Below the pieces are notes generated by a model. That model did no database searches, was not told the origin of the DNA, and saw only the letters and a list, made by a program, of their open reading frames with translations. Below are positions 1 to 64,000 of a stretch of DNA of 64,000 bases, one piece after another. A program made the translations under genes and the position numbers. Origin of the DNA: Alphaproteobacteria bacterium (lineage in GTDB: Bacteria > Pseudomonadota > Alphaproteobacteria > Caulobacterales > Hyphomonadaceae); contig JAHJYW010000045.1 of assembly GCA_018827375.1 (NCBI GenBank), positions 186,001 to 250,000 on the forward strand. Reading direction: 5' to 3'. Within the stretch, counting starts at the first letter, position 1. Every line of letters starts with the position of its first letter.

Positions 1-1731
1 CATGCCTTGTGTGAACAGGCCGGCGAAAGGCTCGCCGCTCGGCAGGTCCAGCTCGCCGACATCACGCATCGCGCGGGCGAAGAAGCGGGCATAGAGCAGG
101 TGGAGCACGGCATGCTCGACGCCGCCGACATACTGGTCGACGGGCAGCCAATAGGCGCGTTCTTCCATATCGTCCGGGCTGGCGAAGCGGGCATAGTACC
201 AGGAGCTGTCGACGAAGGTGTCCAGCGTATCCGTCTCGCGCCGGGCCTTGCCGTTGCAGTTCGGGCAGGTCGTTTCTTTCCAGGTCGGATGGCGCTCCAG
301 CGGGTTGCCGGGCACATCGAAGGTCACGTCATCGGGCAGGCGGATCGGCAGGTCAGCCGCAGGAACGGGAACGATGCCACAGGCCTCGCAATGGATGACC
401 GGGATCGGGCAGCCCCAATAGCGCTGACGGGAGACACCCCAGTCGCGCAGGCGGTAGTTCACCTTGCGGTCACCGAGCCCCATGGATTCAATTTTAGCAA
501 TCGCCATCCGCTTGGCGTCGTCAATGGATTGGCCATCCAGGAAACCGGAATGGAAAATCGTGCCGGGGCCGGTATAGGCGTCGTCTTCCACGTCGAATGT
601 GGCGGCGTCGGCATTTGGCGGCAGGACAACCGGCGTGACAGAGAGGCCATATTTGCGGGCAAATTCGATGTCGCGCTGGTCATGCGCCGGGCAGCCGAAG
701 ATTGCGCCTGTGCCATAGCCCATGAGCACGAAATTCGCGATCCAGACCGGAAGCGTGCGACCAGGCTCGAAGGGATGCTGAACCGTCAGGCCGGTGTCAA
801 AGCCGAGCTTTGGTGCCTTTTCGATGGCCTCTTCGCTCGTGCCGACAGCAGCGCATTCAGCGCGAAAGGCGGTAAGGGCGTCATTGCCTTTCGCCAATTG
901 CAGCGTCAGCGGATGGTCTGGCGACAGGGCAATGAAGCTTGCGCCAAACAGCGTGTCGGGGCGGGTCGTGAAAATTTCGACACCCTGCTCATAGTTCGCT
1001 GGCGCCTTGCCTGCGAACGCGAACCGCATCTGTAGGCCTTCCGACCGGCCGATCCAGTTAGCCTGCATCGTGCGGACCTTCTCGGGCCAGCGCTCGAGCT
1101 TCTGCACTTCTTCCAGCAGGTCTTCGGCATAATGTGTGATGCGGAAGAACCATTGCGTCAGTTCGCGCTGCTCGACGATTGCACCGGAACGCCAGCCACG
1201 ACCGTCAACGACCTGCTCGTTCGCCAAGACCGTATTGTCGACCGGGTCCCAGTTCACCTTGCTGGCCTTGCGATAGACGAGGCCCTTTTTCAGCATCTTC
1301 AGGAACAGGCCCTGCTGGGCGCCATAATATTCCGGGTCGCATGTCGCGAACTCCCGGCTCCAGTCGAGCGACAGGCCGAGCTTTTTCAGCTGCGCGCGCA
1401 TCGCGTCGATGTTCTGGTATGTCCATTTGCCGGGGTGCACACCGCGCTGCATGGCGGCGTTCTCTGCCGGCATGCCGAACGCATCCCAGCCCATAGGGTG
1501 GAGGACATTATAACCCTTGGCGCGGCGGTGGCGGGCAACGACGTCGCCCATGGCATAGTTGCGCACATGGCCCATGTGCAGGCGCCCGGACGGGTAAGGG
1601 AACATCTCGAGGATGTATGCCTTGGGTGCGTCACCGGCCTCGGCCGGTGACTTCGCCTTGAACAGGTCTGCGGCGGCCCACTCGGCACGCCATCTGTTTT
1701 CCGCGGCCTGCGGATCATAACGGGTGGCCAT
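1..1731 (-). CDS. leuS: Leucyl-tRNA synthetase, C-terminus cut by window edge
   Basis: Class I synthetase that charges tRNA-Leu with leucine in the cytosol. The visible 577 residues start [14 protein letters not shown] and carry the HIGH-type motif HMGH at about residues 52-55, the CP1 editing-domain motif [10 protein letters not shown], and the family signature [16 protein letters not shown]. The family is about 850-880 residues long, so the last third, with the KMSKS loop, lies beyond position 1. The ATG at 1731 is preceded by AAAGGAG at good spacing. The DUF3576 lipoprotein lies upstream in the same direction, a frequent alphaproteobacterial arrangement. Identity is secure; only the missing end cannot be judged. 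Confidence 0.97.
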
Positions 1732-1767
1732 GTCCCGCTCCTTTAAAGAAGAGTGTTAGGCGGCTTT

Positions 1768-2193
1768 CTAGCCGATCTGGGAAGCTTTAAGCGTGCGAGC
1801 GCGCTGAAGGATCTTGTTCTCAAGCTGGATAGCGGTTTCCTCGTCGACGGGCGCGTCGGTCCATGTGCCATCCATGTTGGTCTGGCGGAACACAGAAACC
1901 TTCACGCCATCGGCGCGCAGGCGTGTGTCGAGAATGTAGACCGTGGCCTTGATGCGCTCATCAGGCGAGTCCGCGAAAGACTTCCAGTCATAGTTCACGA
2001 TACCGCCCACGGCATCTGCGCTGTCGAGCGGCATGTTCTCGAATGTGTCCAGCGTCGCGCGCCACAGGTATGGATTGACCGTGCCGACATTCTGCTGAGT
2101 GATGCTGGCATCGTCTGGCTTGCTGCCGCCGAATTGACAGCCGGAAACGATCAGCATGCCAGCCATGGCGGCGGTGAGGATGTGTTTGACCAT
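1768..2193 (-). CDS. DUF3576 domain lipoprotein
   Basis: A 141-residue exported protein of unknown function. It has a lipoprotein signal ending in IVSGC (Cys19), so it should be a lipid-anchored envelope protein. The rest matches what I know of DUF3576: VNPYLWRATLDT, an LDSAD segment, YDWKSFADSPDERIKATVYILD and LRADGVKVSVFRQ. The open frame extends further upstream, but the start at 2193 has AGGAAC before it and gives the clean signal peptide. It sits 36 bp upstream of leuS and is probably co-transcribed with it. The family often neighbours leuS and the lptE region in alphaproteobacteria, which hints at envelope assembly but proves nothing. Confidence 0.85.
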   Translation of the reverse strand: MVKHILTAAMAGMLIVSGCQFGGSKPDDASITQQNVGTVNPYLWRATLDTFENMPLDSADAVGGIVNYDWKSFADSPDERIKATVYILDTRLRADGVKVSVFRQTNMDGTWTDAPVDEETAIQLENKILQRARTLKASQIG

Positions 2194-2309
2194 GAAGATT
2201 GTTCCTGAGTGCAAGACCTTGTTGACGAGGGTTTGTATAACAAGGGGAGTCCGGGCTCGCCAGTGCTGATATGCCGAAGAGGGCGCAAGGGTTTTGCAGG
2301 AGATAAACC

Positions 2310-3476
2310 ATGTCGAAATCACTGACAGTTCTGGCAATTCTGGGCGCCCTTTCGGGGCAGGCCCTTGCCCAGGATGATTGGGACGTTTGGGAAACTGAGA
2401 GCGGCGCGGAAGTGGCGGTTGCTGCTTCAGGCGCCAAAGACGCGCCGGTGACGTGGGCGGCAGCCTGGAATCTCTCGACCAACAGGGTTCTGGACAATGG
2501 CCTGGAGATAGGCGCGGTGGGCCGGTTTGAACTGCAGCATGACCATCCTCGCAGGGCAGGGTTCAGCGGCGTGACGGGCAGCGATGCCGGCTTGGGGCAG
2601 GGGGCGTTCAGTGGCCTGGCCTCGGGGCCTGGCGACGATCATGTTGGCACGCGGGCGCAGCTGGAGCAGGCCTATATCTATGCTGAAGGCGGCTATGGCG
2701 AGCTGAGGCTTGGCCGTGACGAGGGCGTTGCGACGCGCTTTTACGAAGGTGCGCCGAGCATTTTCCTCAAAGCCAGCACCGCCAACCCCGTGCTCGATCC
2801 GACGGGACGGGCCTATGTGCGCACCGATCATGACCTGACCGGCCCTGCGCTGAAGGTCAGCTATGCCAGCCCGCGGATCCTCGGCGTTCGGGGCGGGGTC
2901 TCCTATACGCCGACGGCTGATGTGCGCGGGCTCGACCGTGATCCGGAGCGCCGGTTGGCCGGCAATCCGCAGATCAGCGTCGATTCGGCGGCTGAAGCGG
3001 CCATCAATGTGTCGCGCCGGTTGCGTGAAAGCGGCGTGCGTGTGCGCGGTGCGCTGGCCTATAGCCGGGCAGATGTAAGTTCGGCGCTGCGCCCGGATAT
3101 CCATGGCACTGTGGAAACCTGGTCTGCAGGCGCATCTGCGGAGTTTGACACGATAACGATCGGCGCGAGTGTGATGGGGAGTAATAATGGCCTTGATTCC
3201 GGGGCGGGGGACTATTCTGCCTGGGTCATCGGGGCCACCAAACAGGCCTTTTCGCTGGATTTCGGAATCGACTATGGCGAGGCGACCGACGACCTGACGG
3301 GCCTGAAAAGCGAATCATGGACTATTGGCGCGGCCAGGGAACTTCGCGAGGGCCTGCGTGTTGCAGGTGGGTATCGCAGTCAAACAACCCGCATTGAGCG
3401 AGTCTTGCCGCTTGGGGTGCCTCATAATGAGGATTCACCGGACGGAATTGTGTTAGAAATCACACTATCGCTTTAA
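2310..3476 (+). CDS. Outer-membrane porin
   Basis: A 388-residue general porin. The signal peptide ends ALA at residue 20. The rest has the alternating pattern of a 16-stranded beta-barrel, with porin-like segments such as ELRLGRDEGVATRFYEG, LKVSYASPRILGVRGGVSYTP and WVIGATKQAFSLDFGIDYG. It should form diffusion channels for small solutes in the outer membrane. The ATG follows GCAGGAG at good spacing. The last residue is Leu (EITLSL) rather than the usual Phe, a mild departure from the C-terminal barrel signal. It is divergent from the DUF3576/leuS pair. Confidence 0.85.
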   Translation: MSKSLTVLAILGALSGQALAQDDWDVWETESGAEVAVAASGAKDAPVTWAAAWNLSTNRVLDNGLEIGAVGRFELQHDHPRRAGFSGVTGSDAGLGQGAFSGLASGPGDDHVGTRAQLEQAYIYAEGGYGELRLGRDEGVATRFYEGAPSIFLKASTANPVLDPTGRAYVRTDHDLTGPALKVSYASPRILGVRGGVSYTPTADVRGLDRDPERRLAGNPQISVDSAAEAAINVSRRLRESGVRVRGALAYSRADVSSALRPDIHGTVETWSAGASAEFDTITIGASVMGSNNGLDSGAGDYSAWVIGATKQAFSLDFGIDYGEATDDLTGLKSESWTIGAARELREGLRVAGGYRSQTTRIERVLPLGVPHNEDSPDGIVLEITLSL

Positions 3477-3554
3477 TTTAGCCGCCTCAACGAATGTTAA
3501 TCTTCTATTTACTGGGGCCGCTGACTATTCTCTTTACGGGTAAGGTGCAGAAAA

Positions 3555-4007
3555 ATGAAATCGGGCTTGGTCCTCTCTCTTATGCTGTTCTCGGCTGTGC
3601 TGGCGACGCCAGCCATGGCTGATCCGGCTATGGCGGGAGAGGCCATGAAGATTAGTGCGCCCTCACTTTCGGAAAGCAAGGCAGCAGAAGCTGACTGGTA
3701 TCGCCAGTTTGCCCAGCCCAAGCCTGCGGACAGCAAGCCTGTCTGGCAACCGGAGCCGACCGACGATTTCTCGGTTCAGTTCGGTCGCAATGCACGCTGG
3801 CAGCTGAATCTCGACATGCTGACACGCCCGAACTCGTCCCCGCTGCCACGTGAGCAGATGCAAGCCGGTGCCACATTCCGTGTGACGCCGCGTTTCTCGG
3901 TCGGCGGTGAAGTTAGCCTTGGCGCTGAACGCCTGAATGATTCCACCCAGTGGGAAGACAATCAGGTCGAAACCGGTATCCGGCTCAAGTCCGCTTTCAA
4001 GTTCTAG
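3555..4007 (+). CDS. NtrZ-like periplasmic protein
   Basis: A 150-residue secreted protein with a signal peptide to about residue 22 (ATPAMA). The C-terminal half has beta-strand character: WQLNLDMLTRP, SPLPREQMQAGATFRVTP and RFSVGGEVSLGAE. This fits my recollection of NtrZ, a periplasmic protein of Caulobacter relatives proposed to modulate the NtrY sensor kinase. The assignment rests on memory of the family pattern, so treat it as probable only. It lies 78 bp after the porin; a TTAA-N7-TTTA sequence at 3497-3511, between them, resembles a CtrA box. No ntrYX genes are in the window. Confidence 0.5.
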   Translation: MKSGLVLSLMLFSAVLATPAMADPAMAGEAMKISAPSLSESKAAEADWYRQFAQPKPADSKPVWQPEPTDDFSVQFGRNARWQLNLDMLTRPNSSPLPREQMQAGATFRVTPRFSVGGEVSLGAERLNDSTQWEDNQVETGIRLKSAFKF

Positions 4008-4150
4008 TCTGCCTTATTTTCGGTCTGGTCATCGCATGGCAGGCGGCTTTTTGCGTGTTGCCTGACGCTTGCGGTCGGGTTTAGGCCTATCCCCATACAG
4101 GCGTCATATTCCGAACGGGCGCGCAGTCGGGGATCACATCTGTTGGCGCC

Positions 4151-5356
4151 ATGTTTCTGAATGGCTTGATCCTGGTCGTCACCATTGCAGCGGGCGCCGT
4201 CCTGCTCTGGCCACGCGTGGCCAATATTAAGCTCTGGCGCGCGACGATGACGCCGCTGGCTTCGATCATCGGCAGCGGTTTCCTTGTTCTCGGACCGATC
4301 CTTGATTTCCAGTATGGAAAATACGCACCGCTTGTCATGCTGGCGCTCTGCGCGGGCGCTTACCTGTTTGGCGGGGCGATCCGGCACAATATCCGCCTGC
4401 GTGGAGAAAATGATAAGGACCCCGACAAGTTTGTGGCGCGGCTCGAAATCGGCGGCTCATGGACGCTCGCGCTGGCCTATGTGATTTCGGTTGCCTATTA
4501 CCTGAACCTGTTTGGCGCCTTCGGCGTCAGCCTCACGCCTTGGGACTCAAAGTATTCCGCCCGCATCCTGACTAGTGTGATCATGCTCCTGATCCTGGCG
4601 GTTGGCTGGTTCAAAGGCTTCCGCGCGCTGGAGCGAATGGAGCAGGTTTCGGTGAGTGTGAAGCTGGCAATCATTCTTGGCCTGCTGGTTGGTCTTGCGA
4701 TTTTCTTCGGCAAGGAAATGAGCGCCGACAAGCTTGTCTTCCTGGAGCCGAAATCTTCCGGCTGGGCCGCCATTTCACTGGCATTCGGCCTGATCGTGAC
4801 GGTTCAGGGCTTCGAGACCTCGCGCTATCTTGGCAGCACATATGATCATGTGACGCGGATCCGCTCGATGCGGCTGGCGCAGCTGGTCTCTTCCGCAATT
4901 TACATGATCTATATCGGCTTTGTCGCTTACGTGTTTCAGGGCAACGAGCTTCATCTCGAAGAGACAGCCATCATCGGCATGATGAAAGTTGTCGCGCCGA
5001 TCCTGCCTTTCCTGCTCGTCGGGGCTGCGCTGACAGCGCAATTCAGTGCGGCGATTGCCGATACGAGTGGCTCGGGCGGGCTTGTGACCGAGTTGACGGG
5101 CGGCAGGGTCAGTGAGCGTCAGGCCTATGCGGTGCTTGTCGGCATTGGCCTCGTCTTTACGTGGACGGTCGACCTGTTCGAGATCATCTCCTACGCGTCG
5201 CGGGCCTTCGCCATCTATTATGGCGTCCAGTCGGCCATTGCAGCCGCTTCGGCGCATCGCGTGCTGGGACACAAGGGAAAGACTGCGCTCTATGCCAGCT
5301 TGTCAGTGCTCGGCTTCATGATCGCGATTCTGGGAACGCCGGCCGAGGGTGGCTGA
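4151..5356 (+). CDS. Polytopic membrane protein, APC-transporter-like
   Basis: A 401-residue integral membrane protein with about ten hydrophobic helices. Segments such as SIIGSGFLVLGPIL, YVISVAYYLNLFGAF and GLIVTVQGFETSRYLG resemble the inverted-repeat fold of amino-acid/polyamine permeases, but no substrate signature is recognisable. The ATG at 4151 is the first start in frame and no strong ribosome site is visible, so the N-terminus is provisional. It stands alone, 143 bp after the NtrZ-like gene and convergent with the ThiE-like gene. Membrane topology is clear; a transport role is inference. Confidence 0.6.
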   Translation: MFLNGLILVVTIAAGAVLLWPRVANIKLWRATMTPLASIIGSGFLVLGPILDFQYGKYAPLVMLALCAGAYLFGGAIRHNIRLRGENDKDPDKFVARLEIGGSWTLALAYVISVAYYLNLFGAFGVSLTPWDSKYSARILTSVIMLLILAVGWFKGFRALERMEQVSVSVKLAIILGLLVGLAIFFGKEMSADKLVFLEPKSSGWAAISLAFGLIVTVQGFETSRYLGSTYDHVTRIRSMRLAQLVSSAIYMIYIGFVAYVFQGNELHLEETAIIGMMKVVAPILPFLLVGAALTAQFSAAIADTSGSGGLVTELTGGRVSERQAYAVLVGIGLVFTWTVDLFEIISYASRAFAIYYGVQSAIAAASAHRVLGHKGKTALYASLSVLGFMIAILGTPAEGG

Positions 5357-5362
5357 CGCGCT

Positions 5363-5980
5363 TCATTGCGCGAGCCCATCGACAGCGGCGAGTCCGGCGA
5401 AGGGCGCAACCTCACTGGCATTCCCTGCATTGACGCCGCCAAGGGCGTAGATGGGGCAGGGCGCGTTTAGGGCGAGGCGGCGCAAGGCTGACGCACCGAT
5501 TGGCTTGCCAGCCGATGGGCTGGCCGAGGGAAAGATAGCCGAGACAAGCGCTGCATCAATCGGGAAACCGGCGATGGCGCGCAGCTCTGCTGGCGAGTGG
5601 GCGCTGGCGGACATGACGCCCATCCGGTCTTTCCACTGACGGGACTGGGCAAGGCGGACGTGCGGCCAGTGCACGCCGTCTGCGCCGACCTTAAGGGCGA
5701 GTGCCGGATCAGCTGCGATGAGCAGGCGCAGGTGGCGTTGGCGGGAGATATCCGCGAGCTGGGCAGCTGTGTCTGCTGCGTCCGCTGCGCCAAAGTGGCG
5801 ATGGATGATGCCCCAGCCCTCTGGAAGCTGGCGCGCGATGCTCGCCGGGTCGGGCGTTCTTTGTGGATCGGTGAGGAAAAATACCGGTGGCAAGCCAGCT
5901 GGCAGGTGCGCTGCGGCAATGCGGGCAGCGCTCATGAGCTTGCGCTTTGGCGAGGATTGGCGTTTCAACGTCATCAGCAT
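5363..5980 (-). CDS. Thiamine phosphate synthase / TenI-like protein
   Basis: TIM-barrel protein of the ThiE/TenI superfamily. It has FFLTDPQRTPDP near the N-terminus, GADGVHWPHV (the ThiE phosphate/substrate loop), SAIFPSASPSAGKPIG (compare GPIFPT in ThiE) and YALGGVNAGNA (compare the AIGGI loop). ThiE joins the thiazole and pyrimidine halves of thiamine. No other thi gene is nearby, so it may instead be a TenI-type paralogue. The start is uncertain: ATGs at 5980, 5974 and 5935 are in frame and none has a clear ribosome site. The longest form shares its start region with the divergent yggS. Confidence 0.6.
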   Translation of the reverse strand: MLMTLKRQSSPKRKLMSAARIAAAHLPAGLPPVFFLTDPQRTPDPASIARQLPEGWGIIHRHFGAADAADTAAQLADISRQRHLRLLIAADPALALKVGADGVHWPHVRLAQSRQWKDRMGVMSASAHSPAELRAIAGFPIDAALVSAIFPSASPSAGKPIGASALRRLALNAPCPIYALGGVNAGNASEVAPFAGLAAVDGLAQ

Positions 5981-6638
5981 GACTGATACGGTTTCCCTCA
6001 CACTTGCCAAGCGGCGCAGCGAGATTCTGGCGGAGCTGGCCAAAGCGGCCACGCCGCCTCCCGTACTGGTGGCTGTGTCCAAGACACAGCCCGACGAGAA
6101 GCTTGAAGCGATGCTGGCAGCTGGCCAGCGTGTGTTCGGTGAGAACAAGGTCCAGGAGGCGCAGGCCCATTGGGCGGATCGGCGCGCAGCCTATCCGGAT
6201 CTTGAGCTGCGCCTGATCGGCCCGCTGCAGACCAACAAGTCGGACGATGCGGTCGCGTTGTTCGATGTGATCGAGACGCTGGACCGGGAGAAACTGGCGC
6301 GGACCCTGGCCAAGGCGATGGAGAAGCTGGATCGGCGGGTACCGGTGTTCATTCAGGTGAATACAGGTGAAGAGCCGCAGAAGGCGGGCGTTCTGCCGGA
6401 TGACCTCGACGCCCTGCTTGCCTGCGCGCGAGATGAATGCGGGCTCGATGTGCAGGGCCTGATGTGCATTCCGCCGGTCGATGAGCCGGCCGGACCGCAT
6501 TTTGCGCTGCTGGCCAAGTTGGCAAAGCGCCATGGCCTGACAGGCCTCTCCATGGGCATGAGCAGCGATTATGCTGTCGCGGCGAGCTTTGGCTCGACCC
6601 ATGTGCGCGTTGGCACGGCGCTTTTCGGGGCGCGCTAG
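5979..6638 (+). CDS. yggS: YggS/PLPBP family pyridoxal-phosphate homeostasis protein
   Basis: A 219-residue PLP-binding protein with the alanine-racemase-like barrel fold; members balance B6 vitamers rather than catalyse a known reaction. The family marks are clear: the Schiff-base lysine in LVAVSKTQP, VFGENKVQEAQ, LIGPLQTNK, FIQVNTGEEPQKAG, QGLMCIPP, LSMGMSSDY and STHVRVGTALFGAR. The ATG at 5979 overlaps the start codon of the divergent ThiE-like gene, and no Shine-Dalgarno is obvious. Its stop overlaps the convergent L,D-transpeptidase by 4 bp. Confidence 0.93.
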   Translation: MTDTVSLTLAKRRSEILAELAKAATPPPVLVAVSKTQPDEKLEAMLAAGQRVFGENKVQEAQAHWADRRAAYPDLELRLIGPLQTNKSDDAVALFDVIETLDREKLARTLAKAMEKLDRRVPVFIQVNTGEEPQKAGVLPDDLDALLACARDECGLDVQGLMCIPPVDEPAGPHFALLAKLAKRHGLTGLSMGMSSDYAVAASFGSTHVRVGTALFGAR

Positions 6639-7150
6639 ATTGCGATCTCGATAACGGACGCGGGTGTCAGGAAACGCAGGACATTGCGCAGGTCCGGCTC
6701 GGCGAGGGCAATACAGCCTTCGGTCGGCTGGTAGGCTTCGCGGGCGAGATGCAGGAAAATGGCGCTGCCATGGCCCGGGACCACGGGATCATCATTATAC
6801 CCGAGCTCGACAATCAGGTTATAGACATGATCCGGGCGCCAGAGCTTTTCCGCTGATGCGGGATAGGGCAGGGCGACGGGACGGTTATAGAGCGGATCGT
6901 CCGGTGCATCGCACCAGCCATCATGAGCACGGAGCGGCACCTTGGGCAGGCGGGTTTCCGGTGGCTGGGTGCGGTCTGGCCGGTAGAACAGGCGGCGGGT
7001 CTGCCAGATGCCAATCGGCGAGGCGCCATCGCCTTCGCGTTTCAGGTCTGCCCCAATCACGCCGCCAACGCCCAGAGCGCAGCGGCAGGACACGTCCATG
7101 CCGAAAAAACTGCCATCTGACCGGGCTATGAAGTGGCTGTTCACGCGCAT
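6635..7150 (-). CDS. L,D-transpeptidase (YkuD) family protein
   Basis: A 171-residue YkuD-fold enzyme. It carries DGASPIG near residues 38-44, GHGSAIFLH and then PTEGCIAL with the presumed nucleophile Cys, followed by DLRNVL. Such enzymes make 3-3 crosslinks in peptidoglycan or attach proteins to it. No clear signal peptide is seen; the frame starts MRVNSHFIAR. The ATG at 7150 abuts GGGAG, so the GTG two codons later (7144) has the better ribosome-site spacing. It is divergent from the response regulator gene. Confidence 0.8.
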   Translation of the reverse strand: MRVNSHFIARSDGSFFGMDVSCRCALGVGGVIGADLKREGDGASPIGIWQTRRLFYRPDRTQPPETRLPKVPLRAHDGWCDAPDDPLYNRPVALPYPASAEKLWRPDHVYNLIVELGYNDDPVVPGHGSAIFLHLAREAYQPTEGCIALAEPDLRNVLRFLTPASVIEIAI

Positions 7151-7247
7151 CTCCCTGTGTTGTGATCGTCTTTCCGGCACATTCTTATGACATCCTTGCG
7201 TGTCTTGGATATGTGCAAGACGAATTTGGAGCGAATGGAGCGCCATA

Positions 7248-7934
7248 ATGTCTGCAAAAAAGACAATCCTGCTTGTGGATGATGATTCCGACCTCCGCGA
7301 GGCGCTGGCGGAACAATTTGAGTTGCATGATGGCTTCGAGACGTTGCAGGCCGCCAATGCCCGCGACGGGATCGATCTTGCGGTCAATCAGCGGATCGAC
7401 ATGATCCTGCTCGACGTGGAGATGCCTGACCTGGATGGCCGTGAAGCCTGCAAGGTCATGCGTCAAAAGGGCGTTCGCGCGCCGATCATCATGCTGACCG
7501 GGCAGGACGGCGATGCGGACACCATCCTCGGGCTCGATTCCGGGGCCAATGATTATGTCACCAAGCCGTTCAAGTTCTCCGTTCTGCTGGCGCGGGTTCG
7601 GGCGCATTTACGCAGTTTCGAACAGTCGGAAGATGCGACCTTCCAGGTGGGCCCTTACGACTTCCGCCCGTCGATGAAGCTGCTGGTGACCGCCGAGGGC
7701 CGCAAGGTGCGCCTGACGGAGAAGGAAACCAATATCCTGAAATACCTCTACCGGGCGGGCGGGAAGTCCGTTGCGCGCGAGGAGCTTCTCTCGGAAGTCT
7801 GGGGCTATAATGCCGCCGTGACGACGCACACGCTGGAAACGCATATCTACCGCCTGCGGCAGAAAGTGGAGCCTGACCCGGCCCATGCGCGCCTGCTGCT
7901 GACGGACGCGGGCGGGTATCGGCTGCAGCCTTGA
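7248..7934 (+). CDS. cenR: OmpR-family response regulator, CenR-like
   Basis: A 228-residue two-component transcription factor. The receiver has DDD at 11-13, the phospho-acceptor Asp56 (LLDVEMPD), a switch Thr in MLTGQD and Lys106 (VTKPF). The winged-helix effector domain starts near 125 and holds LTEKETNILKYLYRAG and TTHTLETHIYRLRQK. The wording of the second half is very close to CenR, the essential cell-envelope regulator of Caulobacter, as I recall it. No histidine kinase lies beside it, in keeping with an orphan regulator. The stop overlaps the TTG start of the GNAT gene by 4 bp. The symbol is probable, the family certain. Confidence 0.8.
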   Translation: MSAKKTILLVDDDSDLREALAEQFELHDGFETLQAANARDGIDLAVNQRIDMILLDVEMPDLDGREACKVMRQKGVRAPIIMLTGQDGDADTILGLDSGANDYVTKPFKFSVLLARVRAHLRSFEQSEDATFQVGPYDFRPSMKLLVTAEGRKVRLTEKETNILKYLYRAGGKSVAREELLSEVWGYNAAVTTHTLETHIYRLRQKVEPDPAHARLLLTDAGGYRLQP

Positions 7935-8377
7935 TCATCCGACCGGCCAAGCCTGGCGACTATCCGGCGCTGGCCGATCTTTGGCACGAGAGCTGGATAT
8001 CAATAGGCATCTCGAACGCATGGGACCTTGACCGGGAAGGTGTCCGACGGCGGTTCATGCAGGAAGCAGAGGACCGCTGGGAGATTTACCTGACAGAGAC
8101 GGATGGAAAGCCGGTGGGCTTTCTGGCGCTTGTGCCGGCTGAAAACCAGCTCGATCAGATTTTCGTGGCACCCGAAAAAAAAGGCATGGGTATTGGTTCG
8201 GCCCTGCTCGATTTTGCGCAGCAGAAACTGCCGGAGTGGATTGTTCTGTGGACGTCAGCGGAGAATGCGCGGGCGCGGCGGTTCTATGAGCAGGCCGGTT
8301 TCGTCTTGATGGATACCCAGTATGACGCCGCCCACCGGCGTGAGAATTGCCTCTATGTCTGGATGTCGAACCGCTGA
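7931..8377 (+). CDS. GNAT family N-acetyltransferase
   Basis: A 148-residue acetyltransferase. It has IRPAKPGDYPALADLW at the N-terminus, the acetyl-CoA loop KKGMGIGSALL near residues 78-88, and the motif-B helix SAENARARRFYEQAGF. The substrate is unknown. It begins with TTG inside the stop of the upstream regulator (TTGA overlap), so the two are translationally coupled and probably co-regulated, though no functional link is evident. Confidence 0.85.
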   Translation: MIIRPAKPGDYPALADLWHESWISIGISNAWDLDREGVRRRFMQEAEDRWEIYLTETDGKPVGFLALVPAENQLDQIFVAPEKKGMGIGSALLDFAQQKLPEWIVLWTSAENARARRFYEQAGFVLMDTQYDAAHRRENCLYVWMSNR

Positions 8378-8409
8378 GCTGGCTCGGCCCCTAAACCGCG
8401 GCCCGGCAA

Positions 8410-8637
8410 TCAGATTGGAGAAGGTGTGGGATAGGGGCCTTTGCCGCGGCGGCCGGGCAGGCGGCGATCCTCAGGGCTTTCGCCCCCGTCGGGGCCAAGG
8501 CCGACACCTGTTCCGGCATTCCCGTCACCGGACGCGCCGCCGATGTCGAAGCCGGGGCGGTCGACTTTGGTGGGCGATGTATCGGCGGGTTCGTGAGGGG
8601 TCTTTTCGGGTGGTGTCTCTGTCGGTTTATCGGTCAT
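8410..8637 (-). CDS. Small proline/glycine-rich hypothetical protein
   Basis: A 75-residue polar protein without hydrophobic segments (starts MTDKPTETPPEKTPHEP, then a glycine-rich middle). I do not recognise the family and composition suggests disorder. Support for it being real is a good ribosome site, AAGGA 8-9 bases before the ATG, and a position just downstream of the hibernation factor on the same strand. Confidence 0.5.
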   Translation of the reverse strand: MTDKPTETPPEKTPHEPADTSPTKVDRPGFDIGGASGDGNAGTGVGLGPDGGESPEDRRLPGRRGKGPYPTPSPI

Positions 8638-8688
8638 GTTTAGTTTCCTTGCGGGTGCGTTGACGGGTATCTGGCGAGCGGTGCCTGC

Positions 8689-9036
8689 CTAGAGATCGCC
8701 AACGCGTATCGTTTCCCCGCCTTTGACGTGGTTGCGTTTGGCGAGGGTCGTATCGAGCGCGTGCTGCATCTTCTTGGCAGCGCCTGACCAGGCCCCTTCG
8801 AGCGTATCGGACTCGTTGCTGACGGCTTCCGGCTGCAGGCCTTCAATACGCGCTTCGATCAGGCAGCGCTTGTCGTGCGCGCCAGACTTGGCTGCGTTCT
8901 CATCGCTGAGGTGCACTTCGAGACTGGTGATGTGCTCGCTGTAGCGGTCGAGACGGGTTTTGAGGTTGGCTGTGATATGCGCGGCCAGCTCTTCGCTGCC
9001 CTCGATGTTTTCGTCGGTGTTGATCTGGATATGCAT
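8689..9036 (-). CDS. HPF/RaiA-family ribosome hibernation factor
   Basis: A 115-residue protein starting MHIQINTDENIEGSEELAAH. The central part ITSLEVHLSDENAAKSG followed by KRCLIEARIEG is the conserved HPF/RaiA beta-alpha-beta core that sits in the decoding channel of idle 70S or 100S ribosomes. The length fits the short form; no C-terminal dimerisation domain is present. The frame is open further upstream, but AGGAC just before 9036 fixes the start. It is a stress/stationary-phase role by family knowledge. Confidence 0.85.
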   Translation of the reverse strand: MHIQINTDENIEGSEELAAHITANLKTRLDRYSEHITSLEVHLSDENAAKSGAHDKRCLIEARIEGLQPEAVSNESDTLEGAWSGAAKKMQHALDTTLAKRNHVKGGETIRVGDL

Positions 9037-9220
9037 GACGGACGTCCTTTCGCGAACCACGCCCCGCGCGGGGATGCCGAAAAGGGAGCGTTCGTTTGCT
9101 GTGCCTGACACGAGCCACGGGACGAAAAGGATCGACCGGCTCGCAGACACTTGCACTATAGCACGCTGAGTGTGGGTCAGGGTGATCCATGTCAGTGCGT
9201 GTTTCGCGGCAGTGAGGGGA

Positions 9221-10024
9221 TTAAACGCTCACCTTAACGCTGATTGGTGCGTGGTCGGAGGGTTTCCAGCCGCCGCGCCAGGCGAGGTGGACGCGGTAGG
9301 TGTCGATCTTGGTGTCGGGGAGGGCTTCGGGATTGGCCCAGATATGGTCGAGGCGGCGGCCCTTGTTGGCGGCGGCCCAGTCTTTCGCGCGATAGCTCCA
9401 CCAGGAATACAGCTTCTGCTCGTCAGGCACGGCCATGCGGGCAATGTCGGCAAAGCCGGCGGTCTGGCGGGAGTGTTCGAGCAGGTCCGTTTCGACCGGC
9501 GTGTGCGAGACGATCTTGAGGAGCTGTTTGTGCGACCAGACATCGTTCTCGTGCGGGGCGACGTTGAGGTCGCCGACGAGGATGCGCGGCGCTTTCTTCA
9601 GCTTCTTGTAGCCAGGACCGAGCTTTTCGAGGAAGTCGAGCTTGTGGGCGAATTTGTCGTTCTTGACCGGGTCGGGCTCGTCGCCGCCGGCCGGCAGGTA
9701 GATATTGTGGATCTCGATGCCTTTGACGCGGGCGGCAATGGCGCGGGCGTGGCCATGGCGGCAGAGGTCCGGCACGTCAGCGCGCTCAAGCGGGAAGCGC
9801 GAGGCGATGGCGACGCCGTGATGGCCGCCTTTCTGTCCGTTCAGCACGAGGTGGGGCAGGCCCATTTCGCGGAACTGCTTTTCCGGGAACTCGCCGTCCT
9901 GGCACTTGGTCTCCTGCAGGCAGATGACATCGGGCGCTTCGGCGGCAACGAATTCAGCGACGTTCGGGGCGCGCAGGCGAACCGAGTTGATGTTCCAGCT
10001 GACGATCTTGAGAGGCTTTGACAT
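9221..10024 (-). CDS. xth: Exodeoxyribonuclease III
   Basis: A 267-residue AP endonuclease/3'-5' exonuclease of base-excision repair. It has WNINSVRLRAP (metal ligand Asn), LQETKCQD (catalytic Glu), IHNIYLPAGGDEPD, LVGDLNVAPHENDVW (Asp/Asn pair), RRLDHIWA and the terminal SDHAPIS His. All residues expected of the Xth family are present. The hairpin at 10059-10088 lies in its 5' region. Confidence 0.95.
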   Translation of the reverse strand: MSKPLKIVSWNINSVRLRAPNVAEFVAAEAPDVICLQETKCQDGEFPEKQFREMGLPHLVLNGQKGGHHGVAIASRFPLERADVPDLCRHGHARAIAARVKGIEIHNIYLPAGGDEPDPVKNDKFAHKLDFLEKLGPGYKKLKKAPRILVGDLNVAPHENDVWSHKQLLKIVSHTPVETDLLEHSRQTAGFADIARMAVPDEQKLYSWWSYRAKDWAAANKGRRLDHIWANPEALPDTKIDTYRVHLAWRGGWKPSDHAPISVKVSV

Positions 10025-10330
10025 GGGATCTGCCTAGCACTGATCCCTGAAACGTCAACGCGCCCGAACGCGGGGGAGTTCGGGCGCGCCTGACGCGAGT
10101 CTCAACGTCTCGCCGGCAAGGGAATTCCGGCGGCGATGTCACGGATTGGTTCACAGCGGGGGGTCAAGTGCTGCGCGGGGTCTTTCCGTTTCATCGACAG
10201 TTGCAAAGATGTCACTCCCTGCGGAATTATCAAGTAAAATATATGTTAGAAGCTTGCCTTTTTGAGTTCTTGAAACTTTTGCGACGGTCCCTGCGTCATG
10301 CATGCCGTATAACGGGCTGCAGTGACGGCC
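10025..10330. other. Intergenic stretch between lolA and xth
   Basis: About 306 bp with no convincing gene. It holds the GC-rich hairpin at 10059-10088. Between about 10208 and 10290 it turns A+T-rich (runs such as AAAATATATG and TTTTTGAG), unlike both flanks, which may mark a promoter or small RNA region. I could not identify either. Confidence 0.5.
10059..10088. terminator. GC-rich perfect hairpin without T-tract
   Basis: Arms CGCGCCCGAAC (10059-10069) and GTTCGGGCGCG (10078-10088) pair perfectly over 11 bp around an 8-base loop. On the minus strand it follows lolA and precedes xth. There is no U-tract after it in that direction, only TTGACG, so it could be an attenuated terminator of lolA or a 5' structure of the xth mRNA. 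Confidence 0.4.
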
Positions 10331-10993
10331 TTAATTGTCGTCAAAATCCTTCATGATGAAGAGGCGCGGATTGAGCTTCTTTCCATATTCGACATTGCTC
10401 AGCTGGACGGACGTGATGTTGCCGCCGGAATCTTCCGTGCGCCAGCCGAGCAGTTCCTTGGTCACCTCGGAGAGGACGAGCGTCAGCGTGCCGTCCATCT
10501 CGCCAGACCGGTCGCGTAGCGTGACGCCGATACGGCCATTGGTGCGGATCACATCCAGCACCTGGGCTTCGCGCTCGAAGTCGAGGCTGTCGTCGAGGAG
10601 CAGTGACAGGGGCGTGGAGCTCAGCGGCACGCGGTCGGTGGTTTCCAGTTCGCTGTCCTGCATGGCAACGGTTGTCCCGTCGCTGACGATCAGAATCGGC
10701 GTCGGGTCGTTATAGTCAAAGCGCACCTTGCCGGGACGCGACAGGGCGAACGAGCCGCTGGATTCAGAATAGTCAGGCGCGACCTGTTCGAACTTGCCGC
10801 GGGCGGTTTTCACGTCCGACATGGCTTTCGAGACATCTTTCAGGATGGCGCTGCGCTCGGCAGCCGTGAGGGCGCCGCTGGTCGCGGGTGCGGTGATCGC
10901 AGGGGCTGCCGGGGCGGCGCCCTGAAGGGATACGGCGAGGGGCGCAGTGGCCAGCGCCGTGATTGCACCAAGGGTCGTCAGCAAGTTCATCAT
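10331..10993 (-). CDS. lolA: Outer-membrane lipoprotein carrier LolA
   Basis: A 220-residue periplasmic chaperone that ferries lipoproteins from LolCDE to the outer membrane. It has a signal peptide of about 25 residues, an Ala/Pro-rich spacer, then the LolA fold: TARGKFEQVAPD, GSFALSRPGKVRFDYNDP, LIVSDGTTVAMQDSEL and a hydrophobic LSLLLDD helix. AGGAGG lies 8 bases before the ATG. FtsK, often a neighbour of lolA in alphaproteobacteria, is 6.5 kb away here. Family identity is strong. Confidence 0.88.
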   Translation of the reverse strand: MMNLLTTLGAITALATAPLAVSLQGAAPAAPAITAPATSGALTAAERSAILKDVSKAMSDVKTARGKFEQVAPDYSESSGSFALSRPGKVRFDYNDPTPILIVSDGTTVAMQDSELETTDRVPLSSTPLSLLLDDSLDFEREAQVLDVIRTNGRIGVTLRDRSGEMDGTLTLVLSEVTKELLGWRTEDSGGNITSVQLSNVEYGKKLNPRLFIMKDFDDN

Positions 10994-11238
10994 TGTTTCG
11001 GCCTCCTTATGACCATTGGCTTAAACTTAATGGCCTGAACCCCACCTAAACAGGGCCGGATAAAGGTATTTCGGCCCCTTTTCGTTGGGCCTTGTTCATG
11101 CAGGCTGGCCATATGGGCCAAACCGGCCGCCCGATGAACACCGGGTGACGGGGCCCGTTCCGGACTTCGCACAGTGTCTGCTTGCGGAATCGGCCCCAGA
11201 GGCCCATCTTTGGGGCCATATATGAAGGAACAAACGCC

Positions 11239-12123
11239 ATGGACATTGCAGCGCTCAATACCAAAGACAGTACCGACCAGGATTTCATGGCGGATGTGGT
11301 CGAAGCCTCGAACTCGCAGCCCGTCATCGTCGACTTCTGGGCGCCGTGGTGCGGCCCGTGCAAGCAGCTTGGCCCAGTGATCGAACGCGTCGTCGAAGGC
11401 AAGAAGGGCGCGGTCAAGCTGGTGAAGATCAATATCGACGAGAACCCGGGCTATGCCGGCCAGCTGGGCGTGCGGTCGATCCCGGCGGTCTATGCGTTTG
11501 ACAAGGGCAAGCCGGTCGATGCGTTCATGGGCGCGCTGCCGGAAACCCAGGTGCGCGGCTTCATCGACAAGCTGCTGACCGGCACGGACAGCGCGCAGGT
11601 GATTGCCGAGGCGCTGGCGCAAGCGGAAACAGCCAGCCAGGCAGGCGATATCGGCACAGCCGCGCAGATCTATGCGAGCGTCATCCAGGAAGATCCGGAC
11701 AACGTGACCGCTATTGCGGGCCTTGCGCGCTGTTACCTCGCCAATGGTGACAAGGAACGCGCATCCGCGACGCTGGACATGGTGCCGGAGGCAAAAAAGA
11801 ATGATTCCGGTGTGAAGGGTGTGCGCATGGCCATCGACATGATGGCGGATGATGCCGCGCCCGGCGAATTTGACGAAGCGCTTGAGGCCGTCACGGCAGC
11901 GCCGGACGATCATGCCAAGCGGTTCGAGCTGGCCGAGAAATATGCCGGCGCAACGCGCTACAAGGATGCGATCGACCACCTGTTGATCATTCTGAGCGCG
12001 AAGCTGGACTGGGAAGAGGGCAAGGCGAAGGAGAAATTGTTGCAGGTGTTCGAGGCCGCGGGCCCGACGGACCCGGCAACGGTGGAAGGTCGCCGCCGTC
12101 TGGGATCACTGATGTTTGCCTGA
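11239..12123 (+). CDS. Thioredoxin with C-terminal TPR domain (CnoX/YbbN type)
   Basis: A 294-residue fusion. The N-terminal thioredoxin domain has the complete redox site WCGPC (residues 37-41) and the cis-Pro loop RSIPAVYAF. It is followed by TPR-like helices (AQIYASVIQEDPDNVTAIAGLARC) to the C-terminus. CnoX-type proteins hold unfolded clients for GroEL and protect cysteines during oxidative stress; here the intact CxxC suggests redox activity as well. GAAGGA precedes the ATG. It heads the group Lon-like, Trm112, DUF971. Confidence 0.9.
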   Translation: MDIAALNTKDSTDQDFMADVVEASNSQPVIVDFWAPWCGPCKQLGPVIERVVEGKKGAVKLVKINIDENPGYAGQLGVRSIPAVYAFDKGKPVDAFMGALPETQVRGFIDKLLTGTDSAQVIAEALAQAETASQAGDIGTAAQIYASVIQEDPDNVTAIAGLARCYLANGDKERASATLDMVPEAKKNDSGVKGVRMAIDMMADDAAPGEFDEALEAVTAAPDDHAKRFELAEKYAGATRYKDAIDHLLIILSAKLDWEEGKAKEKLLQVFEAAGPTDPATVEGRRRLGSLMFA

Positions 12124-12150
12124 TCAGGCGTTCGCCCCATATTGTGTCGT

Positions 12151-12828
12151 ATGACGGAGTCGAAACCCGGACCCATGAGTGTTGGTGACTACAGGAAAAC
12201 GAGCGATCTGCCGACGGCGCTGGCCGTGTTCCCGCTACCGGGGGCATTGCTGTTTCCGCGCTGGCCGCTGCCGTTGAACATATTCGAGCCGCGCTATCTG
12301 AACATGGTGGACGATGCGATGTCGGGCACGCGCCTGATCGGCATGGTGCAGGCCATGGGAGGTGAAAAGGTGCGGCCAGACCTGGCCCAGGTCGGCTGTG
12401 CCGGCCGGATCACCTCCTACGCGGAAACAGATGACGGGCGCTATCTCATCACGCTGACGGGCATCGCGCGCTTTGCCATTGGCAGCGAGATGGATGTGAT
12501 GACGCCTTATCGGCAGGTGACCCCGAACTGGGAGCCCTATGCCGGCGACCTTTTTGCGGCAACCGACATGGCTTTGCCGAGCCGCGATAAACTGCTTGGC
12601 GCTCTGCGGGCCTATGTTGAAATCAACAAGATGCATGCGGACTGGTCCGCTGTGGAGGAAGCGCCCATCGAGACGCTGGTGAACGCGCTTTGTTCGGGCT
12701 GTCCCTTCACGACGATGGAGAAACAGGCCTTGATCGAGGCGCCGAGCTTGAAAGCGCGGGCCGAAACGCTCATCACGCTGCTGAAGATGGATGTTCCCGG
12801 CAATGATGCTGGCGGGACAATGCAATAG
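12151..12828 (+). CDS. LON substrate-binding domain protein
   Basis: A 225-residue stand-alone version of the N-terminal domain of Lon protease: [40 protein letters not shown] and [18 protein letters not shown]. The ATPase and protease domains are absent, which is normal for this family. Its exact role is unknown. The start at 12151 is chosen as the first ATG after the thioredoxin stop; a second ATG at 12175 is possible. Confidence 0.88.
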
Positions 12829-12838
12829 GACGCATGGC

Positions 12839-13072
12839 ATGAGCGACGAGACCCCCGCCAATCCCGAGCGCGCTTCGGGCGTTGATCCGCGCCTCCTGGA
12901 AATCCTGATCTGCCCGGTGTCGCGCCAGCCGCTGAGCTATGACCGCGCGGCCGGTGAACTGATCTCGAAGAAGGCCCAGCTAGCCTATCCGATCCGTGGC
13001 GGTATTCCGATCATGCTGGTGGATGAAGCGCGCGACTTGAGCGCCGATGCTGATGGCGGCGACCCGGCATGA
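12839..13072 (+). CDS. Trm112-family small protein
   Basis: A 77-residue protein with the Trm112/UPF0434 core: [34 protein letters not shown]. Eukaryotic Trm112 activates methyltransferases; the bacterial role is unclear. Only one Cys of the usual zinc-ribbon set remains (ICPVS), common in proteobacterial members. The stop overlaps the start of the DUF971 gene (ATGA). Confidence 0.88.
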
Positions 13073-13374
13073 ACCCGCCTGCCTGGCCTGTACGGCTGAC
13101 ATTCCGGCGCGGCGCCGGAGAAATGCATGCCGCGTTTGAAGACGGGGCCTCTGGCGCTGTGGATTTTGTCCGCCTGCGCGAGGAAAGTCCGTCAGCCGAA
13201 GTGCAGGGACACGGCTCTGGTCCGAAACCCGTTCAGGCGCCGGTGCCGGCGGATATCACGGTGGAGCGCGCCGAGCCAGTAGGGCGCTACGCGCTGCGCA
13301 TTTTCTTTTCCGACGGACATTCAAGCGGGCTTTATACGTGGGACCTGCTGCGGCGGCTGACGGTCGGCGCCTAG
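13069..13374 (+). CDS. DUF971 (GBBH-like N-terminal) domain protein
   Basis: A 101-residue protein with the GBBH-N fold pattern: [20 protein letters not shown], then [26 protein letters not shown], which is the family signature. Relatives occur near Fe-S assembly (Mrp/ApbC) genes and on gamma-butyrobetaine hydroxylases. It is translationally coupled to the Trm112-like gene and its stop overlaps the convergent hydroxylase by 4 bp. Confidence 0.85.
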
Positions 13375-14609
13375 CGCATCATGCTGGGAAGATCTGATTG
13401 ATCGGCGCTGGCCTGCCGCGCCATGGCACGGCGGATGGGCCCGATCCGGCTGGCGGCCGTAAGGGCCAGTCCGCGCAGGGGCTTGAGGATCGCATTATCA
13501 TTTGAAAAGGCGCGGTCCACGGCATCCATGAACATGGCGGTAGACGCCGCGTCGAAGCGGCGCCATTGCTGGTAGCGCTGGAGGGACGTGTCAGACCCTG
13601 GATCCAGCCCGACCGAGCGGGACTCCGTCATCACGTCGACCAGCGCACCGACATCCTTGAAGCCGAGATTGAGCCCCTGGCCTGCCAGCGGATTGATGCG
13701 ATGGGCGGCGTCTCCGAGCAGCGCGGCGCGCGGCCCGACAAGGCTGGTCGCGAGTTGCAGGTGGAGCGGATAGGCGAGTGGCGGACCATCAAGCGTCATC
13801 GGCCCGGCAAAGGCGGAAAAGCGGGCATTCAATTCGGCTTCTATCGCCTCGACGGGTTGCTTTGCCATGACTTCAGCCGCGCCCGTCTTCATGTACCAGG
13901 CGAGGTTTGCACGATTTCCGGGCAGCGGCAGGGTCGCGAATGGCCCTTCGGGCGTAAACAATTGCCGCGCGAGTCCCCCATGGGCGCGCTCAAGTTTAAC
14001 GTCGGCAGCGAATACGGACTTGCCATAGGGTCGTCCCTCCGTGGTGATGCCGAGGGCCGTGCGCACGCCGGAATTCACGCCATCGCAGGCGGCAATCAGG
14101 CCAGCTTCGACGGTGCGGCCGTCTTCCATGTCGATCCGCGCATGTGCGGGGCCTGTCTCTAGCGTGGCAAAGCGTGTGTTGCGCCACCAGGTGAGGTTTG
14201 GCTCGTTCGCCGCGACCGTGTCGAGGGCAGCCTGAAGTGCCGCAGCGGGCACCATCTGGCCGAGAGGTTCGCCCTGTGCATCGGCAGGAAGGTCGACTGT
14301 ATCAAACAAAACAGAGGGCGCACCGAACCAGTGGCGCCCGCCATCGGTTGCTTCCAGTCCCATCAGCGGCTCTGTCTCGCCTTCCAGGGCGGGGTGGACA
14401 CCAGCGGCGCCGAGCAGGCGCCAGCTGCCACGCACGATGGCGAAATTTCGCGTGTCTCGCGGCGGTGTCGCCTGCGGATCACGTGCATCCACGAGCAGGG
14501 TCGAGAATCCGGCCCGCGCGGCAAGAATGGCCAGTGATGTTCCGACCGGTCCGGCACCGATTATGGCCAGTTCAACCTTCAGTGATGGGGAGTCAGGCAT
14601 TTCTATCAT
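13371..14609 (-). CDS. UbiH/COQ6-family FAD-dependent hydroxylase
   Basis: A 412-residue flavoprotein monooxygenase. It has the Rossmann GAGPVGTSLAILAARAG for FAD at about residues 18-34, the mid-protein motif IAACDGVNSGVR (DG motif) and LLGDAAHRINPLAGQGLNLG (GD motif). These define the ubiquinone hydroxylase group UbiH/UbiF/UbiI/UbiL; which ring carbon it modifies cannot be told from sequence. The start may be 14609 or the ATG three codons later. It is convergent with the thioredoxin operon. Confidence 0.88.
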   Translation of the reverse strand: MIEMPDSPSLKVELAIIGAGPVGTSLAILAARAGFSTLLVDARDPQATPPRDTRNFAIVRGSWRLLGAAGVHPALEGETEPLMGLEATDGGRHWFGAPSVLFDTVDLPADAQGEPLGQMVPAAALQAALDTVAANEPNLTWWRNTRFATLETGPAHARIDMEDGRTVEAGLIAACDGVNSGVRTALGITTEGRPYGKSVFAADVKLERAHGGLARQLFTPEGPFATLPLPGNRANLAWYMKTGAAEVMAKQPVEAIEAELNARFSAFAGPMTLDGPPLAYPLHLQLATSLVGPRAALLGDAAHRINPLAGQGLNLGFKDVGALVDVMTESRSVGLDPGSDTSLQRYQQWRRFDAASTAMFMDAVDRAFSNDNAILKPLRGLALTAASRIGPIRRAMARQASADQSDLPSMMR

Positions 14610-14822
14610 GCTTCCTAGTTAGGGTGCAGTAACCAAGCCGTCCAGCGATGACCTAGTTTTAGGCGATTGGCCGCAACCCTGCACATCAATTGACCACCCA
14701 AGCTCAGAATCCGGCCTGACCCCTGCGCGGCAAGCGACTTTCCGCGACCGCCTCAATCATATCACAAATGGGAGAGCGCGGGGGGTCCCGAGCTCCAGTG
14801 TCATTCACGAAGGAGGGGCCAG

Positions 14823-16181
14823 ATGGGTCAGTCGATTGGAAGATGGATACGCGGGGCAGCATTGCTGCCAGTCGCGCTAACGGCGGGGGTCCTCGCCTAC
14901 GCGCAGGAGGGTGACGTCGCCACACGGCTTGCGGCGCTTGAGGAAACAGTCAACGGCAGCGCAAGCGCCTATGTTGACAACAGCTACCTGTTCCTCATCG
15001 GTGGCATAATTGTCATGTTCATGGCGGCCGGCTTCTGTATGCTTGAAGCGGGTCTCGTGCGTTCGAAGAACGCCGCCATGCAGTCGACAAAGAACGTTCT
15101 GCTCTACGCTGTTGCCGGCCTGATGTTCTGGGTTGTCGGCTACAACATGGCCTATCCTGGCACGACCATTCTGAACGGTCTTCTCGGCATCACGCCAGGA
15201 CCATGGTCCGGCGGTGATCTCAGTGTTGAAAGCGAAGCTGGCTATGCGCCGGCCTCCGACTGGTTCTTCCAGATGGTCTTCGTTGCAACCGCTGCCTCGA
15301 TCGTTTCCGGCACTGTTGCAGAGCGCGTCAAGCTCTGGCCTTTCCTGATCTTTACGGCTGTCCTGACCGCCGTGATCTATCCGATTGTCGTGTCCTGGGA
15401 ATGGGGCGGCGGTTACCTTGACACGGTCTGGTCGTTCTCCGACTTCGCCGGTTCGACACTCGTCCACTCGGTCGGTGGCTGGGCAGCGCTGGTGGGTGCC
15501 ATTATCATTGGTCCACGTACCGGCAAGTATATCGGCAATGTCGTGCACCCGATGCCGGGTTCGAACATCCCGCTCGCCGCACTGGGCACATTCATCCTCT
15601 GGTTCGGCTGGTTCGGCTTCAACGGCGCTTCGCAGCTTGCTGCGGGCACTGTGGCTGACATCAACTCGGTCGCTCAGATCTTTGCCAACACGAACATGGC
15701 CGCTGTTGGCGGCACGCTGTTCGCGATGGTCACAACGGCGATCCTTTATAAGGGCAAGATCGACGCAACGATGGTGTTCAACGGCGCGCTAGCCGGGCTT
15801 GTTTCCATCACGGCTGAGCCACTGACCCCGACAATGGGTCAGGCTGTCCTTATCGGTGGCGCGGGCGGTGTCCTTGCTGTGCTGACTGTTCCGCTGCTCG
15901 ACAAGTTCAAGATCGATGACGTTGTCGGCGCCATCCCGGTCCACCTTGTTTGCGGCATCTGGGGCACGCTCATCGTGGCGGCCACCAATGACGGCGCAAC
16001 CTATCTGGGTCAGGCTGTCGGTGTCGGGCTCACGGGTGTCTTCGTGGTTGCTGCCTCGACTGTTGTCTGGCTGCTGCTCAAGTTCACCATTGGTGTCCGC
16101 TGCAGCCTTGAGGCTGAAGAAATGGGCCTCGACAAGGCTGAGATCGGGCTAGAAGCCTATCCTGAATTCTCACGGGGCTGA
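14823..16181 (+). CDS. amtB: Ammonium transporter AmtB
   Basis: A 452-residue Amt channel with a cleavable-looking leader (to about residue 27) and eleven membrane helices. It keeps the functional pore residues: Asp and first His in FSDFAGSTLVHSVGG, second His in AIPVHLVCG, plus WFGWFGFNGAS. It conducts ammonium into the cytosol under nitrogen limitation. AGGAGG precedes the ATG. The usual glnK partner is not beside it. A strong intrinsic terminator follows at 16203-16240. Confidence 0.96.
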   Translation: MGQSIGRWIRGAALLPVALTAGVLAYAQEGDVATRLAALEETVNGSASAYVDNSYLFLIGGIIVMFMAAGFCMLEAGLVRSKNAAMQSTKNVLLYAVAGLMFWVVGYNMAYPGTTILNGLLGITPGPWSGGDLSVESEAGYAPASDWFFQMVFVATAASIVSGTVAERVKLWPFLIFTAVLTAVIYPIVVSWEWGGGYLDTVWSFSDFAGSTLVHSVGGWAALVGAIIIGPRTGKYIGNVVHPMPGSNIPLAALGTFILWFGWFGFNGASQLAAGTVADINSVAQIFANTNMAAVGGTLFAMVTTAILYKGKIDATMVFNGALAGLVSITAEPLTPTMGQAVLIGGAGGVLAVLTVPLLDKFKIDDVVGAIPVHLVCGIWGTLIVAATNDGATYLGQAVGVGLTGVFVVAASTVVWLLLKFTIGVRCSLEAEEMGLDKAEIGLEAYPEFSRG

Positions 16182-16202
16182 GGGGTTTCCTGAGAATATC
16201 GA

Positions 16203-16240
16203 CCCCGGCGGACCCTGTGTGTCTGCCGGGGTTTTTCTTT
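16203..16240 (+). terminator. Rho-independent terminator of amtB
   Basis: Arms CCCCGGCGGAC (16203-16213) and GTCTGCCGGGG (16221-16231) form an 11-bp stem with one G-T pair and a 7-base loop, followed by TTTTTC. Confidence 0.9.
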
Positions 16241-16250
16241 GCCCTAATGA

Positions 16251-16282
16251 AAACATCCCGCAGCGGCTGCTGCGGGATGTTT
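16251..16282 (-). terminator. Terminator downstream of the fasciclin gene
   Basis: A perfect 14-bp hairpin, arms AAACATCCCGCAGC (16251-16264) and its complement (16269-16282), with a 4-base loop. Read on the minus strand it lies 31 bp after the fasciclin stop and ends in TTTTC. Together with the amtB terminator it insulates the two convergent genes. Confidence 0.82.
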
Positions 16283-16313
16283 GCGTTTAGCTCTAAATAA
16301 TAGAGGCCGTGAA

Positions 16314-17213
16314 TTACTGGCCCGACATGTCCATGCTTTTATCCATGGTCTTGCTCATGTCCTCCGCCTCGTTCGCCGGATCGGTAATGACCTGGTCGAC
16401 GACGTGGATCACGCCATTCGAGGCATCGATATCCGTGCTGACAACGTCGATATTGTCCGCTGTAACCATGTCACCCACGCGCTCGATATCGAGGTTTGTG
16501 CTGGCGAGCGTCATGAGGTCGGTCTCACCCTGCTCGATGTCACTCGCGAGATATTTTCCCTCGACCACGTGGCCCTTGAGCAGTTTCTTCAGCTCAGCCT
16601 TGCCTGCTTCGGATGTCAGGTGGGCGACCACTTTAGGATCAAGCCTGTCGAAAGCGGCGTTTGTTGGCGCAAAGACCGTATATGGGCCGTCATTCATGAG
16701 GGCCGCGTCGAGGCCGGCGAGCTTGATCAGCGAGACCAGCGTCGTGAAACGGGCGTCATCCATCGCAACCTGGGCAATCGTACCCGGCATATCGGCATGG
16801 TTCATGGCATCCGCCTCTGACTTGTAATCAGGGCCGCCCATTTCGGACGCTTCGGTATCTGCATACGGCGTCACGGTTTCAGTCGACATCGTTGCTGCCA
16901 TCTTTGAATCTGCTTGTGCAGGTGCGGCCGTGTCAGATGTCATCGATTCCATTTCGCCGGATATTCCGGTTGATGTCGATGAAGAGGCCACCTGGAATGT
17001 CGAGTCACCATTGTCAGCCATTTGCAGGCGCTCAAGCTGCATCGCGTTCAGTTGCGCGATGGTCATGCCGTCGAGGTTCGATGCGTTATCGGTGGTGTAA
17101 AGGACTGGAGCGGGACTCTTAACGCCATCGGCGTTTTCGTTAGAGTCCTGGGCTGTGGCCGACAAACCCGTTAACAGGGCAACTGTGGCTGGAATGATGA
17201 GTAAGCGTTTCAT
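16314..17213 (-). CDS. Fasciclin (FAS1) domain secreted protein
   Basis: A 299-residue exported protein. It has a signal peptide (to about TAQ, residue 22), a long low-complexity Ser/Thr/Ala/Met linker (about 60-140) and one FAS1 domain (about 145-285) with YTVFAPTNAAFDRL (H1-like motif), KGHVVEGKYLASD and GVIHVVDQVI. FAS1 domains mediate adhesion in the envelope or matrix. The C-tail is Met/Asp/Ser-rich. AAAGGAG precedes the ATG. It is divergent from ftsK. Confidence 0.88.
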   Translation of the reverse strand: MKRLLIIPATVALLTGLSATAQDSNENADGVKSPAPVLYTTDNASNLDGMTIAQLNAMQLERLQMADNGDSTFQVASSSTSTGISGEMESMTSDTAAPAQADSKMAATMSTETVTPYADTEASEMGGPDYKSEADAMNHADMPGTIAQVAMDDARFTTLVSLIKLAGLDAALMNDGPYTVFAPTNAAFDRLDPKVVAHLTSEAGKAELKKLLKGHVVEGKYLASDIEQGETDLMTLASTNLDIERVGDMVTADNIDVVSTDIDASNGVIHVVDQVITDPANEAEDMSKTMDKSMDMSGQ

Positions 17214-17483
17214 GGTCGTCTCCTTTGTCGTTTCTTATGGGCAACCAACGGTCTCCCGGGGCCGCATGTTCCGTAATTGACCGCATTAAATTGGTGTTAG
17301 ATGCCCGATTTGGGGAGATTTATGCCTCTGGCGGTTTTTGCTCACAGGCTAAGACAAGTGGTAAATTCAGCCCCGAAACTGTTAACCATGCTACAGAATT
17401 GCGGTGTTTGATGTTTGCGCGGTGTTAAGGCTGAGCGGGCACTGTGTGCACTCCCCTATCGAGACGCGGAGTTGCCCCCACAC

Positions 17484-19943
17484 ATGACTGACTACGCCTA
17501 TACAGACGACGATGCCCCGAGCCTGAGCGATCCCGTGTGGCGGATCCTGACAGGGGCGGCGGCGTTCGGTGCGGGCGTGTTCGTGTGTGGCAGCGTGGGC
17601 TCCTATGTGCCGAGCGATCCGAGCTGGAATGCGGCGACCGACTCTGCCGTGCAGAACCTGTTTGGCGGTCCGGGCGCAATTTTTGCGGATTTTGCGCGTC
17701 AGGGTTTTGGCTGGTCCAGCTGGACGGCCGGTCTTGCCCTGATGATTGGCGGCGCGATGCGGGCTGTGCTGATCGGCGCGCCAAGCGTGCGGCGCTGGCT
17801 GCTGGGCGCTGCCTTTGTGCCGCTGTCCGCCGCCTGCTTTGCGGGTTGGCCTGTGCCGGAATCCTGGCCGCTCAGCGCAGGCCTTGGCGGCGTTGTCGGT
17901 GATGCGCTCTTCTATTATGCGCAAATGCCGTTCCGCGCACTCTTGCTGCCGTCGCCGGGCACATGGGCAGGCCTCATCCTTGGCGGCGCGGCCCTGTGGT
18001 CGGCCCTCTCGGCGCTTGGGTTCCGCCGGACGGATGCCCATCTCCTGCAAGAGGCGGCGACGTCTTCCGGCATGCGCGCCGCGCGCAAGGCGCAGGGCGC
18101 TGTCGGGCTGGTTGCGTCGCTTGGTCGTTTCCTGAAGCCTAAGCGCCGGCCTGCGGAAATCAATGACCGCGCCCGCGTCGTGAAGGGCGATGACGAGCTT
18201 TCCGGCGAGGCACGCCGTTTCCTGCGCACGCCCAAGAAGACGCCTGTCGACTATGATGAGGACGACGAAGATCTCGAGGAGATGTACGACGAGGACATCG
18301 AGGACGAGGATATCGACGAGGACGATCTCGAAGAGGTTGAGGACGTGCCGATCCGCACCTCGCGTGCGGCGGCGCCAAAGCCTTCCGCAAAACCGAAGGT
18401 GACCAAGACCGCGCGTCGCACCAAAGCGACACGCCTGCCATCGATTGACCTGCTGCAGATGCCCGAAGAGCGAGGCGATACGGTCGACGAGGAAGCGCTC
18501 ATCGCCAAGGCGGCGCGCCTGTCCGAAGTGTTGAAAGAGTTCGGCGTGCGCGGCCGGATCAAGGAAGTGCGTCCCGGCCCCGTGATCACCCTGTTCGAGA
18601 TGGAGCCTGCACCGGGCGTGAAATCATCCCGCGTGATTTCGCTGGCGGATGACATTGCCCGTTCGATGAGCGCCGTGTCTGCGCGTGTGGCCGTTGTGCC
18701 GGGCAAGAACGCGATTGGTATTGAACTGCCCAATGATGACCGCGATACGGTTTACCTGCGCACACTGCTGCAGGCCGATCCCTATACGGCGACCCGTGCG
18801 AGCCTGCCGATGGCGCTGGGCGAGGATATTGGCGGCATACCGACCGTTGTTGACCTGGCGAAGATGCCTCACCTGCTCATCGCCGGTACAACCGGTTCGG
18901 GCAAGTCGGTGGGCGTCAACGCGATGATCCTGTCGCTGCTCTACCGCCACACGCCAGAACAGTGCCGCTTCATCATGATCGACCCGAAGATGCTCGAACT
19001 CTCGATCTATGAGGGCATTCCGCACCTGCTGGCGCCTGTCGTGACCGATCCGAAGAAGGCGGTGAACGCCCTGCAATGGACCGTGCGCGAGATGGAAGGC
19101 CGTTATGAGCTGATGTCGAAAGCTGGTGTGCGCAACCTTGGCGGCTTCAACGACAAGGCAGCGAAATACCGTGCCTCGGGTGAGGAAATGGTCCGGAAGG
19201 TCCAGACCGGCTATGATGATCGCGGCAAGCCGATCCATGAGACCGAAGTGCTGCCGGTTGACCATATCCCGAACATTGTCGTCGTGATCGACGAGATGGC
19301 GGACCTGATGATGGTAGCCGGTAAGGAGATCGAAGGCTGCGTGCAGCGCCTGGCGCAAATGGCGCGGGCCGCGGGCATTCACCTGATCACCGCGACGCAA
19401 CGTCCGTCCGTGGACGTGATCACCGGTACGATCAAGGCGAACTTCCCGACCCGGATTTCATACATGGTGACGACGAAGATCGACTCGCGCACGATCCTGA
19501 ATGAACAGGGCGCCGAACAGCTTCTGGGCATGGGCGACCTTCTGTACCAGGCGCCGGGCAAAAAATCGCAGCGCCTGCATGGCCCGTTTGTTTCAGATGA
19601 GGAAGTCGGCGCAGTGGTCGACTGGCTGAAAGAGCAGGGCGAGCCTGACTATGTAATGGACATTCTTGAAGCGCCGGAAGACGGCGGAACAGGTTCAGCC
19701 GTTATGGACGCCATGCTTGGCACATCCACCGGTGATGATGACGAAGACCTGTTCGCCCAATCGATCGCCATCGTCGTGCGCGACAAGCGGGCCTCGACAT
19801 CTTACCTGCAGCGCAGGCTCAAGGTCGGCTATAACAAGGCAGCGGGCCTCATCGACCGGCTCGAGGAAGAGGGCATCGTGTCCGCTCCCAACCATGCCGG
19901 GCGACGCGAAGTGCTGGCCAATGGGGCGCCGAGCAGCGACTGA
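17484..19943 (+). CDS. ftsK: DNA translocase FtsK
   Basis: An 819-residue cell-division DNA pump. Order: short cytosolic N-terminus, about four membrane helices (25-190), a basic stretch, a strongly acidic linker of Asp/Glu runs (about 255-290), the RecA-like motor with Walker A GTTGSGKS near 470-477 and Walker B VVVIDEMADLM, and the gamma winged helix at the C-terminus (about 750-819) that reads polar KOPS sequences. The frame is open further upstream, but MTDYAYTDDD at 17484 is a natural start; no clear ribosome site is visible. A TTAA-N7-TTAG sequence about 185 bp upstream resembles a CtrA box. A terminator follows. Confidence 0.95.
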   Translation: MTDYAYTDDDAPSLSDPVWRILTGAAAFGAGVFVCGSVGSYVPSDPSWNAATDSAVQNLFGGPGAIFADFARQGFGWSSWTAGLALMIGGAMRAVLIGAPSVRRWLLGAAFVPLSAACFAGWPVPESWPLSAGLGGVVGDALFYYAQMPFRALLLPSPGTWAGLILGGAALWSALSALGFRRTDAHLLQEAATSSGMRAARKAQGAVGLVASLGRFLKPKRRPAEINDRARVVKGDDELSGEARRFLRTPKKTPVDYDEDDEDLEEMYDEDIEDEDIDEDDLEEVEDVPIRTSRAAAPKPSAKPKVTKTARRTKATRLPSIDLLQMPEERGDTVDEEALIAKAARLSEVLKEFGVRGRIKEVRPGPVITLFEMEPAPGVKSSRVISLADDIARSMSAVSARVAVVPGKNAIGIELPNDDRDTVYLRTLLQADPYTATRASLPMALGEDIGGIPTVVDLAKMPHLLIAGTTGSGKSVGVNAMILSLLYRHTPEQCRFIMIDPKMLELSIYEGIPHLLAPVVTDPKKAVNALQWTVREMEGRYELMSKAGVRNLGGFNDKAAKYRASGEEMVRKVQTGYDDRGKPIHETEVLPVDHIPNIVVVIDEMADLMMVAGKEIEGCVQRLAQMARAAGIHLITATQRPSVDVITGTIKANFPTRISYMVTTKIDSRTILNEQGAEQLLGMGDLLYQAPGKKSQRLHGPFVSDEEVGAVVDWLKEQGEPDYVMDILEAPEDGGTGSAVMDAMLGTSTGDDDEDLFAQSIAIVVRDKRASTSYLQRRLKVGYNKAAGLIDRLEEEGIVSAPNHAGRREVLANGAPSSD

Positions 19944-19971
19944 TCAAAGTTTTGGTGGGCAAGAAGACGAG

Positions 19972-20010
19972 CTCCCGGTCGCCACAAGAAGCGGCCGGGA
20001 GTTTCTTTTT
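19972..20010 (+). terminator. Rho-independent terminator of ftsK
   Basis: Arms CTCCCGGTCGC (19972-19982) and GCGGCCGGGAG (19991-20001) form an 11-bp stem with one T-G pair and an 8-base loop, then TTTCTTTTT. Confidence 0.88.
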
Positions 20011-20015
20011 GTGCC

Positions 20016-21032
20016 TCAGCCCATCGGGTAGAGGATATCCTTCGAGACCTGATCGCAAGCTTTCATCACATCATCGGACAGGACCATGTCAGCGGCGGCG
20101 AGGATGGGCGCCACCTGTTCCAGCGTGCTGACGCCGACAATGGTGGAGGCGACAAAATCGTGCTGCTTCGACCAAGCTGTGGCCAGCGTGACGGGTGATA
20201 TGCCTGCCTCTTTGGCAATCGCCATGTAGCGTTCGGTAGCCGACAGCGACTTCTCGTTGACGAAGCGCTGCGCCATCACAGTGTGACGGCCGCCCTTGTT
20301 GATATAGCTGGAGAAGCGCGCGCCTTCGGGTGTCGCGCCGCCATTGTACTTGCCCGAAAGGACCCCGCCTGCGATGGGCGAATAAGGGATAAGGCTGACG
20401 CCCTCCTTGCGGCAGATATTGGCCAGCTCGTCCTCGAAGCGACGATTGTTGAGGCTGAAATTGTTCTGGATCGTGTGGTGGCGCACCGTGCCAAGGCGTT
20501 CTGACGTGGCGAGGCTTTTCATCAGGCCCCAGGCGTTTTCATTGCTGCAGCCAATGATGCGAATAAGGCCAGCGCGGACCAGGTCGTCCAGCGTGTCCAT
20601 GGCCTCGTCATATGCGGTGCCATGGTCTGGCCAGTGTGTCTGGTAGAGGTCGATATAGTCCGTATCGAGGCGCTCGAGGCTGGCTTCCACGGCGCGCGTG
20701 ATATTGTGGCGGTCCATGGCGGTCATGCCTGCGCGCTGGGACGACTTGATCCAGCCATGTGACGGGCCGGAGACCTTGGTGGCAATGATCAGGCTGTCGC
20801 GATCCTTGGTCTTCATCCAGCGCCCGACGATTTCTTCGGTACGTCCCGCCCATTTGGGATCAGGCGGTACGGGATAGTTTTCGGCGGCGTCGTAGAAATT
20901 GATGCCCGCGTCGTAGCATTCATCGAGAATGCGGAAGGCTTCCTTTTCGTCAGTCTGGGACCCGAAGGTCATGGTTCCCATACAGATATCGGAGACGTAG
21001 ATGCCGCTTTTGCCGAGACGACGATGTTTCAT
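20016..21032 (-). CDS. Aldo/keto reductase, Tas-like
   Basis: A 338-residue NADPH-dependent TIM-barrel oxidoreductase. The catalytic tetrad is visible: Asp and Tyr in INFYDAAENY, Lys in IATKVSG and His in YQTHWPD. The insertion YPVPPDPKWAGRTEEIVG is typical of the E. coli Tas/YajO group. The substrate is unknown. It stands alone, convergent with ftsK. Confidence 0.9.
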   Translation of the reverse strand: MKHRRLGKSGIYVSDICMGTMTFGSQTDEKEAFRILDECYDAGINFYDAAENYPVPPDPKWAGRTEEIVGRWMKTKDRDSLIIATKVSGPSHGWIKSSQRAGMTAMDRHNITRAVEASLERLDTDYIDLYQTHWPDHGTAYDEAMDTLDDLVRAGLIRIIGCSNENAWGLMKSLATSERLGTVRHHTIQNNFSLNNRRFEDELANICRKEGVSLIPYSPIAGGVLSGKYNGGATPEGARFSSYINKGGRHTVMAQRFVNEKSLSATERYMAIAKEAGISPVTLATAWSKQHDFVASTIVGVSTLEQVAPILAAADMVLSDDVMKACDQVSKDILYPMG

Positions 21033-21105
21033 GGTTTTCCCCAGGGCTTTTTGTTTTGTGCTCCAAGACTAGCGGCAAATGGCGCGAGCGCCATAGCTGG
21101 TGCGC

Positions 21106-22701
21106 TTATTTGAGGGCGCGCTCACCCGAGGTCATGCAGCCAGCCTGGACAAGAATGTCGAGGGCGTCGGTTAAGCCAGCTTCGTAGCGCTTCCAGCGGG
21201 CGAGCGAGCCGGTATAGAGCGGCTGGCGCACCTGCGCAGAACTCGCTGTCGCCACCGGGGCGGCATTTTCATGGAACGCGAGGCAGGCGGCCTCGAAAGG
21301 CAGGCCGCAGAAGTCCAGCAAGCGGCGGGTCTCGGTCTCGATATCGGCGACGACGTTTTCATAGTGGACTTCGCAGAACCGATCGGCTGGCAGGGCGCGC
21401 GCAAAGGCCTTCATCATTCGGTCGAAACCGACATAGTAACGGGCCGTGTCTTCAAGGCTGAAGGCGTAATTGTAATAGGAGAAGCTTGTCGCGAACATCT
21501 GGCGATAATTGCTGAGCACGGTGTCGGCCGGGTGACGGCGCAGGCAAATGACGCGCGCATTGGGCAGGGCCGCGAGAATGAGCGCGCTGTAGAAGGCGTT
21601 GAGCGGCATCTTGTCGATGAAGCGGCCTTCAATGTTCTGCGTGCTATGCACGCTGTCCATATAGGCCTTGCCGAGTGCAGCGAGATCGAGCGTTCCGGCT
21701 GCTGCCAGCGTCTCCGGGTCGAGCACATAGTTTGAGCGCGTCGCCGACTGGCGCTTCAGGCAGAGGCCGAAATCCGTCAGCTCGCCGGCCGATGTGATGG
21801 CGCTGTGACTGGAGAGGATACGGTCGACCAGCGTGGTGCCGGTGCGCGGCATGCCGACGATGAAGAGCGGTGCGGCGTCGGCATATCCCGGTTTACCGCT
21901 CAGCTGCGCGATTGTGGCCTGAGCGGCGTCGAACAGGGCCGTGTCGAAGGCGGGGTCATGGTGAATCGCCTGGCGCTTCTTCGCCTTGGCGCGGACGAGC
22001 CAGGAAAGCGCTTCGGCCGGGTTGCCGATATCCTCGTGGGCCTTGGCGAGTGCGTGACCGGTGCGCAGGGCGTGATCGGCATCGTCCTTTGTGGCGGCGA
22101 AGGCCGCTTCCAGTTCGGCAAGACGGTTTTTTCCTCCCGTCTGGCGCGTGATCTGCACGATTGACGAGAGGGCGCGCGTTTCGAGCGGGTCGATGGCGAG
22201 GCAGCGTTCGAAGGCGGCCCGTGCGGCATCCATGTCGCCAAGAAACTGCAGGGCCGCGCCATGATTGTAATGATAGTCCGCCAGCCCGGGGGCGGCCTTG
22301 GTTGCGGCGGCGTAGAAGGGCATGGCGTCGGCATGCAGGCCGGCACGGCTGAAAACGACGCCGAGCGTGTCAAGCGTGTAGGCATCTTCCGGCTGCAGCG
22401 CTGCAGAGGCGCGCGCGGCTTCGAGCGATAGGTCGCGGTTGAGTCGGGCGATTTGGCTTCGCGCGAGTTGGGCGAGGGCGCCAGCGTGATCCGAATTGTA
22501 ATGAAGGGCGCGCTCGAAGAGTTCAACCGCCTTGGCATGATTGGCATGGTCTGCGGTGAGGATGCCGAGCAGGTAATAGGCCTGTGCCGAGGTGGGGTCG
22601 GCATGGAGTACGTCCATACAGATGGCATGGGCCGATTTGTAATTCCTGGCGGCTAGAAGGGCTGCGGCTTCGTCGAGCTGAGTGTTGCCGAAAGTCATCA
22701 T
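21106..22701 (-). CDS. Tetratricopeptide repeat sulfotransferase
   Basis: A 531-residue two-part protein. The N-terminal half (about 1-250) is TPR repeats (ALHYNSDHAGALAQLARSQ, FERCLAIDPLETRALS). The C-terminal half is a PAPS-dependent sulfotransferase with the 5'-phosphosulfate loop IVGMPRTGTTLVDRIL and the 3'-phosphate region ALPNARVICLRRHPADTVLSNYR. It should move sulfate from PAPS to an unknown acceptor. The divergent neighbour is a TonB receptor, a pairing I have seen described for marine alphaproteobacteria. Confidence 0.88.
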   Translation of the reverse strand: MMTFGNTQLDEAAALLAARNYKSAHAICMDVLHADPTSAQAYYLLGILTADHANHAKAVELFERALHYNSDHAGALAQLARSQIARLNRDLSLEAARASAALQPEDAYTLDTLGVVFSRAGLHADAMPFYAAATKAAPGLADYHYNHGAALQFLGDMDAARAAFERCLAIDPLETRALSSIVQITRQTGGKNRLAELEAAFAATKDDADHALRTGHALAKAHEDIGNPAEALSWLVRAKAKKRQAIHHDPAFDTALFDAAQATIAQLSGKPGYADAAPLFIVGMPRTGTTLVDRILSSHSAITSAGELTDFGLCLKRQSATRSNYVLDPETLAAAGTLDLAALGKAYMDSVHSTQNIEGRFIDKMPLNAFYSALILAALPNARVICLRRHPADTVLSNYRQMFATSFSYYNYAFSLEDTARYYVGFDRMMKAFARALPADRFCEVHYENVVADIETETRRLLDFCGLPFEAACLAFHENAAPVATASSAQVRQPLYTGSLARWKRYEAGLTDALDILVQAGCMTSGERALK

Positions 22702-22875
22702 GGGAACATCTTTAGCAGGTCTGTCCTGTTTTGAGGCAGATACTGCCCGCTTTGCTCATTTTGGCGCGTGAACCAACAAAAGAGAAGTCCGCCCGACAGC
22801 CCGCTTGCCTATGCGGCGCTGGGTGCAAACAGTTCTTCAGGTGAGGCGGGACCCAGACAAGATGAGGGAAACACC

Positions 22876-25392
22876 ATGAGAACGACTCTTTTGAAAACAA
22901 CAAGTGCAATTGTACTCGTTGCGAGTGCTGCACTGGCTGCAAATGCACAGGATACTGCAGAAGACACGGAACTGCGTGCCCAGACAATCACCGTTACGGC
23001 GACCCGCCGGGCTGAGAGCGTGCAGGACGTGCCGCTCAATATTGCGGCCGTCGGCGGGGCGCAGATCGAGGAACAGGGCTTTGACGAGCTCGCTGATGTG
23101 CTTGCCTATATTCCGGGCATCAATGTCGTCGATCGTGGCGGGCGGCAGGGCAACCCGATTGTCGTGCGCGGCCTGAATGCCGATGGCCTGGGCTCGGGCG
23201 ATGGCAATAATGATGGTGGCGGCACGGTTGCGACCTATATCGGCGAAGTTCCGCTATTCGTGGACTTGAAGCTGAACGATCTTGAGCGTGTCGAAGTTCT
23301 GCTCGGGCCGCAGGGCACGCTTTACGGCGCTGGCACGCTGGGCGGCGCAATCCGCTATATCCCGGCCAAGCCAAAATTTGACGGTGACATGCTCAACGTC
23401 CGGGGCGAACTCTCCCAGAATTTCGAGGCGGACAATCTCAGCTACGATACCGGGTTCACGGTGAACAAGGTGATCGCGCCGAACTTCGCTGTGCGGGCTT
23501 CGATCGACTATGAAGATAATAGCGGTTTTACCGACTATCCTTTTGTTGTGCGTGATATTGGCGTTTCCGAGCCGGATCCCGACTTCAGTGATCCGGTCGA
23601 TGTGGGCACAAATCTCAAGCGCGTGAAGGATGCCGACGGCGAACAGGTCCTGTCGGGCCGTGTGGCCGCGCGCTGGGAGCCAGTCTCGTGGCTTGATGGC
23701 ACACTGACCTATTATTACCAGAAATCCGACGTTGAAGGGCGTCAGATATCGAGCGCGCGTTCAACTGTACCGGCGGGCAAATATGAAGCCGGCATGCGCG
23801 TTGAAGAGCCAAACGAAATCACGAACCAGCTGCTGGCACTGGAAATCACGGCAGATCTCGGCTTTGCCGAACTGACATCGGCAACCGGCTATTCGCGGTT
23901 TGACGACAATGGCCAGCGCGATCAGACGGACCTGCTGATCTCTCTTGAATACAGTTACGAGCTGTTCCCGACCTTCACGGCCTATACCCATGAGAAGGGC
24001 AAGCAAGACCGGATCAACCAGGAGGTCCGGCTCGTGTCTACGACAGACAGCCGCTTCAACTGGATCGTTGGCGCTTTCTACAATCAGTTTGACCAAGCGG
24101 CCTATTCGGCTGAATTCACACCGGGCTATTCGTCCTATCTCGGCATCTCGCCGGCCGCGGATCTGGAATATTATTCCAAGTTCTATTCCACGCTGGAAGA
24201 GACCGCATTCTTTGGTGAGATCGGTTACGACATTACCGACCGTTGGTCTGTGACCCTGGGCGGCCGGTATTATGAATATGATCTGGAATCCTATAGCTCG
24301 ACCGATTTCCCCCTTGGAGATGCGGGCTATGTGCCTGTGGGTATCAGCAGCCTGGAATCGGATCTGAAATCTGATTATGCCGCAGGGATCGCAGCAGGTG
24401 GCGACAGCGGGCTGAATGGTACGGAAAAGACCGGGCAGTCGGACAACGGGACGCTCTTCAAGTTCAACACGTCGTACAAGTTCACGGATGACCTGCTGGC
24501 GTATTTCACGGTGTCTGAGGGTTACCGGATCGGCAACTCGAACGGCATTGGCCTTTGCCCCGATTATGACCCGACGGATACAGCGCAGCAGGAGTGTGCG
24601 CTGGTGCCGGGCCAGCAATTTGGCCCCAATGCTGGGGATGTTTCGTCCCGCGATGAATCGCAGTACGGTCCCGACACGACCAAGAACTATGAAGTCGGGT
24701 TCAAGTCCGAGTTTGCAGATGGCCGCATTACGCTCAACGGCGCATTCTACTATGTGGAATGGACCGACCCGCAGCTAAGTTCTTCGACCATCAATGCATC
24801 GATTCCCATTACGGTGAATGCCGAAGGGGCCGAGTCAAAGGGGGTTGAGCTCAACGGGAGCTGGCTCGTTACAGACAATCTCAATGTGCGTGGCAGCTAC
24901 AGCTATACCGAAGCAAGCCTGACCGCTCCAGCACCGGGCCTTGTGGGCACCATCTCGCCACCAGGATTCGGCAGCGCACTGATTGACGGTCGCGATGGCG
25001 ACCGCCTGCCGGGCTCACCGGAAAACCAATTCTCGTTTTTCGGTAGCTACATGATCCCGAACACCGGTCTCGACGGCCAGTTGATCGCCAATTTTGGTTA
25101 TGCCTGGCAAAGCGATGTGTTGACCCGTACCGGCAATCTGGGCGACGGCATCACGCTGGATTCCTTCGGCGTGGCAAATGCATCGCTCGTCTATGACACA
25201 GGCAAATGGCAAGCCACGCTGTTCGTGAACAACCTGTTTGACGAGTATTATGAGACAGGTGTCCGCGGCACACCGCTCTACAATCAGGTGCTGACAGATG
25301 ATGCTGGCGGACCGGTCTATGAACGGACCTACTATACCTATGTCGGGTCGCCGCGCGTGCTGGGCATTCGTGTGAACTACACATTCGAGTAA
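22876..25392 (+). CDS. TonB-dependent receptor
   Basis: An 838-residue outer-membrane active transporter. It has a signal peptide (ANAQ, about residue 25), a TonB box near TITVTATRR, a plug domain (SVQDVPLNIAAVGGAQIEEQG, INVVDRGGRQGNPIVVRGLN, ERVEVLLGPQGTLYGAGTLGG) and a 22-strand barrel ending VNYTFE. It resembles the large CirA/IroN-like group of the Sphingomonadales-Caulobacterales type; the ligand is unknown. GAGGGA precedes the ATG at 22876; the frame is open further upstream without a signal peptide. A terminator follows. Confidence 0.92.
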   Translation: MRTTLLKTTSAIVLVASAALAANAQDTAEDTELRAQTITVTATRRAESVQDVPLNIAAVGGAQIEEQGFDELADVLAYIPGINVVDRGGRQGNPIVVRGLNADGLGSGDGNNDGGGTVATYIGEVPLFVDLKLNDLERVEVLLGPQGTLYGAGTLGGAIRYIPAKPKFDGDMLNVRGELSQNFEADNLSYDTGFTVNKVIAPNFAVRASIDYEDNSGFTDYPFVVRDIGVSEPDPDFSDPVDVGTNLKRVKDADGEQVLSGRVAARWEPVSWLDGTLTYYYQKSDVEGRQISSARSTVPAGKYEAGMRVEEPNEITNQLLALEITADLGFAELTSATGYSRFDDNGQRDQTDLLISLEYSYELFPTFTAYTHEKGKQDRINQEVRLVSTTDSRFNWIVGAFYNQFDQAAYSAEFTPGYSSYLGISPAADLEYYSKFYSTLEETAFFGEIGYDITDRWSVTLGGRYYEYDLESYSSTDFPLGDAGYVPVGISSLESDLKSDYAAGIAAGGDSGLNGTEKTGQSDNGTLFKFNTSYKFTDDLLAYFTVSEGYRIGNSNGIGLCPDYDPTDTAQQECALVPGQQFGPNAGDVSSRDESQYGPDTTKNYEVGFKSEFADGRITLNGAFYYVEWTDPQLSSSTINASIPITVNAEGAESKGVELNGSWLVTDNLNVRGSYSYTEASLTAPAPGLVGTISPPGFGSALIDGRDGDRLPGSPENQFSFFGSYMIPNTGLDGQLIANFGYAWQSDVLTRTGNLGDGITLDSFGVANASLVYDTGKWQATLFVNNLFDEYYETGVRGTPLYNQVLTDDAGGPVYERTYYTYVGSPRVLGIRVNYTFE

Positions 25393-25417
25393 CGCGCAGG
25401 GGCGCTTTGCGGGGGAG

Positions 25418-25446
25418 GGGGCTGTCTTTCGGGGCAGCCCCTTTTT
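25418..25446 (+). terminator. Rho-independent terminator of TonB receptor
   Basis: Arms GGGGCTG (25418-25424) and CAGCCCC (25435-25441), a 10-base loop and TTTTT. It overlaps the last codon of the convergent deacylase gene by 2 bp. Confidence 0.85.
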
Positions 25447-25957
25447 ATTGGGCCGCCGTTGCGAGCGCGGCGAAGTCGACAATTTCGAGCGGGCGGCCTG
25501 TGGCGGCGACGAAGCGCTTGAAATCTTCGCGCGACAGGGCGGTGGTGCCTGTATTGATCAGCGGGTGGAAATTGACCGGGTCAGCCGCAAAAAGCGCTGC
25601 GTCCGCGATGAAGCGTACCTTGCAGGCCGGATCATTCATCAGCGCAAAGGCCGTGACCGATCCCGGCGTGACGCCGAGCAGGTCGAGCAGGGCCTCCGGC
25701 GTACCGAAGGAGAGGCGTTTGGTGGCAATGTGGCGGTGGAGATGGTTGAGGCGGATCTGGGTGTGGGCCTCGGCCGAGATGAGGATGAAGGTGCCGTCCT
25801 TGTCCTTCAGGAAGAGGTTCTTTGTGTGCACACCCGGCATGGCGGCCTTCATGTCGGCGCCGTCATCCACCGTGAAGACGGCCTCATGCCAGTGCGTCGC
25901 GTGCGCGATGGCGTGATCATCGAGGAAGGCGAACAGGTCTTCAGGGCTTGCGGTCAT
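25445..25957 (-). CDS. Prolyl-tRNA associated editing protein (ProX/YbaK type)
   Basis: A 170-residue trans-editing deacylase. The motifs VHTKNLFLKDKDG (the Lys-rich strand), ATKRLSFGTPEALLDLLGVTPGSVTAFALMND and a terminal region VNFHPLINTGTTALS match the PrdX/ProXp-ala group, which hydrolyses Ala-tRNA-Pro. The frame can be extended to 25993, but GCAGG lies next to the ATG at 25957 and homologues start there as I recall. Confidence 0.87.
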   Translation of the reverse strand: MTASPEDLFAFLDDHAIAHATHWHEAVFTVDDGADMKAAMPGVHTKNLFLKDKDGTFILISAEAHTQIRLNHLHRHIATKRLSFGTPEALLDLLGVTPGSVTAFALMNDPACKVRFIADAALFAADPVNFHPLINTGTTALSREDFKRFVAATGRPLEIVDFAALATAAQ

Positions 25958-26016
25958 CCTGCACTTTGGGCCAAGACTTGCCTTTAGCGTCAAGCCTTTC
26001 GGAGAAACTTATCCCC

Positions 26017-26751
26017 ATGCGTCTCGAGTGCTATAAAATACACGACGTTGCCCCGGAAATCGTGCCGGGCCGCAGCCAGCGCGAATGGATGGATGCGTTT
26101 CCGGACCGCCACCCCTATCGCTGCCTGCCGCTGACCATGGCAAACTCCACGGGCTGGGAAATCCTCTGCCCGATGGACATCAAGATCCAGTGGAATGGCG
26201 GGCCGAAAAAAGAGGACATCAGTTTCCTCACAACCGGTGACCCGGCGGCGATACCGAGCTTTGCCGACAGCCATTTCATGCGCGGCATCGTGACGTTTCA
26301 TACAGGACACCTGTTTCGCACCCCGCCCGGCTGGGGCGTGTGGGCGACGGGCGCGCCGAACTGGCCGAAGGATGGCATTTCGCCCCTGACGGGCCTGGTG
26401 GAAACGGACTGGCTGCCTTTCCCGTTTACAATGAACTGGGCGATGACGCGGCCGGGTGAAGTGGTGTTCCGCAAGGGCGAACCCTTCTGCTTCGTGACGC
26501 TGATGGAGCACCGGAAGCTCGAAGAGATCGAACCGGAACGCCAGATCATGACGACCAATCCCGAGCTGGTGAAGGAATACGAGGCCTGGACGGCGAGCCG
26601 GTCAGACTTCAATGCCCGCCTCGCAACGGGCGAGGAAAAGGCCATGAAGGAACGCTGGCAGCGCCACTATATGAAGGGCCAGAAGGTGACCGGCGACAAG
26701 GCCGACGAGCACCAGACCAAGCGCCGGTTGAAGCCAGTGAAGGACATGTAG
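26017..26751 (+). CDS. DUF6065 family protein
   Basis: A 244-residue soluble protein: YRCLPLTMANSTGWEILCP, RGIVTFHTGHLFRTPPGWG, MNWAMTRPGEVVFRKGEPFCF and a charged C-tail. The pattern matches DUF6065, described mostly from alphaproteobacteria and of unknown function. GGAG lies 12 bases before the ATG. It is divergent from the ProX gene and convergent with hisE. Confidence 0.75.
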   Translation: MRLECYKIHDVAPEIVPGRSQREWMDAFPDRHPYRCLPLTMANSTGWEILCPMDIKIQWNGGPKKEDISFLTTGDPAAIPSFADSHFMRGIVTFHTGHLFRTPPGWGVWATGAPNWPKDGISPLTGLVETDWLPFPFTMNWAMTRPGEVVFRKGEPFCFVTLMEHRKLEEIEPERQIMTTNPELVKEYEAWTASRSDFNARLATGEEKAMKERWQRHYMKGQKVTGDKADEHQTKRRLKPVKDM

Positions 26752-26787
26752 GCGGGCGACCTTTCCCGTGGAAAGACAGCGCGCGAA

Positions 26788-26817
26788 ATGCCCGACGACA
26801 TGCCCGTAAAATGCCCG
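26788..26817. repeat. Three spaced ATGCCCG repeats
   Basis: ATGCCCG occurs at 26788, 26800 and 26811 (12 and 11 bp apart, about one helical turn) in the convergent spacer between the DUF6065 gene and hisE. The last copy runs into a small CCGGA/TCCGG hairpin. The same heptamer recurs at 60245-60407. Confidence 0.6.
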
Positions 26818-26855
26818 GATACAGTCCGGATATGTCCGAAAGTGACAAAGCCGCG

Positions 26856-27212
26856 CTAATCCTGCTTGCGGGCGGCTTTTTCAGCGATGCCGCTGGTGCC
26901 CTGGCGCGCTTCGAGTTTCGCGGCGACGGCATCAAGCGGCACACCGCGTGCGCGCAGGCCCACCATGATGTGGTAGATCACGTCGGCGGCCTCTGAGGCG
27001 ACATTCTCATCGCTCTCGCGGATGACGGCTTCGGCCAGCTCTGCGCCTTCTTCGGCGATTTTGGCGGCGACGGCATCCGGCCCCTTGGTGAGCAGGCGGG
27101 CGGTCCAGCTAGTGCCGGCATCGCCTTCAAGGGCGCGCGCGTCGATGGTGCCCGCAAGATGTTCCAGCGCGGCGGCGAGGCGGGCGAGGGGGCCGAGTTC
27201 GGTGGGGGACAT
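26856..27212 (-). CDS. hisE: Phosphoribosyl-ATP pyrophosphatase
   Basis: A 118-residue all-alpha NTP pyrophosphohydrolase for the second step of histidine synthesis. The metal-binding helices are present: KIAEEGAELAEAVI and VASEAADVIYHIMVGLRARGV. It follows hisF by 10 bp as in other alphaproteobacteria and is a separate gene, not fused to hisI. Confidence 0.94.
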   Translation of the reverse strand: MSPTELGPLARLAAALEHLAGTIDARALEGDAGTSWTARLLTKGPDAVAAKIAEEGAELAEAVIRESDENVASEAADVIYHIMVGLRARGVPLDAVAAKLEARQGTSGIAEKAARKQD

Positions 27213-27222
27213 GGCGGGACTC

Positions 27223-27981
27223 CTAGAGCGGACGCACCGGCGCGCCGGCAGCGGCGAGGGCCGTGCGCGCGTCGGCGATGGTGGCTTCGCCGAAGTGGAA
27301 GATCGAGGCGGCGAGGACAGCGCTGGCGCCGCCTTCGAGAATGGCGGGGGCAAGGTCATCGACATGGCCTGCGCCGCCCGAGGCGATGACAGGGATGTTC
27401 ACGGCGGAAGAGACAGCGCGCAGCAGGGCGATGTCATAGCCGGACTTGGTGCCGTCCTTGTCCATGCTGGTGAGCAGGATTTCGCCAGCGCCGCGCTTTT
27501 CGGCCTCGATGGCGAAGGTCACGGCATTGATGCCGGTCGGCTCGCGCCCGCCCTTGGTGAAGATTTCCCAATGGTCGCCCGTCTGGCGCGCATCGATGGC
27601 GACGACAACGCACTGGCGCCCGGCCTTGGCGGCGCAGCGGCTGATCAGGCCGGGGTCTGCCACGGCGGCGGAATTGATGGCCACCTTGTCGGCGCCAGCC
27701 TTCAGCAGGGCGACAAGGTCTTCCGCGCTGCGCACGCCGCCGCCGACGGTGAGCGGCATGAAACAGGCCTCTGCCGTGCGGGTGACGATATCCAGTATCG
27801 TGCCGCGGCCTTCATGGCTGGCCGTGATGTCGAGGAAGCACAGCTCGTCGGCGCCCTGCGCGTCATAGGCGCGGGCGAGGGCGACCGGATCGCCGGCGTC
27901 GCGCAGGTCGACGAAGTTGACGCCCTTCACGGTGCGGCCGTCTTTCACGTCGAGACAGGGGATGATGCGGGTCTTGAGCAT
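27223..27981 (-). CDS. hisF: Imidazole glycerol phosphate synthase cyclase subunit
   Basis: A 252-residue TIM barrel that takes ammonia from HisH and converts PRFAR to IGP and AICAR. Catalytic Asp11 ([10 protein letters not shown]) and the second Asp (VVAIDARQ) are in place, with phosphate loops GGGVRS and [11 protein letters not shown]. It heads the hisF-hisE pair; hisA lies 5.6 kb further on, beyond an insertion. Confidence 0.96.
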
Positions 27982-28052
27982 GGGAGGCGTTTAGCGGGGA
28001 AGCGCGCGAGGGGGAAGGGGCGTCAGCCTTGGAAGGACGCGGGCAGGTTGCT

Positions 28053-28769
28053 ATGCCTGATCGCATGACAGAGACCATGACAGACGAGACCGCGCGCTGG
28101 ACGGCGCTGACCGAGGCCGAAGACAAGGCCCTCACCCTGTTTGACGCCATCGAGGCGGCGGGCATTATCGCGCCAGGGCGCAGCGAGCGGCAGGTGGACG
28201 ATGACATTGCCGCGCTGGCGCTGGAGAAGTTCGGCATCGAGCGCCACTGGCACCAGTGCAATGTGCGGGCGGGGGCCAATACGGTGACCACGTTCCATGA
28301 CAAACCGCCCCTGCGCGTGATTGAAGCGGAGGATACGGTCTATGTTGATCTTGGGCCGGTGTTCGAAGCCTGGGAGGCGGATGTGGGGCGCACTTATGCG
28401 GTGGGCGAGCGCGCTGAAAAACATGCGCTGGTCAGCGCGCTGGACACTGTGTTCGAGGCGGTGCGCGCCGAGGCGACGCCGGACATGACGGGCGCGGCGC
28501 TCTATGCACTGGCGTGCGACACGGCCGATGCCCATGGCTATCATTTCGGCGGGGCGATTGCGGGCCATGTGGTGGCGGAATATCCGCATGCCGTGTGGCC
28601 GGGCGACAAGGACCACCAGCGGATCGGCCCGGCCAACCCCACACGCCTGTCAGACCCCGACCCGTTCGGCCGTCCACGCCACTGGATTCTGGAAATCCAC
28701 CTGCTGGAACCGGGGCGGACATGGGGCGGGTTTTATGAGCGGTTGCTGCGTGGGGTTGGACGCGTTTAA
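28053..28769 (+). CDS. M24-family metallopeptidase (Xaa-Pro peptidase-like)
   Basis: A 238-residue pita-bread-fold protein. The metal ligands expected of M24 are visible: two Asp in YVDLGPVFEAWEADVGR, His in GHVVAEYPH, Glu in WILEIHLL and a last Glu in FYERLL. The usual N-terminal creatinase-like domain is lacking. Three ATGs (28053, 28065, 28077) are possible. It is the first plus-strand gene of the block separating hisF from hisA. Confidence 0.82.
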   Translation: MPDRMTETMTDETARWTALTEAEDKALTLFDAIEAAGIIAPGRSERQVDDDIAALALEKFGIERHWHQCNVRAGANTVTTFHDKPPLRVIEAEDTVYVDLGPVFEAWEADVGRTYAVGERAEKHALVSALDTVFEAVRAEATPDMTGAALYALACDTADAHGYHFGGAIAGHVVAEYPHAVWPGDKDHQRIGPANPTRLSDPDPFGRPRHWILEIHLLEPGRTWGGFYERLLRGVGRV

Positions 28770-28831
28770 AGGGAACGTCGACTCGTGGTAGAATCCGAAT
28801 CTCAAATAACTGTTTCGGTTCGGATCGAAAA

Positions 28832-29905
28832 ATGAGCGACAGTCCAATTTCAAATGCCAACAAAGTCACGGCCAAATCTGGTCGTTTGCACTATTCAGAA
28901 CCGATAGTGATTTCGGAGAATACGAGAACGAAGATTGAAGCACTTCCTTACTTCATAGATCACTCCGGCGAGGAAAAGCTGACGCTCAAGATAAACTTTT
29001 TTACAAAGAATCCGACGTCTCGTCAGTGGGAGCACAATAAACAGAAGTCGTTTTCGCTGGCCGATTCTACAGTACCAAAATTAAAGAGAGCGATTGATCA
29101 GTTTGAGGCCCTTCTTGGTCGCCCAGCTGACGCTCAATATTTGCTCGTGCCGTTGGGAGAAGCAAGTTTCCAAATAGGGCGCACCGAGAAGGCGAAGGCA
29201 GTCCAAGCATTATTGAATGCCCTTTCTGATCCGCAAATTTTGGCCCATTTGGATTTGGGAAAACTTACAGATGAAGTCGCGCAAGCTCTGAAAGGCAGAG
29301 TACGGATTGCGGAAATGGAGCGTGCTATTAGGCAACTTGAGTTGATGCTGGGTAGCGAGGAAAACGCGGTAATCCTCTATCAAAAATGGTTCGACGAGCA
29401 CTATTGGGTTTTGGGAAATGCCTATGTGGCAAAAGACGATCTGAGATCTAGTAGCGCGACAGATAGAGTTGACTTACTGATGCATCATACGGCCGCTGGA
29501 ATGAGGGACATAATAGAACTCAAGCGGCCCAACATGCCCGTCCTGCATTTCGACAATGCACATCGAAACTTCTACTTCGCGGCGGACGTGTCATCCGCAA
29601 TTGGGCAATGTCACAGATACTTGGAGGTCTTCTCTGAAGAGGCATCTTCAGGCCTTCGTGATGCGCCTCACATAGTTGCTCACTACCCAGAAGCAGTGAT
29701 CGTGATTGGCCGATCTGAGGGGTGGCCTGCAGATAAGCAGAAAGCACTCCGTGGGCTCAACAGTCGTTTAAATGGCATAAAAGTCATGACGTTTGATCAC
29801 GTCCTTGCTCAAGCAAGGGCGCTACTCGACTGTGTTCGACCAGCTGAAATGGAAGTAGATGAAGCAGCTCAGACAAGGTCCAGTTTGGACGAACTGAATT
29901 TTTGA
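28832..29905 (+). CDS. Shedu-type anti-phage nuclease (DUF4263)
   Basis: A 357-residue protein. The C-terminal half (about 185-335) matches the Shedu SduA/DUF4263 nuclease: QKWFDEHYWVLGNAY, an acidic DRVDLLM (Asp214), the PD-(D/E)xK core IIELKRP (Glu229, Lys231), Gln259 in AIGQCHRYLE, PEAVIVIGRS and LNSRLNGIKVMTFDHVL. All likely catalytic residues are present, so it should be active. Residues 1-180, probably the sensing part, match nothing I recognise. The gene and the sequence after it are clearly richer in A+T than the neighbours, and no Shine-Dalgarno is visible. Shedu acts as a single-gene defence system, so lack of partners is not a defect. Horizontal acquisition is the likely origin. 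Confidence 0.85.
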   Translation: MSDSPISNANKVTAKSGRLHYSEPIVISENTRTKIEALPYFIDHSGEEKLTLKINFFTKNPTSRQWEHNKQKSFSLADSTVPKLKRAIDQFEALLGRPADAQYLLVPLGEASFQIGRTEKAKAVQALLNALSDPQILAHLDLGKLTDEVAQALKGRVRIAEMERAIRQLELMLGSEENAVILYQKWFDEHYWVLGNAYVAKDDLRSSSATDRVDLLMHHTAAGMRDIIELKRPNMPVLHFDNAHRNFYFAADVSSAIGQCHRYLEVFSEEASSGLRDAPHIVAHYPEAVIVIGRSEGWPADKQKALRGLNSRLNGIKVMTFDHVLAQARALLDCVRPAEMEVDEAAQTRSSLDELNF

Positions 29906-30208
29906 TCGCCCTAGCGGGGAGTACAAGACATCCCTTTGCGCTGGGCGTTGTCGATGCAATCGCTTTTATTTGAAGGCGCCTGAGTAGATGCCCCAACAAT
30001 TCGCCCGTTTGAGGCTGTTCGACGCCAACGCCAGCCGCCACTTCTCTCTGTGAACAATTGTTGCGCCTACACACGCTCCCAAGGATTGAGGGCGTGCGGA
30101 GGCTGCTTCATCTAACCGACCTTTCATCCAAGAACCGAGCCTTTTGCGGTATACTGTCTTGACGCGCGGCGGATGACTGCGCGTGAGGAAACCCAGGAGG
30201 ATTATGAC
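29906..30208. other. Intergenic stretch after the Shedu gene
   Basis: About 300 bp without a convincing gene. The first half is A+T-richer, like the Shedu gene, and the composition returns to the chromosomal norm near 30170. Frames here on the minus strand have no ribosome site and unlikely composition. Confidence 0.5.
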
Positions 30209-30403
30209 ATGGACATCAGGACATTGGAAATCAGAACATCGGAGGCGATCCGGAAGGATGGCGCGGAGGAGCTGGGCCGGCGTGCGGCGAAGCTGTCGCG
30301 ACTGGTGCCGGATGCGGGCCGTGCGGATGGTCCGGAGACGGAGATGGCGCATGCGTTGCGCACACGGCGCCGGTTGCGGCGGCCCCTGTCGAGCGCGGTT
30401 TAG
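30209..30403 (+). CDS. Small 64-aa charged protein
   Basis: MDIRTLEIRTSEAIRKDG starts a 64-residue, helix-prone, strongly charged protein ending RRLRRPLSSAV. I do not recognise the family. Expression is well supported by a full AGGAGG at 30195-30200, 8 bases before the ATG. Its last eight codons recur as a detached fragment at 31740-31763, with only synonymous changes. It lies between the Shedu gene and the lipoprotein gene. Confidence 0.65.
   Translation: MDIRTLEIRTSEAIRKDGAEELGRRAAKLSRLVPDAGRADGPETEMAHALRTRRRLRRPLSSAV
30380..30403 (+). repeat. 24-bp direct repeat, copy 1
   Basis: This stretch encodes RPLSSAV plus stop, the 3' end of the small 64-aa gene. 22 of 24 bases match copy 2 at 31740-31763. 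The two copies bracket the lipoprotein gene. Confidence 0.75.
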
Positions 30404-30410
30404 GCGCGCA

Positions 30411-30442
30411 GGCTCGGCCTTCGACTTCGCTTAGGATGAGCC
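30411..30442. repeat. REP-like palindromic element
   Basis: GGCTC (30411-30415) and GAGCC (30438-30442) flank a core CTTCGACTTCGCTTAGGATG, a wording common in dispersed REP-type repeats of proteobacteria. Only one copy is seen in this window. Confidence 0.35.
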
Positions 30443-30584
30443 CGTTCAGTCATACCCGCCCTCTCCCATGCGGTACACCTGCCCAGTGGCTACAGCTTTG
30501 CCTAACCCGATTTACGAGGGCGGGTTGCAAAGTTTCTTAAGGTTTAAAATATATCTCCTTCTGGATGACGAAATTCAGGAGCCG

Positions 30585-31694
30585 ATGATGCTTAGAAACG
30601 TTCTGCTAGGAGCTGCTGCACTTTGCCTGACTGCATGTGCAAATCACCAGCCGACTAAAACGGCGGCGATGGGTCTGCCGGGCTTTATGAGCCAGGCAGA
30701 CACGCTTGAGATGCAGCGCCCTGTCCTCCCGGTCACGCATTATGTAAAGTGGTATGCGGAGGATCGGCTACAGTATTCGATCCAGCTCGATTATATTAGC
30801 GGCATGTCGCAGCGCGACTATCTGTTTGAAGAACCTAATCAGGAAATGTTTCTGCCGATGGTTCGACAGGCCCTCTACCAAACGGGCCTTGGCGCCAAAT
30901 CCGGCGCGGGCGCGCGGTATGCTTTGCAGATCGAGTTCCTTGATCTCGACGCAGATGCGTTTGGCCGGAACTTTGCGGGCAAGACCAATGCGATCTATCG
31001 CCTCGTCGACCGGCGAACGAATGAAACGGTTTATGAAAACACGATCGGATCGCGGTTTGTTGCGAAATATCCGGGGCTCAACGAAGATGACGCAAGTTTC
31101 GCTTATGACGTTTCCGCCGCGGGTGTGATCGCGGCAACGCGAGCGTTTGGCGCCTTCTCATTGTATGAGGGCGGACTTGTCGAGTTGTGGAACAACAATC
31201 AGAAGCTTCAGAACTTCTTCGGGGGCGATTCCATCGACGAAGTTTCTCAGGCGGGCTGGAATGACGCCTACCAGTCATATGCCTGGGTGACGGGAATCTC
31301 GGCCTTGTCGGGACCGGCGCTTGTGTTGCTCGGTCAAGTGAACCCGTTGAACTATGTTTCCCTGCAGCTTGAGCCTCGCTCGGAGTCCGCCGACTTTACA
31401 AAAGCCCGGCGCAGAAGTCTGTCAGAAACCGGGATCGGCTCGCGCTCGGCGCGTGAGCGCGCCAACGAACTTAATTCGCACCTGTTGGCGCAGAGTTTGA
31501 CAGTGTTCCTGCTCGATCTCGCGGAGAAGGAAGATGTTCGCCTCACGCAACTCGTGCCATGCGGTTCGTCGCCATCTGATGCATCTGACATTATTGAGGC
31601 CGTCCGGCAGCGCGCGCGCGTCGTCTCTGACGATTGCAGGCTGTATGCTGCACCTGACACTTCAATGGGTGTTGGTATTACGGCTTACAAATAG
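30585..31694 (+). CDS. Hypothetical lipoprotein
   Basis: A 369-residue exported protein with a lipobox LTACAN (Cys near residue 17), so lipid-anchored. The body is mixed alpha/beta with no recognised domain; notable segments are HYVKWYAEDRLQYSIQLDY and FLDLDADAFGRNFAGKTNA, and a C-terminal region with two Cys. Two ATGs in a row (30585, 30588) follow CAGGAG. The frame can be read from 30468 but that gives no signal peptide. The gene is bracketed by the 24-bp direct repeats. Function unknown. Confidence 0.75.
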   Translation: MMLRNVLLGAAALCLTACANHQPTKTAAMGLPGFMSQADTLEMQRPVLPVTHYVKWYAEDRLQYSIQLDYISGMSQRDYLFEEPNQEMFLPMVRQALYQTGLGAKSGAGARYALQIEFLDLDADAFGRNFAGKTNAIYRLVDRRTNETVYENTIGSRFVAKYPGLNEDDASFAYDVSAAGVIAATRAFGAFSLYEGGLVELWNNNQKLQNFFGGDSIDEVSQAGWNDAYQSYAWVTGISALSGPALVLLGQVNPLNYVSLQLEPRSESADFTKARRRSLSETGIGSRSARERANELNSHLLAQSLTVFLLDLAEKEDVRLTQLVPCGSSPSDASDIIEAVRQRARVVSDDCRLYAAPDTSMGVGITAYK

Positions 31695-31739
31695 CCTGAG
31701 CGGCGCGTAGCTGCTGTGACAGATGGTTCATTCGCGAAC

Positions 31740-31763
31740 CGGCCGCTGTCGAGCGCGGTATAG
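31740..31763 (+). repeat. 24-bp direct repeat, copy 2
   Basis: It matches 30380-30403 except at two positions. Read in the same frame it again encodes RPLSSAV and a stop: the differences are CCC to CCG and GTT to GTA, both silent. Upstream of it the similarity ends at once, so it is a 3' remnant of a related gene. Confidence 0.75.
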
Positions 31764-31863
31764 TCAGCCGACCCTTAGTGGCATCGATAAAATTTTACCG
31801 ACCGCCTGGCCCATGTATTAATTCATATCTGCAATAGTCTACGCTGAAGATCGGGAGTTTTCA

Positions 31864-32604
31864 GTGGGACTGAGGCATCACCAATGGATCGCCGTCCGGA
31901 CGACGGCGTGCGTGACCCTTGCGGCCACGATCATGTCGTTCATGTGCATCTGGGTGTGGATGCAGATCGACCCGGTCATGACGATCCAGCGCGCCTACCT
32001 GGCCGCGACCATCATACCGCTGTTGATTTCGCCCGCTTGCAGCATGGTGATCCAGCGCGCGCATGTTCAGGTGCGCGAACTGTCGGACGAGAACGAGTAT
32101 CTCGCGAACCATGACGAACTGACGGGGCTCAGCAATCGCCGCGCCTTCTTTACGCGGGCCAAGGCGATGCAGGCAAGTGCCGAACCGGCCCGGCCCGTGT
32201 TTGCCTGCGCGATTGCCGACATCGACGATTTCAAGCGGATCAATGATTCCCTCGGCCATCATGTCGGCGATGAAGTGCTGAAAGGCCTTTCGACCGTGCT
32301 GTCGCAAGTGGCCCCGCACGGCGCCATCGTGGCCCGTCTCGGCGGGGAAGAGTTTGCGTTGGCGGGCCGGTTTGCCGATGAGAACGTGGCGCGCTTCTGG
32401 TTTGAGGCGCTTGTGCGGGAAGTGGCGTTCCGTCATCCCGGCGGCCATGACGTGACGGTCAGCCTCGGCTGGTGCGTGGGGCAGGACGGCGAGACGCTGT
32501 CGGCCCTGCTGACCCGGGCGGACAGGGCGCTTTATGCGTCCAAGGCAGCGGGCAAGAACCGCGCTGAAATGGCCGAACGCGACATGCTGCGGGTTGTTGC
32601 CTAG
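31864..32604 (+). CDS. Membrane-bound diguanylate cyclase (GGDEF)
   Basis: A 246-residue protein with two membrane helices (about 10-65), a short coiled segment and a GGDEF domain. NHDELTGLSNRRAFF opens the domain, IADIDDFKRINDSLGHHVGDEVL binds substrate and metal, and the active site is GGEEF (residues 160-164). It should make cyclic di-GMP. No RxxD inhibitory site is seen at the expected place. GTG start with GGGAG before it. It sits in the block between hisF and hisA. Confidence 0.9.
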   Translation: MGLRHHQWIAVRTTACVTLAATIMSFMCIWVWMQIDPVMTIQRAYLAATIIPLLISPACSMVIQRAHVQVRELSDENEYLANHDELTGLSNRRAFFTRAKAMQASAEPARPVFACAIADIDDFKRINDSLGHHVGDEVLKGLSTVLSQVAPHGAIVARLGGEEFALAGRFADENVARFWFEALVREVAFRHPGGHDVTVSLGWCVGQDGETLSALLTRADRALYASKAAGKNRAEMAERDMLRVVA

Positions 32605-32646
32605 GCTGACGCGCGGGCCGCCTGGGCGGCCACGGTTTTTCTCCAA

Positions 32647-33111
32647 TCAGTCCTGATCGGTGGCGAGCGTTGTCAGCGTCTGCTTGAGCTGGACGAGCGT
32701 TTCCAGCGGCAGGCCCATTTCACAGGCAATGCGGGCGGGAATGTCGACGGCCTTTGCGCGCATGGCCCGGCCTTGTTTCGTGAGCGTGATGCGGACGCGG
32801 CGTTCATCGGCAGCGTCACGCGTGCGTATGACGAGGCCGGCGGTTTCGAGGCGTTTGAGCAATGGCGTCAGCGTGCCGGAATCCAGGCTCAGCGCCTCGC
32901 CCACCTCACCCACCAGACGGTCGTCGCGTTCCCAGAGGACAAGCAGTGTCAGGTATTGCGGATAGGTGAGGCCGAGCGGCTCCAACTGGTCGCGATAGAG
33001 CCGGATGACCCGGTTGGCCGCCGCATAGAGCGCAAAGCAAAGCTGGTGATCGAGCGCGAGCGGATCGAACGGCTTGGCGGCGTTTTCAGGGGCATCCGGC
33101 TCTGGGGTCAT
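32647..33111 (-). CDS. ohrR: MarR-family organic peroxide sensor OhrR
   Basis: A 154-residue winged-helix repressor. DHQLCFALY holds the reactive Cys25, LGLTYPQYL the conserved Tyr, and SGTLTPLLKRLE the recognition helix, with DERRVRITLT in the wing. Cys129 could be the resolving partner, as in two-cysteine OhrR proteins. Oxidation by organic hydroperoxide should release it from DNA. Its start overlaps the ohr stop (ATGA), and a palindrome upstream of ohr is the probable operator. Confidence 0.92.
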   Translation of the reverse strand: MTPEPDAPENAAKPFDPLALDHQLCFALYAAANRVIRLYRDQLEPLGLTYPQYLTLLVLWERDDRLVGEVGEALSLDSGTLTPLLKRLETAGLVIRTRDAADERRVRITLTKQGRAMRAKAVDIPARIACEMGLPLETLVQLKQTLTTLATDQD

Positions 33112-33521
33112 TTCACTTTCACGACGGGTTTGATGTCGATATTGCCTTTGACGGCGTTCGAATATGGGCACACGGCATGGGCCTGTGCAACCAGGTCATT
33201 GGCTGCGGCTTGGTCGAGGCCGGTGATCTCGACGAGGATGGCGACGTCGAGCGCGAAGCCGGTGTCATTCGGATTGAGCGAGACGGTGACATTCACTGCG
33301 CTGCTTTCCACGGCGATCTTCTGCTGGCGGGCGACATGGTTGATTGCGCTGTCGAAACAGGCGGCATAGCCGGCCGCGAAGAGTTGTTCAGGGTTGTTGC
33401 CCTTGCCGTTGCCACCGAGCTCTTTCGGGAGCGCGAGGTCGACCTTGAAGGCGCCGTCTGTGGTTTGGCTGTGGCCGTTGCGGCCACCTTCGGCGCGGGC
33501 GGATGTGGAATAAAGGGCCAT
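33108..33521 (-). CDS. ohr: Organic hydroperoxide resistance protein Ohr
   Basis: A 137-residue OsmC-family peroxidase that reduces organic hydroperoxides. Both catalytic cysteines are there: Cys55 (YAACFDSAI) and Cys118 (AVCPYSNA), with the substrate Arg in GGRNGHS. A good AGGAG precedes the ATG. It forms an operon with ohrR. Confidence 0.95.
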   Translation of the reverse strand: MALYSTSARAEGGRNGHSQTTDGAFKVDLALPKELGGNGKGNNPEQLFAAGYAACFDSAINHVARQQKIAVESSAVNVTVSLNPNDTGFALDVAILVEITGLDQAAANDLVAQAHAVCPYSNAVKGNIDIKPVVKVK

Positions 33522-33547
33522 GATGTATCTCCTGTGTTGGCAAGAGA

Positions 33548-33576
33548 TATATAGGGAGCGATTAAATTGTGCACAA
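33548..33576 (-). promoter_or_regulatory. Candidate ohr promoter
   Basis: Read on the minus strand: TTGTGC (33576-33571), 17 bases, then TATATA (33553-33548), 27 bases before the ohr ATG. Fit to the sigma-70 consensus is moderate. The -35 element lies inside the palindrome at 33563-33580. Confidence 0.45.
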
Positions 33577-33580
33577 TGTA
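33563..33580. promoter_or_regulatory. Candidate OhrR operator
   Basis: ATTGTGCACAAT is a perfect 12-bp palindrome; with two more matching pairs outside one mismatch it extends to 18 bp. The half-site AATTGT resembles the known OhrR box TACAATT-N-AATTGTA. It overlaps the putative -35 of ohr, so binding would block transcription. Confidence 0.6.
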
Positions 33581-33629
33581 AAAGATTGCGAAAGGGCGTC
33601 ACGCTTTTGTGAGGCGCCTTGGTAGCGGG

Positions 33630-34358
33630 CTATTGCGCGGCTTTGAGCGCCTCTGCGGGGATAATGTCACCATCGTAAAGGGCGCGGCCGAGGATGGTGC
33701 CGGAGACCGGGGTGCCGGGCGCAGCGCGGAGCTGCGTAATGTCGGCCACGCTGGCGACGCCGCCGCTGGCGATGATCGGGATGGTGACGGCGTTGGCGAG
33801 GGCGGAGGTGAAGTCGACATTGACGCCGGTCTTCAGGCCGTCGCGGCCAATGTCTGTGGCAATGATGGCGGTGACGCCGCAGCCCTCGAAGGCTTTTGCG
33901 AGCTCGATGGCGGACATGTCGCTGGTTTCGGCCCAGCCCTCGACGGCAACCATGCCGTTCTTGGCGTCGATGCCGACAATGATGCGGCCGGGCAGGTCAT
34001 GGGCGGCCGCCTTGACGAGGTCCGGGTCGCGCAGGGCGGCGGTGCCGAGGATGACGCGGGAGACGCCGGCCTCGATCCAGGCGTCGATCTGGGCGCGGGT
34101 GCGGATGCCGCCGCCAAGCTGGACCGGCGCATTGGTGGCCTTGAGGATGGCTTTCACCGCGTCGCCATTGGCCGATGTGCCGGCAAAGGCGCCGTTGAGG
34201 TCAACCACGTGGAGATGGGTGAAGCCAGCTGAATCGAAGGCCGCAGCCTGGTCGGCGGGGCTGTCATTGAAGACGGTGGCGGCATCCATCTCGCCGCGCA
34301 GGAGGCGCACGCACTGGCCGTCTTTAAGATCGATGGCGGGGTAGAGGGTGAAGGTCAT
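33630..34358 (-). CDS. hisA: Phosphoribosylformimino-AICAR isomerase
   Basis: A 242-residue TIM barrel, fourth step of histidine synthesis. Catalytic Asp in [14 protein letters not shown], second Asp in ATDIGRDG, and phosphate loops GGGIRT and ASGGVAS. Its ATG follows the hisH stop directly (TGAATG). Confidence 0.95.
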
Positions 34359-35000
34359 TCAGGGTTTCCAGGTGAGGAAGTTGGCGAGCAGCTGCAGGCC
34401 GACGCGCTGGCTCATTTCGGGGTGGAACTGGGTGCCGAAGATGTTGGCGGCGGCCACAGCGCTGGTGAAAGGCACGCCATAGTCTGTCGAGGCGGCGATC
34501 TGGCCGGGATCTTCGGGGCTGAAGGCATAGGAATGGGTGAAATAGGCATGTGGTTCCGGGCCAAGGCCCTCCAGCAACGGGTGGGGCCGCGGTATGCGGA
34601 GTTCGTTCCAGCCAACATGCGGGATCGCATGGCCGGGGCCGGGCTCTATGCGTGACACCACGCCGTGAACCCAACCGAGGCCGCGTGTCTCGCCATCTTC
34701 CAGGCCGAAATCAGCGAGGAGCTGCATGCCAACGCAGATGCCGAGGAAGGGTTTCCTGTCTTGCAGAACGGCGGATTCCAGCGCGTCGACCAGGCCGGGG
34801 CGGGCGTGGAGATTTTCTGCGCAATCGGCGTAGTGGCCAACCCCGGGCAGGATGATGCGGTCGGCCCTGGCGATAAGGGCGGGGTCTGCCGTGGTGGTGA
34901 CCTCGATCGTGAGGTCTGCGCGCCGGGCGGCTTCCTTCAGCGCACCAGCCGCCGAATGGACGTTGCCGGAGCCGTAATCAATGAGGGCGACGAGGTTCAT
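34359..35000 (-). CDS. hisH: Imidazole glycerol phosphate synthase glutaminase subunit
   Basis: A 213-residue class I glutamine amidotransferase that feeds ammonia to HisF. It has the nucleophile Cys in LGICVGMQLL, and His/Glu in FGTQFHPEMS. The start MNLVALIDYGSGN at 35000 is the natural one; the open frame extends further without signature. It heads hisH-hisA; its upstream region contains the large inverted repeat shared with the Coq4-like gene. Confidence 0.95.
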   Translation of the reverse strand: MNLVALIDYGSGNVHSAAGALKEAARRADLTIEVTTTADPALIARADRIILPGVGHYADCAENLHARPGLVDALESAVLQDRKPFLGICVGMQLLADFGLEDGETRGLGWVHGVVSRIEPGPGHAIPHVGWNELRIPRPHPLLEGLGPEPHAYFTHSYAFSPEDPGQIAASTDYGVPFTSAVAAANIFGTQFHPEMSQRVGLQLLANFLTWKP

Positions 35001-35070
35001 GTGGCCGCTCTTACCGCCACGGTACACAATGCGGAAGAGAAGATTCACTTGAATTCCACTGCGAGCGAAT

Positions 35071-35096
35071 GGTAACTCTATTGGAATAGAGTTACC
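35071..35096. promoter_or_regulatory. Perfect 12-bp inverted repeat, candidate operator
   Basis: GGTAACTCTATT (35071-35082), a 2-base spacer GG, and AATAGAGTTACC (35085-35096). It ends next to the ribosome site GGAGGAG of the Coq4-like gene and lies 71 bp upstream of divergent hisH. The size and symmetry fit a TetR-type operator; as RNA it could also form a hairpin hiding the start region. Confidence 0.65.
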
Positions 35097-35109
35097 GGAG
35101 GAGACCAGA

Positions 35110-36084
35110 ATGATTGACGCACACAGGAAACTGTTCGAGCGCGAACTAAATACCGTGCCCGAGGTTGCCGACGTTAAAGCGCTTGCGGCGGAGGCCAAGG
35201 CCGCCAACGGTGAGGCGAGCGAAGCGCTTCGCATGACGCTGGCCGCGCGCCTGGCGCATGTCGCCTTCCTTGCGCCTGACCGGGTCGGCGAGATCTATGA
35301 TGCGCTGGCAGAAGGCTGGATTGGGGAATCGATTGAAGCTGCGCCCATCCCGACGCTGGACGAGCCGCCCCTGAGCGCTCCGGCGGGCCTGTGGGACACT
35401 TATTGGGGCATCGTTGCGGATGGCGTTGCAGACAAGCTGGATGCGCTGTCGGTGACGCAGCGCACCGCGGATCTTGGCGGCGAACATTCTGCCGAGTTCG
35501 TGGAGCGCGTCGTGCGGATGTCATTTACCTATGAAGGTGTTGAGGAGGTCTCCAAATGGCCCCTGCCACGACGTCTGGACCTGGACGAACTTGGCGCCTG
35601 CCCGGAGAATTCCGTCGGCCACCTGTTCTATCATGTCATTGTCGACAATTCATTCGACCTTGAAGTGCTCGACCGGGACGCGATCGGCCTCGCAAAACTG
35701 CCCTCGCCACTGGATTACCTGAATACGCGCATGCTGCAGGCGCATGACCTCTGGCATCTCGTGGGTGGCTACGAGACAACCTCGCTGCATGAAGTGGCCA
35801 TCTCGGCATTCCAGATGTCGCAGTTCGGGCACAATTATTCGGCGCAGTTCCTGGCGGTAACGGCCACGATTGCGGCCCAAGGCCTGGGTTTTGGCTATCC
35901 CATCCTGATGGATACGATCACAAGCGCCTGGGTGCACGGGCGCCATACGCCGCCCATGATCACGATTGACTGGGAATCGGTGTGGACCGGCACGCTGGAA
36001 GAGGTCCGCGCGCAATTTGGCATCACCGCTTACGAGCGACCTTACCCGGCGAACCTTGTCGAAATGGCGAAGGCAGCCGCCTAG
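35110..36084 (+). CDS. Coq4-like protein
   Basis: A 324-residue protein whose C-terminal two thirds match the Coq4 family of ubiquinone synthesis. The metal motif HDxxH-x11-E is complete (His212-Asp213-x2-His216-x11-Glu228, in [10 protein letters not shown]), with [14 protein letters not shown] before and [17 protein letters not shown] after it. COQ4 has recently been tied to oxidative decarboxylation of the quinone ring in eukaryotes; the bacterial role is less certain. It is the only plus-strand gene between hisB and hisH, with a strong GGAGGAG site. Confidence 0.78.
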
Positions 36085-36677
36085 AGGCTGCCTTTTGTCG
36101 AGGCCGGCTTGCCGTCAAGCTTGGCATCCACTGCAATGGCCGTCCGCAAAGCGCGGGCGGTCGCTTTGTAGCAACTTTCGATAATGTGGTGGCTGTTCTC
36201 GCCATAAAGGTTCTCGATGTGCAGGCACATGCCGCCGTTTCCTGAAAGCGCGTGGAAGAATTCCTTGAACAGCTCTGTGTCCATGTCGCCGACCTTGTCG
36301 CGCACGAAATTGACCTTCCAGATCAGGTAGGGGCGCTTGCAGAGGTCGAGGCTGGCACGGCTCAGTGTTTCATCCATCGGGATATAGGCATGGCCGAAGC
36401 GGGTTATGCCCGCAAAATCGCCCAGCGCCTTGAGAATGGCCTGACCGATCACAATGCCCGTATCCTCGACAGAGTGGTGCATGTCGATGTGAAGGTCGCC
36501 CTTGCAGCGGACTTTCAGGTCAATGGCCGAGTGCTTGGAAAAGCTCTCGAGCATGTGATCGAAGAAGCCGATACCGGTGTCGATGTCGGATTGGCCGGTT
36601 CCATCAAGGTCGAGGGTCACCGAAATATCGGTTTCCTTGGTCTTGCGGTCGACGGTGGCGTTGCGGTGTTTAATCAT
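36081..36677 (-). CDS. hisB: Imidazoleglycerol-phosphate dehydratase
   Basis: A 198-residue monofunctional dehydratase for the sixth step. Manganese ligands lie in [22 protein letters not shown] and the second repeat [24 protein letters not shown]. No phosphatase domain is fused. The 3' end overlaps the Coq4-like gene by 4 bp. Confidence 0.96.
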
Positions 36678-36801
36678 GAGGAACCATATAGTGCGCTGTA
36701 TTCACGACAGCTAGCGCACTTTGTTCACTGATTTCTAAACATATTCACAGAATGTCCGATTTGTACCGGTTCCACCTCGACGCAAGAAGGCGATTCGGCG
36801 C

Positions 36802-38556
36802 TTGACGAAGAAGAGATTCCTCAGCCGACTGTTCGGCACGATGACCATTCCCGCCTTTGCGAGTCTGGCCGCCGTGGGCATGGCAGTGGCCATTTTTCTG
36901 GTGCTGCTGAGTATCGAGCTGGTCTATCGCGCTGTATTCCTGAAAGTCCATATTTCAGACCTGCCAAACCCGCCGGCCGTGCTCGTGCTGGAAATCGTGG
37001 TCGCGATTGGCGGCGCGGCTGTTTCCGCCTATTTCGCTGCCCTGAAGTTCCGCAAGTCGCTTGAGCGCTTCAATGACTACCTGATGGACGCACGGGGCGA
37101 CGGCACAACGGACCTGGAGAGCATGCAGTTCGCCGAGCTGCGCCGCCTGCGCGCCGGTGTTACGCGGACCGTTGGCAAGTTGCGCCGCGAGAATGCCCTG
37201 CTGCGCGAAACGGCCTTCATTGATCCGCGCACGGGTCTTGCCAACATGATTGCGATCGACAAGGCGATTGGCGAGACATTGCCGCAGGCGAGCTTCGAGG
37301 CGCCGGCAGCGTTGATCGTGCTGGATCTGGACCGCTTCAGCCGCGCCTCCGAACAATTGGGCAGCTATGCGAGCGAAGCCCTGCTGGCGCTGGCCGGCAA
37401 GCGCTTGAAGGATGAACTGGCCTGTGTCGCCGGACCGGCCGGGAGCGCGCTGCGGAATGCGACGCTGGCCGCCCTGCAGGCGGATGAATTTGCGCTCTAT
37501 ATGCCGGTCGCAAGCAGCCGGGAGAACGTGGCGACGATTGCACGCGCCATTCGCCAGGCCTTTGCCGCGCCTTTCGAAGTGAACGGCCAGACGGTGAGCC
37601 TTGGCATTTCCGGGGGCATCGTGATGGCGCCTGAAGATGCCGACAGTGCGCAGAAACTGTTTCGCCACGCTGAACTGGCGCTGCGCCTGGTGCGCGAAGA
37701 GGCGACGTCCGGCTTCCGCTTCTTCACACCGCGCCTGACCCGTGTGGCGCGCGGCAAATACAAGCTGGAAGACGAACTGCGTGAAGCGGTCGCCAATCGC
37801 GAGTTCAAGGCGGTGTTCCAGCCGAAGGTCGATTTTAAGACAGGCAGGGTTGTCGGCGCCGAGGCGCTGGCGCGCTGGCGACGTCATAATGGCAAGATCA
37901 TTTCCCCTGCGGCATTCATTCCGCTGGCGGAGGAAACCGGGCTGATCAACCAGATCGGTGAGCAGATCCTTGAAGCGGCCTGCCAGTCAGCGCGCGTATG
38001 GATGAAGGAAGGCCTCGACGTTTCGGTGGCTGTGAACGTCTCGCCGCGCCAGTTTGAGCGCGGCAACCTGACCGATACGGTGATGGACGTCCTGAAGCGG
38101 ACGGGACTGCACCCGAACCGCCTGGAGCTTGAGATCACCGAAAGCATGGCTGTCGAGAACCCGGCCAAGGTGGCCGAGGTCATGGGGCCATTGCGGATGA
38201 TGGGCATGAAACTGGCCATCGATGATTTTGGTACGGGCCACTCGAACCTCTCGATGTTGACGCAGCTGCCCTTCGACGTGTTCAAGATCGACCGCCAGTT
38301 TGTCTCTGCCCTTGAGGGCGACAAGCAGGCGCCGGCGATTGTCGAAATGATCCTGGCGATGGCCGAGACGCTGGGTCTGCAGACTGTGGCAGAGGGCGTA
38401 GAGACAGAACGCCAGGCGGACTTCCTGCGCCGCCGCGGGTGCACGTTGGGGCAGGGTTTCCTGTACAGCCCTGGCTTGCCACACGGGGCTTTCCTCGATT
38501 TCCTGCGCGCTTTCCGCGCCAATCCGCAGCCGCTCGATTCCCGCAAGGTGGGTTAG
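36802..38556 (+). CDS. Cyclic di-GMP phosphodiesterase (degenerate GGDEF + EAL)
   Basis: A 584-residue protein: two membrane helices (about 15-85), a degenerate GGDEF domain (about 135-305; signature reads QADEF at 226-230) and an EAL domain (about 320-575). The EAL part is intact: EALARW (354-359), NVSPRQF, LELEITES, IDDFGTGHSNLSML, KIDRQFV and AEGVETE. It should therefore break down c-di-GMP, with the dead cyclase domain perhaps binding GTP as regulator. A TTG start at 36802 is used; the ATG at 36841 is possible. It is divergent from hisB. Confidence 0.88.
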   Translation: MTKKRFLSRLFGTMTIPAFASLAAVGMAVAIFLVLLSIELVYRAVFLKVHISDLPNPPAVLVLEIVVAIGGAAVSAYFAALKFRKSLERFNDYLMDARGDGTTDLESMQFAELRRLRAGVTRTVGKLRRENALLRETAFIDPRTGLANMIAIDKAIGETLPQASFEAPAALIVLDLDRFSRASEQLGSYASEALLALAGKRLKDELACVAGPAGSALRNATLAALQADEFALYMPVASSRENVATIARAIRQAFAAPFEVNGQTVSLGISGGIVMAPEDADSAQKLFRHAELALRLVREEATSGFRFFTPRLTRVARGKYKLEDELREAVANREFKAVFQPKVDFKTGRVVGAEALARWRRHNGKIISPAAFIPLAEETGLINQIGEQILEAACQSARVWMKEGLDVSVAVNVSPRQFERGNLTDTVMDVLKRTGLHPNRLELEITESMAVENPAKVAEVMGPLRMMGMKLAIDDFGTGHSNLSMLTQLPFDVFKIDRQFVSALEGDKQAPAIVEMILAMAETLGLQTVAEGVETERQADFLRRRGCTLGQGFLYSPGLPHGAFLDFLRAFRANPQPLDSRKVG

Positions 38557-39086
38557 GCGACTGGGCCTTCCCTGCGAAACACATTGATCGGATTGTCGCG
38601 ATAGAGCGCTTCGCACCAGAAGGTGTAGCCACACTTTTCGGCGACCTTGCGCGAGGCGAGATTGCCATCATCAATGATGCAGCCAGATGCACCGGGCCGG
38701 AATTCATCCAGCCAGTCGTGGATGGCGCCAACCGCTTCGCTGGCATAGCCCTTGCCCCAAGAAGCGCGGTTAAAGGCCCAGCCGGCTTCCGGCATGGCCG
38801 ACATGTCCGGGTTCATTTCGCGTTTGAAGTCGGCAAAGCCGGCTTCACCGAGAAACTGGCCCGACGCTTTCTCGACGACAATCCAGAAACCATAGCCGAT
38901 AAGAGGCCACATGCCGCGTGAGCGGGCAAGGGTGAACCAGACATCCTGAGCGGGGCGGGTTGCGCCGCCGATATGGCGGACGACTTCGGGATCATTCCAC
39001 ATGGCCACGCAGGGATCGAAATCGCTGGCTTGCTGGGCACGGAGTATCAGACGGTCGGTCGTGATCGTCGGCGGCTCGGTAATCAT
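38553..39086 (-). CDS. GNAT family N-acetyltransferase (RimJ/RimL type)
   Basis: A 177-residue acetyltransferase: TTDRLILRAQQASDF at the N-terminus, GWAFNRASWGKGYASEA as the acetyl-CoA site and DDGNLASRKVAEKCGYTF as the following helix. The substrate is unknown. It overlaps the upstream NTF2-like gene by 4 bp and the stop of the EAL gene by 4 bp. Confidence 0.87.
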   Translation of the reverse strand: MITEPPTITTDRLILRAQQASDFDPCVAMWNDPEVVRHIGGATRPAQDVWFTLARSRGMWPLIGYGFWIVVEKASGQFLGEAGFADFKREMNPDMSAMPEAGWAFNRASWGKGYASEAVGAIHDWLDEFRPGASGCIIDDGNLASRKVAEKCGYTFWCEALYRDNPINVFRREGPVA

Positions 39087-39511
39087 GCACCTGCTTTCAT
39101 CTTGGCAAGCATGGCGCCCATGGCGGCATGAACCGTCTGCATGGCCTTCAGGGGACGGACCATGACCTTGAAGTCAGTGATCTTGCCCTGGTCGTCCCAT
39201 TCGATCATGTCGACGCCGTTGACGTCGATGCCATCCATCACGCATTCAAATTCGAGGACAGCCTTGTCGGTGCAATCGAAGACGCGCGTGTAGCGGAATG
39301 TGTCGCCGCCCAGCGTCTCACCCGCGGCGAGCAGATAGGACATGGTGATCGCACGGCCTTCCTGCGGCGTGTGCACGACGGGGCTGCGAAAGACGACATG
39401 CTCAGCCAGCTGAACGGAGAGGCCGGCGGTGGAATGGTCGCCATCCATCCAGTCGAACCAGCGCTGGAGATTTTCGGTATAGCCCTTTGTGGGCACAAGG
39501 TGGCTCGCCAT
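39083..39511 (-). CDS. NTF2/SnoaL-like protein
   Basis: A 142-residue cone-fold protein: YTENLQRWFDWMDGD, VQLAEHVVFRSPVVHTPQEG and ITDFKVMVRPLKAMQTV. Members bind or isomerise small hydrophobic ligands; no catalytic pair can be named. It is co-transcribed with the GNAT gene and follows the secreted protein gene by about 30 bp. Confidence 0.72.
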   Translation of the reverse strand: MASHLVPTKGYTENLQRWFDWMDGDHSTAGLSVQLAEHVVFRSPVVHTPQEGRAITMSYLLAAGETLGGDTFRYTRVFDCTDKAVLEFECVMDGIDVNGVDMIEWDDQGKITDFKVMVRPLKAMQTVHAAMGAMLAKMKAGA

Positions 39512-39544
39512 TATGTGTTTCCTCCTGATGCTTGGCTTTTCAGA

Positions 39545-39967
39545 TTATTCGCCTGTGACCGGCTTGCCGACAAGGAACTGGTCAGGCGTATCGAAACAGC
39601 TGCCGCGCATGGCGACCCAGCCGCCCGGAAAATCAGGTTCTGTGAAGACGATCTGGATGCGGCCCCAATTATTGCGCGGCTCACCGGATTTCGGGTCTGC
39701 GATGGAGACGGGGCAGGCATTGGCAGCGTCGGGCTCTATCCAGACGCCTTCGAAATAGTCGCGGCCGGTGAACACGCCAGCCATGCCGGTGAAATAGGCC
39801 ATGCTGCGAACTTCTGGGTCGCCGGTGGGGAAAGAGAGCGCCGCCTCGCCGGTTGCAAGATCGTCCTCATAGATGACGTCGCCCACAGGCGTTGACCAGA
39901 CCTCGTCGGCGATTGCAGGCAGGGCAATCGCGGCAAAGGCCAGTGATGCGGCGAGGATGGATTTCAT
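39545..39967 (-). CDS. Secreted hypothetical protein
   Basis: A 140-residue protein with a signal peptide (LPAIA, about residue 20). The mature part is beta-rich (WSTPVGDVIYEDDLATG, GGWVAMRGSCFDTPDQF) with two Cys, which could form a disulfide. Family not recognised. GGGAGG precedes the ATG at 39967. Confidence 0.7.
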   Translation of the reverse strand: MKSILAASLAFAAIALPAIADEVWSTPVGDVIYEDDLATGEAALSFPTGDPEVRSMAYFTGMAGVFTGRDYFEGVWIEPDAANACPVSIADPKSGEPRNNWGRIQIVFTEPDFPGGWVAMRGSCFDTPDQFLVGKPVTGE

Positions 39968-40046
39968 GGCATGTCCCTCCCGAGGACTTACGGGAGCATC
40001 CCGATGCGCCAGCCTAGCACGGCTGGCGCATCGCAAAAGCCGGAAA

Positions 40047-41102
40047 TTATCCGTTATAGGCCGCGGCGCGTTCCGGATCTTTCGTGGCGACGAGGTCCGC
40101 GAGGTCGGCGATGACCTTTGCCTGTTTCCAGGTGGCGTCGTCCTGCATCTTGCCGTCGAGCATGGCGACGCCTGTACCGTCCGGCATGGCTTCGAGGATG
40201 CGACGGGCGAATTTTACTTCGTCCGGATCAGGGCTGAACACGCGCTTGGCGATGTCGATCTGGTTCGGGTGGAGGCTCCATGCGCCGGCGCAACCGAGAA
40301 GGAAGGCGTTGCGGAACTGCTGTTCGCAGGCGTCTGCATCGGAAATGTCACCGAACGGGCCATAGAAGGCGTTGATGCCCGCCATGCGGCAGGCGTCGAC
40401 CATGCGGGCGATCGTGTAGTGCCAGAGGTCCTGCTGCACGCTGGCGCGGTCGCTGCCATCGGCGTGCGGGTCTTCGAGCACGCGGTAGAAGGGGTGGCCG
40501 CCGCCGACGCGGGTGGTCTTCATCTTGCGGTCGGCCGCAAGGTCTGCCGGGCCAAGGCTGATACCCTGCATGCGTGGGCTGGCTAGCGCGATTTCCTCGA
40601 CGAGGGACATGCCCTGCGCGGTTTCGAGGATGGCGTGGAAGAGGATAGGGCGGGTGAGACCGGCCTTGGCTTCCAGCTGGGCGACATATTGATCAGCGAA
40701 ATGGATGTCCCATGGGCCTTCGACCTTGGGAAGCATGATGACATCCAGCTGGTGGCCAGCCTTGAGGACGAGTTCGGAAACGTCGTCCTGGAACCAGGGG
40801 GAGTTCAGGGGATTTACGCGGCTCCAGAAGCCTGTGCCCTTGCCCTGCCAGTCATACATGTTGGCCATCTTGATGGCGCCGGCGCGGGCCGCGTCCTTGG
40901 CATCAGCAGGGATGGCGTCTTCGAGGTTGGCGAGGATGACGTCGACCTTGGGGGCCATGTCCGGCACCTTGGCGCGCACCTTGTCGAGATGCGGCGGGAC
41001 GAAGTGGATCATCCGCTCGATCTTAACGGGCAGGTCCCGCATGGGTTCGGGGGCGCCGATGGCGAGTGGCTTGAAATAGTTGCGCGGTGTTTTCTGGCTC
41101 AT
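40047..41102 (-). CDS. HpcH/HpaI-family CoA ester lyase (malyl-CoA lyase-like)
   Basis: A 351-residue TIM-barrel lyase. [48 protein letters not shown] (metal Glu) and [14 protein letters not shown] (metal Asp) place it with CitE/malyl-CoA/beta-methylmalyl-CoA lyases. It cleaves or forms a C-C bond next to a CoA thioester; the exact substrate is unknown. No ethylmalonyl-CoA pathway genes are adjacent. Confidence 0.85.
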
Positions 41103-41214
41103 GATCGTCTCCTCAGGCGACCCGATGCCTAAGGCCGATGCTGCGGCGCGTCAAACCGGAACAAAGCCGCACCTCAGCCATTAATTGGCTGAACAGAAAC
41201 AAAAGGAAACGCCA

Positions 41215-41388
41215 ATGTCCCTCGTGATGATCCTTCTAACCATCTTCCTGCCGCCCGTTGCCGTGGCAATGAAACAGGGTATCGGTGCGCAGTTCCTGAT
41301 CAATATCGTGCTGACGCTTATTGGTTGGTTGCCCGGTGTGATCCACGCTTTCTGGGTTAACTCACGCGAAGGCTCCGCTGTCGCCTAA
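41215..41388 (+). CDS. YqaE/Pmp3-family small membrane protein
   Basis: A 57-residue protein with two membrane helices: LTIFLPPVAVAMKQG and FLINIVLTLIGWLPGVIHAFWV, the exact Pmp3/UPF0057 pattern. Members influence membrane potential and stress tolerance. AAAAGGAAA marks the ATG at 41215; a TTG at 41185 would add ten residues without better support. Confidence 0.92.
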   Translation: MSLVMILLTIFLPPVAVAMKQGIGAQFLINIVLTLIGWLPGVIHAFWVNSREGSAVA

Positions 41389-41410
41389 TCGTCCACACAT
41401 GAATAAAAAA

Positions 41411-41442
41411 AGCCCGCCCGCAGTGATGCAGGCGGGCTTTTT
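41411..41442. terminator. Bidirectional Rho-independent terminator
   Basis: AGCCCGCC (41411-41418) pairs with GGCGGGCT (41431-41438); an inner GCA/TGC pair closes a GTGA loop. It is preceded by AAAAAA and followed by TTTT, so it can serve both yqaE (+) and the convergent membrane protein gene (-). Confidence 0.9.
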
Positions 41443-41463
41443 ATGTGGCTCCGTGTCGGAAGC

Positions 41464-41700
41464 CTAGTCGTTCGGAACCGTGATTTCAGCGTTCATGCGG
41501 GCTTCAGCGCGCCAGGCGAGGCGGTAGATGACCACGGTCAGGAAGGCCGCGCCAACCATATCGACGGCTTCTGCCCCGAGGATCATGTATTTGTCCGCGT
41601 GCAGTTCCGACATCAGCGCCCAGACAGCCGTGGCTGACGTAATCACGGCCAGTTCTGCGAGGAGAATGGTGGGCACAAGGGCTTTGAGGACGCGGTTCAT
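41464..41700 (-). CDS. Small two-helix membrane protein
   Basis: A 78-residue protein with two hydrophobic helices (LVPTILLAELAVITSATAVWAL and AVDMVGAAFLTVVIYRLAW in outline). No family recognised. GGGAG lies 7 bases before the ATG. It sits 73 bp downstream of xerD on the same strand. Confidence 0.68.
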   Translation of the reverse strand: MNRVLKALVPTILLAELAVITSATAVWALMSELHADKYMILGAEAVDMVGAAFLTVVIYRLAWRAEARMNAEITVPND

Positions 41701-41773
41701 GATCGGACTCCCGTTATTTCCAGAGATATTGGCGCGACGTGGCGGAATCGCAATGGATTTTATCAGGATATCC

Positions 41774-42688
41774 TCATCGCCGCGCGAGGGGGTGGCTCGT
41801 CTCGAGCAATTCGGCGAGTTCGTCTGTGAGGACGTGAGTATAGATCTGGGTCGTCGCGATGTCAGCATGACCGAGCAGGGTCTGTACGCTGCGCAGGTCC
41901 GCGCCACCCTGCAAGAGGTGGGTCGCGTAGGCATGGCGCAGGGCATGGGGATGAACGCGGGCCGCATTGATACCTGCGTCGAGAGCGAGCGCGTCCAGCA
42001 TCTGGCCTAGGCGGCGGCGCGTGAGATGACCCTCCTTGCCGCGCGACGGGAAGAGGAAGGGTTCGGCGCGGCCACGGGCGAGGCTGCCTTCGGGCAGGCT
42101 GTCTTCGCGCACGGCGAGCCATTCCGTGAGCGCCAGCAGGGCTGGGCCACCGAGAGGGCAGAGGCGTTCCTTCCCGCCCTTGCCGCGAATGATGATGTCC
42201 TGCGTGACCCAGCGGGCGCCCTTGCGGCGGGGCAGGCTGCCAAGGGTGAGCGAGACGAGTTCGGAGGCGCGAAGGCCTGCGCCATAGAGCAGTTCGACGA
42301 GGCATTTGAGGCGGAGGTCTTCGCCGCAGGCGTCGATCAGACGCTTCAATTCCTCACGGGAGAGGACATCCGGCACGTCGCGTGTGGTCTTCGGGCCGTC
42401 GATTTTTGCGGTCGGGTCGTCCTTGCGGTCGCCTTCCTCGAAGAGGAAACGGAAGAAGCGCCGGGCGGCGGAGAGTTTGCGGGCGGAGGTCGATGAGGCC
42501 ATGCCGCGTGCCGAGAGATCGGCCTGCCAGGCGGCAAGGTCGCGGCCGGATGCTGTGCTCAACTGGCCGCCGCAGAATTCAGACGCATCGCTCAGGTCGC
42601 GCGCATAGGCGTCGAGTGTGTTGGCGGCTGCGCCACGTTCGGCGCTCATCATTTCGAGGAAGGCTTCAATGCGGTCGCGGTCTGACAT
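41774..42688 (-). CDS. xerD: Tyrosine recombinase XerD
   Basis: A 304-residue site-specific recombinase that resolves chromosome dimers at dif with XerC. The catalytic set is complete: Arg140 (GAGLRASEL), Lys170, His248 and Arg251 (HALRHAYATHLL), His274 (LLGHADIATTQ) and Tyr283 (IYTHV). The neighbours are core housekeeping genes, so it is the chromosomal Xer, not a mobile-element integrase. ftsK, its partner, is 22 kb away. Confidence 0.93.
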   Translation of the reverse strand: MSDRDRIEAFLEMMSAERGAAANTLDAYARDLSDASEFCGGQLSTASGRDLAAWQADLSARGMASSTSARKLSAARRFFRFLFEEGDRKDDPTAKIDGPKTTRDVPDVLSREELKRLIDACGEDLRLKCLVELLYGAGLRASELVSLTLGSLPRRKGARWVTQDIIIRGKGGKERLCPLGGPALLALTEWLAVREDSLPEGSLARGRAEPFLFPSRGKEGHLTRRRLGQMLDALALDAGINAARVHPHALRHAYATHLLQGGADLRSVQTLLGHADIATTQIYTHVLTDELAELLETSHPLARR

Positions 42689-42775
42689 GGGACAAGAATA
42701 GAACGCCTGTGTTAATGACGCCTCTATGCCGTCCGACAGGCAAGGCCGGGCAGGCACGCACAAGGACAGGAGAAA

Positions 42776-43765
42776 ATGATGGGTGGAACGATCGATTATA
42801 ATGGGCTGACACTGGACGCGCCGGGGCGTGGCCGCGTCTATGGTTCGATCCTGGAGACGGTGGGCAATACGCCAATCGTGCGGGTTCCCCGATTGTCAGA
42901 AGAAGAAGGGCTGAAAAGCCACCTCCTGCTGAAGCTCGAATTCTTCAATCCACTGGCCAGCGTGAAAGACCGGATCGCCATCGGAATGATCACGCAGCTG
43001 GAGAAGGACGGGATCATTGGCCCGGGCACCGTGCTGATCGAGCCGACGTCGGGCAATACGGGCATTGGCCTTGCCATGGTGGCAGCGGCGCGTGGCTATC
43101 GCCTGATCCTCACGATGCCGGAATCCATGTCGATTGAGCGCCGCAAGATGCTGGCGATTCTTGGCGCGGAACTTTACCTGACGCCGAAGGAGAAGGGCAT
43201 CAAGGGCACGTTCGAGAAGGCCAGTGAGTTGCTGGCGCAGATCCCCGGCTCGGTGATGCCGAGCCAGTTTGACAATCCGGCCAATCCGGCGATCCACGAA
43301 GCGACCACAGCCGAAGAAATCTGGCGCGATACAGGCGGCGCTGTTGATGCCGTGGTTGCCGGTGTCGGCACGGGCGGGACGTTCACGGGCAATGCGCGTG
43401 TCCTGAAGGCGAAGAAGCCTAGCGTGAAGATGTTTGCGGTCGAGCCGGAAGCGAGCCCCGTCCTGTCAGGCGGCGAGCCCGGTCCGCATGTGATTCAGGG
43501 CATCGGCGCAGGTTTCATTCCTGCCAATATGGATACGAGCCTGATCGACGGGATCGTGAAAGTTTCCAATGACGATGCGATTGCGATGGCGCGCCGGGTT
43601 GCGCGGACAGAGGGCGTTCCGGTCGGTATTTCGTCCGGTGCCGCGCTCAAGGCAGGGCTTGAAGTGGCCAAGCGTTCCGACATGCTAGGCAAGACGATCG
43701 TTGTGATTATCCCGTCCTTTGCCGAACGCTATGTCTCGACCTTGCTGTTCGATGGCCTTGGCTGA
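42776..43765 (+). CDS. cysK: Cysteine synthase A
   Basis: A 329-residue PLP enzyme that makes cysteine from O-acetylserine and sulfide. PLP Lys64 lies in NPLASVKDRI; PTSGNTGIG binds the substrate, GVGTGGTFTGN the phosphate, and PVGISSGAA closes the site. Two ATGs (42776, 42779) follow AGGAG. It is divergent from xerD. Confidence 0.95.
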   Translation: MMGGTIDYNGLTLDAPGRGRVYGSILETVGNTPIVRVPRLSEEEGLKSHLLLKLEFFNPLASVKDRIAIGMITQLEKDGIIGPGTVLIEPTSGNTGIGLAMVAAARGYRLILTMPESMSIERRKMLAILGAELYLTPKEKGIKGTFEKASELLAQIPGSVMPSQFDNPANPAIHEATTAEEIWRDTGGAVDAVVAGVGTGGTFTGNARVLKAKKPSVKMFAVEPEASPVLSGGEPGPHVIQGIGAGFIPANMDTSLIDGIVKVSNDDAIAMARRVARTEGVPVGISSGAALKAGLEVAKRSDMLGKTIVVIIPSFAERYVSTLLFDGLG

Positions 43766-43771
43766 GACTGT

Positions 43772-45364
43772 CTACTTGCCGGCTTTCCAGTAGCCTGTTG
43801 CCTCAAGCGCAAGCTCCGAGGCGGCATCCTTCGCGCCGATTGCGACGAGGGCGCGGCCCATCAGCGTAAGATCGGCAACGTCGAGTTCTGACGGGTCACC
43901 GCCTGTAAGCGCGACGGTGCCGAGGATGGCTTCGCCTGCGGCGCCTGCTTCAGCGGCAGCGAGAATGGCGACAACGGCGCCGGGCTTGTCCGTCTTGCCG
44001 GGGGCCTCGCTGTCGGAGGCCATCAGCGCGCGGGCTGATGGCGGCGGCGTTATGTCGGCCATTGTCCAGAGGGCGAAGAGGCGGGCGGCGGCCTTGCGGT
44101 CAGCCTTTGAAATGGCCTCGGTGACAAGGCGCGTGCCGATCTCCTGCGCATCGCCATTGCCAGCCAGAACGCCAAGGGCGTCGATCATGGCAAAGTCCAC
44201 GGCGCGGGTTTCCGGAGCGCCGTCAATGTCAGGCACGAGGGTCCAAAGGGTTGCACCTTCGAAATCACGGGCGGCGATGCTGGCATGGGCAAAGAGCATG
44301 GCGTGCCTCGCCGTGTCCTTGGTCAGGCTTAGGCTCTGGATTTCGGGCAGGAGGACTTTCGACACGGCGGAAAACCGTGCCGGATTGGCCGTGGCCTCGG
44401 CCAAGGCTGAGGCCACGGCATCGGCGCGGCCATCCTCGGGCATTGCCACGTTACGGACTGTGGCGATGGCCATTTCGAGCTTCGATTTCGGTTCGAAATC
44501 CGGCTCAGCGAAAAGCGTGTCGAGAACATTGCGCCATTCGGACGTCTCGATCAGACCCGCTTCTGCCGCGATGGCGGCGGCTTCGGCGCGAACGGCTGCG
44601 GGCAGGCCAGGACGCGCGACCATGGCGGCGGCAAGGTCTGGGCGTGAGGTCGAGAGCGGTTTGTCAGGCGGTGTGAGCCCGGCCTTCGAGGAGATGGCGA
44701 GGGCGATGCCGCTATCATAGCGGGCTTCAGGTGGGTTCGGCAGGTCGCCTGAGGCAGCGAAGACAGCGGACGTCAGCCATTTGTCATCGACACCCTGGCT
44801 CGTGGCCATCTCGATGGCGAGTTCTGCGCCGGACGTGTTGTCGCGCAAGGCGGCGCAGACGGCACGGAGCATGGCCCAATAGGCGCCGTCGCGGGGCTTG
44901 CCGTTATCGTTGCTGCAGGCCTGCGCCTCGTTTCCAAGGGCCAGATTGATGTCGGTGGCGATCTCGTCGCTGTCCATGCCGGGCGGGGGCGTGTCGAGGC
45001 GCGTCATGAGCGCAGCAGCGGCGCGGGCCTCGCCGAGTTCGAACATGATGCGCGCGCGTTCCGCCAGGAGGGCAGGCGATTCGGTGCCTTGAGGCGCATT
45101 TGCGGGCGACAGCGCCATGCGGCGCATGAGCGTGCGCTCGCCCGGCGTCAGGCCTTGCGTGCGCACATCCTGCATCATGGGCAGAAGGGTGGCCGTGTCG
45201 GATGCCTTCCAGAGCGAGGCGGGCAGGGCCGGTTCACCCGCTTCAAGAAAGCCCATGCCCCATGGATCGACCATGGCGAGGCCTGATTCCTCGAATTGGG
45301 CACTGGCAGAAAGGCAAAATGCTGCGGCGCCCGCGAAAAGCGCCGACCAGGCTTTAGAGGACAC
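43772..45364 (-). CDS. Secreted alpha-helical hypothetical protein
   Basis: A 530-residue exported protein with a signal peptide (SASAQ, about residue 22). The rest is almost entirely alanine-rich helices resembling degenerate TPR/HEAT arrays (ERARIMFELGEARAAAALMTRL, DVADLTLMGRALVAIGAKDAASELALEATGY in outline). I believe homologues sit beside xerD/aroK in Caulobacterales, but no function is known. The GTG start overlaps the end of a 44-aa membrane peptide gene by 11 bp, so the two are translationally coupled. Confidence 0.72.
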   Translation of the reverse strand: MSSKAWSALFAGAAAFCLSASAQFEESGLAMVDPWGMGFLEAGEPALPASLWKASDTATLLPMMQDVRTQGLTPGERTLMRRMALSPANAPQGTESPALLAERARIMFELGEARAAAALMTRLDTPPPGMDSDEIATDINLALGNEAQACSNDNGKPRDGAYWAMLRAVCAALRDNTSGAELAIEMATSQGVDDKWLTSAVFAASGDLPNPPEARYDSGIALAISSKAGLTPPDKPLSTSRPDLAAAMVARPGLPAAVRAEAAAIAAEAGLIETSEWRNVLDTLFAEPDFEPKSKLEMAIATVRNVAMPEDGRADAVASALAEATANPARFSAVSKVLLPEIQSLSLTKDTARHAMLFAHASIAARDFEGATLWTLVPDIDGAPETRAVDFAMIDALGVLAGNGDAQEIGTRLVTEAISKADRKAAARLFALWTMADITPPPSARALMASDSEAPGKTDKPGAVVAILAAAEAGAAGEAILGTVALTGGDPSELDVADLTLMGRALVAIGAKDAASELALEATGYWKAGK

Positions 45365-45488
45365 CCTCTACCTCCATGCGCACTTCGCCGTCAGCCGGCT
45401 TGTTTTTTTCCGCCTGCGTGCCGAGCCACCAGATGCCGACAAGGCCCAGAACGACCAGAATGCCGAGAATGATAAGATATTTGCGCAT
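45354..45488 (-). CDS. 44-aa single-pass membrane peptide
   Basis: Starts MRKYLIILGILVVLGLVGIW: one membrane helix (about 4-22), then a charged tail TQAEKNKPADGEV. Its stop lies 11 bp inside the start of the helical secreted protein gene in another frame, which argues for coupled translation. The ribosome site (GGGGTG) is weak. Orientation would place the tail in the periplasm or cytosol beside the partner. No family recognised. Confidence 0.6.
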   Translation of the reverse strand: MRKYLIILGILVVLGLVGIWWLGTQAEKNKPADGEVRMEVEGVL

Positions 45489-45596
45489 AAGTTTTACACC
45501 CCAGGGCCTGATTCACTTTGGCATCGGCCGTTGACCGATTGCTCACACTGTCTCGTCTCTATAGGAATTGTACTGAATAGTGAATGAAAGCCTGCA

Positions 45597-46169
45597 ATGC
45601 CCGCTGATAGCGACAGTCCTGCACATTTATCGGACCCGGCGCCTGCCTATGCGTCCCGGACGATTGCGCTTGTGGGACTGATGGGCGCAGGGAAATCGAC
45701 GGTCGGGCGGCGGCTGGCCGAGAAGCTGGGCCGGCAGTTCTATGATAGCGACCATGAGATCGAGAAGGCCGCAGGTCTTTCGGTGGCCGATATCTTTGCG
45801 ACTCATGGCGAGGCGGACTTTCGCCGCGGAGAGCAGAAAGTACTCGAACGCCTGCTTGGCGAGGCGCCACATGTGCTGGCGACCGGCGGCGGCGCCTACA
45901 TGAATGAAGAGACGCGCGCCCTGCTGCGCGAAAAGGCCGTAACGATCTGGCTGAATGCCGACCTCGAGACGCTGTGGCGCCGGGTGCAGAAGAAGAATAC
46001 GCGGCCGCTGCTGAAGCGCGCCGATGCCAAGACGGTGCTGCAGGACCTGTTCATCGAGCGCGAGCCGATCTATGCGCAAGCCGACCTTGTCGTGCACAGC
46101 AAGGAGGGGCCACACGGCGCCACGGTGAATGCAATCCTGAAGGCCCTGAAGACATGGAAACCGGCATGA
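45597..46169 (+). CDS. aroK: Shikimate kinase
   Basis: A 190-residue P-loop kinase, fifth step of the shikimate pathway. Walker [10 protein letters not shown], substrate residues in [25 protein letters not shown], and TGGGAYM, plus the lid RPLLKRAD. The first 20 residues are an unconserved extension. aroB follows with overlap. Confidence 0.95.
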
Positions 46170-47296
46170 GTGAGACCCTTCCAGCTGCAGAGATCGTGCG
46201 CGTCAGCCTTGGCGCGCGCAGCTATGACATTGTTGTCGGCAATGGCGCGCTGTCCACGCTTGGCGCGCGGCTGACGCCGCTGTTGAAGCAGCCGCGCGTT
46301 TTCGTGTTGACGGACGAAAACGTGTCGAACCTGCACATGGCCGCGCTTGAGGCGGCCCTGAAGCCGGTCGGCATCCGGGCGCATGTCCTGTCGTTGATAC
46401 CCGGCGAGCGGTCGAAATCCTTCTCCAACCTGGAGCATATCCTCGACTGGCTGCTGAGCACCGGCGCGGATCGCAGCGATATCCTGCTGGCTTTCGGCGG
46501 CGGCGTGATTGGCGATATTGCGGGACTTGCGGCCAGCCTGATGAAGCGAGGCATGGGTTTTGTGCAGGTGCCGACGACGCTGCTTTCGCAGGTCGACAGT
46601 TCGGTGGGTGGCAAGACGGCGGTGAATACGCCGCGCGGCAAGAACATGATCGGCGCCTTTTACCAGCCCCGGCTGGTGATTGCCGACACGGCGCTGCTGG
46701 CGAGCCTGCCGGCGCGGGAATTGCGCGCCGGATATGCCGAAGTGCTGAAATACGGACTGATCAATGATCCCGCCTTCTTTGACTGGCTGGAAGGCAATGG
46801 CGCGGATGTGCTGGCGCTGAAGCCGGACGCAATCCAGCATGCGGTGGCGACATCGTGCCGGGCCAAGGCGGCGATTGTAGCCGAGGACGAGACAGAGGGC
46901 GGCGTGCGGGCCTTGCTCAACCTTGGCCATACGTTTGGCCATGCGGTGGAGGCGGCGAATGAATACCGCCCTGATGTATTGCATGGCGAGGCGGTGGCGC
47001 TGGGGATGGTTCTGGCGTTCCGCTATGGCGCGTCCGAGGGCATTACCGCGCCGGATGTTGCTGCGAAGGTTGCCCGCGTGATCGGCGCGTCAGGCCTGCT
47101 GGTCGAACTCGCACATATGCCCGGCGGCCCCTATGAGGCCAGCAAGCTTGCCGATTTGATGCAGCAGGACAAGAAAGCCCGCGGCGGGCGCGTTCCACTA
47201 ATTCTGGCGCGCGGCATCGGGCAATCCTATATTCACCCGAACGCCGACCTGGCGTCTGTTGCCGCCTTCCTGGCGGGGGAACTGGAAAAGGCTTGA
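46166..47296 (+). CDS. aroB: 3-dehydroquinate synthase
   Basis: A 376-residue NAD- and metal-dependent enzyme, second step of the shikimate pathway. [17 protein letters not shown] binds [23 protein letters not shown] the substrate, and Glu/His/His metal ligands lie in [22 protein letters not shown] and HGEAVALGM. The ATG overlaps the aroK stop. Confidence 0.96.
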
Positions 47297-47321
47297 GGGA
47301 TAGCTTCCTGCTCGTGACACT

Positions 47322-48584
47322 ATGATTATCGGATACAGTCTTGCGATCCTGGTTCTGCTGGGTATGTCGGCCTTTTTTTCAGGCTCGGAAACGGCGCTGA
47401 CGGCGGCGTCGCGTGCGCGCATGCATCAGCTCGAAAAAGAGGGTGACAAGCGTGCGGCCGCTGTGAACCGGTTGATCGCGAACAGGGAGCGCCTGATCGG
47501 GTCGATCCTTCTGGGCAACAATCTGGTCAATATTCTGGCTTCGGTGCTGGCAACCTCGCTGTTCACGCTCCTCTTCGGCCCCGGCGGCACTGCGCTCGTC
47601 ATGGCAACCGGCGTGATGACAGTGCTCGTGCTGGTTTTCTCCGAAGTGCTGCCCAAGACCTATGCCATCACCCGCACCGATTCGATGGCAATGGCTGTGG
47701 CGCGCCCGATCGGCATACTTGTCCTGGGGGCGTCGTGGATTGTGCAGCTGATCCAGTTGATCGTGATGACGACGCTGAAGATACTTGGTCTGGCAACGCC
47801 CGCTGATGCCTTGTCAGCCGAAGAAGAGATTCGCGGCGCGATTGACCTGCACGCATCTGAGGGGGCTGTGAATGCGGCTGACCGGTTGCGCCTTGTTGGG
47901 GCACTGGACCTGAAAGACCTCACGGTCGAGGACGTTATGATCCACCGGCGCAACATAAAGATGCTGAATGCCGACATGGAACCGCGCCAGATTGTCATGA
48001 AGGCGCTGGCGAGCCCGCATACGCGCCTGCCGCTCTATCGGGGCGAAAAGGAAGAGATTGTCGGCATCCTGCACGCAAAAGACCTGTTGCGCGCGGCGCT
48101 GCCGCTGGGCGGCGACCTGTCGTCGCTCGATCTGGAAGGTATCCTGCGCAAGCCATGGTTCGTGCCGGAAACGACGCCGGTCCAGGATCAGCTTGATCTG
48201 TTCCTGTCAAAGCGCAGCCATTTTGCGCTCGTTGTCGATGAATATGGCGAGCTGCAGGGTCTGATCACGCTTGAGGATATTCTCGAGGAGATCGTCGGCT
48301 CGATCCATGATGAGCATGATGTGGCCGTGCAGGGCGTGCGCCCGCAGCCGGATGGAACAGTCAATGTTGATGGCTGGGTGCCGATCCGCGACCTGAATCG
48401 CGCGACGGGATGGGATCTGCCGGATGAAGAGGCGGTGACCGTTGCAGGTCTGGTCATTCATGAGGCGCAGACGATCCCGGAACCGGGCCAGAGTTTCGTG
48501 TTCCACGGCTACAAGTTCAATATCCTGAGGCGTCAGCGCAATCAGGTAACGGGCCTAAATATATCAGAAATTGAAACCGGCTGA
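47322..48584 (+). CDS. CNNM/CorC-type transporter with CBS domains
   Basis: A 420-residue protein: DUF21/CNNM membrane part (about 1-180, opening with MSAFFSGSETALTAASRARM), two CBS domains (about 195-325; VVDEYGELQGLITLEDILEEIVG) and a C-terminal CorC_HlyC domain (about 335-415). Often labelled hemolysin; members export or help take up magnesium. It follows aroB by 25 bp, as in many alphaproteobacteria. Confidence 0.92.
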   Translation: MIIGYSLAILVLLGMSAFFSGSETALTAASRARMHQLEKEGDKRAAAVNRLIANRERLIGSILLGNNLVNILASVLATSLFTLLFGPGGTALVMATGVMTVLVLVFSEVLPKTYAITRTDSMAMAVARPIGILVLGASWIVQLIQLIVMTTLKILGLATPADALSAEEEIRGAIDLHASEGAVNAADRLRLVGALDLKDLTVEDVMIHRRNIKMLNADMEPRQIVMKALASPHTRLPLYRGEKEEIVGILHAKDLLRAALPLGGDLSSLDLEGILRKPWFVPETTPVQDQLDLFLSKRSHFALVVDEYGELQGLITLEDILEEIVGSIHDEHDVAVQGVRPQPDGTVNVDGWVPIRDLNRATGWDLPDEEAVTVAGLVIHEAQTIPEPGQSFVFHGYKFNILRRQRNQVTGLNISEIETG

Positions 48585-48911
48585 GTCGCCTGACTCTTCC
48601 GACGCGTAGATCGGATCATTGTTCAACTCGTTGCAGCCATTGACGTTCAGCCACATCTTCTCGCGCTCAGACACGATATTGGCCGAGTCTGGGTCAGGGT
48701 TATTCATCGAAATAACCGCGTATGTTGTGCGATAGGACTCGTAATCGGTCGAGACCGGCACAAACACGATTTCGCTGCTACCCGCGCAAACGGTTTGCTG
48801 GATCTGGTGCAAGAGCGGCATGTCGAGCTCACCACGTGGTGTTTCGGCTGACGCCATTCCGGCCGCTGCGAAGCAGGCCGTGCCTAGAATAAATCGTTTC
48901 AACAACATCAC
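48564..48911 (-). CDS. Secreted hypothetical protein
   Basis: A 115-residue protein with a signal peptide (GMASAE, about residue 22) and two Cys (TVCAGSS and NGCNELN) that could form a disulfide. No family recognised. Its 3' end overlaps the convergent CorC-type gene by 21 bp. Confidence 0.65.
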   Translation of the reverse strand: MMLLKRFILGTACFAAAGMASAETPRGELDMPLLHQIQQTVCAGSSEIVFVPVSTDYESYRTTYAVISMNNPDPDSANIVSEREKMWLNVNGCNELNNDPIYASEESGDSAGFNF

Positions 48912-48985
48912 CCGTACTCCTCGACGGTTCGGGAAAGTAACGATTGATTCGAAATGCGGTTCCCTGAGGTGTTAATAAAGATGAA

Positions 48986-49276
48986 TTATGGCATTTTCGC
49001 CTGTAGGGAGAGGGCGTGGAGGCCTGTGTCAAACTCTGTTTGAAGCACCATCATAACGGCGCGCTGGATCTGGACACGGGAGAGGCCTTCAAAGGCCGCA
49101 GAGGTGATTTCGACGTTATAATGCGTCTCTCCGCCGGGTGCGGCGCCCGCATGACCGGCATGTCTGGCGCTGTCATCCGTGATTTTTAGGTGCAAAGGCT
49201 CGAAAGCCTCTGTCAAAAGTTCACGAATCCGCGATGTTCTGTCACTTGGTTGTGGCATATTTACCTTCGACTCCAT
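48986..49276 (-). CDS. BolA family protein
   Basis: A 96-residue BolA-fold protein: IRELLTEAFEPLHLKITDDSARHAGHAGA, HYNVEITSAAFEGLSRVQIQRAV and LHALSLQAKMP. It has the His near the C-terminus used with monothiol glutaredoxins to hold a 2Fe-2S cluster. The start may be 49276 or the ATG at 49258. It is divergent from the J-domain gene. Confidence 0.92.
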   Translation of the reverse strand: MESKVNMPQPSDRTSRIRELLTEAFEPLHLKITDDSARHAGHAGAAPGGETHYNVEITSAAFEGLSRVQIQRAVMMVLQTEFDTGLHALSLQAKMP

Positions 49277-49289
49277 ATTATGGCCCGCT

Positions 49290-49919
49290 ATGTCAGATTC
49301 AGATCCCTTCAGCTACCGCGTAAAGTTCACCGATATACGGGTGAAGCCTCCGGCCGAGGAAACGTCAAAGGCCCGTGCGCGCAAGACGCGTGTGTGTGAG
49401 CATCCCGAATGCGAACTCGAGGGCGCCTTCCCGGCGCCCAAGCGGGGTGGCAAGGGCAAGGTGTACTTCTGCCAGCAGCACATCACCGAATATAACCGTG
49501 CTTTCAATTTCTTTGAAGGCATGTCCGAAGCCGAAGCTGCCTCGTTTGCGCGCTCGGAACGGTTTGGTCACAAGCGCACCTGGAAGTTCGGTACCGGTCC
49601 GATGGCCGGCAAGAAGGCCAAGACGAGCCACGACCCGCGCACATGGGCCGGTCGCGGCTTCTTCAATGTGGATGATACGGCCAATGCCGAAGGTGGCGGC
49701 AGTGCCTCGGGACGTCGCACGGCGCTGCAAGTTCGCGCGCTGAACGAGCTGGACCTTGAGGCCAGTGCCGAGCCAGCCGAGATTCGCGCACGCTATGCCG
49801 AATACATTCGTCGCTTCCACCCGGATTCGAACAAGGGTGACCGGTCGTCTGAGCACAAGCTGCAACGGGTGATCCGGGCCGGCAAGCTGCTCAAGGCGGG
49901 CGGGTTGATGAAGGGTTAG
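49290..49919 (+). CDS. J-domain protein
   Basis: A 209-residue protein with an unusual order: a Cys-containing segment (VCEHPECELEGAFPAPKRG, YFCQQHITEYN) at about 30-75, and a C-terminal J-domain (about 145-205) with the HPD tripeptide in RRFHPDSNKGDR. It should stimulate DnaK. Neighbouring bolA is conserved in Caulobacterales as I recall. The four Cys/His could bind a metal. Confidence 0.85.
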   Translation: MSDSDPFSYRVKFTDIRVKPPAEETSKARARKTRVCEHPECELEGAFPAPKRGGKGKVYFCQQHITEYNRAFNFFEGMSEAEAASFARSERFGHKRTWKFGTGPMAGKKAKTSHDPRTWAGRGFFNVDDTANAEGGGSASGRRTALQVRALNELDLEASAEPAEIRARYAEYIRRFHPDSNKGDRSSEHKLQRVIRAGKLLKAGGLMKG

Positions 49920-49928
49920 GCCGGGACG

Positions 49929-51416
49929 GTGCACGATCTCCTGGTCATTGGCGGCGGCATTAACGGTGTGGGCATTGCGCGTGACGCCGCCGGGCGCGGC
50001 TTGAGCGTTGTCCTTTGCGAGAAAGATGACCTCGCGGCGCATACCAGCTCGGCAAGCACGAAGCTGATTCATGGCGGTCTGCGTTATCTCGAGCAGTATG
50101 ATTTCGCGCTGGTGCGCAAGGCGCTGATCGAGCGGGAAATCCTGCTGCGCGCCGCGCCGCATATCATCTGGCCGATGCGGTTCGTATTGCCTTACGACAA
50201 GGACCTGCGGCCTGCCTGGCTGATCCGGCTGGGCCTGTTCATCTATGACCATCTTGGCGGACGGAAAATGTTGCCGCCGACAAAGACCTTGCGGCGCCGC
50301 AAGACGAACCGGCTGGACCCGCTGAAGGATGAGTTCCGGCTTGCCTTCGAATATTCCGATTGCTGGGTGGAGGATTCACGTCTCGTCGTTCTGAATGCCG
50401 TTGATGCGGTCGAGCGCGGCGCCGACGTGCTGACACGCACGGCCTGCGTCGGCCTCGTGCGCCATGCCGACCATTGGGAAGCGACGCTCAAAGGCCCGGA
50501 CGGCGTAAAGACGGTCATGGCGCGCGCCGTGGTCAATGCGGCGGGCGGCTGGGTGGACGAGGTGCTCGGGCTGGCCGAACCGGGCGCGAACCAGACGAAC
50601 CTGCGCCTTGTCAAAGGTAGCCATATCATCGTGCGGCGCTGGCATGAGGGCGAGCATGCCTATTTCTTCCAGAATGGCGACGGTCGCATCATGTTTGCCA
50701 TTCCTTACGAGCGCGGTGAGTTCACGCTGATCGGCACGACTGACGTGCCCTATGAGGCGAACAAGGACAAGGTCGAGATCAGTCAGGACGAGATCGACTA
50801 TCTCTGCGCCGGCGCGAGCGAATATTACAAGCGCGAGATCAAGCCGAGCGATGTGGTGGCAACCTATTCCGGTGTGCGTCCGCTCTATGATGACCATGCG
50901 GCGAATGCATCGAAAGTGACGCGGGATTATGTGCTGAACTGCGACCGGGCAGGCGGCGCGCCGATCCTGTCTGTCTTCGGTGGCAAGATCACGACATTCC
51001 GGGAACTCGCCGAACATGCCCTGAAAGAGCTAGGTCCCGATTTTCCGGGCATGGGCAAGGTGTGGACCAAGACAGCGAGCCTGCCGGGCGGCGATATTCC
51101 GCAGGCTGATTTCGAGGATTTCCTGGGCGGGGCGTCATTGCGCCATGCCTGGATGGAGCAGCGACTGCTGCGGCGCCTGGCGCGGGCCTATGGCACGCGG
51201 ATGGACCGTGTGGTCGGTGAGGCGCAAACGATGGCGGGCCTTGGGCGGCATTTCGGCGGCGGCCTGTATGAGGCGGAAGTGCGCTACCTGATCGACGCCG
51301 AGTTTGCGAAAAGCGCAGACGACATCCTCTGGCGGCGCAGCAAGCTGCGTCTGCACCTGACCGAGGCGGAGCAGGCAGGACTTGCAAACTGGTTCGCGAC
51401 TGAAGCGGTCGTTTAG
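49929..51416 (+). CDS. glpD: Glycerol-3-phosphate dehydrogenase (aerobic)
   Basis: A 495-residue FAD-linked membrane enzyme turning glycerol-3-phosphate into DHAP and feeding electrons to quinone. GGGINGVGIARDAAGRG binds FAD; SSASTKLIHGGLRYLEQ is the family signature, with FTLIGTTDVPY and SVFGGKITTFRELAE. GTG start 9 bp after the J-domain stop. Confidence 0.95.
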   Translation: MHDLLVIGGGINGVGIARDAAGRGLSVVLCEKDDLAAHTSSASTKLIHGGLRYLEQYDFALVRKALIEREILLRAAPHIIWPMRFVLPYDKDLRPAWLIRLGLFIYDHLGGRKMLPPTKTLRRRKTNRLDPLKDEFRLAFEYSDCWVEDSRLVVLNAVDAVERGADVLTRTACVGLVRHADHWEATLKGPDGVKTVMARAVVNAAGGWVDEVLGLAEPGANQTNLRLVKGSHIIVRRWHEGEHAYFFQNGDGRIMFAIPYERGEFTLIGTTDVPYEANKDKVEISQDEIDYLCAGASEYYKREIKPSDVVATYSGVRPLYDDHAANASKVTRDYVLNCDRAGGAPILSVFGGKITTFRELAEHALKELGPDFPGMGKVWTKTASLPGGDIPQADFEDFLGGASLRHAWMEQRLLRRLARAYGTRMDRVVGEAQTMAGLGRHFGGGLYEAEVRYLIDAEFAKSADDILWRRSKLRLHLTEAEQAGLANWFATEAVV

Positions 51417-51796
51417 ACGCGCGGCTTGCCGAGCTGGCGAGCGCCGAAGACCAGAAGCGTGACAAGCACAAGCTCGATAATGACAGGCTGGGCGATCCCT
51501 GCTGGTGGGCCGTCGGCAATGATGCCGATGAAGCGGCCGAATACTGCAAGGCTGAAGACGAGCGCTGATCCGTAGAGCCAGTGCGCCTTGCCACGGAAGA
51601 GTGCGAGTGCGCAGGCGATGAAGTTAACGAGGAAGAAGGCGGCAAGGTCCGCGCGCAGCGAGTTGGTGCCGAGCGGATCAAGGCTCGTGAGCCCCAGAAC
51701 GGCGCCAGCTTTTATGGGATCGGCCCAGAAGAGCAGGCCCATTGCGAGTGAGAAAAGTCCGGCGAGCGTAACGCCCACCCGTGCCAACCAGATCAT
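51413..51796 (-). CDS. Four-helix membrane protein, DUF4345-like
   Basis: A 127-residue protein with four hydrophobic helices. GLFSLAMGLLFWADP and SLRADLAAFFLVNF resemble DUF4345 proteins of unknown function. Convergent with glpD, overlapping its stop by 4 bp. Confidence 0.6.
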   Translation of the reverse strand: MIWLARVGVTLAGLFSLAMGLLFWADPIKAGAVLGLTSLDPLGTNSLRADLAAFFLVNFIACALALFRGKAHWLYGSALVFSLAVFGRFIGIIADGPPAGIAQPVIIELVLVTLLVFGARQLGKPRV

Positions 51797-51960
51797 GTTT
51801 GCCTCCCAGCGCGGGCACTTCTGAATGGCCCGTTTGATATACTTAAAACACTCGCCGCCGTGATTTGTACAGGGCCGATCAGGACTTCCTTAGCGGCAAG
51901 AGAATATATTGACAGTAATCGTGCCAATAGAATAGGTCTAGCAAAAAGGGAGGATATGCG

Positions 51961-52947
51961 GTGGACGTTTTGAGGACACCCGAGGCGCGTTTCGACGGGC
52001 TGAAGGACTATGCCTTTGCGGCGCACTATCATGTCGTGAAGGCCGAGGACGGGACCGGGTTGCGCGTGCACTACCTGGATGAAGGCCCGCGCGACGCGCC
52101 GACATTGCTCTGCATGCATGGCGAGCCGTCATGGTCTTATCTCTATCGCAAGATGATCCCGCTCCTGACGGCGGCAGGGTATCGTGTGATCGCACCGGAC
52201 CTTGTCGGCTTCGGCAAGTCTGACAAGCCGGCCGCGATGGATGACTATACCTATTCGGCCCATGTCAACTGGATGAACCAGTGGCTGAGAGCGCTGGACC
52301 TCACAGGCCTGACACTGGTCTGCCAGGACTGGGGCGGCCTGATCGGCTTGCGTGTGTTCGGGGACAATCCGGACCGGTTCGACCGGCTGGTGATTGCGAA
52401 CACGGGTCTGCCGGGAACAAGCATGCTGACGGATGACGTGTCGGCCATGATGGCGCAGATGTTCGCCATGGTGCCCGTGCCGGACGCGGCGATGGTTGGT
52501 GAGCAGTTCCGGAATGGCGGGCCGGGCGCCTTTCTCTATTGGGTAAAGTATGCGAGCGAATCGCCGAACTTTTCCGTGCGCGATGTCTTTGGCCTCCTGT
52601 CGGATATTTCCGATGACGCCGTCCTCGACGGTTATTGCGCGCCTTTCCCGGATGACAGTTTTATCGCCGGTGCCCGGAAGTTTCCGGCGCTCGTGCCCCT
52701 GTTGCCGCAGCACAAGGATGAGCGTCTCAAGAATGATGCCGTCTGGAAAGTGCTGGAGACATCCGGCAAGCCGGTGTTGACCGCGTTCAGTGATGGCGAC
52801 CCTGTGACCAAGGGGGGTGAAGCGCCATTCATTGCGCGGATACCGGGCGTCAAGAATGTGACGATAGAGGACGGTGGGCACTTCCTGCAGGAAGACGCGC
52901 CCGACGCGTTTGCTCGTGAGATTATCGCATTCATGCAAGAGTCCTGA
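51961..52947 (+). CDS. Haloalkane dehalogenase, subfamily I
   Basis: A 328-residue alpha/beta hydrolase that replaces halogen by hydroxyl on alkyl halides. Nucleophile Asp123 with halide-binding Trp124 (VCQDWGG), oxyanion motif HGEPSW (53-58), catalytic His307 (DGGHFLQED), an Asp in AFSDGDPV and a cap Trp (FLYWVKYA). The layout is that of DhlA/DhmA (HLD-I). GTG start with GGGAGG upstream. It is followed by the sulfatase after 12 bp, so the two form an operon. Confidence 0.88.
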   Translation: MDVLRTPEARFDGLKDYAFAAHYHVVKAEDGTGLRVHYLDEGPRDAPTLLCMHGEPSWSYLYRKMIPLLTAAGYRVIAPDLVGFGKSDKPAAMDDYTYSAHVNWMNQWLRALDLTGLTLVCQDWGGLIGLRVFGDNPDRFDRLVIANTGLPGTSMLTDDVSAMMAQMFAMVPVPDAAMVGEQFRNGGPGAFLYWVKYASESPNFSVRDVFGLLSDISDDAVLDGYCAPFPDDSFIAGARKFPALVPLLPQHKDERLKNDAVWKVLETSGKPVLTAFSDGDPVTKGGEAPFIARIPGVKNVTIEDGGHFLQEDAPDAFAREIIAFMQES

Positions 52948-52959
52948 GAGGCTGATCAC

Positions 52960-54624
52960 ATGCTGAAGAAACTGGTCCTTGGCGCGCTGGCAATCATCGT
53001 GATGGCGGGCGGCGCGGCCTTCCTGAACAAGAAGGCGATCATCCTCTATGTGGCGACGCATACGGGGAGGACGGATGTTGCGACAAACAGGGCGATCGAC
53101 TGGGACCAGGGGCCGGACGTGGCGAGCGAGACAGCTGCAGATCGCCCACCGAACATCATCTTCATTCTGGTTGATGATCTCGGCATCAATGATCTCAGCA
53201 CCTTCGGTGGCGGCGTCGCGGGTGGCCGTGTGCCGACGCCCAATATCGACAAGCTGGCCGCCGACGGCGCGCTCTTTACGCAGGCTTATGCGGGCAATGG
53301 CACCTGCGCGCCGTCCCGCGCAATGCTGATGACGGGGCGCTATCCAACGCGCACGGGATTCGAGTTCACGCCGACACCGCCGGGCATGGGCAAAATCGTG
53401 TCCATGTTTGCCAATGATATGGATCGCGGCGCGCTGCCGCCGGTCGATTATAACCGCGATGGGGCAGAGAGCGCCGTGCCTTTCCAGGAGATGGGCCTGC
53501 CGGGCGAGGAGGTGACGATTGCTGAAGTCCTGAAGGATGAGGGCTATCACACCGTTCACATTGGCAAATGGCACCTTGGGCGTAGCGCAGAATCAAACCC
53601 CAACGCGCAGGGATTTGATGAGAGCCTGCTGATGGCGAGCGGCCTCTTCCTGCCCGAAGATGACCCGGACGTGGTGAATGCGAAACTCGATTTCGATCCC
53701 ATCGATACATTCCTCTGGGCCCGCATGCAGTTCGCCGCGTCGTTCAATTCCGGCGACTGGTTCGAGCCTGCGGGGTACCTCACGGATTATTGGACGGCTG
53801 AAAGCCTGAAGGTGATCGAGGCGAACAAGAACCGGCCATTCTTCCTTTATCTGGCGCATTGGGGTGTGCACACGCCCCTGCAGGCGACCAAGGCAGATTA
53901 TGAGGCGGTCGGTGATATCGAGCCACACCGTCTTCGTGTCTATGCCGCCATGCTTCATGCGCTGGACCGCAGTGTCGGGGAGATCACGGCGAAGCTGGAA
54001 GAAGAAGGCCTCGCCGACAATACGATCATCGTGTTTTCGAGTGATAATGGCGGGGCGGGATATATTGGCCTGCCAGAGGTCAATGCCCCGTATCGCGGCT
54101 GGAAGATCACGCTGTTCGAGGGCGGCATCCGTGTGCCGATGTTCCTGAAGTGGCCCGCAAGGATCGCCGCTGGAACGCAGGTCGACTCCCCGGTAGCCCA
54201 TATTGACGTCATGCCGACATTGGCGGCTGCGGCGGGCGCAGCCTTGCCGGACGGTGTCGAGATCGACGGACGTGACATGCTGCCGGTCGCAACCGGAACC
54301 GGTACGATCTCACATCCCGACGATGCCCTGTTCTGGCAGAGCGGTTACTATCATGTTGTCCGGGCTGGTAACTGGAAGCTGCAGGTTGACGGACGGCAGA
54401 AGAAGAGCTGGCTGTTCGATCTCGCAAACGATCCGACCGAACAGACCAATCTCGTAGAAACGCGCGCTGACAAGCTGGCAGAGTTGCAGGGCCTGCTCGA
54501 CAAGCATCACGCAGGCGCGGTTGCACCGCTCTATCCGTATACGATTGAGTCGCCCGTTGCGGTAGACAAGACGGCTGCCGACCTGGTCGCGCCGGGCGAT
54601 GAATATGTCTGGTGGCCGAACTAG
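52960..54624 (+). CDS. Type I sulfatase (arylsulfatase family)
   Basis: A 554-residue sulfate ester hydrolase with an N-terminal membrane anchor or uncleaved signal (4-22), so it acts in the periplasm. Metal Asp pair VDD (71-73), the formylglycine site C-A-P-S-R (Cys116-Arg120, in GNGTCAPSRAMLMTGR), IGKWHLG, and FSSDNGGAG. It needs Cys116 oxidised to formylglycine; a candidate maturase gene lies 4 bp away, convergent. Substrate unknown. Confidence 0.92.
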   Translation: MLKKLVLGALAIIVMAGGAAFLNKKAIILYVATHTGRTDVATNRAIDWDQGPDVASETAADRPPNIIFILVDDLGINDLSTFGGGVAGGRVPTPNIDKLAADGALFTQAYAGNGTCAPSRAMLMTGRYPTRTGFEFTPTPPGMGKIVSMFANDMDRGALPPVDYNRDGAESAVPFQEMGLPGEEVTIAEVLKDEGYHTVHIGKWHLGRSAESNPNAQGFDESLLMASGLFLPEDDPDVVNAKLDFDPIDTFLWARMQFAASFNSGDWFEPAGYLTDYWTAESLKVIEANKNRPFFLYLAHWGVHTPLQATKADYEAVGDIEPHRLRVYAAMLHALDRSVGEITAKLEEEGLADNTIIVFSSDNGGAGYIGLPEVNAPYRGWKITLFEGGIRVPMFLKWPARIAAGTQVDSPVAHIDVMPTLAAAAGAALPDGVEIDGRDMLPVATGTGTISHPDDALFWQSGYYHVVRAGNWKLQVDGRQKKSWLFDLANDPTEQTNLVETRADKLAELQGLLDKHHAGAVAPLYPYTIESPVAVDKTAADLVAPGDEYVWWPN

Positions 54625-54628
54625 GCCG

Positions 54629-55534
54629 TCATTCAGGCGGGGGCGGTAAATCCTTCGCAATGCGGAAGCCGATATGGACAGACGAGAAATCACTGTCCTG
54701 CGGCTGGCGTGCGGCGGGACGGTAGCGGCGGCAGAAATTGTCGGCGCAGAGGTAGGAGCCGCCCTTCAGCGTGTGACTGCCAGCCCCATAGGGCGTGTCG
54801 GTCCACTCCCAGACATTCCCGATCATGTCATAGAGCTCTGCCTTGTCCGCCGGGAAACACCCGACGGGCGCCGCGCCGGCAAAGCCGTCGGCTTCCGTGT
54901 TCGCGATGGGAAAAACGCCCTGCCATGTATTGGCAAGCGGATGTCCCGCACTGTCATAGGCGCCTGATGTCGAACTGTCCGGATCTGGCAGGCCGCGTGT
55001 CGCGGCATATTCCCACTCAACTTCCGTTGGCAAACGTCCACCAGCCCACGCCGCATAGGCGGCGGCATCGCGCTCTGACACATGGACGACGGGCCAGGCA
55101 TCCTTACCCATGATGGTTGAGCCGGGGCCCGTCGGCGTCTTCCATGTGGCGCCAGGCACGAGCTCCCAGGGATCGATTTGCAGGGGTGAACCGCCCGGCT
55201 GATCGAAAACAGCAGAGCCGGCTCCCGGCCCGCCAGCCGCAGCGCTTGTCTCGGCATCGGTGACGTAGCCTGTTGCCGTCACGAAGGCGGCAAACTGGTC
55301 ATTGGTCACTTCATGTGCTTGCAAAGCGAACGGTGCGACATGGAGTGTGAGCGAAGGCGTCTCTTCATCGTAGACGGGGCTGGCGCCTTTGGTGAAGCGC
55401 CCCTCTGGCAGCTCGACAAACTGGCCGATGGAGGATGCAGAAAGGCCGCATGTCGTGCCGGAAGTGGCGGGCGGACTGGCCCCGCTGCAAGCTGCGGCGA
55501 TCAGCACGAGCATGACCGGAAATCGCCGGATCAT
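54629..55534 (-). CDS. Formylglycine-generating enzyme (FGE), lipoprotein form
   Basis: A 301-residue FGE/SUMF1-fold protein. The copper-binding catalytic pair is present: Cys263 and Cys268 in GGSYLCADNFCRRYRP, spaced as in human and Streptomyces FGE, with LPTEVEWEYAATRG, MIGNVWEWT and the final VHIGFR. It should convert the sulfatase CxPSR cysteine to formylglycine. The N-terminus has a lipobox (AAAC, Cys16), unusual because bacterial maturation is normally cytosolic. It overlaps the TetR stop by 4 bp. Confidence 0.9.
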   Translation of the reverse strand: MIRRFPVMLVLIAAACSGASPPATSGTTCGLSASSIGQFVELPEGRFTKGASPVYDEETPSLTLHVAPFALQAHEVTNDQFAAFVTATGYVTDAETSAAAGGPGAGSAVFDQPGGSPLQIDPWELVPGATWKTPTGPGSTIMGKDAWPVVHVSERDAAAYAAWAGGRLPTEVEWEYAATRGLPDPDSSTSGAYDSAGHPLANTWQGVFPIANTEADGFAGAAPVGCFPADKAELYDMIGNVWEWTDTPYGAGSHTLKGGSYLCADNFCRRYRPAARQPQDSDFSSVHIGFRIAKDLPPPPE

Positions 55535-56145
55535 TTCCGGATCAGGCGTTCGACCATCAGCATCATCACCCGCGTTGCTTCTTGCTGCGAGAGATTCTGG
55601 TCCTGCCGCATACGTCGCCAGGAGTGGAATCCTGTCGCGACATCGAGCGCGTCCAGAAGGACGGCATCCGCGAGAATTTCTGCCGGAAGAATGGCCTTCA
55701 AGGTATGGCGCTCGAACATGATCCCGCGCCGGTATTCATCCATCAGGAAGCGAGACTGGAAGCGCCGCAGGTTGGCCGATACGCGCACCGGGAATATCCG
55801 TTCGAAAACATCCGAGCGACGTTTGACGAGTTCCATCAGCCTTTCGCGCCAATCGCTCGAGGCATAGGGCGCGAGCACGATCGGCATGACTTCGGCCTGA
55901 ATCTGTTCGGCCATTTCCCCGAACAGGCTGTCCATGTCTTCGAAATGCCGGAAAACGGTCCGCTGCCCCACGGCCGCCCGTTCGGCGACGCGTGCTGCGC
56001 TCGGATTCATGTCGCCATCGCGGATCAGGTCGAACAAGGCGTCGATAATCTGGGTGCGGCTTCGCTCGCTGCGCAGACGGCGTCCGTCAGAGGAATCCTC
56101 GGTGGGTGAGGGTGTGGGAAAGGGTGTTACTTTTGATATGCTCAT
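55531..56145 (-). CDS. TetR-family transcriptional regulator
   Basis: A 204-residue repressor. The N-terminal helix-turn-helix is SAARVAERAAVGQRTVFRHFEDMDSLF (in outline, about 48-75); the remainder is a helical ligand domain. It lies within the operon that ends with FGE and is the natural candidate to control it and the convergent dehalogenase-sulfatase pair. Overlaps its neighbours by 4 bp on both sides. Confidence 0.9.
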   Translation of the reverse strand: MSISKVTPFPTPSPTEDSSDGRRLRSERSRTQIIDALFDLIRDGDMNPSAARVAERAAVGQRTVFRHFEDMDSLFGEMAEQIQAEVMPIVLAPYASSDWRERLMELVKRRSDVFERIFPVRVSANLRRFQSRFLMDEYRRGIMFERHTLKAILPAEILADAVLLDALDVATGFHSWRRMRQDQNLSQQEATRVMMLMVERLIRK

Positions 56146-57230
56146 CTGAAGCCGTCGTGTTGCGTGATCGTGTCACTGTCAACTGGCAGACTGAACACCA
56201 TGCCATCTTCGGAGACGGTTATCTTTCCATCGAATGCCTTTTTCGCATCTCTCACGAACAGCGCGTTCAGAAGGTGGGAGGGGAGGGGCGGGATCGTGTG
56301 GTAGAAAACGAGTTCTCGCACGCCAGCTTCGGTGGCGGAACGGGCGGCGTCGGCGGGCGAGGCATGATAGCTGAGAATGTCATCAAGGATCTGCGGTATG
56401 CCCTGCACATTGTTGGCGACGGCAGCCTCATGCATCACACCCACCATTTCAGGGTCGAGGGCCTCGTGGAAAAGGATATCGACCCCCTTCGACGCGCCCA
56501 CGAGATTCGGGCTGTAGATCGTATCGCCGCTAAACGCCACGGAGCGGCCTTTGTAGTCGATCCGGTAACCGAAGGCGGGTTCGACAGGTGCGTGACTGAC
56601 GGTGAAGGCCGTAATCTTGACGTCATCCTCGTCGAACACCACAGCTTGGGAACCGGGCCCTGCGGGCAAGGTGATGGTTTCTGCCGCACCGCCGCGCCCG
56701 GCCGGGTTCGCAATATCGAGTCCATGGTGCGCGGTGCGGAACGTGCCGTCGATACGGTAGGCGGCGTTGAAGCCGTCGACCACTTCATCGACGCCGCGCG
56801 GGCCAGACACAGGCATCGGCTCATCGCGTCCGCCATTCACCCAGGCCTGCATCAGCAATTCGCCGAGGCCGTCCATATGGTCGGAGTGGAGATGGGTCAG
56901 GTAGACACGCTCGACCTTTCCGAGCGGGAAGCCCATTCGGTTGAGATTACGGGAACCGCCAGACCCGGCATCGAAGACGAAGGCATGAGTGCCCGCGAGA
57001 ACGGCAAGGCAAGGCCCGGCTCGCTTGGGATCTGGCAGGGGTGTTCCTGCGCCGCAAACGAAGACGTGCAAGCCGTCAGGCAGGCTCTCGCTGGCGTCAC
57101 GTCCGACATTTTGTCCGACAGCCTGTTTGAACGCGGCCATGGCGATCTGGGTCTTGAAGACCTGGAAACCAATGAAGGCGACGAGGAGCAGCCCGGCAAA
57201 AACAGCGCCAATGCGAAGAAACCATTTCAT
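56142..57230 (-). CDS. MBL-fold metallohydrolase, membrane-anchored
   Basis: A 362-residue protein with an N-terminal membrane helix (4-24) and a metallo-beta-lactamase fold: GAGTPLPDPKRAGPC, the zinc motif THLHSDHMDG, metal Asp in AFSGDT, and a last His in VFYHTIPP. The RNase Z/arylsulfatase-like group (AtsA type) has this arrangement, so it could hydrolyse a sulfate or phosphate ester. Overlap with the DUF1330 stop is 4 bp. Confidence 0.86.
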   Translation of the reverse strand: MKWFLRIGAVFAGLLLVAFIGFQVFKTQIAMAAFKQAVGQNVGRDASESLPDGLHVFVCGAGTPLPDPKRAGPCLAVLAGTHAFVFDAGSGGSRNLNRMGFPLGKVERVYLTHLHSDHMDGLGELLMQAWVNGGRDEPMPVSGPRGVDEVVDGFNAAYRIDGTFRTAHHGLDIANPAGRGGAAETITLPAGPGSQAVVFDEDDVKITAFTVSHAPVEPAFGYRIDYKGRSVAFSGDTIYSPNLVGASKGVDILFHEALDPEMVGVMHEAAVANNVQGIPQILDDILSYHASPADAARSATEAGVRELVFYHTIPPLPSHLLNALFVRDAKKAFDGKITVSEDGMVFSLPVDSDTITQHDGFR

Positions 57231-57697
57231 GATGCAGCCCCTTTGCTGGCCGCCAGCATGGCGAGGAAGGGAGACTCTCCGCCGTTTTGCGGGGCGACGG
57301 TTTCAATATTGAGCTGGCCCTTGAGGCCAGCCGCGCGGTGTACGGAGATTTCGCGCCACTCATCCGACATGGACATGCGGACCATGCTGGCCCGGTCCGG
57401 ATACATCGCGATCGCGATCTCGTCCCAAAGCTCCTCAACCTGGCCGAGGGCAAGGAACGTCACGTCGCCTGCGAACAGGCCCCGTCCGCCAAACTTTGGC
57501 AGCAGGTCCGTTACGGCGCGGCCATAGATCATATAGGCATCGCGCCCGGAGAGGTCTGTGGCGCGCCTGTCTTCATAGTCTGCCTTGTCCTTGAACTTGA
57601 GCAGGTTGACCATGAAGATCGGACCATCCGGCCCTTTCTCCATCATGGCCATGATCCGTTCCGGATCGGTTGGCAGCACTTCATTGGTAACCTGCAT
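57227..57697 (-). CDS. DUF1330 family protein
   Basis: A 156-residue dimeric alpha-beta barrel type protein: GPIFMVNLLKFKDKADYED, YMIYGRAVTDLLPKFGGRGLFAGDV and EIAIAMYPDRASMVRMSMSDEW match DUF1330. Function is unknown; such proteins often sit in degradation operons. It follows the double thioredoxin-fold gene by 21 bp. Confidence 0.85.
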   Translation of the reverse strand: MQVTNEVLPTDPERIMAMMEKGPDGPIFMVNLLKFKDKADYEDRRATDLSGRDAYMIYGRAVTDLLPKFGGRGLFAGDVTFLALGQVEELWDEIAIAMYPDRASMVRMSMSDEWREISVHRAAGLKGQLNIETVAPQNGGESPFLAMLAASKGAAS

Positions 57698-57718
57698 CGC
57701 GTATTCCTCCCTAATGGG

Positions 57719-58873
57719 TCAGCTCTCCGGCTGCCTCAGTTCGTCTTCGATCACCCAGAGCCGGTCCTGGCCCCACGTAATAATATTGCCTGCGCGGAAG
57801 CTCGGTACGCCCCAGATGCCGAGATCCATCATTTCGGCCCGGTTGACTTCCGCTTCGGGGCGCCAGTCATCATTGTCGATCACGTCGCGCGCGAGAGCCC
57901 AGTCGAGCCCGGCTGTTTCAACGATTTGCTGCATGCCCTTGTCGGAGCCTGCATCGATCCCGCGCGACCAGACGCCTTCAAGAAAGGCGTGGCAGAACTC
58001 AAAGCCCATGCCTTGCTCGCGCGCCCACGGAATGAGCGAATAGCCGCGTTCCACAGGCCGGCCCACAGGGTCTGCGATGCGGCCAAAAGGGATGCCGAGG
58101 CGAAGCGCTTCGCGGGCCGTGTCCTGCGTGATGTAGCGGCTCTTCATCTTTGGAACGGGCAGACCGCGCATGACCATTGGCAGGACAAAGCGCAGCTTCA
58201 GCTTTGCACCGTAGGCATCAGCGAGGGCCTTGGCGCGCTTGGCGGCCACATAGGTGTAGGGACTGCGGAAGGAGAGGTAGAAGTCAAAATGCGTGTAGGT
58301 CTTCGCGACGTTTCCGGTCGGATGGGCCGGGACAACGGGTGGCGCGTAGATCGGCCCTGTTCCATGGCCGGGCCGGCGGGCGCCGAGTTCGGTCAGGCGC
58401 GCTTCCAGATAGTGAAGACGGTCGATGCCCCAATACCATTCGCCGCCATAGTAGAACATGGCGCCGAGATAATGGCCCAAGGCTTCGCGCCGCGCATCGC
58501 CGATCCCGGTGCGTACATCGGTTGGCGTGGTCGGCAAGCCGTGCTCGCCGGTTTCGAGGCCTGCCTTGCGGGCAAGACGTTCGGCATCAATGATCGCGTA
58601 GGCTTCGAGGCGTTCGCGCTCAGGTGCGGCCCAGTCCGGCGGTGACCCGACCCGGTTGAGGCGCAGTTCGATATCATATCGCTCGACAAGCTGTCCGAGG
58701 ACCTGGGCTGCGAGGTGCGAGTAGGGGTCATCGGCCTGATGGAAGTATTCGACGATGTGCGGCAGCTTGCGCGCGCGTCGGTCGCGCTCGACCTCGGCGC
58801 GCTTCTTCTGCAGCCGTTCCTCGCCCGTAAGCCGTTCCGCGACGCGTGAGACGAAAGCTGTTTTCACGGACAT
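57719..58873 (-). CDS. Tandem DsbA-like (HCCA isomerase-like) protein
   Basis: A 384-residue protein with two DSBA-like thioredoxin-fold halves: one at about 35-175 (IVEYFHQADDPYSHLAAQVL) and one at about 195-375 (FDFYLSFRSPYTYVAAKRAKAL, ending GIWGVPSFRAGN, the cis-Pro loop). Neither half has CxxC, so it is nearer to glutathione-dependent 2-hydroxychromene-2-carboxylate isomerase than to an oxidoreductase. First gene of the operon. The frame can be read from 58945. Confidence 0.75.
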   Translation of the reverse strand: MSVKTAFVSRVAERLTGEERLQKKRAEVERDRRARKLPHIVEYFHQADDPYSHLAAQVLGQLVERYDIELRLNRVGSPPDWAAPERERLEAYAIIDAERLARKAGLETGEHGLPTTPTDVRTGIGDARREALGHYLGAMFYYGGEWYWGIDRLHYLEARLTELGARRPGHGTGPIYAPPVVPAHPTGNVAKTYTHFDFYLSFRSPYTYVAAKRAKALADAYGAKLKLRFVLPMVMRGLPVPKMKSRYITQDTAREALRLGIPFGRIADPVGRPVERGYSLIPWAREQGMGFEFCHAFLEGVWSRGIDAGSDKGMQQIVETAGLDWALARDVIDNDDWRPEAEVNRAEMMDLGIWGVPSFRAGNIITWGQDRLWVIEDELRQPES

Positions 58874-59207
58874 GGGCGTGGCTCTGAGTGTGCAGGAATT
58901 ACGGGCGATTTCGACATGTTTGCTCCTAGCGCCCGGCACTTGCAAATCTTATGACACCCTATCTGCCATAATGTGCCCGGGCCCGCAACGGTCGTCCTAA
59001 AACTTCTGGACATCAAGCGATAAAAAAACCCGTGCCCGCTTGATGCAGCGCGTCGTCAGGCTGTTCGCGAAAGGCTTGCTGCCGCGTGCGTTTGCAGGCG
59101 TGGCGCGGAGCGCGGGATTGAGTTCTTGCCGCATGGACATGAAGGGACCTCTATGATCAAAGGCGACAATGGCAATTCCGGCTCGGCCGGCAGATGAGAA
59201 GCGCGAC
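58874..59207. other. Divergent intergenic region, operon promoter zone
   Basis: About 330 bp between the catabolic operon and the NDUFA9-like gene. It must hold the operon promoter, which I cannot place. It contains an inverted repeat, CATCAAGCG (59011-59019) and CGCTTGATG (59037-59045), around an A-rich 17-base loop, and a doubtful 47-codon frame on the minus strand. Confidence 0.5.
58997..59140 (-). CDS. Possible 47-aa basic peptide
   Basis: MSMRQELNPALRATPANA begins a short basic frame ending LSLDVQKF. GAGG lies 7 bases before the ATG, the only support. The inverted repeat at 59011-59045 falls in its 3' part. It may be chance. Confidence 0.22.
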   Translation of the reverse strand: MSMRQELNPALRATPANARGSKPFANSLTTRCIKRARVFLSLDVQKF

Positions 59208-60197
59208 ATGACCAAGGGTTTGGTGACGGTATTCGGTGGCTCGGGCTTTATCGGGCGTTATGCGGCGCGGACGCTTGTGGAAAAGGGTTACCGGGTGCGT
59301 GTGGCCTGCCGCCACATGAACACGGCGCAGGATGTGCGGCTCGCGGGTGCGCCCGGCTGGATCGACCTCTGCCAGGCCAATATACGCAACCGGGCTTCGA
59401 TCGAGCGCGCGCTGGACGGCGCTGTCGCCGTCGTGAACCTGGTCGGTATCCTCTTCGAAGGCGGCCCTCAGAGCTTTGAAGCCGCGCAGCGCGATGGCGC
59501 AGCCTTGCTGGCAGAAGTCGCTGCGGAAAAAGGCATCAAGACGTTCGTGCAGGTGTCCGCCATCGGTGCAGACGCCGAGTCCAAGTCAGACTATGCGCGC
59601 ACCAAGGCCGAGGCCGAAGACGCTGTGCTGAAAGCCCTGCCAACGGCGACGATCCTTCGCCCCTCTGTGGTGTTCGGCCCCGAGGATGGCTTCCTCAACA
59701 AGTTCGCCCAGATGACCCGTTATTCGCCGTTCCTTCCCGCCATTGGTGGCGGCAAGACACGCGTCCAGCCCATCTATGCGGGCGACGTTGCTGAAGCGAT
59801 TGCTCTGGCGGTCGATTCTGATGGCACGGCTGGCAACACGTACGAACTTGGCGGCCCGCGGGCCTACACGTTCAACGAGATCTACGACATCATTCTGAAA
59901 ATGGTGGACCGTCGCCGGTTCAAGGTTTCGCTGCCATTCTTCCTGGCCCGGCCGCTCGGTTATATTGCCGGTGCTGTCTGGCGCTATATCCCGCCATTCT
60001 CGTGGGGCATGCTAGGCGATCCGCTGATCACGGGCGATCAGGTCGAATTGCTGAAGACTGACAATGTCGTGGCTGACGGCGCAATGACCGCGGCAGACCT
60101 GGGGCTCACGCATCTTGAAACGGTCGAATCGATTGCGCCCACCTATCTGTGGCGCTTCCGGCCGTATGGCGAGTTCAGCAAGCCTGCGGACGCCTGA
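59208..60197 (+). CDS. Complex I NDUFA9-like NAD(P)-binding protein
   Basis: A 329-residue atypical short-chain dehydrogenase. VTVFGGSGFIGRYAARTL is the Rossmann motif at the very N-terminus, followed by VNLVGILFEGG, SDYARTKAEAED and ATILRPSVVFGPEDGFLNKFA, which is the NDUFA9 accessory-subunit pattern of alphaproteobacteria. It binds NADPH and stabilises respiratory complex I. An ATG at 59169 is in frame, but the fold begins directly after 59208, preceded by GAGAAG. Confidence 0.87.
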   Translation: MTKGLVTVFGGSGFIGRYAARTLVEKGYRVRVACRHMNTAQDVRLAGAPGWIDLCQANIRNRASIERALDGAVAVVNLVGILFEGGPQSFEAAQRDGAALLAEVAAEKGIKTFVQVSAIGADAESKSDYARTKAEAEDAVLKALPTATILRPSVVFGPEDGFLNKFAQMTRYSPFLPAIGGGKTRVQPIYAGDVAEAIALAVDSDGTAGNTYELGGPRAYTFNEIYDIILKMVDRRRFKVSLPFFLARPLGYIAGAVWRYIPPFSWGMLGDPLITGDQVELLKTDNVVADGAMTAADLGLTHLETVESIAPTYLWRFRPYGEFSKPADA

Positions 60198-60244
60198 GCG
60201 GGTGGCGCCATAACGCGCCTCACCTGAATGTAATCCGAACAAAA

Positions 60245-60407
60245 ATGCCCGCAAAATGCCCGAAGCGCGCCGTGTTGCGCGCCCTATTCCTGCGCGAGAT
60301 GAGGGCCTCCGCAAGCGTTTGGGGACGCACGATGCAGGAGGGGCGACACGCGGCAGGGGGATCCACCACTGGGCTGCGTGTTGTCTTGCGCGTAATGCCA
60401 ATGCCCG
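60245..60407. repeat. ATGCCCG repeats in convergent spacer
   Basis: ATGCCCG occurs at 60245 and 60256 as a tandem 11-bp unit (AAAATGCCCG plus one base) and again at 60401, between the NDUFA9-like gene and uppP. The same heptamer cluster occurs at 26788-26817, also in a convergent spacer. Confidence 0.55.
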
Positions 60408-60422
60408 CCTAATCGGCGGTCA

Positions 60423-61271
60423 TCAGATCAGGCCGATGGTTGGCGACATCAGTATAAGGGCCAGACCAAGCGCGAACCGGTAGAGTACAAAAGGCAGGAA
60501 GCTCATCCGGCGAAGAATGGCCATGAGCGCGGCAATCGACGCAAGACCGGTAATGAAGGCCACGCCCGCGACAATCATGCCGTCCTGCAGCGTGACCGCG
60601 CCGCCAGCGGGCTCGCCCATAAGGCCAAGCATGCCATAGAGCCCGGCGGCGGCGAGGATCGGCGCGCCGATAAGCATGGCGAACCGCGCGGCTTCCGAGC
60701 GCTCATAGCCGAGCGCCCGGGCTGCGGTCATTGTTATACCGGACCGGCTGGTGCCCGGAATGATGGCAGCGATGGCTTGCGTTGCGCCAATAAGGAAGGC
60801 GTGGAGGAGGGTCATATCCTCTTCCTTGCGCTCGCGTCCGCCTTTCACGTCAGCCCACCAGAGCAGCGCGCCGAAGATGATCGTGGCGCCAGCGACCGTT
60901 GCCGGGCCGCGCAAGGCGGACTGAATGTGTTCGGGGAGGAGCTTTTCGTAACCGGCGGCAACAGCCAGTGCGACCGGCGTCGCCACAATGATGCAAAGGG
61001 CTAGATTGGCGCCTTTTGAAAGCGGCTTGCGTGTAACCGGTGCAGCGACAAGTTCGAACCCGCCGACAATGGCGCTTCCGACATCCTTGCGGAAATAGAG
61101 CAGCATGGCTGCCAGTGTGCCGAGATTAGAGACGGCATTGATCAGTAGCTCGTCATGGCCCTCGAGGCCGAAATAGCCCGAGGCGAGTAATACGTGCGCC
61201 GAAGAAGAGATCGGCAGCCATTCCGTAAAGCCCTGAAGCGTCGCGATTATGATAAGCTGGAGCAGGGACAT
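60423..61271 (-). CDS. uppP: Undecaprenyl-diphosphatase
   Basis: A 282-residue membrane enzyme with about eight helices that recycles the undecaprenyl carrier for peptidoglycan and O-antigen synthesis. EWLPISSSAHVLLA and PGTSRSGITMTAARALG are the two catalytic BacA motifs. The frame opens further upstream but MSLLQLIIIATLQGFTEW is the family start. Confidence 0.95.
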   Translation of the reverse strand: MSLLQLIIIATLQGFTEWLPISSSAHVLLASGYFGLEGHDELLINAVSNLGTLAAMLLYFRKDVGSAIVGGFELVAAPVTRKPLSKGANLALCIIVATPVALAVAAGYEKLLPEHIQSALRGPATVAGATIIFGALLWWADVKGGRERKEEDMTLLHAFLIGATQAIAAIIPGTSRSGITMTAARALGYERSEAARFAMLIGAPILAAAGLYGMLGLMGEPAGGAVTLQDGMIVAGVAFITGLASIAALMAILRRMSFLPFVLYRFALGLALILMSPTIGLI

Positions 61272-61351
61272 GGCGGCCTCTTCACATGGTGCGGCCCCGA
61301 CCGGCCTCGCTGTCTTTTCATTTAGCGCAGTTTCAAGGCAACAACACCCTT

Positions 61352-61381
61352 TTGATAAGAGTATCAATTTGATATTTGATG
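61352..61381. promoter_or_regulatory. TTGATA half-site array
   Basis: TTGATA at 61352 and 61369, TATCAA (the inverse) at 61362, and TTGATG at 61376. The first two make a perfect 6-4-6 inverted repeat, the second and third a 6-1-6. It lies in the divergent spacer of uppP and gltD, about 80 bp upstream of the uppP start codon. It is a candidate binding site; the regulator is unknown. Confidence 0.5.
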
Positions 61382-61522
61382 ATATGGAGTGAATGCAATG
61401 AGTCATATTCCGGGTGCGCAAACGACATGGTATATATCAATACAGTACATACTAATGGAATTGCGACTTGTCGGGCAGGCCGTCGTCATAGTACATGGCC
61501 GGACAGATTAATGGAGGTCTGC

Positions 61523-62968
61523 ATGGCCGAGAAGATGTTGCAGTTTACAAAGGTCGAGCGGACCATGCCGGCCAAGCGTGCGCCTGAAACGCGCGCGACG
61601 GATTTTGACGAGATCTATTCGGAGTTCAGCCTGAAGGCGGCTGGCGACCAGGCGGCGCGCTGTTCGCAATGCGGCGTTCCGTTTTGCCAACAGGGTTGCC
61701 CCCTCTCCAACAATATTCCTGACTGGCTGAAACTGTCGGCTGAAGGGCGCCTTGAGGAGGCCTGGGAGGTCTCTTCGGCGACCAATAACATGCCGGAAAT
61801 CTGTGGCCGCATCTGCCCGCAGGACCGTCTGTGTGAAGGCATCTGCACGATTGAGCAGTCGGGCCATGGCACGGTAACAATCGGATCGGTCGAGAAATTC
61901 ATAACCGACACGGCGTGGGAAAAGGGCTGGGTCAAGCCAATCGTGCCACCGCGCGAGCGCGCCCAGTCGGCGGGCATCATTGGCGCAGGCCCCGGTGGCC
62001 TGGCGGCGGCTGAACAGCTGCGCCGCAAGGGCTATCAGGTGACAGTCTATGATGCCTATGACCGCGGCGGCGGCCTGCTTGTTTACGGAATTCCCGGCTT
62101 CAAACTGGAAAAGCCGGTTGTGGCGCGCCGCATAAAGCATCTGGAAGACAGCGGCATCGCCTTCAAGTTCAACACGCGTGTCGGCACGGACGTGACGCTG
62201 CAGGAATTGCGCAAGACGCATGACACGATCCTGATCGCGACGGGTGTATACCAGGCCAAGGATCTCAAGTGCCCGGGCGTTGGTGCCAGCGGTGTGTTTG
62301 CAGCGCTCGATTACCTGACCGCATCCAATCGCAAGAGTTTTGGCGATGCCGTTGCGGAATTTGACGACGGTACGCTGAACGCAGACGGAAAGCGCGTCGT
62401 GGTAATCGGCGGTGGCGACACGGCAATGGACTGCGTGCGTACGGCCGTCCGCCAGGGCGCGAAGTCCGTCACCTGTCTCTATCGGCGTGACCGGGCCAAC
62501 ATGCCCGGCAGCCAGCGCGAAGTGGCGAATGCGGAAGAAGAAGGCGTCGTCTTCGAGTGGCTCGCTTCGCCGGAAGCCGTGCTCGACACGAAGGCTGGCA
62601 AGGTTAAAGCCGTGCGCGCGGCGAAGATGAAGCTTGGTGAGCCGGACGCGTCTGGTCGCCAGAGTCCCGTCAAGACAGGTGAGACCATGGACGTGAAAGC
62701 GGACATGGTGATCAAGGCGCTAGGCTTTGACCCTGAAGACCTGCCTGTCCTGTTTGGCGAGCCGGCACTGACCGTCAATCGCTGGGGCGCTGTGCGCGTG
62801 GACTATGCGACAATGGAAACGAGCCTGTCGGGCGTCTATGCGGCAGGCGACATTGTTCGCGGTGCCTCGCTCGTGGTGTGGGCCATCAAGGACGGGCGCG
62901 ATGCGGCCGAGGCAATGCACAAGGCAATGAAGATGGCCGAGAAGGCCGCAAAAGTGGCGGCGGAGTAA
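61523..62968 (+). CDS. gltD: Glutamate synthase small subunit
   Basis: A 481-residue NADPH-oxidising subunit. N-terminal 4Fe-4S cysteines CSQCGVPFCQQGCP and CGRICPQDRLCEGIC, an FAD Rossmann GAGPGGLAAAEQLRRKG, and an NADPH site VVVIGGGDTAMDC. It passes electrons to GltB for glutamate formation. GGAGG precedes the ATG at 61523. gltD comes before gltB, 6 bp apart. Confidence 0.95.
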   Translation: MAEKMLQFTKVERTMPAKRAPETRATDFDEIYSEFSLKAAGDQAARCSQCGVPFCQQGCPLSNNIPDWLKLSAEGRLEEAWEVSSATNNMPEICGRICPQDRLCEGICTIEQSGHGTVTIGSVEKFITDTAWEKGWVKPIVPPRERAQSAGIIGAGPGGLAAAEQLRRKGYQVTVYDAYDRGGGLLVYGIPGFKLEKPVVARRIKHLEDSGIAFKFNTRVGTDVTLQELRKTHDTILIATGVYQAKDLKCPGVGASGVFAALDYLTASNRKSFGDAVAEFDDGTLNADGKRVVVIGGGDTAMDCVRTAVRQGAKSVTCLYRRDRANMPGSQREVANAEEEGVVFEWLASPEAVLDTKAGKVKAVRAAKMKLGEPDASGRQSPVKTGETMDVKADMVIKALGFDPEDLPVLFGEPALTVNRWGAVRVDYATMETSLSGVYAAGDIVRGASLVVWAIKDGRDAAEAMHKAMKMAEKAAKVAAE

Positions 62969-62974
62969 GACAAC

Positions 62975-64000
62975 ATGTCAGATTATGTGAAACAGTATGA
63001 AGCGAACCGCCAGAAACTGATCGACGGCCATGCCTATGATCCTGCGGACGAGCACGATGCATGCGGCGTTGGTCTTGTCGCGGCGCTTGACGGCAAGCCG
63101 CGGCGCGAGATCGTCGAAATGGGCATCATGGCGCTCAAGAATGTCTGGCACAGGGGCGCTGTCGATGCTGACGGCAAGACCGGCGATGGCGCGGGTATCC
63201 GTGTGGCTGTGCCGCAGGACTTTTTCCGTGAGCATGTGACGCGCACAGGTCATACGCCAACGGATGATCCGATCTGCGTTGGACAGATATTCCTGCCACG
63301 TACGGATTTTGCAGCGCAGGAAGCCGCCCGTACGATCGTTGAAACTGAAGTGCTGCATTTCGGATTCTATATCTATGGCTGGCGCCAGCCTCCCGTTGAT
63401 GTGTCCGTCATCGGCCAGAAGGCAAAGGATACACGCCCTGCCATCGAGCAAATCATGTTTCGTGATGCGCTGGGCCGCACGCCGGAAGACCTGGAACGCG
63501 CCCTCTATATCTGCCGTCGACGCATTGAACGCCGCGCCCGTGAAATGGCGATCCCGGGTTTCTATGTCTGCTCGCTGAGCCACGCGTCCCTGATCTACAA
63601 GGGCATGTTCCTCGCGCAGGACATCGACAATTTCTATCTCGACCTGCGTGATCCGCGCTTCATCTCGAACTTTGCAATCTACCACCAGCGCTATTCGACC
63701 AACACGTTCCCGCAATGGTCGCTTGCCCAGCCGTTCCGCATGATTGCGCACAATGGCGAGATCAACACCCTGCGCGGCAACAAGAACTGGATGAAGAGCC
63801 ACGAGATCCGCATGGTATCCGAAGCCTTCGGCGAACATGTCGATGATGTGAAACCGGTTATCCCGGATGGCTCGTCGGATTCCGGCGCGCTTGATTCCGT
63901 GTTTGAGCTGCTCTGCAAATCAGGTCGCCCTGCGCCTATGGCGAAGGCGATGTTGATTCCGGAAGCCTGGTCGAAGCGCGATTCCGTGATGCCCACGGCG
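62975..64000 (+). CDS. gltB: Glutamate synthase large subunit, 3' end cut by window
   Basis: The first 342 residues of the roughly 1500-residue subunit. After a short propeptide the nucleophile Cys30 begins the mature glutaminase domain (HDACGVGLVAALDG), followed by WHRGAVDADGKTGDGAG, YHQRYSTNTFPQWSLAQPFR and AHNGEINTLRGN. It uses glutamine and 2-oxoglutarate to make glutamate with GltD. The synthase and FMN domains lie beyond 64000. Confidence 0.95.
   Translation, partial: MSDYVKQYEANRQKLIDGHAYDPADEHDACGVGLVAALDGKPRREIVEMGIMALKNVWHRGAVDADGKTGDGAGIRVAVPQDFFREHVTRTGHTPTDDPICVGQIFLPRTDFAAQEAARTIVETEVLHFGFYIYGWRQPPVDVSVIGQKAKDTRPAIEQIMFRDALGRTPEDLERALYICRRRIERRAREMAIPGFYVCSLSHASLIYKGMFLAQDIDNFYLDLRDPRFISNFAIYHQRYSTNTFPQWSLAQPFRMIAHNGEINTLRGNKNWMKSHEIRMVSEAFGEHVDDVKPVIPDGSSDSGALDSVFELLCKSGRPAPMAKAMLIPEAWSKRDSVMPTA

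Follow-up and report, generated by a model that had tools for sequence, protein, structure and literature searches.

How does a Shedu nuclease find phage DNA yet spare the chromosome? PMC12137116 reclassifies Shedu as a family in which a single nuclease core is combined with varied N-terminal regulators. The review PMC12904381 describes E. coli SduA as a homotetramer whose N-terminal clamp binds DNA ends and which nicks at a fixed distance. The same review suggests additional specificity requirements, reports that heterologous expression is toxic and describes phage T6 escaping E. coli SduA through mutations in the helicase UvsW. The subject here is one gene in the window, the 64,000-nucleotide stretch of Hyphomonadaceae DNA analysed. 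The gene and the parts of its product are as follows.

28832..29905, plus strand: Shedu (SduA) gene of PADLOC subtype PDLC00402, an open frame with an ATG start, 357 aa
28880..29116, plus strand: N-terminal beta-sheet and helix, residues 17-95, PC4/PUR/Whirly-like (suggestive), from a model
29378..29803, plus strand: PD-(D/E)xK nuclease domain (SduA_C), residues 183-324, from PF14082
29471..29608, plus strand: active site, Asp214 (29471-29473), Glu229 (29516-29518), Lys231 (29522-29524) and Gln259 (29606-29608), from invariant columns with codon positions checked
29843..29902, plus strand: acidic low-confidence C-terminal tail, residues 338-357, ending SSLDELNF, a divergent SSB-like tip, from the model and composition

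The window protein is almost certainly a Shedu (SduA) nuclease. Residues 183-324 match PF14082 (SduA_C) at 48.3 bits (cut-off 27), and residues 6-348 match the PADLOC SduA model PDLC00402, labelled 'DUF4263 domain', in one stretch (E 2.6e-117, 389.9 bits). These matches therefore place the protein, together with its N-terminal half, in a Shedu subtype that PADLOC already covers. The original prediction had called the protein a Shedu-type nuclease and proposed a DUF4263 profile search; the search found these two matches, and the core fold of solved Shedu structures bears the assignment out as well. Its further suggestion of a new defence variant was not supported in the sense intended: the whole protein falls in a subtype that PADLOC already models. 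In its description, PDLC00402 assigns no function to either the N-terminal half or the tail. NCBIfam returned one chance-level match to the window protein and nothing else, and a search of its own genome found the window protein itself as the sole match. By homology, its role would be defence, and the gene probably works alone, as a single-gene type I system. The M24 peptidase gene and the gene on the right flank are also adjacent without Shedu elsewhere, and the N-terminal region of about 180 aa lies in the same Shedu protein.

The nuclease half carries a complete catalytic set on a Shedu core fold. Asp214, Glu229, Lys231 and Gln259, originally proposed as the PD-(D/E)xK residues, are all invariant in three alignments: A1 (n=6), which holds six divergent Shedu proteins with 17-41% identity to the window protein; A3 (n=9); and A7 (n=11), which holds 11 members of the PDLC00402 subtype, the aligned members being 34-41% identical to the window protein. 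A full-length AlphaFold2 model built from nine sequences has a mean pLDDT of 56, with ten-residue blocks at 231-260 and 291-330 reaching 78-89. Its residues 146-336 superpose on B. cereus SduA 8ti8_D (Z 14.1, rmsd 2.8, 164 aligned), the core scores Z about 14 against 8ti8/8ti9, and it also superposes on E. coli SduA 8ps4_A (Z 12.4, rmsd 4.8, 172 aligned). The residue aligned to Glu229 is Ala in the PDB nuclease-domain construct u151983 (8ti9/8tia) and Glu in 8ti8, a substitution consistent with a catalytic role for Glu229.

The window protein shares its nuclease core with characterized Shedu proteins. B. cereus SduA (8ti8, 8ti9) shares the nuclease core and the same catalytic Glu, but the subtype profile A2 misses it and the superposition is limited to model residues 146-336. 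E. coli SduA (8ps4, 8ps5), a DNA-end-sensing tetramer, likewise shares the nuclease core, whereas its N-terminal region is unmatched. Both deposited chains run at most 7 residues beyond the matched region, without a long tail, unlike the tailed members of the subtype. The type I-D protein of Vibrio cholerae, VcSduA, has in common with the window protein a nuclease domain joined to a variable N-terminal regulator, according to PMC12137116. There the regulator is a GHKL ATPase, whereas a small beta-sheet domain is modelled here; the same paper reports that a VcSduA nuclease mutant loses protection.

The N-terminal half belongs to the subtype and may resemble a single-strand-binding fold. Residues 1-180 had been thought to match nothing, but on their own they match PDLC00402 at E 1.4e-35. 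The half is 'unfamiliar' only insofar as Pfam has no family for it, with none above cut-off for residues 1-180. That it is unrelated to anything is ruled out by the PDLC00402 match to the whole protein and to residues 1-180. Structure prediction, also proposed originally, yielded for residues 1-175 (ten sequences) a small beta-sheet domain with a mean pLDDT of 56.2, where blocks across 21-80 reach 68-89, block 81-90 reaches 61 and values outside are lower. In a structural comparison, the best 24 of 50 matches were MRP1/2, PURA, PC4, Borrelia PUR, Whirly, T5 PC4 and MoSub1, at Z 5.1-6.5 for a model of mean pLDDT 56, a range (Z < 8) that may reflect merely a common arrangement. We take MRP, PUR, PC4, Sub1 and Whirly to be one single-strand-binding fold group. 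Foldseek gave no match at E 0.001, its top two rows being Whirly proteins at E 0.12, and in a viral structure library a phage ssDNA-binding protein ranked second (E 0.0098) and a phage transcriptional regulator third (E 0.016). At the sequence level, no PC4/PUR/Whirly-type family stood among the Pfam families listed for 10 members at E 1, and no sequence of that type among the four PDB sequences found by profile search at E 10. The modelled likeness to the PC4/PUR/Whirly fold is thus a lead, suggestive only.

Two other proposed relationships of this half were set aside. The mixed profile A1 aligns B. cereus 8ti8 end to end (E 8.2e-36), yet A1 includes distant members, and the subtype-only profile A2, searched against the PDB, missed 8ti8 even at E 10 and reached 8ps4 at its C-terminal part only (E 0.0011); we therefore make no claim that the N-terminal half is homologous to that of B. 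cereus SduA. A domain in common with a 483-aa frame in genome G1024 (L009, E 1.8e-4) was judged spurious, the frame reading by eye as an M48-like peptidase with repeats.

The gene lies in a small insert between two genes that are neighbours elsewhere in the genus. The locus comprises the following features.

28029..28769, plus strand: left flank, M24 metallopeptidase family gene (PF00557, E 1.4e-21)
28757..30530, no strand assigned: inserted segment with the Shedu gene, edges approximate, from Blast of 28650-30700 against same-genus sites L064, L065 and L066
30585..31694, plus strand: right flank, putative lipoprotein, family unassigned, with its start inferred from relatives and a lipoprotein-like N terminus by eye

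Homology to the same-genus sites ends near 28757 and restarts near 30530. In one of these genomes, G1386, the M24 gene and the downstream gene are immediate neighbours, 128 bp apart from stop to inferred start; the gap in the window is 1815 bp. The Shedu gene has a GC content of 0.480 (GC3 0.483); the M24 gene that precedes it has 0.655 (0.757), and the window as a whole 0.609. The original prediction had pointed to A+T-richness relative to the neighbours, to a missing Shine-Dalgarno sequence and to transfer. The composition agrees; the 20 bases 5' of the ATG, GTTTCGGTTCGGATCGAAAA, hold no strong Shine-Dalgarno by eye; and gain by transfer is backed by the low GC and by the unoccupied site in one genome of the genus. 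The M24 gene is matched in 9/26 genus genomes, the window's own included. The right-flank gene has no Pfam match, and by tblastn its 408-aa frame matches L064, L065 and L066 from residue 41 onward at 67-87% identity. Genomes G826 and G975 have about 300 bp in common at the M24/lipoprotein junction, 92% identical. With the site empty in G1386 and different cargo in G975, the junction is therefore a variable cargo site, and it looks like a small cargo hotspot. Repeats in 28600-30700 are short pairs only, and promoter- and terminator-like sites at the locus are near the shuffled level.

Further observations concern the surroundings of this junction. The insert in G975 (L065:2242-3549) is A+T-rich, contains 122-aa and 267-aa frames and repeats 88 bp of the M24 3' end; this alternative cargo has no Pfam or PADLOC match. 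At 27223-34358 of the window, hisF and hisA stand 5.6 kb apart, with the M24 peptidase, Shedu, putative lipoprotein, GGDEF, MarR and OsmC genes between them. The hisF-hisA distance is about 2.5-3.2 kb in G1386, G183 and G579.

Relatives are few within the window's own lineage and scattered across phyla. PDLC00402 was found in 3/385 genomes of the class, the window's own included and the other two distant (E 7e-14 and 6e-12). Relatives occur in 4/398 genomes of the phylum, own included and two distant, and in 4/398 of the order, own included and one judged spurious. None of the class, phylum or order hits came from a second genome of the window's genus, and an initial scan of genomes that used just the window protein as query gave no hits. 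A scan of genome contigs gave 12 loci, from Hyphomonadaceae, Stenotrophomonas, Silanimonas, Acidobacteria, Paraeggerthella, Streptomyces, Kitasatospora, Firmicutes and Binatia, and including an alphaproteobacterial MAG of another Shedu subtype. PDLC00402 homologues thus span Pseudomonadota, Acidobacteriota, Actinomycetota and other phyla. A Streptomyces plasmid match of 54.7% identity is a broken gene and was not used. Phage records gave no match to the window protein or L013, and viral contigs none to the window protein, A2, A3, A5 or L076; the plasmid-type Shedu query A6 found 10 viral loci. Near the Paraeggerthella Shedu gene is an AbiD/Abi_2 abortive-infection gene (L016:2710-3567, PADLOC E 9.2e-42). 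In the Hyphomonadaceae MAG of L012, of the same order as the window, a gene that by eye is uvrB-like immediately precedes the Shedu gene (L008:13-1446).

Most members of the subtype end in an acidic tail tipped like the C terminus of SSB. A Pro-Phe or Pro-Trp (P[FW]) ending closes 8/11 PDLC00402 members with an intact C terminus: DFEEEIPF (L005), DSDDEMPF (L012), EPDDDIPW (L013), PPDDDIPW (L014), ELDDDIPW (L015), TKEDDIPF (L016), YSSDEEPF (L017) and ETDDEIPF (L073). The three others are the window protein and two tailless Streptomycetaceae proteins (L019, L022). All 11 match PDLC00402; the count includes L019, in which the match leaves out the first 74 residues after a chosen start. Left out were a fragment (L018, VDDAPR), two frameshifted genes (L020, RLSA; L021, HAPF), the broken L010 and the duplicates L008, L051, L072 and L077. 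Six tip-bearing rows of A3 are on average 61% identical over their last 6 residues and 9% over the preceding 10, so that the tip is conserved as the linker diverges; each has acidic residues at 3 of the 4 positions that precede the last two. Among 213 non-Shedu neighbouring ORFs, mechanical ORFs of at least 150 aa from 18 sources rather than curated genes, two end in P[FW] and neither is acidic. The Fisher value against this control is 5e-11, which overstates the case because related proteins are treated as independent. A 14-row tree requires 3 changes to account for tip presence, which shows no clustering (182/500 shuffles are as low), and it puts the window protein on a long branch.

The window's own tip has diverged. 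The tail falls below pLDDT 50 at residues 339-357 and has 6 acidic residues and 1 basic. Its ending, SSLDELNF, has an aromatic C-terminal residue after an acidic stretch, with Asn in place of the Pro before it; it keeps an acidic pair, the terminal Phe and, two positions earlier, a hydrophobic leucine. The PDLC00402 match reaches the model's last position, tip included, in L008, L013, L014 and L015, and in the window protein it stops at model position 347, short of the tip. The tip sequence thus sits in a public profile, and we found no text interpreting it.

The resemblance to SSB extends to the arrangement of the tail. A variable linker, an acidic run, Pro and a C-terminal aromatic residue, the makeup of the SSB C-terminal peptide DDDIPF, are also present in the 8/11 members. 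The differences are that the SSB peptide is on an OB-fold protein and the subtype tip on a nuclease, that three members end in Trp and that the window protein has Asn for Pro. For SSB-Ct (DDDIPF), PMC5872125 lists more than 14 partners and describes a basic pocket that holds the terminal Phe carboxylate. An SSB-like tail has also been proposed for a non-SSB repair annealing protein, in which the motif was reported not to be needed for radioresistance. Among the titles and abstract openings listed in searches of open-licence literature, none reports an SSB-like tip in Shedu, which is not proof of absence. The SSB-like tip of the subtype and the candidate single-strand-DNA-binding N-terminal fold, both absent from the original prediction, may be new.

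Tips of the subtype follow the spelling of the SSB of their own host. SSB genes were found in 13/13 handles searched (two being one genome) and in the window's own genome. The host tips are DLDDEIPF in the window's genome, DFEDEIPF in G676, DLDDEIPF in G878, FADDDIPF in both Stenotrophomonas, FPDDDIPF in Silanimonas, VYDEDIPF in Paraeggerthella and YSYDEEPF in Acidobacteria. Summed over 8 pairs, the BLOSUM62 score of each Shedu tip against its own-host SSB tip is 235, a sum reached by 40/40,320 re-pairings (mean 174), for pairs that are few and not independent of taxonomy. Tipless or broken proteins (L018, L019, L020, L021, L022) and L073, whose host SSB was not fetched, were left out. The most telling pairs come from Acidobacteria (YSSDEEPF, SSB YSYDEEPF) and G676 (DFEEEIPF, SSB DFEDEIPF); the window pair, SSLDELNF against DLDDEIPF, scores lowest of the eight, at 11.

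On balance, we favour a reading in which the window protein is a type I Shedu nuclease carried as small mobile cargo, its N-terminal half is a regulator, and its subtype uses SSB mimicry to reach SSB-binding proteins. By homology to E. coli SduA, the nuclease domain would cut DNA near ends or branched intermediates. If the modelled likeness holds, the PC4/PUR/Whirly-like N-terminal domain might bind DNA ends or single strands and restrain the nuclease. The flexible acidic tail, with its copy of the host SSB tip, would dock the nuclease on SSB-binding proteins (ExoI, RecO, PriA, primase, chi) and thereby put it at replicating or recombining phage DNA, as sequence conservation and host matching in the relatives suggest. 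RecG and RecQ are SSB-tip partners as well. We consider it likely that SSB-tip mimicry is a real function in the subtype, and somewhat doubtful that it is still active in the window copy. There the tip has diverged from that of the host SSB, so docking may be weakened or lost, and with Asn for Pro its binding is uncertain. A host-matched SSB tip, if true, would be a concrete determinant of how Shedu finds phage DNA and could account for species-specific Shedu behaviour. It would also tie Shedu to the SSB-interacting repair and restart machinery, to which the escape of T6 through UvsW may already point.

Three other readings account for parts of the same evidence. The tail is acidic and directly follows the nuclease domain, and it might be an internal plug that covers the surface with which the same protein binds DNA and keeps it off until DNA ends push the tail aside, with the SSB likeness a convergence on an acidic-plus-aromatic peptide. 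The SSB tip itself folds back on SSB, which counts for such a plug. PMC12904381 tabulates DNA-end binding as relieving nuclease autoinhibition in Shedu. We judge the plug rather improbable, however, since the tips reproduce SSB spellings peculiar to a lineage, such as DEEPF for Acidobacteria and DFE(E/D)EIPF for G676, and since similar tips are found on other Shedu subtypes, including plasmid ones with a long, different N-terminal region. For the window copy alone, the tail may be functionless, its tip decaying in the window lineage while the N-terminal domain and nuclease suffice, a reading compatible with mimicry in relatives. SSLDELNF lacks Pro and has fewer acidic residues than DLDDEIPF, and the two Streptomycetaceae members are tailless; yet the tip retains the acidic pair, the terminal Phe and the hydrophobic residue at the second position before that Phe, in a gene that is open throughout and complete in its catalytic residues, and we regard decay as unlikely.

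It is very improbable that the protein serves no defence and is instead a housekeeping DNA repair nuclease with a Shedu core, recruited to repair by its SSB tip. SSB-tip partners are indeed replication and repair enzymes (PMC5872125), and the L008 Shedu gene follows the gene judged uvrB-like by eye. A housekeeping role is opposed by the sparse, patchy occurrence of relatives (4/398 genomes of the order, own and one judged spurious included; 3/385 of the class, own included), by the low GC of an insert whose site is unoccupied in one genome of the genus, and by the Abi_2 gene nearby in L016.

Tips of this kind are also found beyond the subtype, at lower frequency. Of 43 other, non-PDLC00402 Shedu proteins examined, 8 end in P[FW] and 35 do not: GGELIPF (L074), DDWDSPF (L075), DYFEDIPF (L076), SSDSVPF (L085), TLDTVPF (L096), TEDTVPF (L105), TLDDVPF (L106) and RDNEDPF (L113) are the eight. 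The Fisher value against the 2/213 control ORFs is 1e-5, again overstated because relatives are treated as independent, and the 43 are not a random sample, 20 of them being plasmid genes (H2 and 19 chosen for spread among plasmid hits). They include L023 (ending NNQVK) and near-misses scored as tipless, namely L007 (ADSIF), L092 (SGAF), L114 and L115 (EPDLF) and L011 (EEPPL). Left out were fragments L052 and L053, the weak or unclear L086 and L087, L108 (identical to L096), the duplicates L081, L083 and L088, and L009, judged spurious.

A broader conjecture, which we hold tentatively and would not yet bet on, is that many Shedu proteins, a sizeable share of the family, imitate SSB: they would be oligomeric nucleases that combine an ssDNA-binding regulatory domain with several host-tuned SSB-type tips on flexible arms. 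Replication and recombination proteins, whether the host's or recruited by a phage, would dock on them as on SSB and so deliver them to phage replication intermediates, telling phage from resting host DNA, and the tip would be on several subtypes with different N-terminal sensors.

Two further observations concern the tips outside the subtype. The plasmid-borne Shedu proteins L096, L105 and L106 end in TVPF or DVPF, and six others in alignment A6 are without such an ending. In genome G1129 two Shedu genes are adjacent (L018:5531-7676), a PDLC00402-type fragment and a complete Shedu of another subtype (L085), a 451-aa frame that ends in SSDSVPF.
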